Positions 1 through 39,434 of a DNA stretch of 39,434 nucleotides are shown here, one piece after another. This DNA comes from Nitrospirota bacterium (GTDB taxonomy: Bacteria; Nitrospirota; Thermodesulfovibrionia; Thermodesulfovibrionales; Magnetobacteriaceae). Position 1 is the first letter of the stretch; every line of letters begins with the position of its first letter. A model generated the notes under the pieces. That model was not told where the DNA came from. It made no database searches and saw only the letters and a list, made by a program, of their open reading frames with translations. The stretch covers positions 1 through 39,434 of the forward strand of contig JADFXG010000031.1 in assembly GCA_015233895.1 (NCBI GenBank). Reading direction: 5' to 3'. Both the position numbers and the translations under genes were made by a program.

Positions 1-9
1 GCTGAAATG

Positions 10-50
10 TTTAAGTGCGTTGCTTAAGTGGTATAAGTGTCGCACTTAAA
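10..50. repeat. Inverted repeat near window edge
   Basis: A perfect 10-bp inverted repeat (arms 10-19 and 41-50) surrounds a 21-nt loop. The hexamer TAAGTG or a near copy recurs through arm and loop. It lies 45 bases before a small ORF with a strong ribosome binding site. It could be an operator or the end of a transcript from a gene outside the window; there is no T-run directly after it, so a simple intrinsic terminator is unlikely. Confidence 0.4.
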
Positions 51-95
51 GGCTATTTAACAGCATATAGTACGATAATGAAGGAGGAGTAGAAG

Positions 96-194
96 ATGAG
101 CCAAAGTTCTTTGAATTACAGAGTGACAAGAAATCCTAAGCGTAACTTAGCAGGGCATACCTGCGATGATGGTACAAATACGTTAGCTTATTGA
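96..194 (+). pseudogene. 32-codon fragment of the secreted CFQGTT-domain family
   Basis: The reading frame starts at ATG 96 behind a strong Shine-Dalgarno (AAGGAGGAG) and encodes 32 residues. The last ~21 residues (RNPKRNLAGHTCDDG then TNTLAY) match the C-terminus of the stand-alone secreted protein ending at 2732. At DNA level 132-191 matches 2670-2729 with about five differences. The first 11 residues resemble nothing in the full-length copy, there is no signal peptide and the rest of the domain is missing. The simplest reading is a gene-duplication remnant; a translated micropeptide is possible because of the good ribosome binding site. A hairpin with a T-run follows. Confidence 0.6.
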
Positions 195-223
195 CAGAAG
201 GTTATAAATATAGCTGAAACTAA

Positions 224-250
224 ATGGCAGCGTGGCTGTCATGATTTTTT
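224..250 (+). terminator. Intrinsic terminator after the fragment
   Basis: An 8-bp stem (224-231 with 235-242, one G-T pair) closes a 3-nt loop and is followed by GA and six T residues at 245-250. It separates the 96-194 fragment from the protease gene and would end transcription entering from the left. Confidence 0.65.
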
Positions 251-343
251 GGAGGTGTTTCGTTAAAAAGTATTGGGAAGGTAAGGACTAATTTGCCTTT
301 TTATAATTTAGATAAAACACTTGACATTACCGGGGGAAAAACA

Positions 344-2224
344 ATGATTACATTCTACAAAAGCATGAAATTGAAACTGCTGTTAGCTGTTGTTTTGTTG
401 CTTTCTTTTGCGTCAACGGGTTATTTAGAAACTATAAGTGTGCCACCTAAATATATTAACACGGGGGCTAAGAAAGTAGATGCTTATATAAAAACACTTA
501 ATTTCGACACGTCAATGAGTCAGCATGAGGCGGTAACAGTAACAGTTCCTACAGATACTATTGACAAATTGAAATCTGTAAGAGATACATATACAGGTCC
601 GCCAATAGTCGGAGTTAACGTGGATTTACCAAGCCATGGTGAAACCATGTTTAATACAAATATAAGGGAATTAACAACAAAAGATGGTTTAAATACAAAG
701 CGTGTGGCAATATATGCTAAGGACGCTCAAGCTATAAGGCTTCACTTTGTAAAGCTTCCGGTAAATACCAATGTGTACATTTATGGTTTAAAAGGACAGT
801 CCTCAGCTCACGGACCAATTGAGGTAGATACCGAAAACCAATCAGATGGTTACTGGGGACCTACAGTGTTTGGTGAAGTTGTGTTTATAGAAATGTTGGG
901 AAACGGTGATGTTAACACATCCGAGCTCGTGATAGATAAAATTAACTATTTTTTTTTGGATCCATTGAGTCCGGGTGCTAAAACGTTATGTTCATCTGAA
1001 GTCGACGTAAATTGCGATTCAACTGTGAGTACTTATAAAAAAGCAATTGCCTTAATAACATATATCAACGGTAGTAATTCATATCTTTGCTCAGGGGCTT
1101 TAATAAGCGATTTAGGTTCAACTAATACCGCTTGGTTTCTTACTGCTAACCATTGTATAAGTAGTAACACGGTCGCAGCTACTCTTAATGCATATTTTAA
1201 CTATGAGACTTCTGCATGTAATGCGGGCGATGCGAATATTAACAATGCCAGCCAGGTTGTCGGTTCAACATATGTAATAAGCAAGGATTATTCGACCGGT
1301 TCAGACTTTTCATTGCTTAAACTCAACAGTGCTCCCTCTGGTGGTGCTTATTACCTTGGTTGGACAACCTCTGATATAACAAGCGGAAAGGGTATACATC
1401 ATCCAGGAGGAGATTACAAAAGAGTTAGTAGCGGCTCAATTGTCTCATCCAATTGGAGTGATCTAAATAATACTAATTTTTGGACAGTAACATGGACATC
1501 AGGATTAACTGAGGGAGGGTCCTCAGGCTCTCCTCTGATTAATAGCAGCGGTTATATTGTTGGTCAACTTTATGGTGTTTCTGCTGATCAAACTTGTAGC
1601 AGCACTACTAAGTACGGCATCTACGGCAAATTTAGTAAATCATACTCTGATGGCCTTTCCACATACTTAGGAGCCACATCAACCACCACCACAGCAGCCG
1701 GCACTAATACCACAACTACCACATCAACCACCACCACAGCAGCCGGCACTAATACCACAACTACCACATCCACCATAGGCGGCTCTAAAAACGTTAGTTA
1801 TACCCTGCCCTATCTTCACACAAATCCAAGTGGTGTGGTTTATTGTATGGCAAGTAACATGACATCATCCTCGCAAACGGGTTTTGTTATGGTTAGGGCT
1901 AATAGCGTTGGCACTGCATTCACACCGTCGTATGAAAGTACAACATTTCCACTTTCAGGTAAAACCACAGAGATGCTTACGTTTTCTGGGCAAGCACTGA
2001 CTGCTGGTACCACATCAATTAGTTTGCTTGCTAAAACAGGAGGCACCGCTACTTCAACAGTAATGTATTCAGCGAAACTAACGTTCAGTTCCAATGATAG
2101 CACATCGAGTTGTAAAAGTATGGGTTTAGCTTGCTTTCAGGGAACAACGTCACCAAAACGCAATGTTTTGGGGGTTCTCTGTAACGACGGCAGCACATAC
2201 ACCAGTAGTGATCTTGCCCACTAA
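344..2224 (+). CDS. Secreted trypsin-like serine protease with Thr-rich linker and C-terminal accessory domain
   Basis: Predicted exported endopeptidase of 626 aa. ATG 344 is chosen over an in-frame TTG at 293 because GGGGGAA lies just upstream and a signal peptide then begins at once (MKLKLLLAVVLLL region). After a ~200-residue N-terminal region comes a chymotrypsin-fold domain with a visible triad: His270 in TANHC, Asp321 in SDFSLL, Ser394 in GSSGSP. The layout recalls lysyl-endopeptidase-like bacterial proteases. A threonine-rich linker (~residues 445-475, two perfect 45-bp repeats) joins a ~150-residue C-terminal domain beginning YTLPYLHTN and ending CFQGTTSPKRN...C. That domain is paralogous to the whole next gene, so it probably acts as a binding, anchoring or export module. 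Substrate is unknown; specificity cannot be read from the sequence. Confidence 0.85.
   Translation: MITFYKSMKLKLLLAVVLLLSFASTGYLETISVPPKYINTGAKKVDAYIKTLNFDTSMSQHEAVTVTVPTDTIDKLKSVRDTYTGPPIVGVNVDLPSHGETMFNTNIRELTTKDGLNTKRVAIYAKDAQAIRLHFVKLPVNTNVYIYGLKGQSSAHGPIEVDTENQSDGYWGPTVFGEVVFIEMLGNGDVNTSELVIDKINYFFLDPLSPGAKTLCSSEVDVNCDSTVSTYKKAIALITYINGSNSYLCSGALISDLGSTNTAWFLTANHCISSNTVAATLNAYFNYETSACNAGDANINNASQVVGSTYVISKDYSTGSDFSLLKLNSAPSGGAYYLGWTTSDITSGKGIHHPGGDYKRVSSGSIVSSNWSDLNNTNFWTVTWTSGLTEGGSSGSPLINSSGYIVGQLYGVSADQTCSSTTKYGIYGKFSKSYSDGLSTYLGATSTTTTAAGTNTTTTTSTTTTAAGTNTTTTTSTIGGSKNVSYTLPYLHTNPSGVVYCMASNMTSSSQTGFVMVRANSVGTAFTPSYESTTFPLSGKTTEMLTFSGQALTAGTTSISLLAKTGGTATSTVMYSAKLTFSSNDSTSSCKSMGLACFQGTTSPKRNVLGVLCNDGSTYTSSDLAH
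1676..1765 (+). repeat. Two tandem 45-bp repeats encoding Thr-rich linker
   Basis: Two identical 45-bp units (1676-1720, 1721-1765) are followed by the first bases of a third. They encode 15-residue blocks rich in Thr with AAGTN, the flexible linker between the protease and its C-terminal domain. A perfect DNA repeat of this kind can expand or contract by slippage. Confidence 0.9.
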
Positions 2225-2249
2225 TTTTAAACAAAAGGAGATAACAAAA

Positions 2250-2732
2250 ATGAAAAAGATAATAACATACACACTGATGACATTACTGATAACGGGAGTT
2301 ATTAGTATATTGTTAAGCAATAAAACTGAGGCAAGTTCAGCAACATATTACATGCCGTATCTTCACACAAATGCAGGTAATGTGGTTTACTGTGTGGTGG
2401 GTAATGTGTCTTCAAATGCAATAACGGGCACATTTTCAACGATGACAACAGAGAGTGGCACTGCATCTCAAACAGCAGGCACAGGCTTTAGCATAGCGGC
2501 AAACACAACGCAAATGATTACATTTTCGGGAACCACTATAACAACCGGTTCATCAACAATCACAGTATCAGACGTAACAAACGGCAGCTATAGCGGCAAG
2601 CTGGCGTATACCAGTACAGCAAACGTATCGTGTACCGACGTTCCTATGAGCTGTTTTCAGGGAACAACAAATCCTAAGCGTAACTTAGCAGGGCATACCT
2701 GTGATGATGGCACAAATGTTTTAGCTTATTAA
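2250..2732 (+). CDS. Secreted protein, stand-alone CFQGTT-type domain
   Basis: A 160-aa exported protein of unknown function. ATG 2250 follows AAAGGAGATAAC and starts a clear signal peptide (KK then a hydrophobic stretch, cleavage probably near SNKTEASSA). The mature part starts YYMPYLHTNAGNVVYC and ends CFQGTTNPKRNLAGHTC, aligning along its length with the C-terminal domain of the upstream protease. Conserved Cys residues (VVYC, VSC, SCF, HTC) suggest disulfides in an exported beta-rich domain. It lies 25 bases after the protease stop and is probably co-transcribed. The upstream in-frame start at 2163 lies inside the protease gene and is unlikely. Confidence 0.75.
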   Translation: MKKIITYTLMTLLITGVISILLSNKTEASSATYYMPYLHTNAGNVVYCVVGNVSSNAITGTFSTMTTESGTASQTAGTGFSIAANTTQMITFSGTTITTGSSTITVSDVTNGSYSGKLAYTSTANVSCTDVPMSCFQGTTNPKRNLAGHTCDDGTNVLAY

Positions 2733-2747
2733 CTAAATTCCGGGGGG

Positions 2748-2768
2748 ATGGTGCTTATGGCACCATCT
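2748..2768 (+). terminator. Hairpin after the secreted-protein gene
   Basis: An 8-bp perfect stem (2748-2755 with 2761-2768) closes a 5-nt loop, 16 bases after the stop codon. There is only a weak T content afterwards, so it may be a terminator or a 3'-end stabilising hairpin. Confidence 0.5.
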
Positions 2769-2871
2769 CTCGATGGTTTACACACAACATTGACAAAGCT
2801 GCTCTCTTTCATTTAGCATATATAACCGGTTGCTGGATGTGAATTTGTGTTGCAAAAGGAGATTTCTTCTT

Positions 2872-3510
2872 ATGGGAAACCAATTGGCAAATAAAGCGAA
2901 TCTATTTGTGTTAATGACTATTATCATCACTGCATGTATAGTTTCAGCAGCGATGGTTGTTACAAGTATAAGTAATGTCAGCGCTAAAACTACCATTATA
3001 CTGTTTGCAATATCCGGAGTGTTGATATCAACCATCACGTATTTTGCTGTGGTTTTTTTGCTGACTAAGGCTTCAGACACCGTACAGGATCGAAAACTGC
3101 CACAACCTGAGGCCGACACTAAAGCCCTCGATGATGCAAAGGTTGCACAGGTGCTTTCAGTGTTACAGAAAAAGGGTCGGCTTATTGATTTTTTACAAGA
3201 GGATATCAGCAATTTTACAGATGCACAGATAGGACAAGCAGTGCGTACTATTCATAGAGACTGTAAACAGGCTCTTGTTGAGTACCTGACTATAGCGCCT
3301 GTGATGGAGCAAATGGAGGGGCAGAGGGTTACGGTTTCAGCGGGCTTTGATCCATCATCTATCACCTTAACCGGTAATGTTGGAGCAAATCCTCCTTTTA
3401 CCGGTACAATAGTACACTCCGGTTGGCGGCTCAGCGAAAACAAATTGCCAGAGCTTCAGCAAGGGAGAAATGTGTTTGTTATAGAACCGGCTGAGGTGGA
3501 GATTTCATAG
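2872..3510 (+). CDS. DUF2760 protein with two N-terminal membrane helices
   Basis: A 212-aa protein. ATG 2872 is preferred over a start at 2830 because AAAAGGAGA lies just upstream. Two hydrophobic helices (~8-31 and ~39-62) anchor it in the inner membrane. From ~85 to the end it has the pattern I recognise as DUF2760: RLIDFLQEDIS, TDAQIGQAVR, IHRDC, GFDPSSI, NPPFTGTIVHSGW and a terminal PAEVE. The family has no known biochemical role but is often encoded beside Hsp70-like ATPases, and that is so here: the next gene starts 75 bases downstream. A role as a membrane partner or client adaptor of that chaperone is inferred from context only. Confidence 0.8.
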   Translation: MGNQLANKANLFVLMTIIITACIVSAAMVVTSISNVSAKTTIILFAISGVLISTITYFAVVFLLTKASDTVQDRKLPQPEADTKALDDAKVAQVLSVLQKKGRLIDFLQEDISNFTDAQIGQAVRTIHRDCKQALVEYLTIAPVMEQMEGQRVTVSAGFDPSSITLTGNVGANPPFTGTIVHSGWRLSENKLPELQQGRNVFVIEPAEVEIS

Positions 3511-3585
3511 AACTTGTCTTAATTTGGCCATATCTCTTCAATCAAATATACTTTTTAAGAAAATATAAGCGAGGTGGCGGTTATT

Positions 3586-5379
3586 ATGGCAGATGCCAGA
3601 TATATCGTAGGTATAGATTTAGGAACAACTAACACAGTCGTTGCATATATTGATACGGAGGCAGATAATCCAACTCCAACCGTATTTGAGATTCCACAGA
3701 TAACAGACATAGGAGTGGTGGAGAAGTTTACGATGCTTCCCTCATTTCTCTACATTCCGACCGATGCTGAAAAACCGGAGACCAGTTTTGCTTTGCCCTG
3801 GGGTAGCCCATCCGATGCGGTTGCCGGAGTGTATGCCAGAAAGAGAGGAGCACAGTTGCCTCAGCGCCTCATATCCTCAGCCAAGTCGTGGCTTTGTCAT
3901 GCCGGTGTGGACAGAACCTCACCGATACTACCGTGGAACTGCCCTGAGGATGTGCAAAAACTGTCCCCGCTTCATGCTTCATCCAGATACCTGTTACATA
4001 TAAAAGCCGCATGGGATGCTAATTTTGGAAAAACCAGCCAATTAAGCGCACAGGATATTTATCTGACAGTTCCGGCCTCATTTGATGCTGCATCGAGGGA
4101 ACTAACGGTAAAGGCAGCTGAAATTGCAGGACTTAAACACGTGACCCTCATAGAGGAACCACTGTCTGCCTTTTATTTTTGGCTTAACGCTCATTCTGAG
4201 AGTTGGCGCAGGACCCTGAAAGTCGGCGACATTGTGCTTGTTTGTGACATCGGAGGCGGCACCACAGATTTCACTTTGATAGAGGTTCGTGATGAGGGAG
4301 GGGAACTTACCCTTCACAGAATAGCAGTGGGAGAGCATATCTTGCTTGGCGGCGATAATATGGATCTCATGTTAGCTTATATATTAAAAAAGAAATTTTC
4401 CGACCGGGGAGTCAGTCTTGACAACTATCAGATGTTGGGATTAATTCATGGTGCGCGGCAGGCTAAGGAAAGTATGCTTAACGATGCCGCTGTGGAAAGT
4501 TATAAGATAGCAGTGCTTGGGCGTGGCCGCTCCGTGGTAGGTGGCACAATAGAGACTGAGGTTAGCAGGGAGGATCTGGAAAGAGCAATTTTAGATGGGT
4601 TTTTTCCCTTTACAAAAATAGATGAAATGCCTGCCGACAAGCGCTCCATCGGGTTTAAAGAGTTAGGGCTTAATTATGCAACTGACTCTGCGGTGACAAG
4701 ACATTTGGCTAAGTTTCTCAGCCATCACTCAGTGGGCGGAAACGGATTTATCAGACCTACAAAGATTCTTTTTAACGGAGGAGTTACCAGGGCAGGAGCG
4801 CTGAGAGAGAGACTGACTGATGTAATTACAGGATGGCTTGAGTTACCGGATGATGTGGCGCTTGCAACTCTTGCCGGAACAGACCCTGATCTTGCTGTCT
4901 CACAGGGAGCCGCCTGTTATGGCTACACAAAGCGTGGCACCGGAATTCGTGTAAGGGGTGGGGCAGGGCGGTCATATTATGTTGGCATAGAGGCTGCGAT
5001 GCCTGCGGTACCGGGGATGGAGCTTCCGGTTAAGGCACTGTGTGTGTGCCCGATAGGGATGGAGGAGGGCACGGATGTGAGAGTGCCCGGCCAGGAATTT
5101 GGTCTTGTAGTGGGAGAGCACGTAAAATTCAGATTTTTCAGCTCAACAATAAGAAAAGACGATGTGGTTGGGGATTTGCTTGATGAGTGGGTAAGCGGTG
5201 AGATAGAGGAGCTTGCACCGATTGAAGCATCATTGCCAGTTGAGGAAAATGCCGGAGTTTTGGTACCGGTAACGCTTCATGCGTATTTAACAGAGGTTGG
5301 GACACTTTCGATATTTTGTGAATCTACTGATGGTAAAAACAGATGGAAGCTTGAGTTTAATGCAAGAGATGAGGGTTAA
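3586..5379 (+). CDS. Hsp70-family (DnaK-like) ATPase
   Basis: A 597-aa actin-fold ATPase of the Hsp70 superfamily. The start is set at ATG 3586 because GAGGTGG sits 9 bases upstream; an in-frame GTG at 3574 would overlap that site. Visible motifs are phosphate-1 GIDLGTTNT (9-17), EEPLSAFYFW, phosphate-2 DIGGGTTDF (221-229) and a late GGVTRAG adenosine-type motif. The part after the nucleotide-binding domain is short and unlike the DnaK substrate-binding domain, so this is a divergent, specialised Hsp70 and not the housekeeping DnaK. Gene pairing with DUF2760 suggests they work together. Clients and any J-protein or exchange factor are unknown; the J-domain protein at 34247 is far away. Confidence 0.85.
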   Translation: MADARYIVGIDLGTTNTVVAYIDTEADNPTPTVFEIPQITDIGVVEKFTMLPSFLYIPTDAEKPETSFALPWGSPSDAVAGVYARKRGAQLPQRLISSAKSWLCHAGVDRTSPILPWNCPEDVQKLSPLHASSRYLLHIKAAWDANFGKTSQLSAQDIYLTVPASFDAASRELTVKAAEIAGLKHVTLIEEPLSAFYFWLNAHSESWRRTLKVGDIVLVCDIGGGTTDFTLIEVRDEGGELTLHRIAVGEHILLGGDNMDLMLAYILKKKFSDRGVSLDNYQMLGLIHGARQAKESMLNDAAVESYKIAVLGRGRSVVGGTIETEVSREDLERAILDGFFPFTKIDEMPADKRSIGFKELGLNYATDSAVTRHLAKFLSHHSVGGNGFIRPTKILFNGGVTRAGALRERLTDVITGWLELPDDVALATLAGTDPDLAVSQGAACYGYTKRGTGIRVRGGAGRSYYVGIEAAMPAVPGMELPVKALCVCPIGMEEGTDVRVPGQEFGLVVGEHVKFRFFSSTIRKDDVVGDLLDEWVSGEIEELAPIEASLPVEENAGVLVPVTLHAYLTEVGTLSIFCESTDGKNRWKLEFNARDEG

Positions 5380-5424
5380 GACCCAGATAAATTATTAAAG
5401 TATGGCTATAACGTTTTACAGTAT

Positions 5425-5522
5425 GGGAGTGTATGGGGCTCTGGTGTCCCCCCCGGACTTCAAATCCGGTGTTTCCTGCCAAAAGTGGGAAGGGTGGGTT
5501 CGATTCCCACACGCTCTCGCCA
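5425..5522 (+). tRNA. selC: tRNA-Sec (anticodon TCA), CCA encoded
   Basis: Selenocysteine tRNA that decodes UGA with SelB. It has an 8-bp acceptor stem (5425-5432 with 5511-5518, including two G-T pairs), an anticodon loop CTTCAAA at 5458-5464 with TCA at 5460-5462, a long variable arm (~5470-5490), a 5-bp T stem around TTCGATT, and an encoded CCA at 5520-5522. The extended acceptor stem and long variable arm are diagnostic. No selA, selB or selD lies in the window and no gene here shows an obvious in-frame UGA. The 3' end faces the CRISPR island. Confidence 0.95.
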
Positions 5523-5821
5523 AAATATTGTTATAAATCAATAAGTTTAACTTTCCAAAATCCTCAAACATACTGTCACCAAACCGTCACCAGCATATCT
5601 TTGTAATCATTGTTTTTTATTAATTTCTTTTTGATTGCAAGGTAAAAAATTGTGATTTAATTTATGTGATTATGTTAGTATGGCAGAATTGTTTGATTTA
5701 TAATTTTATCCAAAACAATTGATAGTGACAGGTATTAATTACATTTACTTAACGTTGATGTAAGTAATAACTGCAACAGCATCAGGGGAAGCGTTTATTA
5801 TTTTTGGGGGAGGAAGAAATA
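5523..5821. other. AT-rich gap between selC and the cas locus
   Basis: No gene is apparent in 299 bases. It holds a short direct repeat (GTCACC twice, 5575-5592) just past selC, a TATAAT hexamer at 5699-5704 without a good -35 partner, and a strong purine-rich ribosome binding site (GGGGGAGGAAG) before the cas3 relic at 5822. It probably contains the cas operon promoter. Its place next to a tRNA 3' end is where an integrated element's junction would be expected. Confidence 0.45.
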
Positions 5822-5974
5822 ATGAGGTATTATGCGCATTCACTTAAAGAGAGTCCAGTTGATACATGGCAGCCACTTGATAAACATTTAATTGGTACAG
5901 CAGAATTAGCTGCCCGGTTTGCCTCTGAGTTTGGCTGCGGACAGTGGGGCTACTTGAAATATAATGTTAATTAA
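5822..5974 (+). pseudogene. Truncated N-terminus of a canonical type I-C cas3
   Basis: A 50-codon frame from ATG 5822 with a good ribosome binding site. It reads MRYYAHSL, then WQPLDKHL, TAELAARFASEFG and QWGYL, which is the usual N-terminus of Cas3 HD nucleases in type I-C loci (YAHS...W.PL..HL...A..FA..FG...WG). The frame stops seven codons after WGY, just where the catalytic HD motif should follow. Nothing like the rest of Cas3 continues before cas5 starts 17 bases later. It occupies the position cas3 normally holds in I-C operons. It is not a fragment of the full-length cas3 at 9540, whose N-terminus reads differently. It is most likely a relic of a replaced cas3. Confidence 0.85.
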
Positions 5975-5991
5975 TGAAAGTGAGGTAGAAA

Positions 5992-6606
5992 ATGGAAAAG
6001 CTATATGAGGTTTCTTTTGAAATTGCAGGTCCGGCAGCTATGTTTACACGGCCTGATACTGGTGCTGCTCAAGTATCCTATCCTGCACCTACATATTCAT
6101 CAGCCAAAGGTATCTTTGAAGCAGTCGCACGTTTAAAAAGTGCATATATTCAGCCAACGAAAGTAGAGATCTGTGCACCAATAAGATTTAGTAAATATGT
6201 CACAAATTCTGGCGGACCATTACGGAAAGCCAACCAGAAAAAAAGTGGTAGCTCTTACCAAATACCTGCCACTATTCTTGTGGACGTATGCTATAGAGTT
6301 TACGGAGTTGTAAAAGCTGTCACTGATTCACCAAATAATACTAATCATCTTCATGCACTTCAGGAAATTTTTAAACGACGACTGGTAAAAGGCCAACAAT
6401 ACTACACCCCTTGTTTAGGTTGGAGTGAATTTGTGCCCTCATATTTGGGTTTATTTCGAGAAAGTACAAATATAGAGAAAACAATTAATATTGTTATACC
6501 GTCAATGCTTCATGCCGTATTTGATAAACCGGTCAATGGTCAAATAAAATTTATATATCGTCAAAATGTGAAAATTACAAGTGGGGTGATTGCGTATGCT
6601 GAATGA
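5992..6606 (+). CDS. cas5: Cas5, type I-C-like (Cas5d), probable crRNA-processing nuclease
   Basis: A 204-aa Cascade subunit. The N-terminus reads YEVSFEIAGPAAMFTRPDTGA and is followed by SYPAPTYSSAKGIFEAV and IRFSKYVTN, the RAMP-fold pattern of Cas5d (ferredoxin-like, glycine-rich). In type I-C systems Cas5d replaces Cas6 and cleaves the pre-crRNA repeat hairpin; no cas6 is seen here, which fits. ATG 5992 follows GTGAGG. The gene overlaps cas8 by 11 bases. Compared with typical I-C Cas5d the sequence is divergent (e.g. PAPTYSSAKG where most have a PSAARG-type motif), so RNA cleavage is inferred. Confidence 0.82.
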   Translation: MEKLYEVSFEIAGPAAMFTRPDTGAAQVSYPAPTYSSAKGIFEAVARLKSAYIQPTKVEICAPIRFSKYVTNSGGPLRKANQKKSGSSYQIPATILVDVCYRVYGVVKAVTDSPNNTNHLHALQEIFKRRLVKGQQYYTPCLGWSEFVPSYLGLFRESTNIEKTINIVIPSMLHAVFDKPVNGQIKFIYRQNVKITSGVIAYAE

Positions 6607-8638
6607 ACTTATGACACTTAATATGTCACTTAAAAGATGTGAACTTACGGTACCACAAACTCATCCGTGGTTTAAGATCCCTGCACGTAAAGAAGGGTTT
6701 ATCGTCTGTATAAATTCTGATTGTAAGATAGAAACCTTAGAACATTGTACTAAAGAACGTATGGTAAATTTGTGGAAAATAATGCCTGATAATCAGAATA
6801 GCTTTCCTGTAATTAATTTTAGTTTACCAATCTGGCAACTACCTATATTGCCTACGTGTATACGCAAAATGTTGGATGATAAAGACGTAAAGCAACGGTG
6901 TAACAAGATGAAAGAAATCATACAGCAGTTGGAGCTATCTTATACAGAAGCCGAAAGAGATAAATTTGAGGGACGTATTTGTGGTTATCCCACAGAATTG
7001 CTGAAAATTTTAGACTGTAATAATTCTAAAATAAATGCTTTCTGTACACTAATAAATAGGTTACAATCTTATGAACATAACATAGACTGCTTTCTCAGAC
7101 AATTATACAAAGTTGCGGTTGATGGTTGTTTAAATGGTAGTATTGAACAGATTGATTTGGTAGAGGAATTGCTTTTTGGGAAATGGAATGAAAAAAAGAA
7201 AAAATTCATTTGTGATATCCCTTTAATATTCGATTTAGCAGATTACGCCAATTTTAATTATAGAATAGCTGCTCCTGATCTTAAAAATATATTAAGTGAA
7301 ATTCTTTTGAGAAGGCCAATAGATGAAACAAACAAAGATTTATGCTCTCTGTCGGGGGAGATAACAGTAATTGAGCAAAATACTTTTCCGCAACCGTCAC
7401 TGCCAAAACTTGGTCCAACTTTTCTCTTTTCTATGAATAAGGATGCACCCTGTCATAGCAGATATGGAAAAGTTAGTTCAGATATATTCCCTGTTGGAAA
7501 AGATTTATTGAAAGAACTAAATGATGCACTTAAATTTATCGTAGACGAAAAACGTGAAGGTAAAACATGGAAATCCATACCTGGTAAAAGCATTGCTGAG
7601 AGCGACTTACTTATTGTTTACCTTGAGGATAAACCTGAAAGTGAAATAAATCTGGCTGAGCTTCTTAACGATGCTGATGAGAGCGAATTTTCTGAAGCTA
7701 TGTATGAAAAAGTAACGACTAAAGTTTGCTCAGCCCTTGAGGGAGAAGAAGGTATTACAAAGGAATCTTTAGTTCGTGTTTTTGTACTTAGAAAAATAGA
7801 TCCGGGACGTAGGCAAATTGTACTAAATTCATCTTTCACGGTTAAAAATATACTCACAGGAGTTACGGAATGGCAAGTTGCAGCTAAAAACCATCCTATC
7901 ATCTTACCATTAATAAAAGATCAAGCAAATTATTATGTACTTTCGCCTGCTTCAGTTATGCGGTGCTTTCAGTATAAGTGGATAAGAAATGGCACTGAAA
8001 AGACTAAAGTGTCTGGAATTGGTCTGCAAGAGGTTTATGATATTCTTCTTGGGGTACCAAAAGAAAGTGAACATTCAGCAAAAAGACTGTTATCACTTGC
8101 TCTTCAACGGCAGATATCGCTTGTGTTAGGTATAGGTGAAGCTATTCGTTCAGATAATCTTAAAATTTTGAATAAATTCAAACAGGAAGGCAAAAAACCA
8201 ACACTTAAAGCAGTGACACTCTTTTCCATACTGCTTTACAAACTAGGACATAAAAAGGAGGTGTATATGAAAGAAGCAACTTTTAACGTAGGCAGACTAC
8301 TTGCCCTAAGTGATGATCTACACATTCAGTATTGCAAGCATGTGAGAAAAAACGAAATTCCGCCTCAACTGATTGGTAATGCTTTAATGTCTTCAGCTAT
8401 GGAAAATCCTGAACGTGCCATAACGAGGCTTTGGAATCGCCTGTTGGTATATCAGGCATGGGCAAATAAAGTGCAAGGTGAGGAGTATACATTAGTTAAA
8501 TGGATTTTGGGTCAGATTGGAAAGGTCTGTGCAGAATTGGCCAGTGTTACCTTACCACGACAAACAACAGATGCTGACAAGACAAAAATGCTTTTAGGCT
8601 ACCTTGCCCGTTCAGAGGGTAGGAATCAAGATAAGTAA
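6596..8638 (+). CDS. cas8c: Cas8c-like large Cascade subunit (Csd1-like)
   Basis: A 680-aa protein in the slot of the type I-C large subunit, which recognises PAM and recruits Cas3. ATG 6596 follows GGGGTG and overlaps cas5. Identification rests on position between cas5 and cas7, size, and a C-terminal helical part resembling Csd1/Cas8c (NVGRLLALSDDLH, PPQLIGNALM, NPERAITRLWNRL; ~residues 555-630). The first 250 residues are not recognisable to me. It is longer than most Csd1 proteins (about 580-620 aa) and strikingly AT-rich, so it belongs to a divergent branch. An alternative is a Cas8 of an unnamed I-C relative. Confidence 0.7.
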   Translation: MLNELMTLNMSLKRCELTVPQTHPWFKIPARKEGFIVCINSDCKIETLEHCTKERMVNLWKIMPDNQNSFPVINFSLPIWQLPILPTCIRKMLDDKDVKQRCNKMKEIIQQLELSYTEAERDKFEGRICGYPTELLKILDCNNSKINAFCTLINRLQSYEHNIDCFLRQLYKVAVDGCLNGSIEQIDLVEELLFGKWNEKKKKFICDIPLIFDLADYANFNYRIAAPDLKNILSEILLRRPIDETNKDLCSLSGEITVIEQNTFPQPSLPKLGPTFLFSMNKDAPCHSRYGKVSSDIFPVGKDLLKELNDALKFIVDEKREGKTWKSIPGKSIAESDLLIVYLEDKPESEINLAELLNDADESEFSEAMYEKVTTKVCSALEGEEGITKESLVRVFVLRKIDPGRRQIVLNSSFTVKNILTGVTEWQVAAKNHPIILPLIKDQANYYVLSPASVMRCFQYKWIRNGTEKTKVSGIGLQEVYDILLGVPKESEHSAKRLLSLALQRQISLVLGIGEAIRSDNLKILNKFKQEGKKPTLKAVTLFSILLYKLGHKKEVYMKEATFNVGRLLALSDDLHIQYCKHVRKNEIPPQLIGNALMSSAMENPERAITRLWNRLLVYQAWANKVQGEEYTLVKWILGQIGKVCAELASVTLPRQTTDADKTKMLLGYLARSEGRNQDK

Positions 8639-8661
8639 ATATGACAATATGGAGGAAAATT

Positions 8662-9540
8662 ATGAGTAATCAAAATGATGGAAACGATTGCATAAAAAAG
8701 GCCACAGGTCTTTTAATCATTGAGGTGAGAGGTTCAAATCCCAACGGTGACCCAGATCGCGAAAGTGATCCTCGTCAGCGGTATGATGATCGAGGTGAAA
8801 TATCACCTGTTTCATTTAAACGAAAAGTACGAGATTTGGTTGAAAACAAAGAGGGCCCTGTTTGGCAAGAAATCTCAAAAATGTTCAAGCCTAAATTAGA
8901 GGATGCTAAATTTCACATATTGGAAAGCCGTGGAAGAGACCGTAAAGCGATAGAAAACGAAATTAAAGATGGTACATTTAAGGAAAAATATTGGGACGGC
9001 AGGGTTTTTGGAAACACTTTTCTGGAGGAAGGTTCATCGACATCTATCAGGACAGGCGTTGTTCAATTTGGTCTTGGTATTTCCATTGCACCAATTGAAA
9101 TAGAACGAATGACTACAACCAATAAGGCAGGGGTTCAGGAGGACAAAGATCGAGGGATGGCACCTTTAGGTTATCGTATTGTTTCACATGGTGTGTATTG
9201 TATGCCTTTTTTTGTCAATCCAACTGCAGCAACTGCAACAAGTTGTACTAATACAGACATTGAGCTTTTAAAAAGAATACTACCTTACGCTTATTCTCAT
9301 ACAGCCTCTTATATTAGGTCTTTTGTCGGTATTCGTCACGCCTGGTATATCGAGCATAAATCGCAATTAGGTTCCTGTTCAGATTTCAAGTTAATTGATG
9401 CTTTGACACCAAAAAAGAAAGAGAACTTCGATCCAGAAAAGCCGTCTAAAACATGGGACGAATATGACTTTCCCACTAAATTGCCAGAAGATTTGAAAAG
9501 CAAGGTCAAACCACTTCTTGACTTGATGGATATGCAATAA
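8662..9540 (+). CDS. cas7: Cas7, type I-C-like Cascade backbone (Csd2)
   Basis: A 292-aa backbone protein that would coat the crRNA spacer in several copies. The start at ATG 8662 is chosen because GGAGGAAAATT lies just before it; ATG 8641 has none. It shows the Csd2/Csh2 hallmark SNPNGDPDRESDPR, then SFKRKVRDLVE and a central GVVQFGLGISIAPIE segment. The stop overlaps the following cas3 start (TAATG), so the two are translationally coupled. Such coupling of cas7 to cas3 is unusual, because I-C operons usually begin with cas3. Confidence 0.88.
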   Translation: MSNQNDGNDCIKKATGLLIIEVRGSNPNGDPDRESDPRQRYDDRGEISPVSFKRKVRDLVENKEGPVWQEISKMFKPKLEDAKFHILESRGRDRKAIENEIKDGTFKEKYWDGRVFGNTFLEEGSSTSIRTGVVQFGLGISIAPIEIERMTTTNKAGVQEDKDRGMAPLGYRIVSHGVYCMPFFVNPTAATATSCTNTDIELLKRILPYAYSHTASYIRSFVGIRHAWYIEHKSQLGSCSDFKLIDALTPKKKENFDPEKPSKTWDEYDFPTKLPEDLKSKVKPLLDLMDMQ

Positions 9541-11744
9541 TGGAAGCGTTGGCACACAGTGCAAGGGCTGAACAAGGTATTCCGCCTCAGACTTATGCTG
9601 AGCATGTCATAAATGTTTTGGAGAGAACTCAAAAAAACGCTTCTGAAGCTGCTAAATACTTTGAAGACTCAAATCAAGCATTTGTTGATAAAGTAGCTGC
9701 AGCCGCTTTATTTCATGATTTAGGGAAATTAGACGACGAAAACCAGAAAGTTTTGAGAAATCATTCAAAAAAGAAGCTGCCAATAAATCACGTGGATGCT
9801 GGTTGCGTTTATTTGAAACAACGCAACCAGCTTCAGGCGGCATTTCTGATATATAGTCACCACGCTGGTTTATGCTCATTGCCAGATGAGGTTGTCAGAG
9901 ACAGTCTTTTTTGCCGTGTCAGGGATATTGCTACACAGCAACGCACAAATGAGTTGATTAATGACTATAAAACATTACATGAAGATATCTTAGATTCATG
10001 TGTGATAAAAAATGTTAGCGGTGGCATCAATTGGAATGGACTAACTTATCGTTTAGGTCTTTCATGTTTGGTAGATGCTGATCACAGTGATACTGCACAG
10101 CATTACGAAAATGAAGGAAATTTAGAATATAAGGATTTACGCTGGGAAGAGAGACTGCGGGCTCTTGATAAGTTTGTTGAGACCGAATTCAAAAAAGATC
10201 CGTATTCAGCTCGTAATTTGCAACGTCAAGAAATTTATGACTCATGCAGAAAGGCAGATACTATTACACCGATTCAGGCATGTGAGAGTCCTGTTGGTAC
10301 AGGTAAGACAACATCGGTTATGGCACATTTATTACAAGCTGCTATAACAAAAAAATTGAGACATATTATTGTGGTGCTGCCATATACAAACATTATCAAA
10401 CAGTCAGTTAAAACTTACCGTAAAGCTCTTGTTCTTGCAGGTGAAAGTCCTGAGCAAATCGTTGCAGAACATCATCATCAGGCAGATTTTGAAAGTAAAG
10501 AATTACGCAGTCTGTCTTCGCTTTGGAAGTCTCCAATAATCGTTACAACGGCAGTTCAGTTTTTTGAAACTTTGGGAAGTAATATGCCTGCAAAACTCAG
10601 AAAGTTGCATGAACTTCCTGGTTCAGCCATATTCATTGATGAGGCACACGCTGCAATTCCGTCCTGGTTATGGCCTCAAACGTGGCTGTGGTTTAAGAAT
10701 TTAACAAATTGGGGTTGTCATTTTGTCTTAGCATCTGGATCACTGCCTCGATTTTGGACAATGGAAAAATTCGTTTCCCCAACAGAACAAATACCCGATT
10801 TAGTATTAGACGAACTACGGCAACGTTCAAGTAAAAGTGAGTTTGAAAGAATAACTTACAGAACATGTGATGAACCGTTTGACCGTAAGAGTTTGATAGA
10901 TTTTATTATGTCTCAACGTGGTCCAAGGCTTGTAATAATGAATACTATTCAGTCGGCTGCTGTAGTTGCTAATGAAATGCAAAAGGCTGGTCATACAGTA
11001 TTACACCTATCTACAGCATTAACCCCTGTTGATAGAAATCGAATTGTAAATCAAGTAGTGCAATTACTTAAACAAGAGAGAAATATCGAAACGAAAAATA
11101 CCGATTGGACGCTTGTAGCCACAAGCTGTATAGAAGCAGGAATGGATTTTTCTTTTGCTACTGCTTTGCGGGAAAGTTGCAATGTTGCAGGTTTAATTCA
11201 AATCGGAGGACGTGTAAACAGAAATCATGAAGGTACAACTAGGGATGTTTGGGATTTTCGTGTTCTTGACCCTCTGTTAAACCGACATCCATCCTTTGAG
11301 ACAAGTCGTGCTGTGCTCGATAATTTGTTTAAAGAACAATTGATCCAAAAAATGTCAGCGACAGATGTCATGACTGAAGGTATGAGAAGAGAGATAATGA
11401 GCAACTATAGCAATAATGCAGAGGATATAAAAAAAAGCGAAAAAAAGGGGGATTATCCTAAAGTTTCTGAACTTTACAGAGTTATTAAGGCTGATACACG
11501 TATTGTTGTCGTAGATAAGAAAATTATAGAGGCATTAGAAAATCATGAAAAAGTTACTACTTTAGATTTACTAAGGAACAGTGTTCAAATATGGTTTCAG
11601 AAAATAAATGCTCTGACTCTTGAGAATGTTAAGGGATATGATGAACTCTTTAAGTGGACATGGCCTTACGACCCTGATTTTCTTGGGATTATGAAAGGGG
11701 TTTTACCCCTTGTTTATGCAAAAGAAGATGGTTTAATTTTTTAG
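9540..11744 (+). CDS. cas3: Cas3 HD nuclease-helicase
   Basis: A 734-aa effector that unwinds and degrades target DNA after Cascade binding. An N-terminal HD domain carries His5 (LAHSAR), HD at 59-60 (LFHDLGK), a following NHVDAG and SHHAG. The SF2 helicase has Walker A PVGTGKTT (253-257 core), DEAH at 367-370, ASGSL, SCIEAGMDF and IQIGGRVNRNH (motif VI). All catalytic motifs are intact. It starts at ATG 9540, overlapping the cas7 stop, and sits between cas7 and cas4 and not at the operon head. Its N-terminus differs from the relic at 5822, so it is a second, unrelated cas3 that probably arrived with this effector module. Confidence 0.93.
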   Translation: MEALAHSARAEQGIPPQTYAEHVINVLERTQKNASEAAKYFEDSNQAFVDKVAAAALFHDLGKLDDENQKVLRNHSKKKLPINHVDAGCVYLKQRNQLQAAFLIYSHHAGLCSLPDEVVRDSLFCRVRDIATQQRTNELINDYKTLHEDILDSCVIKNVSGGINWNGLTYRLGLSCLVDADHSDTAQHYENEGNLEYKDLRWEERLRALDKFVETEFKKDPYSARNLQRQEIYDSCRKADTITPIQACESPVGTGKTTSVMAHLLQAAITKKLRHIIVVLPYTNIIKQSVKTYRKALVLAGESPEQIVAEHHHQADFESKELRSLSSLWKSPIIVTTAVQFFETLGSNMPAKLRKLHELPGSAIFIDEAHAAIPSWLWPQTWLWFKNLTNWGCHFVLASGSLPRFWTMEKFVSPTEQIPDLVLDELRQRSSKSEFERITYRTCDEPFDRKSLIDFIMSQRGPRLVIMNTIQSAAVVANEMQKAGHTVLHLSTALTPVDRNRIVNQVVQLLKQERNIETKNTDWTLVATSCIEAGMDFSFATALRESCNVAGLIQIGGRVNRNHEGTTRDVWDFRVLDPLLNRHPSFETSRAVLDNLFKEQLIQKMSATDVMTEGMRREIMSNYSNNAEDIKKSEKKGDYPKVSELYRVIKADTRIVVVDKKIIEALENHEKVTTLDLLRNSVQIWFQKINALTLENVKGYDELFKWTWPYDPDFLGIMKGVLPLVYAKEDGLIF

Positions 11745-11762
11745 AGGGGAAACTATAAAAAT

Positions 11763-12425
11763 ATGTTTTCTGAAGACGACCTTCTACCTCTTTCAGCGCT
11801 GCAGCATCTGATTTTTTGCGAGAGGCAGTGTGCGCTGATACACATTGAGCAGGTGTGGGATGAAAATCTCTACACGGCTGAGGGCAGAATTATGCACGAA
11901 CACGTTGATTCCGGTAAAAGCGAAAACAGGGGCGATGTCAGAGTTGCAACGGGCGTTCCCATCAGATCACTTATGCTTGGGCTCTCCGGTAAAGCCGATG
12001 TCGTGGAGTTTCATAAAATCCGTAGCGATTCAAACAATAAACGGATTACATGGCAGCCTTTTCCGGTAGAGTATAAACGCGGCAAACCCAAGCGTGACAA
12101 CTGCGACAAGGTGCAGTTGTGCGCTCAGGCAATTTGTCTTGAGGAAATGCTCAACATTGAAGTAAATCATGGAGCAATGTTTTACGGCACAACCAGAAGA
12201 CGGCTTGATGTCCTGTTTGATGACGGGCTTAGACACGAAACAACTCAGGCTGCCATAAGACTTCATGAGCTGATAGAATCCGGTATAACCCCTCCGCCTG
12301 TCTATAGCCCTAAGTGTAAAAACTGTTCCCTTTTAGAAATATGCCTGCCGGATAAGATTAAAAAAGGCTATTTCTCGTCTGTGGAAACATATATTAAAAA
12401 GTGTCTCACACAGGTGGTGGAATGA
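11763..12425 (+). CDS. cas4: Cas4 adaptation nuclease
   Basis: A 220-aa RecB-like nuclease with an iron-sulfur cluster that helps choose PAM-bearing prespacers with Cas1-Cas2. Cluster ligands are Cys19 or Cys23 (FCERQC) and C-terminal Cys185, Cys188, Cys194 (CKNCSLLEIC). Nuclease motifs are GKADVVEF (Asp) and PVEYKRGKP (E-x-K). ATG 11763 follows GAGGGG. It overlaps cas1 by four bases (ATGA). From here on base composition is GC-richer than in cas5-cas8-cas7-cas3, suggesting a separate history. Confidence 0.93.
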   Translation: MFSEDDLLPLSALQHLIFCERQCALIHIEQVWDENLYTAEGRIMHEHVDSGKSENRGDVRVATGVPIRSLMLGLSGKADVVEFHKIRSDSNNKRITWQPFPVEYKRGKPKRDNCDKVQLCAQAICLEEMLNIEVNHGAMFYGTTRRRLDVLFDDGLRHETTQAAIRLHELIESGITPPPVYSPKCKNCSLLEICLPDKIKKGYFSSVETYIKKCLTQVVE

Positions 12426-13453
12426 AACGGCTGCTTAACACGCTATATGTAACAACACAGGGAGCGTATCTGTCAAAAGAGGGTGAGACCGTGGTGGTGC
12501 AAGTCGGCGATGATACGCTTGCGAAAGTGCCTGTGCATACGCTTGGCAGCGTGGTATGCTTTGGGCAGGTGATGGTCAGTCCACCACTTATGGGATTTTG
12601 CGCAGAGAGAAATGTTTCGATAAGTTTCCTGACCGAATATGGACGGTTTTTAGCAAAAGTGCAGGGACCGGTCTCCGGCAATGTTTTATTACGCCGTGAG
12701 CAGTACCGCCGGGCGGACAGTGCTGAGGAATCGGCCAAAATAGCAAGGTCGGTGTTGACGGCTAAGATTTCCAACAGTCGAACGGTGTTAAGGCGCATGT
12801 TGAGGGACCATCCGGAGCGGCTTGACAGTGATGATGTGTTAAAATCGGCAACGCGGCTTAGCGTATCGCTTAGAAAGGTTCAGGCTGCGACAACGCTTGA
12901 TGAATTAAGAGGGATAGAGGGTGATGCGGCGCATCATTACTATAGCGTCTTTGACAATCTGATAATCAATCAGAAGGAGGAATTCTTCTTTAAGGGAAGG
13001 AACAGGCGACCGCCTATGGACAATGTCAACTGCTTGCTATCATTTTTATATACGTTGGTTCTTCATGACATCCGAGGGGCGTGTGAAACGGTGGGGCTTG
13101 ATCCGGCGGTGGGGTACTTACACAGGGATCGACCCGGACGTGCTGGGCTTGCGCTTGACATGTTAGAGGAGTTCCGTCCGTATCTGGCAGACAGGTTTGT
13201 GTTGAGTCTGATAAACTTAAATCAGGTGAAACCTTTAGGATTTAAGAAACTTGAAACAGGAGCAGTTACGATGGATGATGAAACGCGCAAGGTAGTATTA
13301 GTTGCGTATCAAAAGCGTAAACAGGATGAGATAACGCATCCGTTTTTGAATGAGAAGGTATCCGTGGGGATATTGTTTCACATTCAGGCGATGTTGTTTG
13401 CGCGATTTATACGTAATGATCTGGATGGGTATCCACCGTTTATATGGCAGTGA
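12422..13453 (+). CDS. cas1: Cas1 integrase, type I-C
   Basis: A 343-aa spacer-integration enzyme. The start at ATG 12422 overlaps the cas4 stop; an in-frame GTG at 12401 would lie deeper in cas4. The metal-binding residues expected for Cas1 are visible: Glu166 (GIEGDAAHHYY), His234 (YLHRDRPGR) and Glu249/Glu250 (LDMLEEFRPY). Length and sequence (MKRLLNTLYVTTQGAYL start) are typical of the I-C Cas1 group. The gene is intact, but its partner cas2 next to it is frameshifted, so adaptation may be impaired. Confidence 0.95.
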   Translation: MKRLLNTLYVTTQGAYLSKEGETVVVQVGDDTLAKVPVHTLGSVVCFGQVMVSPPLMGFCAERNVSISFLTEYGRFLAKVQGPVSGNVLLRREQYRRADSAEESAKIARSVLTAKISNSRTVLRRMLRDHPERLDSDDVLKSATRLSVSLRKVQAATTLDELRGIEGDAAHHYYSVFDNLIINQKEEFFFKGRNRRPPMDNVNCLLSFLYTLVLHDIRGACETVGLDPAVGYLHRDRPGRAGLALDMLEEFRPYLADRFVLSLINLNQVKPLGFKKLETGAVTMDDETRKVVLVAYQKRKQDEITHPFLNEKVSVGILFHIQAMLFARFIRNDLDGYPPFIWQ

Positions 13454-13466
13454 GGGATGAGGGATA

Positions 13467-13753
13467 ATGTTGGTACTGATAAGTTATGATGTATCGGTAG
13501 ATGGCAATGGCAAGCAGAGGCTGCGGCGTGTTGCGAGGCGTGTCAGGACTATGGTCAGCGGGTGCAGTATTCGGTATTTGAGTGCTTGTTGGATCCAGCG
13601 CAGTGGACGGTATTGCGGCAGAGACTGATAGAGGAGATAGACAAGGAGCATGATAGTCTTCGGTTTTACTTTCTTGGTTCAAACTGGAAACACCGTGTGG
13701 AGCATATAGGAGCGAAGGGGGTGTTGGATCAGGAGGGACCGTTAGTATTCTAA
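13467..13753 (+). pseudogene. cas2: cas2 with one-base deletion
   Basis: ATG 13467 opens a Cas2 start (MLVLISYDVSVDGNGKQRLR) but after ARR the frame is lost. Reading on in the frame two bases ahead from ~13541 gives CQDYGQRVQYSVFECLLDP and then a normal Cas2 end (SLRFYFLGSNW, stop at 13751-13753). Restoring one base near 13540 gives 95 residues, the usual length. The lesion lies in the segment just before the conserved QDYGQRVQ motif. It may be a true mutation that disables spacer acquisition, or an assembly error. No slippery homopolymer lies at the point of shift, so programmed frameshifting is not favoured. Confidence 0.85.
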
Positions 13754-13936
13754 GTAGTGGCGAACCCTAAGCGGACAAATTTTTCCATGGGAGGTTCGCA
13801 GGACTTAAAAAGTGTTTACAAACAATGACTTATAAGTATTGTTCTTTGAAAACGATGATAGAATCAGAGATAAAAGGAGAGGTTTGCGGAAAGAGGTCAA
13901 ATAAGTTATAATAATCAGTAAGTTACGTAAGTGACC
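13754..13936 (+). promoter_or_regulatory. CRISPR leader
   Basis: The 183 bases between cas2 and the first repeat form the leader, which contains the array promoter and the site where new spacers insert. It holds an inverted repeat (13760-13766 with 13793-13799, GCGAACC/GGTTCGC) and then AT-rich sequence running into the first repeat. The position next to cas2 and the 5' to 3' repeat direction (ending ATTGAAAC) show that the array is transcribed rightward. Confidence 0.8.
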
Positions 13937-14621
13937 GTCGCTCCCCACGCGGGAACGTGGATTGAAACAAAATAGTCACTCATAATATTGTTTAATTCAG
14001 TGTCGCTCCCCACGCGGGAACGTGGATTGAAACTAAAGAGCTAAAATCTAAACGGTTGAGCGCGGCGTCGCTCCCCACGCGGGAACGTGGATTGAAACTA
14101 ACATATAGGCAACCACATTTGCCGATGTGCAGTCGCTCCCCACGCGGGAACGTGGATTGAAACTTCTATATCATCAAGGCCGACTGGGTTAAATATGGTC
14201 GCTCCCCACGCGGGAACGTGGATTGAAACTTCTATATCATCAAGGCCGACTGGGTTAAATATGGTCGCTCCCCACGCGGGAGCGTGGATTGAAACTAAAT
14301 ATTAGAACTTTATCCAATAAAATCAAGGAGTCGCTCCCCACGCGGGAGCGTGGATTGAAACGTATCCACATATGTCTTTCATCCGGGTCCCAGGTCGCTC
14401 CCCACGCGGGAGCGTGGATTGAAACCGATGGAGGAGCTTGGGACAGAAATGCGCTCTATGTCGCTCCCCACGCGGGAGCGTGGATTGAAACTGTGCTTTT
14501 TGCGAAGGCTTGTATTTTTACATCGTCGCTCCCCACGCGGGAGCGTGGATTGAAACGCCTACAATACGCTAACCACAATCAGGGTTATGGTCGCTCCCCA
14601 CGCGGGAGCGTGGATTGAAAC
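13937..14621 (+). CRISPR. Type I-C CRISPR array, 11 full repeats
   Basis: Eleven 32-bp repeats start at 13937, 14002, 14067, 14132, 14198, 14264, 14330, 14394, 14460, 14525 and 14590, with ten spacers of 32-34 nt between them. The repeat begins GTCGCTCCCC and ends GTGGATTGAAAC, the known I-C type. Repeat positions 3-9 pair with 15-21 to form a hairpin with a 5-nt loop. Repeats 1-5 have A at position 19 and repeats 6-11 have G; the A creates a C-A mismatch in the stem. Spacers 4 (14164-14197) and 5 (14230-14263) are identical. An eleventh spacer (14622-14653) and a degenerate repeat follow. Confidence 0.98.
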
Positions 14622-14653
14622 ACCAAACCACGACATAAGGCCGGACTCGATAT

Positions 14654-14666
14654 GTCGCTCCACACC
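14654..14666 (+). repeat. Degenerate terminal CRISPR repeat
   Basis: GTCGCTCC matches the first eight repeat bases, then the sequence diverges (ACACCG...). It closes spacer 11 at the leader-distal end. A few bases later the terminal sequence of an IS3-like element begins, so the array was truncated here, either by decay or by the insertion. Confidence 0.75.
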
Positions 14667-14669
14667 GAA

Positions 14670-15481
14670 TGAGGTTGATAGGAAATATGGACACCAAAGT
14701 TTATGTAAATGTGTCAAAATGAAAGGATACCCAAGGGCATTAAACAAAGGAATTACGTTAGGAAACAGTAAAGTTAGCGATAGAAGGGAAAGTTTCGGTA
14801 TTAGAGGCAAGCCGTAGGTTATCGTTGTCAACCTTGACGTTGGGAAACTGGCTGAAGACTTATAAAAAAGGGGCACTAAAGGAAGCAGGGAAAACACAGA
14901 GGCCTCTGAGTGATTTAGAAATGGAAAACAGCAAGTTAAAGAAGGAGCTTTCAAAAGTAAAGAAGGAGCGAGAACTACTAAAAAAGCGGTCGCATACTTT
15001 GCTCCGGTACGCGATGATGAAAGAGATGCGACCTCGATACACAGTGCCATTTATGAGCCGGATTTTGGGCGTATCATCAAGCGGTTATTACGCGTGGTTG
15101 CACAGAGCAGCATCGAGACGTGTCCGGGAAGAAGTACGGCTGTGGAAATAGAGATAAGGGCTGCGCATAATCGTACCCGGCAAACGTACGGTTCCGAGCG
15201 GCTACAACGTGATCTTTCGGAACATGGTCTAAATATTGGTATTTGCTGTATCAAACGTATCCGCAAGAAACCTGGTATACGAAGTAAGCAAAAGAGGAGA
15301 TTTAAGGCTACGAGACCGACTCAAGGCATACGTTTCCTGTGGCAGATAACTACTTAATCAGCAATTTGAGGTAACGGCCCAGAATCAGGTCTGGTTAAGC
15401 GATATTACTTACATCCACTCAGAAGAATTGTGGTTGTACCTTGCAGGTCACAAGAATTTATTTAACGGCGAAATAGTAGGC
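14670..15481 (+). mobile_element. Decayed IS3-family element with broken orfA-orfB transposase
   Basis: The left end begins near TGAGG at 14670, followed by a GGACACC...GTGTCAAAATGA segment typical of IS3-group ends. OrfA homology runs ETVKLAIEGKVSVLEASRRL, then TLGNWLKTY and a coiled-coil region, with a TAG at 14759-14761 breaking its start. OrfB homology follows: RYTVPFMSRILGVSSSGYY, a shift near 15140, RAAHNRTRQTYGSERLQRDL, shifts near 15325 and 15350, then QNQVWLSDITYI (first DDE aspartate) and FNGEIVG. The rest of the DDE domain and the right end are missing. It cannot be active. It abuts the CRISPR array directly. Confidence 0.88.
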
Positions 15482-15611
15482 AACCCGCCTACCACCAACG
15501 GATGGTTTTTAAAAGTTGTTGGGAATTGTTATACTTAAAAACTGTGGCTTTCTTAAACAACATCCTTTTTTTTATGGATTATGATTGCAAAGTTAAAAGT
15601 GGCATTTGACA

Positions 15612-16409
15612 ATGGAATCAACTATACTCTATAGCATACGAATGAGGGCTGAACACCTTGCCCTCCACGTATCTGGTGCTGAGGACATTATGCCGGCAAA
15701 TGGACTTAAGACAGCTGCATCTTCGTTTATTAATCGCGCATTACACCATAATCCGGGGAAAATCGTCATAACAATAGAGAAACTTGAAACAGACCCAATC
15801 CGGCTGACACTGCTCCCGCTCGTCACTTGCAACGTAAAAAGTGTGAGAGAGGCTCATAATACTGTCAGAGCGCTTCTACGCGCCATTAACATCTGTGACG
15901 AGGCTGTTGATACCGCTTTTAGTGTTATTTTTAATGACAAAACCGCTGCTGGTGCCCACCTGATTGATGCCGATAGCGGAAAAGTGCTGCTTACAAATAA
16001 TTCCATGGCGCTGGTAAGAGTTTCCAGATTTGGTTTGCTTAACTCCATTATTGAAGAGCTACAACATAATCTGAATATACACGGACTTACTCACCACAGG
16101 GTCAAAGAGGCACTCTTGCTTGCCTCTAAGGTGTGCTCCTCTGATGCGGTTGCAGCAGAACTTTGTGTATCAGATGACCCGGAATATACAACCGGATACG
16201 TTGCATCTGAAAAATACGGCTACGTCAGACTCCCTGACATTAAAGAACCCTGTAATTCTCAAGGTGGCAGAGTTATATTTTTAAAACACGAGGCTTCCGT
16301 AAACAGCATAATAAAATACTTTGAAAAAACTCCGGTGTTGTTTGATACAATATCAGAGATGAAAGGAGTGATGGATTTAGATGAAATCACGGGCTCTTGT
16401 AATAGTTAA
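15612..16409 (+). CDS. bioW: 6-carboxyhexanoate-CoA ligase (pimeloyl-CoA synthetase)
   Basis: A 265-aa enzyme that makes pimeloyl-CoA from pimelate, CoA and ATP, the entry step to biotin in organisms that use free pimelate. It starts LYSIRMRAE and shows the family pattern: HVSGAED, LLRAINI, VRVSRFG, VKEALLLASKV, VAELCVSDDPEYTTGYVAS, KYGYVRLPDIKE, GGRVIFL and FEKTPVL. Length is normal for BioW. ATG 15612 is taken because the family starts just before YSIRMRA; no strong ribosome binding site is seen. No other bio gene lies in the window. It overlaps the next gene by 29 bases and heads a compact run of genes. Confidence 0.92.
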   Translation: MESTILYSIRMRAEHLALHVSGAEDIMPANGLKTAASSFINRALHHNPGKIVITIEKLETDPIRLTLLPLVTCNVKSVREAHNTVRALLRAINICDEAVDTAFSVIFNDKTAAGAHLIDADSGKVLLTNNSMALVRVSRFGLLNSIIEELQHNLNIHGLTHHRVKEALLLASKVCSSDAVAAELCVSDDPEYTTGYVASEKYGYVRLPDIKEPCNSQGGRVIFLKHEASVNSIIKYFEKTPVLFDTISEMKGVMDLDEITGSCNS

Positions 16410-17262
16410 CCCAATAGCAGGGTCATATACAAAGAAAAAGTACGATAGTTTATGTGCAGCGCTGACAGACGGGGGCATGGAGTTTGACATTTTTAGTACG
16501 CAGAAAAAAGGCGATGCTGAGATGCGGGCGCTTTCGGCGGTAAAGGAATCAACTCATTCGGTAATATTGGTCTGTGGCGGTGACGGTACGGCTAATGAGG
16601 TTGTAAATGCTGCAGCATTTTCCGATACTCCGGTTGGCTTTCTACCCTTTGGGCTAACAAACGTGATCTGCCGTGAGGTGGGAACTCAAAAGCCGATACC
16701 TGAGGCTATAAAAGTTATCCTTAACGGCACAGTTAAGAGCGTGGCACTGGGGAAAGTCACATCTATGGAGACCGAAAAACACAAATATTTTATTTCGATG
16801 GCTGGTTTTGGTTTTGACGGCAAGTCGGTTTTTGGGCTTAACAGGCGGCTGAAGGTGCGCTTTGGCATCTGGGCATACATATTTAGCGGACTTCAGAGTC
16901 TTTTAAACTATGTACCGGATGATATTGGGTTACGTGTAGAGGATTTTGTTTATGAGGCAACAAGTGTGATAGTAAGTAATGGTTCTCGTTATGGAGGCGA
17001 TTTCAGGATAGCTCCTGATGCCAATATTTTAAATGCTGCCCTTTATGCCAGCGTATTTAACGGACAGAACAGAGTGGAATTATTCAGGGATGTTATCAGT
17101 GTACTCAGTGGCCAGTCTTGCCGATGCCGCAATATTAAACACATCCAATGCCGGCATGTTACAATAGATACACCTGTACATGCGCAGATTGATGGTGATT
17201 ATCTTGGGAAAGGCACGTGGAAAGTGGAAACCGCAGGCAATGCCTTAAAGGTAATTTATTAA
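16381..17262 (+). CDS. Diacylglycerol/lipid kinase family protein
   Basis: A 293-aa protein of the DagK/YegS fold (catalytic domain of diacylglycerol and sphingosine kinases). It starts RALVIVNPIAG and has the nucleotide-binding motif GGDGT at 66-70, followed by TANEVVNA, LPFGLTNV in the place of LPLGTxND, a central GFDG and a C-terminal HAQIDGDYLG. It probably phosphorylates a lipid at the inner membrane. GLTNV instead of the common GTAND is a variant that could change substrate. The reading frame overlaps bioW by 29 bases and is followed after four bases by the glycosyltransferase. Confidence 0.85.
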   Translation: MKSRALVIVNPIAGSYTKKKYDSLCAALTDGGMEFDIFSTQKKGDAEMRALSAVKESTHSVILVCGGDGTANEVVNAAAFSDTPVGFLPFGLTNVICREVGTQKPIPEAIKVILNGTVKSVALGKVTSMETEKHKYFISMAGFGFDGKSVFGLNRRLKVRFGIWAYIFSGLQSLLNYVPDDIGLRVEDFVYEATSVIVSNGSRYGGDFRIAPDANILNAALYASVFNGQNRVELFRDVISVLSGQSCRCRNIKHIQCRHVTIDTPVHAQIDGDYLGKGTWKVETAGNALKVIY

Positions 17263-17266
17263 AGCA

Positions 17267-17965
17267 GTGAAAAAAACACTAATCATAATACCAGCCTATA
17301 ACGAGGAAAAAAACATTGGTGCAGTGTTAGACGGCATCAGGGATTCACAGCCTGACATAGATGTTGTAGTGGTAAATGATGGCTCTTCAGATCAAACCGG
17401 AGAGGTAGCCCGAAGCCGCACAGTAACGGTGTTAAATCACACGTTTAACCTTGGCTACGGAGGAGCGTTGCAAACGGGTTTCAGGTTTGCGCTTTCAAAA
17501 CGCTATGAGTATGTTGTCACTATGGATGGCGATGGCCAACATGACAGCTCTTCAATTAAAAATCTCTTTGAGGCACAAGTGGCAACAGGGGCAAATGTAG
17601 TACTGGGAACGAGGTTTTTATCCAAAGGTTATGAGATGGGAGCTGTACGCAGCCTTGGAGTGGCACTATTTAGATACATAACGCGCCTCTACACTGGTAT
17701 AAAATTTACAGACCCGACAAGCGGTTTTCAGCTTTTGGATAAATCCGTGTTTTCCTACCTTTCTAAAGGTGATAACTACCCGATGGATTATCCCGATGCT
17801 AACACCATAATACTGCTTCACAGGAAAAAGTTCAAAGTGGTGGAGGCACAGGTCAACATGTTTCAGCGCCGTGAGGGTACATCTATGCACAGCGGGCTCA
17901 AGCCGATAGGATATGTTATGAAGATGATGCTTGCCATCATAATGGTAGTCCTCAGGAGGGATTAA
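17267..17965 (+). CDS. GT2 glycosyltransferase, polyprenyl-phosphate type
   Basis: A 232-aa GT-A fold enzyme similar to dolichyl/undecaprenyl-phosphate sugar transferases. The N-terminus IIIPAYNEEKNIG and VVVNDGSSD bind the nucleotide sugar; MDGDGQHD (86-93) is the metal-binding DxD; GTRFLSKGYEMG and TDPTSGFQLL follow as usual for the family. It lacks the C-terminal membrane helices seen in some relatives. Start is GTG 17267. Its stop overlaps the DUF2304 start (TAATG), and GT2-DUF2304 pairs are a recurrent arrangement in cell-envelope glycan loci. The donor sugar and acceptor are not readable. Confidence 0.87.
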   Translation: MKKTLIIIPAYNEEKNIGAVLDGIRDSQPDIDVVVVNDGSSDQTGEVARSRTVTVLNHTFNLGYGGALQTGFRFALSKRYEYVVTMDGDGQHDSSSIKNLFEAQVATGANVVLGTRFLSKGYEMGAVRSLGVALFRYITRLYTGIKFTDPTSGFQLLDKSVFSYLSKGDNYPMDYPDANTIILLHRKKFKVVEAQVNMFQRREGTSMHSGLKPIGYVMKMMLAIIMVVLRRD

Positions 17966-18324
17966 TGTCAACAGGTTCAAGGCTATTAATTGTGGTTTTG
18001 GGGGTTATCCTTTTTGCAATAATATTTGAACTGGTGCGCAGAAGAAAGTTCAGGGAAGAGCATTCGCTTTTATGGTTTGTCGTCAGCATCTGTATTATAA
18101 GCGGCGCTTTTTTGGATGATGTTGTAAACCGAATGGCCATGCTCCTTGGCGTTGGATATCCGCCTGTCATAGTGCTTGTGTTTTTAACTGTTTTACTTAT
18201 CCTGTCACTTATGTACTTTTCGATAATTATATCCGACCTGAAAGGAAAAATTAAGGAGTTAAACCAGAAAATTGCCTTTCTTGAATATGAGATAAGTAAT
18301 ACTGGCCGGGAACTTAAAAAATGA
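17965..18324 (+). CDS. DUF2304 small membrane protein
   Basis: A 119-aa protein with three hydrophobic helices (~6-24, ~34-52, ~68-90) and a coiled C-terminal tail (KGKIKELNQKIAFLEYEI). The sequence LVRRRKFREEHSLLWF is characteristic of DUF2304. The family commonly accompanies GT2 enzymes that make lipid-linked sugars and is thought to assist them in the membrane; that role is inferred. It is translationally coupled to the GT2 gene upstream and overlaps the restriction-modification gene downstream by four bases (ATGA). Confidence 0.85.
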   Translation: MSTGSRLLIVVLGVILFAIIFELVRRRKFREEHSLLWFVVSICIISGAFLDDVVNRMAMLLGVGYPPVIVLVFLTVLLILSLMYFSIIISDLKGKIKELNQKIAFLEYEISNTGRELKK

Positions 18325-21300
18325 CAGATGATGTAAGAATTTTATATATAAATAATCAAAGCCTGTTTTCCAATAATTATCTTAAATTCCGTTTACAAAA
18401 ACTGGACTTATGGAAAACTCAGGAAAGGAAAGCTCAGAACGTATTTGAAAACATACAAGCATATTATTACGATATGATTGCGCTAAGTCCCGGACCTGGC
18501 AGAGAGTCCGAGCTTGAGGATAAATTTATCAGACCTGTTTTATCCGCTCTGGGTTTTAAGTATTCCGTAGAGCCTGTTACAGAGAGAGGATACAAGGCAA
18601 AAAAAAGACCCGATTATGCGTTATTTAAAGATTCTGAATCACTTGAATCGGCAAGCGCAGATAAAAATAATCCGAGAAAATTCTTTTCTAATGCACTGAC
18701 CATAGTTGAGGCAAAGTACTGGGGACGGCGTCTTAACGACATGGATAAAACTGACAGCCTTGACAGCAGAGACCCAACTGCTCAAGCTGTAAAATACCTT
18801 GAAGACGTCCATTATCACAGCGAGGGCAGAATAAACTGGGCAATACTTACAAACGGCAAACTGTGGCGGCTGTTTTATTACAGGGCAAGTTCAAAGTCGG
18901 GGAATTTTTATGAAGTTGACCTTGAAAAAATAATCACTAACAACGATATTAGCAGCTTTCTATACTTTTACTTGTTCTTTTCAAAAGATGCCTTCATTGA
19001 GGATTCCACTACTGGGAAATCATGGCTTGATCTGCATCTTAAAAGCTCTGAGGATTATGCCGTCAGAGTCAGCGAAAAACTCAAATTTTTAATTTTTGAT
19101 AAAATATTTGAGACTCTTGCAGAGGGTTTTCTCCATTACAGAAAGACAGAGCTTTTCATAACTGTTGAGACCGAGGAGTCTAAGAAAAAGATGTTTAAAG
19201 GATGTCTCACTTTTTTGTACCGCCTGCTGTTTTTACTCTATGCGGAAAGCCGCAATCTTCTGCCCATGGATAACGACAGTTACAGAGGGGTCAGCCTGAG
19301 CGCTTTAAAAGGAGACATTGTAAGTGACATTTCCAAGCATGGCATTGGTGGGATGAGTAAAAGGTTGTTCAAGTATTGGGCACGGCTTGAGGGTCTTTTT
19401 AGTATAATCTCAAAAGGTGAGCCTGCTATGAATTTGCCAGTGTATAATGGCGGTTTGTTTGAAGTTTCAGAAGATAATATTTTAAAAGACCACAGAATAC
19501 CTGACCCTTTTATAGCTGAGGTGGTAGAGCTTCTTACTGTGGACACAGATGATGAGCACTCAGTTGACTCAACATCATTTATAGATTATTCCTCACTTGG
19601 GGTACGGCATCTGGGTGATATATATGAGGGGCTTTTGGAGTTTCATCTGCAGATAGCCGGGGAGGCGGTAGCAGAGGCGAAAGAAAAAGGGAAATCGGTA
19701 TGGAAAAAAGTTTCTGAGCTAAAATCTGGTATAAAAACAGGGAAAAGAAAGGAAACAGGAGACGCTTATATAGAAAACTCTAAACATGAGCGGAAAACAA
19801 GCGGTTCATACTATACGCCGCCTTATATCGTTGAGTACATTGTTAAAAACACGGTCGGCCAGGTGCTTGATGAGAAATTTATGAAAGCCGGTAACCTGAT
19901 ATCTGAACTAAGTGCTGTCAAAAGTTTAATAAAGAAACAGAAATCCACATCCTCGATACAAAACTATGCTGCTGAAATAAAAAGACTGGAGGATGCCGTA
20001 TTTGAGACCGTGTTTGATATAAGGGTGCTTGATCCGGCGATTGGAAGTGGCCACTTTCTTGTGCACACTGTTGATTTTATATCTGACAGGATAGCAGCTT
20101 TTCTTTCAAAGCATCCGGAAAATCCTGTGATTAACAGAATTTACTCACTTAAAAGAGAAATAATGGAGGAAATTGCACGCCAGGGAGTCAGAATTGATGA
20201 AAACAAACTGACGGAAACAAGCCTTATAAAACGTGTTGTGCTGAAGCGCTGTATATACGGTGTGGACTTAAATGACATGGCTGTGGAATTGGCTAAGCTT
20301 TCTCTTTGGCTTGATTCTTTTACATCAGGTGCGCCACTTTCTTTTTTAGATCACCATTTAAAGTGCGGCAACAGCCTGATAGGCGTTATGGACATATCCA
20401 GTGTTGTGCTGCCCAACTCTGAGGCATTCTCAAAAGTGCAGCGTGCCCTGTCCTTTATGATTCAGGTATCGGAGTTAACCGATGCAACAGTAGATGAGAC
20501 TCAAAAGAGTAAAAAATTCTTTAAAGAAGCTGACAGTGAGCTTGCTCCAATACGCAGAAGATTTGACGTCCATATTGCTAAACATTTTATGGTTACCGGA
20601 AATAATATAAGCCGGCTTGAGCGTTTAGCCTCCACACTGGATTTTGACAATGAACCTTATCCTGAGGTTGTTAAGGCATGTAAGGACGCACTTTTGATAG
20701 CAAAAGAGAAACGTTTTTTCCACTGGAAACTGGAGTTTCCTGAGGTTTTCTATTCAAATGCCGGTGAGCTCACAAATCCCGGTTTTGATTGTGTTATTGG
20801 AAATCCGCCGTATATAAACATTATGTTTATAAAAGACAATGAAATAGATTTTTTTAAGAAAACCTATATGGTTTTAAGAAGACGATTTGACCTTTATACA
20901 TTATTCAGTGAGCGTTCATTATATTTACTGAAGACTTTAGGCTATCATGCGTTCATTGTTCCAAATAAAATACTAAGTGAAACCTATGCCTCATCTTTAA
21001 GAAAACTGTTCCTTGAAAAAGTTAAAATAAATTATATTTTGGATGTAAGTGAACTCAACATATTTCCTGAAGCTGCAGTAAAGCCAATAGTTTATGTTAT
21101 AGAAAACAGGGCTGTTCCGGAAAACAAAATTGAAATTGAAACTCCGTTTAAAGATGATGTTTCAAATTTAAAGAAAAATCAAATTCCGCAAAATGATTTC
21201 TTGAATATTCCAGAGTTTAGAATAAGATTAAATTGGACAGAGACAATTAAAAACATAATACATAAAATTGATAAAACATCATTTCCGGCATCGAGAATTC

Positions 21301-22439
21301 TTTATGTAAGTTGGGGGGCTCAACCAGGATTTGTAGATAGATTTTTTTATGAAGGAATCGAACCCGAATGTGAAAATCCTGCCGGTAAATGTGAAGCCAA
21401 GCATTGCTTTTCAAAAAGGGGACTTTGTAAACCATTAGTAAAAGGAAGCTCCGTTGAAAGATATGGCATTATATATGAAAATTTACATATTATTTACGAT
21501 ACGCAAGCTCTGCACAGACCTGCCTTTCCAGGACTGTTTGAAAACGAAAAAATAATCAGCAGTAAAGTTACAGGGAAAAAAGGAATTGTTTCAGCATATG
21601 ACGATAGCAGGTTCTATACTGATGATTCTTTGGTAAATTGCATTTTAAAATATCATCTGAAAGACATTGACTCCGGTATCCTAAGAGAACGAGGCATAAG
21701 ATTCAGCGATGAGCAACGAGTGGAAAACGAAAAAAACAACAAAGTATATGACAGGGATTCGATAATTTACGAAAAAGATTTTTTAGAAAGTAAGGATTTT
21801 AGCTTATTTTTCTTGCTTTCACTTTTTAACTCTTCACTGATAGGATTCTATTATTTAAACTACGTAAGTGGTGAGCTAAACGTTTTTCCAGAGCATGTAA
21901 GAACATTACCGGTTAGTCATATATCGTTTACTACTGAGCCTGAGATAAGAAGTAAAATGCTAATTAATTTAACAACATTATATAATCAGAGAAAGTATAA
22001 AGAACTATCAGAGATAACAGACAATGAACTATCCTCACGCCGTAACGACACGATTCATGACCTGTTAGCATATCTTGCAAAACAGATGGTGGAAATGAAT
22101 AAGGAAAAGAATGCAGAAAAGAAGGGATTTTTGAAATGGTTTGAGCGTGAAATCAAAGGACATATAGCTGAGCTAACCGGTAAAAGTTTGATAAGGCAGT
22201 ATAATGACCATAAATTTGAAGAGATAATTGAAATACTCAGGAAAAACAAAATCAGGATTAAAATCAATCCTTCAAACAGAAAAATTCAAAACATGCTTGA
22301 AGCGGAGTTTACTAATAGCAACGCAATAATTGCTCCTCTGCAAACAAAAATAAACGAAACCGACAAACTGATAGACAGTATCATTTATAAACTTTACGAT
22401 CTGACAGATGAGGAAATAAAAATTATCGAGAGCAGTTAA
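18321..22439 (+). CDS. Type IIG-like restriction-modification protein (Eco57I-type)
   Basis: A 1372-aa single-chain enzyme expected to cut and methylate DNA. An N-terminal PD-(D/E)xK nuclease is visible as Asp98 (RPDYALF) and Glu130-x-Lys132 (IVEAKYW). A helical region leads to the N6-adenine methyltransferase: SGSYYTPPYIVEYIV, motif I DPAIGSGHF (571-579), and motif IV NPPY at 828-831. The C-terminal ~450 residues, including a Cys/His-rich stretch (CENPAGKCEAKHC), would form the target-recognition part. No separate specificity or restriction subunit lies nearby. The ATG overlaps the DUF2304 stop, so a defence gene is coupled to an envelope-glycan gene. The recognition site cannot be predicted by eye. 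Confidence 0.88.
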   Translation: MTDDVRILYINNQSLFSNNYLKFRLQKLDLWKTQERKAQNVFENIQAYYYDMIALSPGPGRESELEDKFIRPVLSALGFKYSVEPVTERGYKAKKRPDYALFKDSESLESASADKNNPRKFFSNALTIVEAKYWGRRLNDMDKTDSLDSRDPTAQAVKYLEDVHYHSEGRINWAILTNGKLWRLFYYRASSKSGNFYEVDLEKIITNNDISSFLYFYLFFSKDAFIEDSTTGKSWLDLHLKSSEDYAVRVSEKLKFLIFDKIFETLAEGFLHYRKTELFITVETEESKKKMFKGCLTFLYRLLFLLYAESRNLLPMDNDSYRGVSLSALKGDIVSDISKHGIGGMSKRLFKYWARLEGLFSIISKGEPAMNLPVYNGGLFEVSEDNILKDHRIPDPFIAEVVELLTVDTDDEHSVDSTSFIDYSSLGVRHLGDIYEGLLEFHLQIAGEAVAEAKEKGKSVWKKVSELKSGIKTGKRKETGDAYIENSKHERKTSGSYYTPPYIVEYIVKNTVGQVLDEKFMKAGNLISELSAVKSLIKKQKSTSSIQNYAAEIKRLEDAVFETVFDIRVLDPAIGSGHFLVHTVDFISDRIAAFLSKHPENPVINRIYSLKREIMEEIARQGVRIDENKLTETSLIKRVVLKRCIYGVDLNDMAVELAKLSLWLDSFTSGAPLSFLDHHLKCGNSLIGVMDISSVVLPNSEAFSKVQRALSFMIQVSELTDATVDETQKSKKFFKEADSELAPIRRRFDVHIAKHFMVTGNNISRLERLASTLDFDNEPYPEVVKACKDALLIAKEKRFFHWKLEFPEVFYSNAGELTNPGFDCVIGNPPYINIMFIKDNEIDFFKKTYMVLRRRFDLYTLFSERSLYLLKTLGYHAFIVPNKILSETYASSLRKLFLEKVKINYILDVSELNIFPEAAVKPIVYVIENRAVPENKIEIETPFKDDVSNLKKNQIPQNDFLNIPEFRIRLNWTETIKNIIHKIDKTSFPASRILYVSWGAQPGFVDRFFYEGIEPECENPAGKCEAKHCFSKRGLCKPLVKGSSVERYGIIYENLHIIYDTQALHRPAFPGLFENEKIISSKVTGKKGIVSAYDDSRFYTDDSLVNCILKYHLKDIDSGILRERGIRFSDEQRVENEKNNKVYDRDSIIYEKDFLESKDFSLFFLLSLFNSSLIGFYYLNYVSGELNVFPEHVRTLPVSHISFTTEPEIRSKMLINLTTLYNQRKYKELSEITDNELSSRRNDTIHDLLAYLAKQMVEMNKEKNAEKKGFLKWFEREIKGHIAELTGKSLIRQYNDHKFEEIIEILRKNKIRIKINPSNRKIQNMLEAEFTNSNAIIAPLQTKINETDKLIDSIIYKLYDLTDEEIKIIESS

Positions 22440-22456
22440 CTGTTCCTTACCGACTC

Positions 22457-22483
22457 TATAATTTCGTAAAATTTAGCTATAAT
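22457..22483 (+). promoter_or_regulatory. Possible promoter region for HD-GYP gene
   Basis: Two TATAAT hexamers (22457-22462 and 22478-22483) occur in the 116-base gap before the HD-GYP gene. Neither has a convincing TTGACA-like partner at 16-18 bases, so this is only a candidate. Confidence 0.3.
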
Positions 22484-22555
22484 AAAGTTTTTAGTGGAAT
22501 TTTTTGTTACAATCAATTACAATTACGCAGAGGCAGTTAATAAAAACAGGCGGAT

Positions 22556-23977
22556 ATGAGAAAGACAACTAAGATAAGTTATGCAACCGGGTTGCCGGGG
22601 AGCATTAGTTCTACGGCAGGGTGGTCTGATTTGTCGGAGCTTGATAACAGGTATCAGGCGATATTCAATACGGTAAGCGATGCTATATTTGTCTATGATG
22701 CCGTAATAGGTAAATTAACAGACGTTAACGACAAAGTTAAGGAATTATACGGCTACAGCCCAGAGGAGGCAATAAGCGTAAACCTTCAGGCGATAAGTGT
22801 CGGAGAGCCGCCATATGATTCTCAAAGGGCCGAGGAGCTAAAAGGATTGGCTTTGAATGGCGTTCCACAGAAATTTCAATGGCTCTCTCATGACCGTCTT
22901 GGAAATAGCTTTTGGGCTGAGATTAACCTTAAACTCATAACCATAAACAAGAGGAATTGTCTTATTGCTGTGGTGAAAGACATATCTCAAAGGCGAAGCC
23001 TTGAAGAGACAGGCAAGCGTTATGAGTTCATTGTAAACACATCCAAAGAGTTTATGACTTTAATAAACAGAAACTATATTTATGATGTGATAAATGCCTC
23101 CTATGGCAGGGCACACGGGAAAACCCCTCAAAATGTTATAGGTAAAAGCGTCCGTAAAGTCTGGGGAGCTGATGTGTTTAATACTGTGATAAAAAAGCAT
23201 CTGGATAAGTGTTTTGCCGGTGAGGAGGTAAACTATCAGTCATGGTTTAATTTCCACACGCTTGGCCCCAGATTTCTTGACGTAACCTACTATCCATACT
23301 ACAACCTCAACGGCCAGGTAACTCACGCAGTTGTTGTAAGCAGAGACATAACCGCTCACCAACAAGCTGAGGACATATTAGCAGAGGCATCAGATAATTT
23401 GAAAAAAACAGTAAACGGTGCGATAAAGGCTATTTCACTTATGATAGAGATGCGTGACCCCTACACGGCAGGACATCAGCGCAGGGTGTCTGACCTTGCT
23501 ATGGAAATAGCAAAAGTGCTAAAGCTAAGCGATCATCAGGTAGAAGGCATTCGTATAACCGGTTTTCTGCACGATATAGGAAAGATAGTAGTGCCCGCCG
23601 AAATCCTTTCTAAACCTACAAAATTAAACGATTACGAACTTAACATTATAAAAATGCACTCACAAGTGGGTGCTGATATTTTACAGGGAATAGAATTCCC
23701 GTGGCCGGTTGCAAAAACCGTGCTTGAACACCATGAGAGGCTTGATGGCTCAGGGTATCCGATGGGGTTAAGGGGAAACGATATCTGTCTTGAAGCTAAA
23801 ATAGTAGCTGTTGCCGATGTTGTAGAATCAATAGCTTCTCACAGACCATATCGGGCGGCTCTTGGAATTATAAGAGCTCTTGATGAAATCTCAGCCGGTA
23901 GAGGTATCCTCTACGAACCTAAAGTCGTTGATGTATGTACTAAGCTCTTTAGAAGCCACAAATTCAGATTTGACTGA
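22556..23977 (+). CDS. PAS-PAS-HD-GYP cyclic-di-GMP phosphodiesterase
   Basis: A 473-aa cytoplasmic signalling enzyme. Two PAS sensor domains (~28-145 with YQAIFNTVSDAIFVYD, and ~150-275 ending VVVSRDIT) precede an HD-GYP domain (~285-473). Catalytic features are HD at 339-340 (FLHDIGK), HHERLDGSGYP with GYP at 400-402, and VADVVES. It should hydrolyse c-di-GMP in response to a signal sensed by PAS. There is no membrane segment or receiver domain. The second PAS (NASYGRAHGKTPQNVIGKS) is the form that often binds a small ligand. It ends 23 bases from a convergent chemoreceptor gene; the two may share a role in motility or surface behaviour. Confidence 0.92.
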   Translation: MRKTTKISYATGLPGSISSTAGWSDLSELDNRYQAIFNTVSDAIFVYDAVIGKLTDVNDKVKELYGYSPEEAISVNLQAISVGEPPYDSQRAEELKGLALNGVPQKFQWLSHDRLGNSFWAEINLKLITINKRNCLIAVVKDISQRRSLEETGKRYEFIVNTSKEFMTLINRNYIYDVINASYGRAHGKTPQNVIGKSVRKVWGADVFNTVIKKHLDKCFAGEEVNYQSWFNFHTLGPRFLDVTYYPYYNLNGQVTHAVVVSRDITAHQQAEDILAEASDNLKKTVNGAIKAISLMIEMRDPYTAGHQRRVSDLAMEIAKVLKLSDHQVEGIRITGFLHDIGKIVVPAEILSKPTKLNDYELNIIKMHSQVGADILQGIEFPWPVAKTVLEHHERLDGSGYPMGLRGNDICLEAKIVAVADVVESIASHRPYRAALGIIRALDEISAGRGILYEPKVVDVCTKLFRSHKFRFD

Positions 23978-24000
23978 AACCAGATCTTCTATCTAATTAA

Positions 24001-25635
24001 CTACAGTCTGAATCCCGAAATAGAATCTTTCAGGTGGTGGGCTACCTGAGCTAATTCATTGGCCTCATTAAGCACGTCTGAGGATGCGTTTTCTATTTCC
24101 TGAGCAATTATGGATGTTTTTTCGATATTGCTTGATACGTCTTCGGAGGCGGCTGACTGCTGATCTATTGCAACGGCTATGTGGACTATTTCTTCACTGC
24201 CTCTTTTAACAGCGTCTTCTATAGTATTTAGGAATTCCCCCACCTGTTTAATATATGTGATTGCCTCGTTTACCTTTTGTGAGGACTCCTCCATAGACCT
24301 GGCTGTTTCTTGTGCCTCATTCTGCACAGCGCTTATTCTGTCGGTTATCTCAACAGTGGCTTTAATGGTCCGTTCGGCAAGTTTACGTACCTCATCGGCA
24401 ACAACGGCAAATCCTCTGCCATGCTCCCCGGCACGTGCTGCCTCTATTGCGGCATTTAGTGCAAGCAGGTTTGTCTGATCTGCTATCTCTTTAATTACTG
24501 TGACAATGTCTCCAATCTCAGATGATCTTGAATTAAGTTTTTCTACCATTTCTGCCAAATCTTTTGTTGAATTATATACCTGATCAACTGTCTCTATGGC
24601 TGCTTTCGATATTGTATTGCCCTCACCGGCTATCTTCATAGCCTCCTGAGTTGTCTGAGACGTGGCTGCGGCATTTTTTGAGATGTCTGATATGGTTTGA
24701 CTCATCTCCTCAGCTGACGTTGCTATTTGTGCGGCCTGCATTGCCTGATTTTTAGTCCCCTCTATCATCTTTTCCGCTATTTGTTTTACCGTCCCAACTG
24801 CCGTAACGACATCGTTTGCCGAGCTTATCACTCCACCCACTATTGCTCTTAGAGACATTCCCATCTTGGTTACGTCTGATGACAAACACCCTATTTCATC
24901 ACTGCCATGCCGTGTCGTCTCATCAATAGCAAGGTTACCATTGGCTATCTCTTCAACCGTACCTGTTATCGCAAAAAGCCTGCCGGTTATATTTTTTATG
25001 ATTTGCCAAAACACAATGGCTATTATCAGGGTGACAATTACCAAAACCATTGTTAAATATTTGGCGTGAGCCCAGAATTTATCGTTTATATCATCAATAT
25101 AGACACCGGAGCCGATTATCCAGCCCCATGGCTCAAAGCCCTTTACGTATGAAATCTTTGGAGCTAAAACTGTTGAATTGGGTTTAGCCCATATATATGG
25201 CACAAACCCGGCCTTGTTCTTTTTAACCTCATTAACAAATTCGACAAATAGTTTTGTTCCTTTGGGGTCTTTAAAATCCGAAAGATCCTTACCGTCAAGC
25301 TCTGGTTTATATGGATGCATAATCATCGTCGGGTGCATATCATTTATCCAGAAATACTCCTTCTCTTCATATCTGAGGGCTTTAACCATAGTCATTGCAG
25401 ACTTTTTGGCTTCATCCTCAGTCATTTTACCGTCCTTAGCTTGTTTATAGTAATAGTCCAACACGCTGTAAGCCGTATCTACCAGATGTTTTTGCTTAGT
25501 TTTTTTCTCTTCCTCAAGTGATCCTCTAAGTACTCCCAACGACACTGCTATCACCGAGATAATCCCTAATACACACAACAAAAGGGCAAGCATCAGCTTT
25601 GTTTTAACCCTGAGATTCCTTATAAAATCTAACAC
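24001..25635 (-). CDS. Methyl-accepting chemotaxis protein with single Cache domain
   Basis: A 544-aa chemoreceptor. A short cytoplasmic N-terminus precedes TM1 (~14-35), a periplasmic sCache_2 sensor (~40-185, with [18 protein letters not shown], and [10 protein letters not shown]), TM2 (~190-212), a HAMP domain and a long helical signalling domain. The tip sequence [20 protein letters not shown] and [18 protein letters not shown] identify it without doubt. sCache_2 receptors usually sense small organic acids; the ligand here is unknown. Start is GTG 25635 behind GGGAGGT. No CheA or CheW is encoded nearby. No C-terminal CheR-docking pentapeptide is seen (ends GFRL). Confidence 0.95.
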
Positions 25636-25717
25636 AGCACTACCTCCCGAATGTATTTTTCGTTTATCTTATATATCCAACCAACCAAACACACCGCCAC
25701 TACAAAAAGTATCTCAG

Positions 25718-25747
25718 ATATTAGCAGATTAATATAATATAATGCAA
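25718..25747 (-). promoter_or_regulatory. Candidate sigma70 promoter for chemoreceptor
   Basis: On the minus strand TTGCAT (25742-25747) is followed after 18 bases by TAATAT (25718-25723), 83 bases before the GTG start. I do not see a flagellar sigma28-type site. Confidence 0.4.
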
Positions 25748-25772
25748 TACGCAGAGCTGCCCTGATAAAGCA

Positions 25773-25808
25773 GACAGCAGCCTGTTATAAACACAGCTGG
25801 CTGCTGTC
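25773..25808. terminator. Strong hairpin between patatin and chemoreceptor genes
   Basis: A perfect 10-bp stem (25773-25782 with 25799-25808) encloses a 16-nt loop, 48 bases beyond the patatin stop. It has no clear T-run on either strand, so it may stabilise or end the patatin transcript in a factor-assisted way. Confidence 0.45.
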
Positions 25809-25855
25809 AACATGAGTCAATTTATACTGTTAACACTATCAGCGTGTTAATGTGT

Positions 25856-28144
25856 TTAAATCCATGAAAAAAGTGAGTTAAATTTTTTCATAATCTTCAA
25901 TATTATGAGATTGTGGTCTGCTGCTTCTTTCAACTCTTTTTTAATATTATTATCTACATCTTTATTACATATCGCCATGCCTTTTTCAAGAAACCTCCAA
26001 TTAGTACGTGCAACCGACCTGTCTGTAAAGTCCTTAAAGTCATCTGGCATCATCTTTTCAGTCATGAGATAACCGCTTGTCATCAGAGAGTGGGCTTCGA
26101 TATCACTAAATGAGTCAAGATCAGTTCGAATATTTGAGAGGTACTCCTGACACTCTTTGTTTATACCATAAGAAGTTAGTGGTGATTTAGTTTTCTTTTC
26201 TGAGGGAAGTTCACAGCCAATCCAGTCAACAGGATCCGCCTCGAGTTCTTTTTTCAAATGTAAAAACAGTAATCCTTGTAACAAAGATGAGTGTTTTCTT
26301 GCATACAATTCATCAAATTGAGCGCCTCGAAGGCGTGCCTGAAGGATGCTGTTTGAGCGCATGCCTGCTGATATTGGGTTGCCGGCAGGCGTATCTTCTG
26401 AACTCATTTGCCCGCTTGCGTCACTGACAATTAAGACAGTACAATTTTGCTCTAGTAACGAGGCGCTTCCCTGATTATCGTTAACTCCACCATCCACAAG
26501 ACGTACCACCTTGTCTTTATATAAATCTTTTAGCTCAATAGGTTCAAATACGGCAGGTACGCAAGTTGAGGCTGCAACAGCACGGCCAAGACTGAATTTC
26601 TGGTATTTTGGAGGTGCATCCTCATAATACAAACGTCTTAACCTGTAATTGGCGTCAACTTCTGAGTCAATCCCTGCTGGTGGTTCTCCCATCCATGTAG
26701 CAGTGAATTGGAAATTATGGCCAGTATTCAGGGCAGTTGTGTTAAGTATGAGAATCGGCACATTTGCTTTTCGCAGCCAATTTCCATCTTTCGGATTAAA
26801 ATTCTCCTGAGGTACCCCTGTAGCATCTAATGGCGTTACAACTAAGTCATTAATCCATCGCTCTTTATCATTTTTTCCATCTTTAACTTTTGAAAATATT
26901 TGTTTCTCGTACATCTCTCCTAAACATTCAGTTAGTGATTTTGTTATGTTTGTCAATTTATAAGTTACAGCTTTTTTTAGAATGTTTGCCTGTACACCTG
27001 TAAGAAACTCATCCTCTATTTCGTGTACTATCTTAATATAGTCATCACGATCAATTTTGCTATCAGGCATTGTTTGAAGTAAATTGCGGAGCTTCAGATA
27101 GTAATGTGCGCCTATTATCGAACCACCGGACACACATGATATAACATCTACGTGTCTTAAAATATCACACTCTGCAAGTTTAGCCAAAACCCCGATATGA
27201 AACAAAGATGCCCGAAACCCGCCGCCTGATAAGGCAAGCCCTACTTTACCTATGAATACGGACTTTACAGCCGTTTTATCACCAAGAAAATCTTCTAAAA
27301 CTACCCAAGCTTTTGTTTTATCATCCGGGCTTATATCTATACCCTTAAAACGCGCTAAAGAAACGAGTTGCTTTGCTGTTGATTCATATTCCCAGTCAAG
27401 CTCTTCTTTGATCTTTTTAGCTCTCTTAAAATATTCACGCGCATCATCATAGCATTCCAGGCCAAAATAAGCCTCAGCAATTGTTACTAAAAACCACCAG
27501 TCATTGTTTAAAAACTCATTACCTTGTTTTGAAGGTAAATCTGGAAGTGTTTTGATTATATCATTACGAATCTCATCAGCTTTTTTGCGTCTGTTTTCGG
27601 CAGTCTCAGTTGAGGTTTCTGCTTTTTGGGCAGTTCTTTCCTCTATATAGGCAAGAGCATCAAGGACAAAAGCTGCATTAATAGCCGTATATCCGTAGTC
27701 TTTCTCAACACCATGTTTATATCCGCGCATATAATATGCCAATGAAAGTTCAAGGATACTTTTATTAGCTTCTGTCAGCCATTTGTATTTATAAACTGCT
27801 CCGGCTATTCCAAGTGTTTCCTGACTTTTTGTATTTTTAAGGTCACAATTGTCAGTAAGAATTTTTATAGTATCGTCAAACTTTGAATCATTTGCCAAAT
27901 CTGGGTCTTTGTAAGTACAAAGGGCAAGTTGTTGAGCTAATTTTAAAGATAGTTTGTCTTTTTCATTAGATGGGTCCAACTTTGATAATTCAGTTTGTGC
28001 AATTTCAAGCACTTCTCTGGCTAGCCAAAAGACCCTTTCCTTTTTAAGACTTTTGATTAATTCGATAGCCTCCGTTGCCTCAAATCTTTCACGAGCTATT
28101 ACCCGTTTTTTAATATCCTCTACAGATTTACTTTTTTGCCTCAT
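25856..28144 (-). CDS. Patatin-like phospholipase with helical-repeat N-terminal half
   Basis: A 762-aa soluble protein. The first ~290 residues are helical and include TPR-like stretches (YYMRGYKHGVEK, WWFLVTIAEAYFGLECYDDAREYFKRA), similar in style to TRAFs-binding/DUF4071 regions. The patatin domain follows: oxyanion-hole SGGGFRA (306-312), nucleophile Ser339 in CVSGGS (a Cys replaces the first Gly of G-x-S-x-G), and catalytic Asp551 in VDGGV. It should hydrolyse acyl lipids. No signal peptide or membrane helix is seen. Patatin enzymes linked to sensor or repeat domains occur in membrane-damaging defence systems, but no cyclase or other partner gene is adjacent, so a defence role is a guess. 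The start has GGGGAGACG upstream. Confidence 0.85.
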   Translation of the reverse strand: MRQKSKSVEDIKKRVIARERFEATEAIELIKSLKKERVFWLAREVLEIAQTELSKLDPSNEKDKLSLKLAQQLALCTYKDPDLANDSKFDDTIKILTDNCDLKNTKSQETLGIAGAVYKYKWLTEANKSILELSLAYYMRGYKHGVEKDYGYTAINAAFVLDALAYIEERTAQKAETSTETAENRRKKADEIRNDIIKTLPDLPSKQGNEFLNNDWWFLVTIAEAYFGLECYDDAREYFKRAKKIKEELDWEYESTAKQLVSLARFKGIDISPDDKTKAWVVLEDFLGDKTAVKSVFIGKVGLALSGGGFRASLFHIGVLAKLAECDILRHVDVISCVSGGSIIGAHYYLKLRNLLQTMPDSKIDRDDYIKIVHEIEDEFLTGVQANILKKAVTYKLTNITKSLTECLGEMYEKQIFSKVKDGKNDKERWINDLVVTPLDATGVPQENFNPKDGNWLRKANVPILILNTTALNTGHNFQFTATWMGEPPAGIDSEVDANYRLRRLYYEDAPPKYQKFSLGRAVAASTCVPAVFEPIELKDLYKDKVVRLVDGGVNDNQGSASLLEQNCTVLIVSDASGQMSSEDTPAGNPISAGMRSNSILQARLRGAQFDELYARKHSSLLQGLLFLHLKKELEADPVDWIGCELPSEKKTKSPLTSYGINKECQEYLSNIRTDLDSFSDIEAHSLMTSGYLMTEKMMPDDFKDFTDRSVARTNWRFLEKGMAICNKDVDNNIKKELKEAADHNLIILKIMKKFNSLFSWI

Positions 28145-28211
28145 AGTTTCGTCTCCCCTTACCTTAGTATTTGTTTACGAATATACGCTTGTGGGTTCTT
28201 TGCATGTTAAT

Positions 28212-28252
28212 GTTCTGTCATAGCAGAACTAAAATAAACACAGTCTGCTATG
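28212..28252 (-). promoter_or_regulatory. Overlapping alternative hairpins in patatin 5' region
   Basis: A 9-bp perfect inverted repeat (28219-28227 with 28244-28252, CATAGCAGA/TCTGCTATG) overlaps a second possible hairpin (28212-28217 with 28224-28229, GTTCTG/CAGAAC). The two cannot form together. They lie 70-110 bases upstream of the patatin start and downstream of its candidate promoter, so they could be an operator or a 5' leader switch. Confidence 0.45.
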
Positions 28253-28279
28253 TAATGATTAATGTTTTCCACAGGCTTT

Positions 28280-28309
28280 ATTTTATATGTTTTTTGTATT
28301 ATTTTGCAA
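28280..28309 (-). promoter_or_regulatory. Candidate promoter of patatin gene
   Basis: On the minus strand TTGCAA (28304-28309) and TAAAAT (28280-28285) are 18 bases apart, leaving a 5' leader of about 130 bases before the patatin start. With the hairpins listed next to it, this accounts for most of the 326-base gap at 28145-28470, in which I see no gene. Confidence 0.5.
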
Positions 28310-28318
28310 GAATTTGTT

Positions 28319-28367
28319 AAACCCCACGTTGGAGCAACAAACACCGTGTTTCAGGGGAGTGGGGTTT
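28319..28367 (-). terminator. Nested hairpin, likely end of clpC-tlpA-DUF4416 transcript
   Basis: An outer 9-bp perfect stem (28319-28327 with 28359-28367, AAACCCCAC/GTGGGGTTT) encloses smaller possible hairpins (GTTG/CAAC and AAACA/TGTTT). It lies ~100 bases beyond the DUF4416 stop on the minus strand. The sequence after it is only moderately U-rich. A structured RNA is the alternative, but I recognise no family. Confidence 0.5.
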
Positions 28368-28470
28368 CAGGGGAAGGGCAGAGCCACTCTTAAAAAGGAG
28401 CATAAAGATATATCAGATAACATATTGATAACAATAGGTGATTTGGCAACGTAATTTTTCTGTATTAATG

Positions 28471-28998
28471 TCATTTTCCTAACAATTTATCTTTAAACAA
28501 TTTACGCACTTTGTTTAAAAGCTTAAGAGTCTCACACTTTGTAAAATCCGTATAAGTGAAAAGATATGGTTTGAAGTTATCCCTCAAATAGATTAAAGTT
28601 GTCTCGGCATATATTCCGTTTTTCAGATATATCCTGTGTGCACGGTTTTTGGTTGTTGGTAGCACCACTTTGGCAAGGGTCAGATAGCCTGGGTCTATGT
28701 TTATTTTTCTACTGCCATCAATTGAGAGAGCTTTCTCAATCGCGATTGTCTTTAGTTTGGTCTCAGCAATTAATCCGGTGCTTATTAAATTGTCAAAGAA
28801 AACAAAACGCCTCTTTATGGGTGAGCCAAGCTCATTGGCATAATAAACTGAATGGTCCCATAGAGTTTCATCAGATTCAATGGAAATCTGACCAAACTCA
28901 GCAGTTAATAACTCCTCTGCCTGCTCAAGATACGTATTGTGAGCGTATAGAAGACCGGCGAACAAAACCCCCTGTTCAGATTCCCCGGATGGAGGCAA
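28471..28998 (-). CDS. DUF4416 family protein
   Basis: A 175-aa cytoplasmic protein of a conserved uncharacterised family. Signature stretches are FAGLLYAHNTYLEQAEELL, DETLWDHSVYYANELG, IKRRFVFFDNLI, IDPGYLTLAKVVLPTTKNR, RIYLKNGIYAETTLIY and FTYTDF. The start codon read here is TTG directly after the stop of the upstream thioredoxin gene, so translation is probably coupled. The family typically has a near-identical length, so the frame is complete. Its function is unknown; in this gene group it may be a passenger of the clpC-tlpA transcript. Confidence 0.85.
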   Translation of the reverse strand: MPPSGESEQGVLFAGLLYAHNTYLEQAEELLTAEFGQISIESDETLWDHSVYYANELGSPIKRRFVFFDNLISTGLIAETKLKTIAIEKALSIDGSRKINIDPGYLTLAKVVLPTTKNRAHRIYLKNGIYAETTLIYLRDNFKPYLFTYTDFTKCETLKLLNKVRKLFKDKLLGK

Positions 28999-29529
28999 TT
29001 ATATCCGGCTTAGCAATTCACTAAGCAGCTCTTTTCCTGATGAGGTCTGCCAGTCCAGAGGCCCCAGTATACGTCTAACTACAATTCCGTTTTTATCTAT
29101 CAGATAGGTCTCAGGCACTCCGGTAAGCCCAAATGAACGGGCTGCACCGCTTGAATCCGTATAAACCGGAAAGTCATACTTATGCTTTTTCATAAAACTC
29201 TGTGCCGATGACATATCATCTCTGAATAAGACGGTCACTATGTTTACGTTCTGGCCGGATTTCTCATCATTGTAAAAACTTTGCAAAGACGGTATTTCAT
29301 CCTTGCAAGAGGGACACCATGTTGCCCAGAAATTAATTATTAAGGGCTTTCCTTTGAACGCATCATAAGTTACCGCTTTGCCGCCTGAGTCGGTAAATGT
29401 AAAAGCTGGTACCGTTGTGCCCTCTACCATGTTTATGTTTGCTACCTGTCCCTTTTTCTTGCCAAGCTGTAAGACAACAACCGCAGCCACTATTAACACC
29501 CCAAGTATCAAAGCCTTTGATGTTTTCAT
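28999..29529 (-). CDS. TlpA/ResA-like membrane-anchored thioredoxin
   Basis: A 176-aa thiol-disulfide oxidoreductase. An N-terminal hydrophobic segment (~7-21) anchors it, with the thioredoxin fold outside the cytoplasm. The active site is WCPSC (Cys72, Cys75) in INFWATWCPSCKDEIP, and the cis-proline loop is GVPETYLID. These features are typical of the TlpA/ResA/CcmG group, which reduces apocytochrome c or other exported proteins. No cytochrome maturation genes are in the window. It lies 37 bases after clpC, probably in the same transcript. Confidence 0.9.
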   Translation of the reverse strand: MKTSKALILGVLIVAAVVVLQLGKKKGQVANINMVEGTTVPAFTFTDSGGKAVTYDAFKGKPLIINFWATWCPSCKDEIPSLQSFYNDEKSGQNVNIVTVLFRDDMSSAQSFMKKHKYDFPVYTDSSGAARSFGLTGVPETYLIDKNGIVVRRILGPLDWQTSSGKELLSELLSRI

Positions 29530-29566
29530 CTAATTGCGCTTACCTTTGCATATTTCATGTATCACT

Positions 29567-32023
29567 TTAATTAACTCCTCCTAAGTCTATGGCAGCAAAC
29601 TCTAAATCCTCTGCCTCTGTAAACGCCGGTGCATTGTCCCGTAACACTATCCGCAGTTTGCTGATGTTTTTAAAGCTGCCCTTTAAGATCTCCTCAGAAA
29701 GCTGGTCATCAATTTCTTTCTGTATAGCTCTTCTCATAGGCCTTGCACCGTATGCCGGTTGATAGTATTTCTCAATCAACCAGTCTTTTACAGTGTAGTC
29801 AAGCTCTATGTACAGATCCTGGTCTATAAGCTGTTTGTTAGTATCTCCTATAAGTAAGTCAATTATTGAGTACAAGTCAGCTTTTTCCAGCGGGTGAAAC
29901 ACCACGGTTTCATCTATCCGGTTCAGAAACTCAGGATTAAAGGTCTTTTTCAGTTCATCTAAAACTGTGTCTTTCAGCTTTGAGTAAACGTCAGACTTAG
30001 CTTTCCTTTGAAATCCAAGAGGAGTAGCCTTTTCTATTAACCTTGCACCCAGATTTGAAGTCATTATTATGACGGTGTTTTTAAAATCCACCTTTCTACC
30101 GGAACTGTCGGTAAGAACGCCATCATCCAGAATCTGAAGCAACACGTTAAACACATCGTAGTGGGCTTTTTCAAGTTCATCAAACAGAACAACCGAGTAG
30201 GGTTTTTTCCTAACCTTTTCAGTTAACTGTCCTCCGTCGTCGTATCCGATGTAGCCGGGAGGTGCGCCCGTAAGACGCGACACATTGAACCGCTCCATAT
30301 ACTCAGACATGTCCAGTTTTATCAGAGCCTTCTCATCGTTAAACAAAAACTCGGCAAGTGCTCGTGCCAACTCTGTTTTTCCAACCCCTGTGGGTCCAAG
30401 AAAGAAAAATGACCCAACTGGTTTCCTTCTGTTTTTTATTCCGGCTCTTGAGCGCCGAATTGCCCTGCACACGGCGCTTATGGCATCGTCCTGAGAGATA
30501 ATTCTTTTGTGGATTTCATCCTCCATGTGTAAGAGCCGCTCTGTCTCCTCCTCCTCAAGTCTGGAAAGAGGGATACCTGTCATCTTGGAAACCGTATAAG
30601 CTATATCATCCTCTGCAAGTACAGAGATCTCCCTGCTGAGGTTTTCTTGCCACTTTCTTTGTGTAATATAGTGGAGTTTCTTGTGTTTTTCCTCTTCGCC
30701 TCTTACGGCTGCTGCCCGTTCTATGTCGTTTAATTTTATATACAGGGCTTTTTCCTTGTACAGCCTTTCAAGGTCTTTCTCTATGTCTCTAAGTTCCTCA
30801 GGAGGTGTGAAACGCTTTAACTTAATACGTGAACCAGTCTCATCTATAACGTCAATTGCCTTATCTGGGAGGTTTCTGTCAGTGATGTAGAGGTCAGAAA
30901 GCTTAGCAGCCGCTGCAATAGCGGCTCCGGTTATCTTCACACCGTGATATGACTCGTACCGGCTCTTTAAACCGCTCAGTATTCTTATTGTGTCTTCAAC
31001 TGTGGGCGGCTGTATGTAAATTGGCTGAAAACGCCTTTCAAGTGCGCCGTCTTTCTCGATGTACTTCCGGAATTCGTTTGACGTTGTGGCTCCTATGCAC
31101 TGTATCTCTCCCCTTGAAAGGGCAGGTTTAAGCATACTTGAGGCATCCACTGAGCCCTCTGCAGCCCCAGCTCCAATCAGCGTGTGAAACTCATCAATAA
31201 ACAGAATTATATTGTCAGACTGCCGTATTTCTTTCATAATCACTTTTAGTCTTTCTTCAAACTGCCCTCTGTACTTGGTGCCGGCTATCATAGCGCCTAA
31301 ATCAAGTGAGATTATTCTCTTTCCTATCAGATTTTCCGGTATGTCACCTGTGTTGATTTTGTGTGCCAACCCCTCAACAACAGCGGTCTTTCCAACTCCG
31401 GGTTCACCAACAATGGCCGGATTATTTTTTATCCTGCGTCCTAAGACCTGTAAAATCCTCTCTATCTCGTCCTCACGCCCTATCACAGGGTCAAGAAGCC
31501 CCTCGGCAGCCATCTGAGTGAGATCTCTGCCAAACTCATTCAGAGCCGGTGTGTTGGTTTTCCTTACCTTTGTAAACGCCTGACCCCTCATAGACAGGTT
31601 TATGGTCAACTGCCTTGCCCCAAGGAGGTTTGCTCCGAGGCTTCTCAATATCTTACCACCTATACCGTCATCCTCACGAATCAACCCCAAAAGAAGGTGC
31701 TCGCTCCCTATGTAGTTATGTCCCAGTAGCCGTGCCTCTTCAACAGCCAGTTCCAGTACTTTCTTAGCGCGTGGAGTAAAGGGTATCTCACCAAACGTCA
31801 GAAGATTTGAACCGGCGGGAAGGTTCCTCTCCACCTCCATGCGTAAATCCTCGGTTGCAACTCCCATCTTGCGCAGTATCGTAACAGGCAAGCCGTCTTT
31901 ATCCCTGAGGACCGCTAAAAGCAGATGCTCTGTACCAAGATAATCGTTCTGCCTGCTCTCAGCCTCTTCTTTTGCATATATTATTACTTTTCTGCCTCTT
32001 TCAGTAAATTTTTCAAACATCAT
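29567..32023 (-). CDS. clpC: ClpC-type AAA+ unfoldase
   Basis: An 818-aa two-ring AAA+ protein that unfolds substrates for ClpP. It has a repeated Clp N domain ([19 protein letters not shown] and [19 protein letters not shown]), a first ATPase with GEPGVGKT and [12 protein letters not shown], a short middle coiled region with a UVR-like segment (~410-450), and a second ATPase with [21 protein letters not shown] and LFDELEKAH. Length and middle region separate it from ClpB (longer) and ClpA. The start is 32023, though the next Met (32020) has equally good spacing from AGAGG. No mcsA, mcsB or ctsR is nearby, unlike in Firmicutes. It has its own candidate promoter after minE. Confidence 0.93.
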
Positions 32024-32092
32024 TCACACCTCTGTTAGTTCTTACCTTACGCCGTTTGCAATGTCACTGCCTTTTATTTGTCCCACATATAT

Positions 32093-32122
32093 AACATAAA
32101 TTTTCCATATCTTAGTTGTCAA
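32093..32122 (-). promoter_or_regulatory. Candidate clpC promoter
   Basis: On the minus strand a perfect TTGACA (32117-32122) is followed after 18 bases by TATGTT (32093-32098), about 70 bases before the clpC start. No CtsR-type or CIRCE-type operator is seen in the gap. Confidence 0.55.
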
Positions 32123-32160
32123 TATCAAAATGCTCCCTTATTTTTTAGAATAAAATGTTT

Positions 32161-32406
32161 TTAGTTATTTTTTGTAAATGGAATACTTATTGACAATTCT
32201 ATATACTTATTTTCATTCATGACCTCAAGCTCTATCCTGCTTGTATCCAACTGTTGATACTTAGCAAAGAGTGATTCCACATCGCCTCTGACACTTTCTA
32301 TAAAATTAACAGGCAGGCCTTTTCTTTCATAAGAGAGCACCATTTTTAATCTCTCCTTAGCCTTATCAGAGGAAGTAGCTTTCTTAAAATAACTGAATAT
32401 GGACAT
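32161..32406 (-). CDS. minE: MinE, topological specificity factor of division-site selection
   Basis: An 81-aa protein. It begins with a short amphipathic membrane-targeting helix (SIFSYFKK), then SDKAKERLKMVLSYERKG, the segment that binds and stimulates MinD ATPase, and a C-terminal dimerisation region (IELEVMNENKYIELSISIPF). It is last in the minC-minD-minE cluster, three bases after minD. Length is near the usual ~88. With MinD it should produce pole-to-pole oscillation that keeps MinC away from midcell. Confidence 0.92.
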   Translation of the reverse strand: MSIFSYFKKATSSDKAKERLKMVLSYERKGLPVNFIESVRGDVESLFAKYQQLDTSRIELEVMNENKYIELSISIPFTKNN

Positions 32407-32409
32407 GGT

Positions 32410-33192
32410 TTAGCCCCTCCATAACCAACTAAAAAGTCCTTTATTATTTTTTAGTTCATCAAACGGAATATCCTTTCCCTCCATCCGATGAGCTACATTC
32501 ATCAGTGCATTTGCCACTAAAGAGTTTTTTGAAAGCACAATAGGCTCCCCTTTGTTGGTATAGTCCACCATTTTTTCGTCATCAGGGATAACTCCAATTT
32601 TTTTGATATGCAGGATATCCTCGATATCCTCAACGGAGAGCATTTCGCCCTTTTTAACCTGATGAATCTTTATCCGGTTTACAAGCAGCCTTATATGGGT
32701 TTTTTCCATAGACTCAAGAAGCCCGATAATTCTGTCAGCGTCCCTTACAGAGGAAACCTCAGGGTTTACCACCACTATGGCCTCCTCAGCCGGAGTTGCC
32801 GCAGTTATAAACCCGCCCTCTATCCCAGCCGGGGAATCAATGAATATGTAGTCAAAGTTATCCCTTACCGTGTTTATGATTTCCATGAGTTGTTCCGGTT
32901 TAACTGCTTCTTTGTTTTTTGTTTGTGAAGCCGGAAGCAGACACAGCGGGTATCCTCTTTTATCTTTAACGAATGCTTTTTCTGCTTTAACCGTGCCGTT
33001 AACAATATCTACAATATCATAAACTATTCTTTTTTCCAGCCCCAGAATCATATCAAGGTTTCTAAGGCCAATATCGGCATCCAAAGTTAACACTCTCTTT
33101 CCAAGCATTGCCAGTGCTGTTCCCAGGTTTGCGGTTACAGTGGTTTTCCCTACTCCGCCTTTCCCCGATGTTACTACTATTATTCTTGACAT
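32410..33192 (-). CDS. minD: MinD, septum-site-determining ATPase
   Basis: A 260-aa deviant-Walker ATPase that binds the membrane in its ATP form and recruits MinC and MinE. The deviant Walker A is SGKGGVGKTT (residues ~9-18); other motifs are LDADIGLRNLD, DSPAGIEGGF and NPEVSSVRDADR. The C-terminus (DELKNNKGLFSWLWRG) is an amphipathic membrane-targeting helix. The gene lies 11 bases after minC and 3 before minE, so the three are one operon. Confidence 0.96.
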   Translation of the reverse strand: MSRIIVVTSGKGGVGKTTVTANLGTALAMLGKRVLTLDADIGLRNLDMILGLEKRIVYDIVDIVNGTVKAEKAFVKDKRGYPLCLLPASQTKNKEAVKPEQLMEIINTVRDNFDYIFIDSPAGIEGGFITAATPAEEAIVVVNPEVSSVRDADRIIGLLESMEKTHIRLLVNRIKIHQVKKGEMLSVEDIEDILHIKKIGVIPDDEKMVDYTNKGEPIVLSKNSLVANALMNVAHRMEGKDIPFDELKNNKGLFSWLWRG

Positions 33193-33203
33193 TATAAAGA
33201 CTC

Positions 33204-33812
33204 CTATACTTTTTCTATGTTTATAGAGTTATCAGTTATGTATGCTTTTTCCGGGATATCCGGCAGCTCATCAATGTTGTCAGGGGATTTAGCGATATGG
33301 TTAGCGATTCTTAACTGTTGAGGTTTTAAGTTAAGAGACACTACCATTGCCGTTTCATCGCCTGAGGCGCCAGCGTGAGCCACTCCTTTCATCGTGCCCA
33401 ATACAATTATATTGCCTGTGGCAACAATGTATGCGTTAGCGTTAACAGTGCCAAAAATCAGGACATCACCATCGTATTCAATTTTTTGCCCGCCGCGTAT
33501 GGTTTGATTTAAAGTTAACAGCGATTTTTTGTGAGTAGTCTGAACATTAGCCTTGTTAGAGCTTTCTTTTGCATGAAAATCACTTTTAATTTCTAACAGT
33601 ATGGCATTATGCTGTTCAAATATCTTAAGGATTTTGTTTATATGGTTAGTTTCCAGAACAAGTCCATTGGTATTGATCAAAATCCTAGAGTTATTAAAAA
33701 ATGGCGTATTCAGTCTCAGTTCAATCTCATCAATGTTTTCATCTGCTGTGAGGGTAGTATCTAAACTAAGTAAAAGTGCCGGAACTGTAACCCCTTTAAC
33801 ATCTACTCCCAT
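33204..33812 (-). CDS. minC: MinC, FtsZ assembly inhibitor
   Basis: A 202-aa protein. The N-terminal domain (~1-85) binds FtsZ and is poorly conserved. The C-terminal beta-helix (~105-190) is typical: TIRGGQKIEYDGDVLIFGTVNANAYIVATGNIIVLGTMKGVAHAGASGD, here given as overlapping landmarks RGGQ, GDV, GxV.A.A...G.I...G...G.AHAG. It forms dimers and binds MinD. It heads the minCDE operon. Confidence 0.92.
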   Translation of the reverse strand: MGVDVKGVTVPALLLSLDTTLTADENIDEIELRLNTPFFNNSRILINTNGLVLETNHINKILKIFEQHNAILLEIKSDFHAKESSNKANVQTTHKKSLLTLNQTIRGGQKIEYDGDVLIFGTVNANAYIVATGNIIVLGTMKGVAHAGASGDETAMVVSLNLKPQQLRIANHIAKSPDNIDELPDIPEKAYITDNSINIEKV

Positions 33813-33901
33813 AAGTTATAAAAATCCCCTGCTTTGCACACTTTATATTTGACCTCCGACAACATTTAGTTTATCATTGGTATTATAAAAAAAACAAGGA
33901 A

Positions 33902-34096
33902 CTAATTGTCACTATTCTTAACAATGAGCCTTGATATCTTTGACAGCAGGCTTTTGGGGGATCTCTGTATTTTTAAATAGTTAGTTTTTATGTAATCCAC
34001 AGCTGCGGCTATTGTAATCGTCATAATTACAACGGACATAAGAGTCGTTACTGTGTAAAACACTATATCCGGATGGTTGTCGTATAAGTTGTACAT
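33902..34096 (-). CDS. Small single-pass membrane protein
   Basis: A 64-aa frame with AAGGGA eight bases before the ATG. One hydrophobic helix (~12-34, TLMSVVIMTITIAAAVDYI) is followed by a basic tail (KIQRSPKSLLSKISRLIVK) that would face the cytoplasm. I recognise no family. It lies upstream of minC on the same strand with a ~90-base gap, and could be in the same transcript. Confidence 0.5.
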   Translation of the reverse strand: MYNLYDNHPDIVFYTVTTLMSVVIMTITIAAAVDYIKTNYLKIQRSPKSLLSKISRLIVKNSDN

Positions 34097-34246
34097 TTGA
34101 GAGTTCCCTTATGTGCTTTCCGGCCTCAGGTGGCCTGCCTTTATTATATCATTTTAGATGTTAAGAAAACGCGCATCTTGACAACTATCCGTAGTACGTG
34201 CAAAAATAGGTGGCTATAAAATAGTTTTCAAAAATTAGCTTTGCTT

Positions 34247-35143
34247 ATGGATACCCACAACAGCAATAGCATTAATAAATCGTTAGAAGTGCTTGGACTT
34301 AACTCCAAAGCCAGCCCTGAGGAGATAAAGGAGGCCTACAAGGACCTTGTAAAAGTCTGGCATCCGGACAGGTTTGCGCATGACCCTAAACTTCAGAAAA
34401 AGGCAGGCGATAAGCTAAGTGAAATTAACGAGGCGTATCGCAATCTAAAAGATTATGACATTAAAAATGAGACCGGACAGACTGAGGAATCAGTTAAAGC
34501 CAGCTCAGAAGATACGAAAACCTCTGAAAAGAAGGAATCAGTCAAAGATACTCAAACCAAAACACAATCTCAGAGTAAGGCAACTAATAAGAGCAAACCC
34601 AGAGCTGCCACCCGCCCCATAAAACGTGCCGACATGTATGTATTAGAGCCGCAGTGGGCAAGACTGCTGGCACGGCTGTTTGATCTGTATAGTTTAAGTA
34701 TGCCCTGTGGGTTTTTAGCAGGGGCAATGATTAAAAACACATTTCTTGATGGCTATATCACTCAGTTTTTTTTCACCATGCTTGTAATAACAGTTATGGA
34801 GTCTTTTATTTTGGCAACAACCGGTTCAACCGGCGGCAAGTACCTGCTTGGGATAAGAGTATTAAACGCAGAGGGTAAGAGTTTGACATTTACTGAGGCG
34901 CTCAGCCGGGAATTCCGTGTGTATGCTTATGGGTTTGTTTTGGGAATTCCTATTGTTTTTCTTTATACGATGGCCAGGGAGTATAAATTATTAAAGCGAA
35001 AAGGGGCAGCTTCATGGGATAGCAGCCTCAACCTCAAGGTATTGTACAGACGTACAAACAAACGTCAGATTTACATATTTTTGTTTCTGTTTGTTTTAAT
35101 CATCGCTGCCTACTCATATGGCTTTGATATGATTTCAAGGTAA
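34247..35143 (+). CDS. J-domain protein fused to RDD membrane domain
   Basis: A 298-aa protein. An N-terminal J domain (~9-68) has the HPD motif at 39-41 that stimulates Hsp70 ATPase. A charged Lys/Ser/Thr-rich linker (~70-125) leads to an RDD domain (ARLLARLFDLYS, three or four hydrophobic helices, STGGKYLLGIRV, AYGF, LKRKGAASWDS). Thus it can bring an Hsp70 to the inner membrane. ATG 34247 is preferred to TTG 34241. The Hsp70-like gene at 3586 is a possible but unproven partner. A TTGACA at 34178 may be its -35 element. A weak AT-rich hairpin (35151-35174) follows. Confidence 0.87.
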   Translation: MDTHNSNSINKSLEVLGLNSKASPEEIKEAYKDLVKVWHPDRFAHDPKLQKKAGDKLSEINEAYRNLKDYDIKNETGQTEESVKASSEDTKTSEKKESVKDTQTKTQSQSKATNKSKPRAATRPIKRADMYVLEPQWARLLARLFDLYSLSMPCGFLAGAMIKNTFLDGYITQFFFTMLVITVMESFILATTGSTGGKYLLGIRVLNAEGKSLTFTEALSREFRVYAYGFVLGIPIVFLYTMAREYKLLKRKGAASWDSSLNLKVLYRRTNKRQIYIFLFLFVLIIAAYSYGFDMISR

Positions 35144-35209
35144 AAATGTAAAGTATTACTTCAAATAAATACTTGCGCTTTTCTTGTGTAAAATATTTCT
35201 TAACTATGG

Positions 35210-35215
35210 TATAAT
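35210..35215 (+). promoter_or_regulatory. Extended -10 promoter of CHAT operon
   Basis: TATAAT at 35210-35215 is preceded by TGG (TGnTATAAT, an extended -10). A -35 is poor (TTGTGT 20 bases upstream). It lies ~60 bases before the CHAT gene start. Confidence 0.5.
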
Positions 35216-35275
35216 TGCAACAATAATCGTATTCTTGGGTTAACATATTTATCAGGAGAAATGGGGGGAAGCGCG

Positions 35276-38200
35276 ATGTCAGTAATTGAAATAAAAAACG
35301 GCGATGCTACAGAGTTTCAACCTGAAATTGAAACTCTGCACAATGTTCATAGCTCTGGTAAAGATAATTACCAACCGGACAAAGCATGGCTCGAAAATCT
35401 CGGCCATAAATTATATAAGAGGTTTTTTCCTGGTGGTTACGCTGACAGAACTCCGCTGATTCTTGATTTAGCCCCAGGATTGGTTAATCTCCCGTGGGAA
35501 TATCTCCATGATGGAAAGAAATTTATCGCCCTTAATCCCGGCATTGTCCGTCTCTATAAAAACGGTGGTAACGGGAATTCCAGTGCAATTAAAAAAGACC
35601 GCCTCAAAATGGCTGTTATGCTGGCCTCTCCTCTATTAACTTACGATCCTGAAGAGGTTACTCCAATTAATCCCGAAACAAAATTGATTGATCCATTTTA
35701 CAACCAGCCCCATGTCTTAAATTTCAGACAGGAGGTCGAGAACTTTCTAAAACTGGATGGCAAGCCGTATCCAATTGATATAGATTTGCACAGAAGGACG
35801 CGTGACAGTGAATTTAGAAAAATTATAAATAAAGATTACGATATTATTCATTTTAGCGGCCACGGTAACGAAGGATCGTTATGTCTTGAAGACGGCATAG
35901 CTATGATTTTTAACTTTTTTGCTAATGATTTGAATAAAGTTGGGATTAATCAAAGAGTTAAACTGGTATTTCTAAATGGCTGCTTGACAGCGACTTGTGG
36001 CAAAAACCCAAATGATAAAAGTATGGCTGAGGCGTTTTTGTCAGAGAATATTCCATGGGTGATTGCTAATCAGTTTAGCATTAATGTTAAATCGGCAGGG
36101 CTGCTAACAGAGAGTTTTTATAAAAACATATCGGAGGGATTTACAATTGCGGATGCTCTCAGGCTTGCCCGCATAGATTTGGAGGAAAACGGACTTCTTC
36201 CCTGGGATTTTGGTATCCCGATTTTGTTTACCACACACTGTGATTTAGAAAAAGGTGAGTTACCGGTGTCAGAGGGAAAAGCGAAAGTAAAGACACGAGG
36301 CGGGCGGCTGTTAGAGGCCAAAGAGGAGCGATTTGCCGGACGGCGCAGGGAACTTATAAAAATAGCAAAAGTCTTTAATGGCGATGGCTACTTCAGGGGA
36401 GTGATGATTCATGGCGCCGGCGGAATGGGGAAAACTGCGTTAGCTCTTGAGGCGGCTCACAGATTCGGTGAAGATTTTGACGAAATAGTTTTTGCGAGCG
36501 CAAGAAAGGATGCCCCATCATCTGAGCTATCGAAAGCTAACCCTAAAGGTGCTGGGGTTTCCAGACTATCTGGAAGTGTACACGATTTTCTTTCACAAAT
36601 AATGAGTGAACTAAGAAGTTTACATAAAGAGGTTAATTTACCGGAAGGTGCAGATTTTTTAAATATATGTAATGCAATATCAGAGACAATAGGAAACTGT
36701 GGCAATTCTCTTGTAATTTTAGATAATCTTGAGGACATTTTAAGAGATTTTGAAATAAGTAATGATACAGATGATAAACCTGTAGATGTTGATCCGAAAT
36801 TTATTGAGTTTATAAACTCTCTGACAAAAGAAAAATGTAAAATCGTTCTGACCTCAAGGTATGATTTTACTAATTTACCGGTGGGTGAGTTTAAGCGTAT
36901 AGCGTTAAAACCACTGGAGGGCCGTGAGCTTTCCGATTTCTTCATAGAGCTCTTTGACAGTAAACAGACTAAGCCAAATTATGAAGCTATCAACGCCATA
37001 CTTTCAAAAACCGGAGGGCATCCGTTTACGATACGGCTTGCAATCGGGTGGCTTGAGGAGGGGTGGCCATTAGCAGAGATTTTTGAGCGATTTAGAGACA
37101 CGACACAAAAGCCGTGGCAATATTTGGTAGCGGAATCTCTTAAACAAATGGGCGACAATGAAAACCGGCTATACCGTGCTCTAAGCCTGTTTTCAAAACA
37201 TGGCACTAAAGATATGATTCGCAAAGTATGCGGATTAGATGAAACTATTTTTCAAAAAGCTCTGAGCAGACTACAGCGTTTTTCAATTATAACCAAAAGT
37301 TTTATTCCCATTTTAGAAACAAATTATTATAACTTAATTCCCATAGTCCGTGAACATGCCCAGAGATTATCCAGAGCTAACCCTGAGCAAGAAAGGGAAA
37401 TGAAAGAAATATTCTGTGATTTAATTTTGAGAAATTTAGCAAATATAGAAAAAATGGTAGAGAATCCTGGATTGTATGAATATATTTATTTTAATTCTGA
37501 GTTGGGGAATATTGCTCAAGGCGCTGATTTTCTGCAATATTATGGTAAATGGGACGATGCTATAAATATCTATAGACCTTGTCTCGCAATGGTAAAATTA
37601 ATTAAAAATGAAAATAACGAAGCTACATTATTCAACAATATTGGAACTGTGTATGAACTAAAAGGAGAGTGGGACAGGGCTATTGAGTTCTATAATAAAG
37701 CTATTAATATTTATGAGCGGTTAAGTGACATATATGGTTTGGCTCATACCTATGGGGACATGGGGAATACTTATCAATCTAAAGGAGAGTTAGACAGTGC
37801 TATTGAATTCTATAATAAATCCATTGAAATACTTGAGCGCTTAGGTGATATACATGTTGTGGCTTTGATCTACATGGGAATTGGTAATACTTATACTCAA
37901 AAAGGTGACTTGGACAGAGCTATTGAGTTCCATAATAAAGCTATTAGAATTCATGAGCAGTTGGGTGACATCCATCATTTGGCTCAGACCTATACAAATT
38001 TGGGTGTTTTTTATCAATCAAAAGGTGACTTGGACAGAGCTATTGAATTCTATGATAAATCCATTGAAATATTAGAGCGCTTAGGTGACACTCATAGTTT
38101 AGCCAAAACCTATATGAATATGGGTAATGTTTATAATTTAAAAGGAGAGTTGGAAAGAGCTATTGGGTTCTATAATAAAGCATCTGTTGTTTTTGAAAGC

Positions 38201-38389
38201 ACAGGTGACATTCATACAGCCGGTATAACATATTTTAATATCGGAAATGTCTATATACAGAAAAATGATTTTACTTTAAGCAACGAATATATGCAAAAAG
38301 CCTATAACCTTTTTTTTAAATGTCACTCCCCATATTTAAAGAATACGGAGGAGGTATTAAAATTGTTAAAAAAATTTATAGAAAGATAA
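35276..38389 (+). CDS. CHAT protease - STAND NTPase - TPR protein
   Basis: A 1037-aa protein. ATG 35276 follows GGGGGGAA at good spacing; ATG 35261, with AGGAG very close, is an alternative. The N-terminal CHAT domain (~25-325) is a caspase-like peptidase: LPWEYLHDGK, then HFSGHGNEG with His196 and VFLNGC with Cys236 forming the dyad. A STAND/NB-ARC-type NTPase follows: P-loop GAGGMGKTA (380-388), Walker B SLVILDNLED, sensor KIVLTSRYD, and GGHPFTIRLAIGWL. The C-terminus holds six TPR units (from ~782). The plan resembles sensor-switch-protease regulators: TPRs detect a signal, the NTPase oligomerises, and CHAT cleaves a target. Two small genes follow in the same direction and may be target and cofactor. 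No signal peptide is seen. Confidence 0.9.
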   Translation: MSVIEIKNGDATEFQPEIETLHNVHSSGKDNYQPDKAWLENLGHKLYKRFFPGGYADRTPLILDLAPGLVNLPWEYLHDGKKFIALNPGIVRLYKNGGNGNSSAIKKDRLKMAVMLASPLLTYDPEEVTPINPETKLIDPFYNQPHVLNFRQEVENFLKLDGKPYPIDIDLHRRTRDSEFRKIINKDYDIIHFSGHGNEGSLCLEDGIAMIFNFFANDLNKVGINQRVKLVFLNGCLTATCGKNPNDKSMAEAFLSENIPWVIANQFSINVKSAGLLTESFYKNISEGFTIADALRLARIDLEENGLLPWDFGIPILFTTHCDLEKGELPVSEGKAKVKTRGGRLLEAKEERFAGRRRELIKIAKVFNGDGYFRGVMIHGAGGMGKTALALEAAHRFGEDFDEIVFASARKDAPSSELSKANPKGAGVSRLSGSVHDFLSQIMSELRSLHKEVNLPEGADFLNICNAISETIGNCGNSLVILDNLEDILRDFEISNDTDDKPVDVDPKFIEFINSLTKEKCKIVLTSRYDFTNLPVGEFKRIALKPLEGRELSDFFIELFDSKQTKPNYEAINAILSKTGGHPFTIRLAIGWLEEGWPLAEIFERFRDTTQKPWQYLVAESLKQMGDNENRLYRALSLFSKHGTKDMIRKVCGLDETIFQKALSRLQRFSIITKSFIPILETNYYNLIPIVREHAQRLSRANPEQEREMKEIFCDLILRNLANIEKMVENPGLYEYIYFNSELGNIAQGADFLQYYGKWDDAINIYRPCLAMVKLIKNENNEATLFNNIGTVYELKGEWDRAIEFYNKAINIYERLSDIYGLAHTYGDMGNTYQSKGELDSAIEFYNKSIEILERLGDIHVVALIYMGIGNTYTQKGDLDRAIEFHNKAIRIHEQLGDIHHLAQTYTNLGVFYQSKGDLDRAIEFYDKSIEILERLGDTHSLAKTYMNMGNVYNLKGELERAIGFYNKASVVFESTGDIHTAGITYFNIGNVYIQKNDFTLSNEYMQKAYNLFFKCHSPYLKNTEEVLKLLKKFIER
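37661..38260 (+). repeat. Five tandem 120-bp TPR repeats
   Basis: Units start at 37661, 37781, 37901, 38021 and 38141, each beginning AAAGG and exactly 120 bp (40 residues: KGELDRAIEFYNK, IERLGDIH, TYxNxGNxY). Near-identity in DNA suggests recent duplication. A diverged sixth unit follows at 38261. Confidence 0.9.
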
Positions 38390-38401
38390 AGGAGAACTAA
38401 C

Positions 38402-38608
38402 ATGTCCAAACAACAATTTGATTGTAAACACTGTAAGAGCCCGTTTATTGCTGATTTGGCTGATATAAGAAGTAAAAGGAGAGGGATTGCAGTCAGAGGA
38501 TTTGGAATTGACAACTCCAAAGCACCGGTTGACCTCAAATGTCCGCATTGTTCAAAATCAGCCTCTTATACAGAGGCCGACGGGAAAGAGGTAAATGCAA
38601 ATGTCTGA
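38402..38608 (+). CDS. Small zinc-ribbon-like protein
   Basis: A 68-aa protein with two Cys pairs (Cys8-Cys11 in CKHC and Cys47-Cys50 in CPHC) spaced as in a zinc ribbon, and a basic middle (RSKRRGIAVRGF). I know no family for it. It starts 12 bases after the CHAT gene behind AAAGGAG and overlaps the following membrane-protein gene by 8 bases, so it belongs to the same operon. A zinc-bound adaptor or nucleic-acid-binding role is possible. Confidence 0.75.
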   Translation: MSKQQFDCKHCKSPFIADLADIRSKRRGIAVRGFGIDNSKAPVDLKCPHCSKSASYTEADGKEVNANV

Positions 38609-39083
38609 AATAATTGACAATCCTCCACCAATAAAGCCGCTTGAAATAATCGAGGAGCCTGGAGATTTACATATAGAAGCAGTTAAAACACTTATAAAAG
38701 ATTCCGTTAATTTTGTGGAATCGGCGGCAAGGCAAGTGGACACAATTAATGGGGTTTTAATCGGGATATATTTTCATGCCATAACGTACAACGGGATTAA
38801 ACAAACCAATATATCGTATGAGTGGAAGGTGCTCTATTTTTTGCCGATTGTGTTTTGGCTTATAAGTCTTTTAGTCTCATTTTTAGTACATAGTCCACGG
38901 GGTAAAAAAGAACTATCCTATGCAAGCGAGGAAATAGCAACTCAGCACTTTAATCATTTTTTAGATAGAAAGTTTTGCTCTTATAAATTATCATTTGGTT
39001 TTTTTATTATCGGCTTAATCCTGCTTGCCGTAGTGCTCGTGCACTTTCTGTTTTTCTTACCGGTGGCGGAAAATATAAAGTAA
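38601..39083 (+). CDS. Membrane protein of CHAT operon, two or three TM helices
   Basis: A 160-aa protein. ATG 38601 is preferred because GAGG lies 9 bases upstream; ATG 38595 is too near. A soluble N-terminal ~45 residues (PPPIKPLEIIEEPGDL, then an amphipathic helix) leads to a weakly hydrophobic segment (GVLIGIYFHAIT) and two strong helices (YFLPIVFWLISLLVSFLV and FGFFIIGLILLAVVLVHFLFF) joined by a charged ~45-residue loop. I recognise no family. Its overlap with the zinc-ribbon gene and place behind the CHAT protease make it a candidate substrate or membrane-acting effector; that is inference. Confidence 0.75.
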   Translation: MSEIIDNPPPIKPLEIIEEPGDLHIEAVKTLIKDSVNFVESAARQVDTINGVLIGIYFHAITYNGIKQTNISYEWKVLYFLPIVFWLISLLVSFLVHSPRGKKELSYASEEIATQHFNHFLDRKFCSYKLSFGFFIIGLILLAVVLVHFLFFLPVAENIK

Positions 39084-39434
39084 TATAAAGTTACGCTCAA
39101 AGCGATAACATTTTATAAATTCTTTAATCTGCTCATCTGTTTTGCGGGCGGAGTTCGCATTGAAACTTTTTAAGCTGCGGAACGCAGGTTAAAAAATTCT
39201 TTTATCTGGGCGCACACAGGGGCGCGCCCCTACACATAATGAAAAATCGCTATCAAAAAACCGAGGGGTCACGGGGGAATCATTTCCCCGTGCAGGAGGG
39301 TTAAAGGCTGACATTACCCGAATATTTTAGGATAATAATGGTCAGTCCTATATATATTAACGTTTAACAACGAAATAACCTTCTTGTATATAATCTCAAT
39401 TTTCCTATATCCACTTACCAAAAGTTGTTGGAAT
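39084..39434. other. Gene-free 3' end of window with palindromes
   Basis: I see no gene in these 351 bases. Besides the terminator it has a GC palindrome at 39218-39231 (AGGGGCGCGCCCCT) and a hairpin with 7-bp arms (39270-39276 with 39286-39292, CACGGGG/CCCCGTG). GC-rich short palindromes in an AT-rich gap look like members of a genome-wide intergenic repeat family. Confidence 0.5.
39167..39195 (+). terminator. Bidirectional-type hairpin after CHAT operon
   Basis: TTTTTAA (39167-39173) pairs with TTAAAAA (39189-39195) and CTGCG (39175-39179) with CGCAG (39183-39187) around a GAA loop, with one G-G mismatch. It lies ~85 bases after the last stop codon and is A/T-flanked on both sides, so it could end transcription in either direction. 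Confidence 0.6.

Follow-up and report, generated by a model that had tools for sequence, protein, structure and literature searches.

The window analysed here, a stretch of 39,434 nucleotides from a genome of the phylum Nitrospirota, carries a cas operon in the order cas5-cas8c-cas7-cas3-cas4-cas1-cas2 ahead of a CRISPR array. The genes of the operon are the following:

5992-6606, + strand: cas5, encoding a divergent Cas5c
6590-8638, + strand: cas8c of a variant family (PADLOC PDLC01562, 509 bits)
8641-9540, + strand: cas7
9540-11744, + strand: cas3 (HD nuclease and helicase)
11763-12425, + strand: cas4, where homology to the congener G003 starts
12401-13453, + strand: cas1 of I-C type (TIGR03640, 520 bits; 97% identity to G003)
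13467-13753, + strand: cas2, reading frame broken near 13535

The adaptation module is of type I-C. Cas1 scores 520 bits against TIGR03640, for which the cut-off is 385, Cas4 matches the PADLOC Cas4c model PDLC01773 with 284 bits, and both lie beside the array together with a cas2 whose reading frame is shifted near 13535 by comparison with G003 and with a second congener, G002, in both of which it is intact. The effector proteins are further from the familiar models. Cas5 reaches 42.4 bits against NCBIfam Cas5d (cut-off 85) and Cas7 118.4 bits against Csd2 (cut-off 182), which places the system in a divergent variant of type I-C, outside the canonical branch. The 682-aa Cas8 had no match in NCBIfam or Pfam; since it matches PADLOC Cas8c PDLC01562 along residues 3-678 (6e-153), it is a Cas8c, and the effector is a divergent I-C variant that is already known. 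Loci with the variant operon were also seen in 16 named genome records, which cover Nitrospirae, Deltaproteobacteria and other groups, with Candidatus Magnetominusculus sp. LBB02 among the nearest. In two relatives a single repeat-like element separates cas1 from cas2 (L017:16853-16884 and L018:11808-11839), possibly an old array remnant or a regulatory element; the window has none.

The array (13937-14621) consists of 11 repeats of 32 nt, with the following features in and around it:

13754-13936, + strand: leader, from cas2 to repeat 1, aligned with the leaders of G003 and G002
13937-13968, + strand: repeat 1, A19
14002-14033, + strand: repeat 2, A19
14067-14098, + strand: repeat 3, A19
14132-14163, + strand: repeat 4, A19
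14198-14229, + strand: repeat 5, A19, probably a duplicate of repeat 4
14132-14263, + strand: tandem duplication of the unit of repeat 4 and spacer 4, as two identical copies of 66 nt
14264-14621, + strand: repeats 6-11, ancestral G19, with intervening spacers
14622-14665, + strand: terminal spacer (31/34 nt as in G003) and truncated, degenerate last repeat
14666-15357, + strand: degraded IS3-type insertion remnant, common to G003

Repeats 1-5 are five exact copies with A at position 19 (...GGGAACG...) and read GTCGCTCCCCACGCGGGAACGTGGATTGAAAC, and repeats 6-11 are six exact copies with G (...GGGAGCG...) and otherwise the same sequence; the split claimed in the original prediction was thus confirmed, with exact coordinates. 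Given five variant repeats among eleven, a block at the leader end is one of 462 possible arrangements. That the leader lies at the 13937 end follows from the position of cas2 upstream, from a leader of about 184 nt conserved in G003 and G002, and from the degenerate repeat start at the opposite end. Spacer 5 has the same sequence as spacer 4, and the unit of repeat 4 and spacer 4 is repeated exactly, so repeat 5 is best read as a duplicate copy and not as the product of an acquisition; two separate captures of one spacer are a less likely alternative. The remainder of the 3.71-Mb genome contains no other copy of the repeat in a search allowing 3 mismatches, and comparison with Rfam gave sub-threshold CRISPR-DR matches only.

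The repeat can form a 7-bp stem (C3-G21, G4-C20, C5-G19, T6-A18, C7-G17, C8-G16 and C9-G15), at the base of which lies the cut site of type I-C Cas5. A19 opposes C5, in the third pair from this site, so that the pairing and the resulting C-A mismatch are as originally described. The predicted effect on the isolated repeat goes beyond a plain mismatch and amounts to re-folding. The G form adopts the canonical stem at -13.0 kcal/mol, while the A form is predicted at -6.3 kcal/mol with the canonical, mismatched stem and at -7.2 kcal/mol with a shifted hairpin that pairs 9-13 with 20-24 and buries the cut site, which falls between 21 and 22. When the flanking spacers were random, the mean probability of pair 3-21 was 0.06 for the A form and 0.41 for the G form. 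With their own spacers, the G repeat R8 also folds poorly and R7 and R11 are weak at the base, so that in the real context folding alone leaves a visible difference with no clean separation of the two classes. The G19 repeat nevertheless has the form expected of type I-C (about 32 nt, basal hairpin, 11-nt 3' tag), whereas the A19 repeat does not fold in this way.

The basal stem was retained in the other arrays examined. C5-G19 is kept in the consensus of eight arrays of 32-nt repeats beside the same effector family (L017, L018, L020, L029, L031, L048, L053 and L054), in which pair 6-18 may be T-A, C-G or G-C and pair 9-15 C-G or T-A. In the 35-nt repeat of L023, T-A replaces C-G at the third pair. 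The 37-nt repeats of L024 and L026 were left out for pair 5-19, because some of their bases fell out of register when positions were counted from the 3' tag. These neighbouring arrays, with their covariation, indicate that this Cas5 family normally meets an intact stem.

Within a CRISPR array the repeats usually do not differ from one another other than towards the trailer. The array of G003 is orthologous to that of the window, having leader, terminal spacer and trailer in common; the last spacers of the two arrays agree at 31 of 34 positions, and they have no further spacer in common. Each of the 17 repeats of G003 carries G19, with a C8T change that retains a wobble pair in the two at the trailer end. 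In G002, of the same genus, G19 is present in 42/42 repeats, the last of which has two other changes. The phylum was surveyed in 395 genomes with the pattern GTCGC-N13-[A/G]CGTGGATTGAAAC, which fixes C5 and adjacent bases and therefore gauges the rarity of A19, not the conservation of the whole stem: G19 was found in 825 repeats (the sum of per-genome counts) from 52 genomes and A19 in six, namely the five of the window array and a solitary one in genome G051. The latter (GTCGCGCCCCGCGTGGGCACGTGGATTGAAAC, L060:10247-10278) had no array and no matching cas gene around it in the 16 kb fetched. The A19 repeat had no match in plasmids. Stem-breaking variants elsewhere were single repeats (repeat 20/21 of L020, repeat 42/42 of G002 and one in the contig-end array L059), and a leader-side run was seen only in the window among the arrays compared. 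On this comparative evidence A19 is to be regarded as derived and G19 as ancestral. Duplication of the leader-end repeat during acquisition is established (PMC4466440), and we infer that it copied A19 forward: the array is best explained by one substitution, about three copying acquisitions and one unit duplication. The single origin and the spread by acquisition proposed earlier fit congeners with G19 throughout, the orthologous array included; repeat 5 is the exception, being best explained by the duplication of repeat 4 and spacer 4.

The same comparison with G003 showed a boundary within the operon. Nucleotide alignment extends from 11764, the start of cas4, through cas1, cas2, the leader, the ends of the array and the IS3-type remnant to 18295, and Cas4 and Cas1 are 92% and 97% identical, respectively. 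Directly before cas4, however, G003 has canonical Csd1/Csd2, and its Cas7 is only 27% identical to that of the window. The effector set of G002 is of a third kind, its Cas7 being 30% identical to that of G003. Thus, three congeners combine common adaptation genes and the same G19 repeat with three unlike effectors. We conclude from these alignments that the effector module (5992-11744) has been exchanged at the cas4 boundary. As the two congeners are canonical, it is parsimonious to regard the window lineage as the recipient of the variant effector, a direction that three genomes do not prove. Beyond the aligned region, 18296-22474 is absent from the G003 alignment and was therefore either inserted in the window genome or lost in G003; it holds a gene for a PglX-like methyltransferase (18321-22439).

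The original prediction took the hairpin to be a Cas5d substrate. The stem is as described, but the window Cas5 is a divergent Cas5c apparently without the canonical catalytic Lys, so that textbook Cas5d behaviour cannot be assumed. Its AlphaFold2 model (mean pLDDT 75.7) has a Cas5c fold, with Z scores of 17-20 to nine Cas5c-type chains against 12.0 for the next group, and the structures that it matches best are Cas5 chains of type I-C, among them 3kg4, 3vzi, 7kha, 4f3m and 8g9t. The alpha2 Lys has been described as invariant in Cas5c (PMC3727216). Across the variant family its column, six to five residues before a conserved Phe-x-Arg-Arg, holds Ala or Tyr, with a one-residue alignment shift being possible, and the His one residue before it (His121 in the window) is invariant. 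The alpha1 Tyr/His is likewise missing from the variant Cas5. No Cas6 match was obtained in six genomes that carry this effector family (G013, G085, G081, G146, G151 and G220), which suggests that the Cas5 of this family probably still processes the repeat, perhaps by another active site.

The window genome itself does encode an orphan Cas6 (L065, G000:C2:73903-74499; TIGR01877, 105.9 bits), for which a negative result with PF10040 in the same genome had been misleading. Its neighbours are non-cas genes (pentapeptide repeat, epimerase, radical SAM), and no CRISPR array was found in the approximately 58 kb read around it. Such a Cas6 could cut the window array and make a stem recognised by Cas5 irrelevant, and the repeat ends in ATTGAAAC, which we take to be a common Cas6 handle. 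Nonetheless, we hold this to be very improbable, because the gene is unlinked to the locus and the system seems to work without Cas6 in the six genomes mentioned above. The genome also contains a separate type II locus (L066, G000:C7 near 104-110 kb) with a 994-aa Cas9, with cas1 and with an array in which a 36-nt repeat occurs about 20 times.

We lean towards a history in which A19 hitch-hiked on acquisition and lowers cutting by Cas5c. According to this proposal, a G-to-A change would have arisen once at position 19 of the repeat then beside the leader, later acquisitions duplicating the leader-side repeat would have carried it into three further repeats, and duplication of one repeat-spacer unit would have brought the number to five. 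In the pre-crRNA, A19 would disrupt the third base pair counted from the Cas5 cut site and favour the shifted hairpin 9-13/20-24 that hides it, so that Cas5c would most likely cut A19 repeats less efficiently. The yield of mature crRNAs 1-4, for which both cuts fall in A repeats, and of the 5' end of crRNA 5 would then be lower. A19 lies upstream of the cut and is absent from the 5' handle and should therefore affect processing only, leaving handle and guide normal once cutting has occurred. A19 itself would not have been selected but would have travelled with useful or neutral spacers. The original observation and its evolutionary reading thus stand, with the duplication as a correction, and the functional claim is a plausible prediction.

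B. halodurans Cas5d recognises its repeat by the hairpin and by the unpaired 3' part (PMC3890593), and the minimum that it needs is reported to be a tetraloop on a 3-bp stem (PMC7064716). In the I-C complex of D. vulgaris the 5' handle is bound by Cas5c, and the 3' stem-loop is not kept (PMC7684278). The B. halodurans requirements may not apply to a divergent Cas5 that apparently lacks the canonical Lys. It must also be taken into account that spacers acquired after the mutation are still in the array, which one would not expect of useless spacers. Moreover, Cas5 binding can stabilise weak hairpins, which likewise counts against reduced processing. It is most likely that A19 is mildly harmful or neutral and that the yield of crRNAs from the newest spacers is, as we infer, lowered but not abolished.

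The retained spacers and the divergent Cas5 make tolerance of A19 a real rival, in which pair 5-19 is dispensable for the variant Cas5c, the incoming enzyme accepts a weak stem, A19 is neutral and all crRNAs are made equally. The effector difference with its breakpoint at cas4, the apparent lack of the canonical Lys and the lack of the alpha1 Tyr/His beside an invariant His121, and the acquisitions that went on after the mutation all point this way. We consider it possible but not probable, since the basal stem is preserved in arrays that accompany this Cas5 family, where L023 shows a compensatory change and pairs 6-18 and 9-15 covary. A more far-reaching version, which seems to us rather doubtful, is that this Cas5c family has a different active site (His121, no canonical Lys) and reads mainly the single-stranded 3' part, so that the hairpin lost its constraint after the exchange and A19 is an early change of the repeat.

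The broken cas2, absent from G003 and G002, raises the question of whether A19 is drift in a failing system whose stem constraint is relaxed, as do the degraded IS3-type remnant in the trailer and an array of 11 repeats where relatives have 17, 42 and 71. We find this distinctly unlikely: all six remaining cas genes have open frames, adaptation must still have worked when acquisition copied the A repeats, and the IS remnant is common to G003 and so older than A19. Acquisition copied A19 before the cas2 break, and A19 therefore did not prevent integration. Unless the frameshift is a sequence error, acquisition has probably stopped and A19 can no longer spread. That faulty assembly, or the mixing of arrays from two strains, produced the A/G split is hardly to be believed. 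The split is known from one assembly, but between cas4 and the end of the trailer the contig is collinear with that of G003, the genome is estimated at 100% complete with 0.01% contamination, and the five A repeats are perfect and consecutive. As to the spacers, exact 24-nt cores of spacers 1, 2, 3, 4, 6 and 8 were unmatched in a viral contig collection, and matches of the spacer region to phage records were weak, partial or in several pieces and are not credible protospacers.

The array is a small, well-dated natural experiment and not a new type of system. It offers a single Cas5 both forms of its substrate from a single promoter, so that the need for the stem in vivo is measurable with an internal control, and the genus provides a second comparison, in which one repeat is used with three unlike effector modules. 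Like the canonical type I-C systems of B. halodurans and D. vulgaris (Dvulg), the locus has a 32-nt repeat, a 7-bp stem and an 11-nt 3' tag, an operon without cas6, an I-C Cas1 and a Cas5c fold. It differs from them in gene order, in Cas5 and Cas7 below the cut-offs, in a Cas8 without NCBIfam match, in a Cas5 apparently without the canonical Lys and in its five stem-breaking repeats. With the PDLC01562 Cas8c family it shares a full-length Cas8 match and, where loci are long enough, the operon order, but among the loci of this family examined only the window has A19 repeats and a G003-type adaptation module. Adaptation modules and arrays are known to stay fixed while effectors shuffle (PMC6452270), and an orthologous cas4-cas1-array with a differing effector in a congener is a further instance of such in situ exchange, here with an identical repeat across three unlike effectors in one genus. 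Finally, rare internal single-nucleotide variants beside a typical repeat have been described in S. agalactiae CRISPR1 (PMC4466440), whereas the window variant forms a leader-side run on a stem pair by the cut site; the A19 run is thus ordinary in kind and unusual in position.
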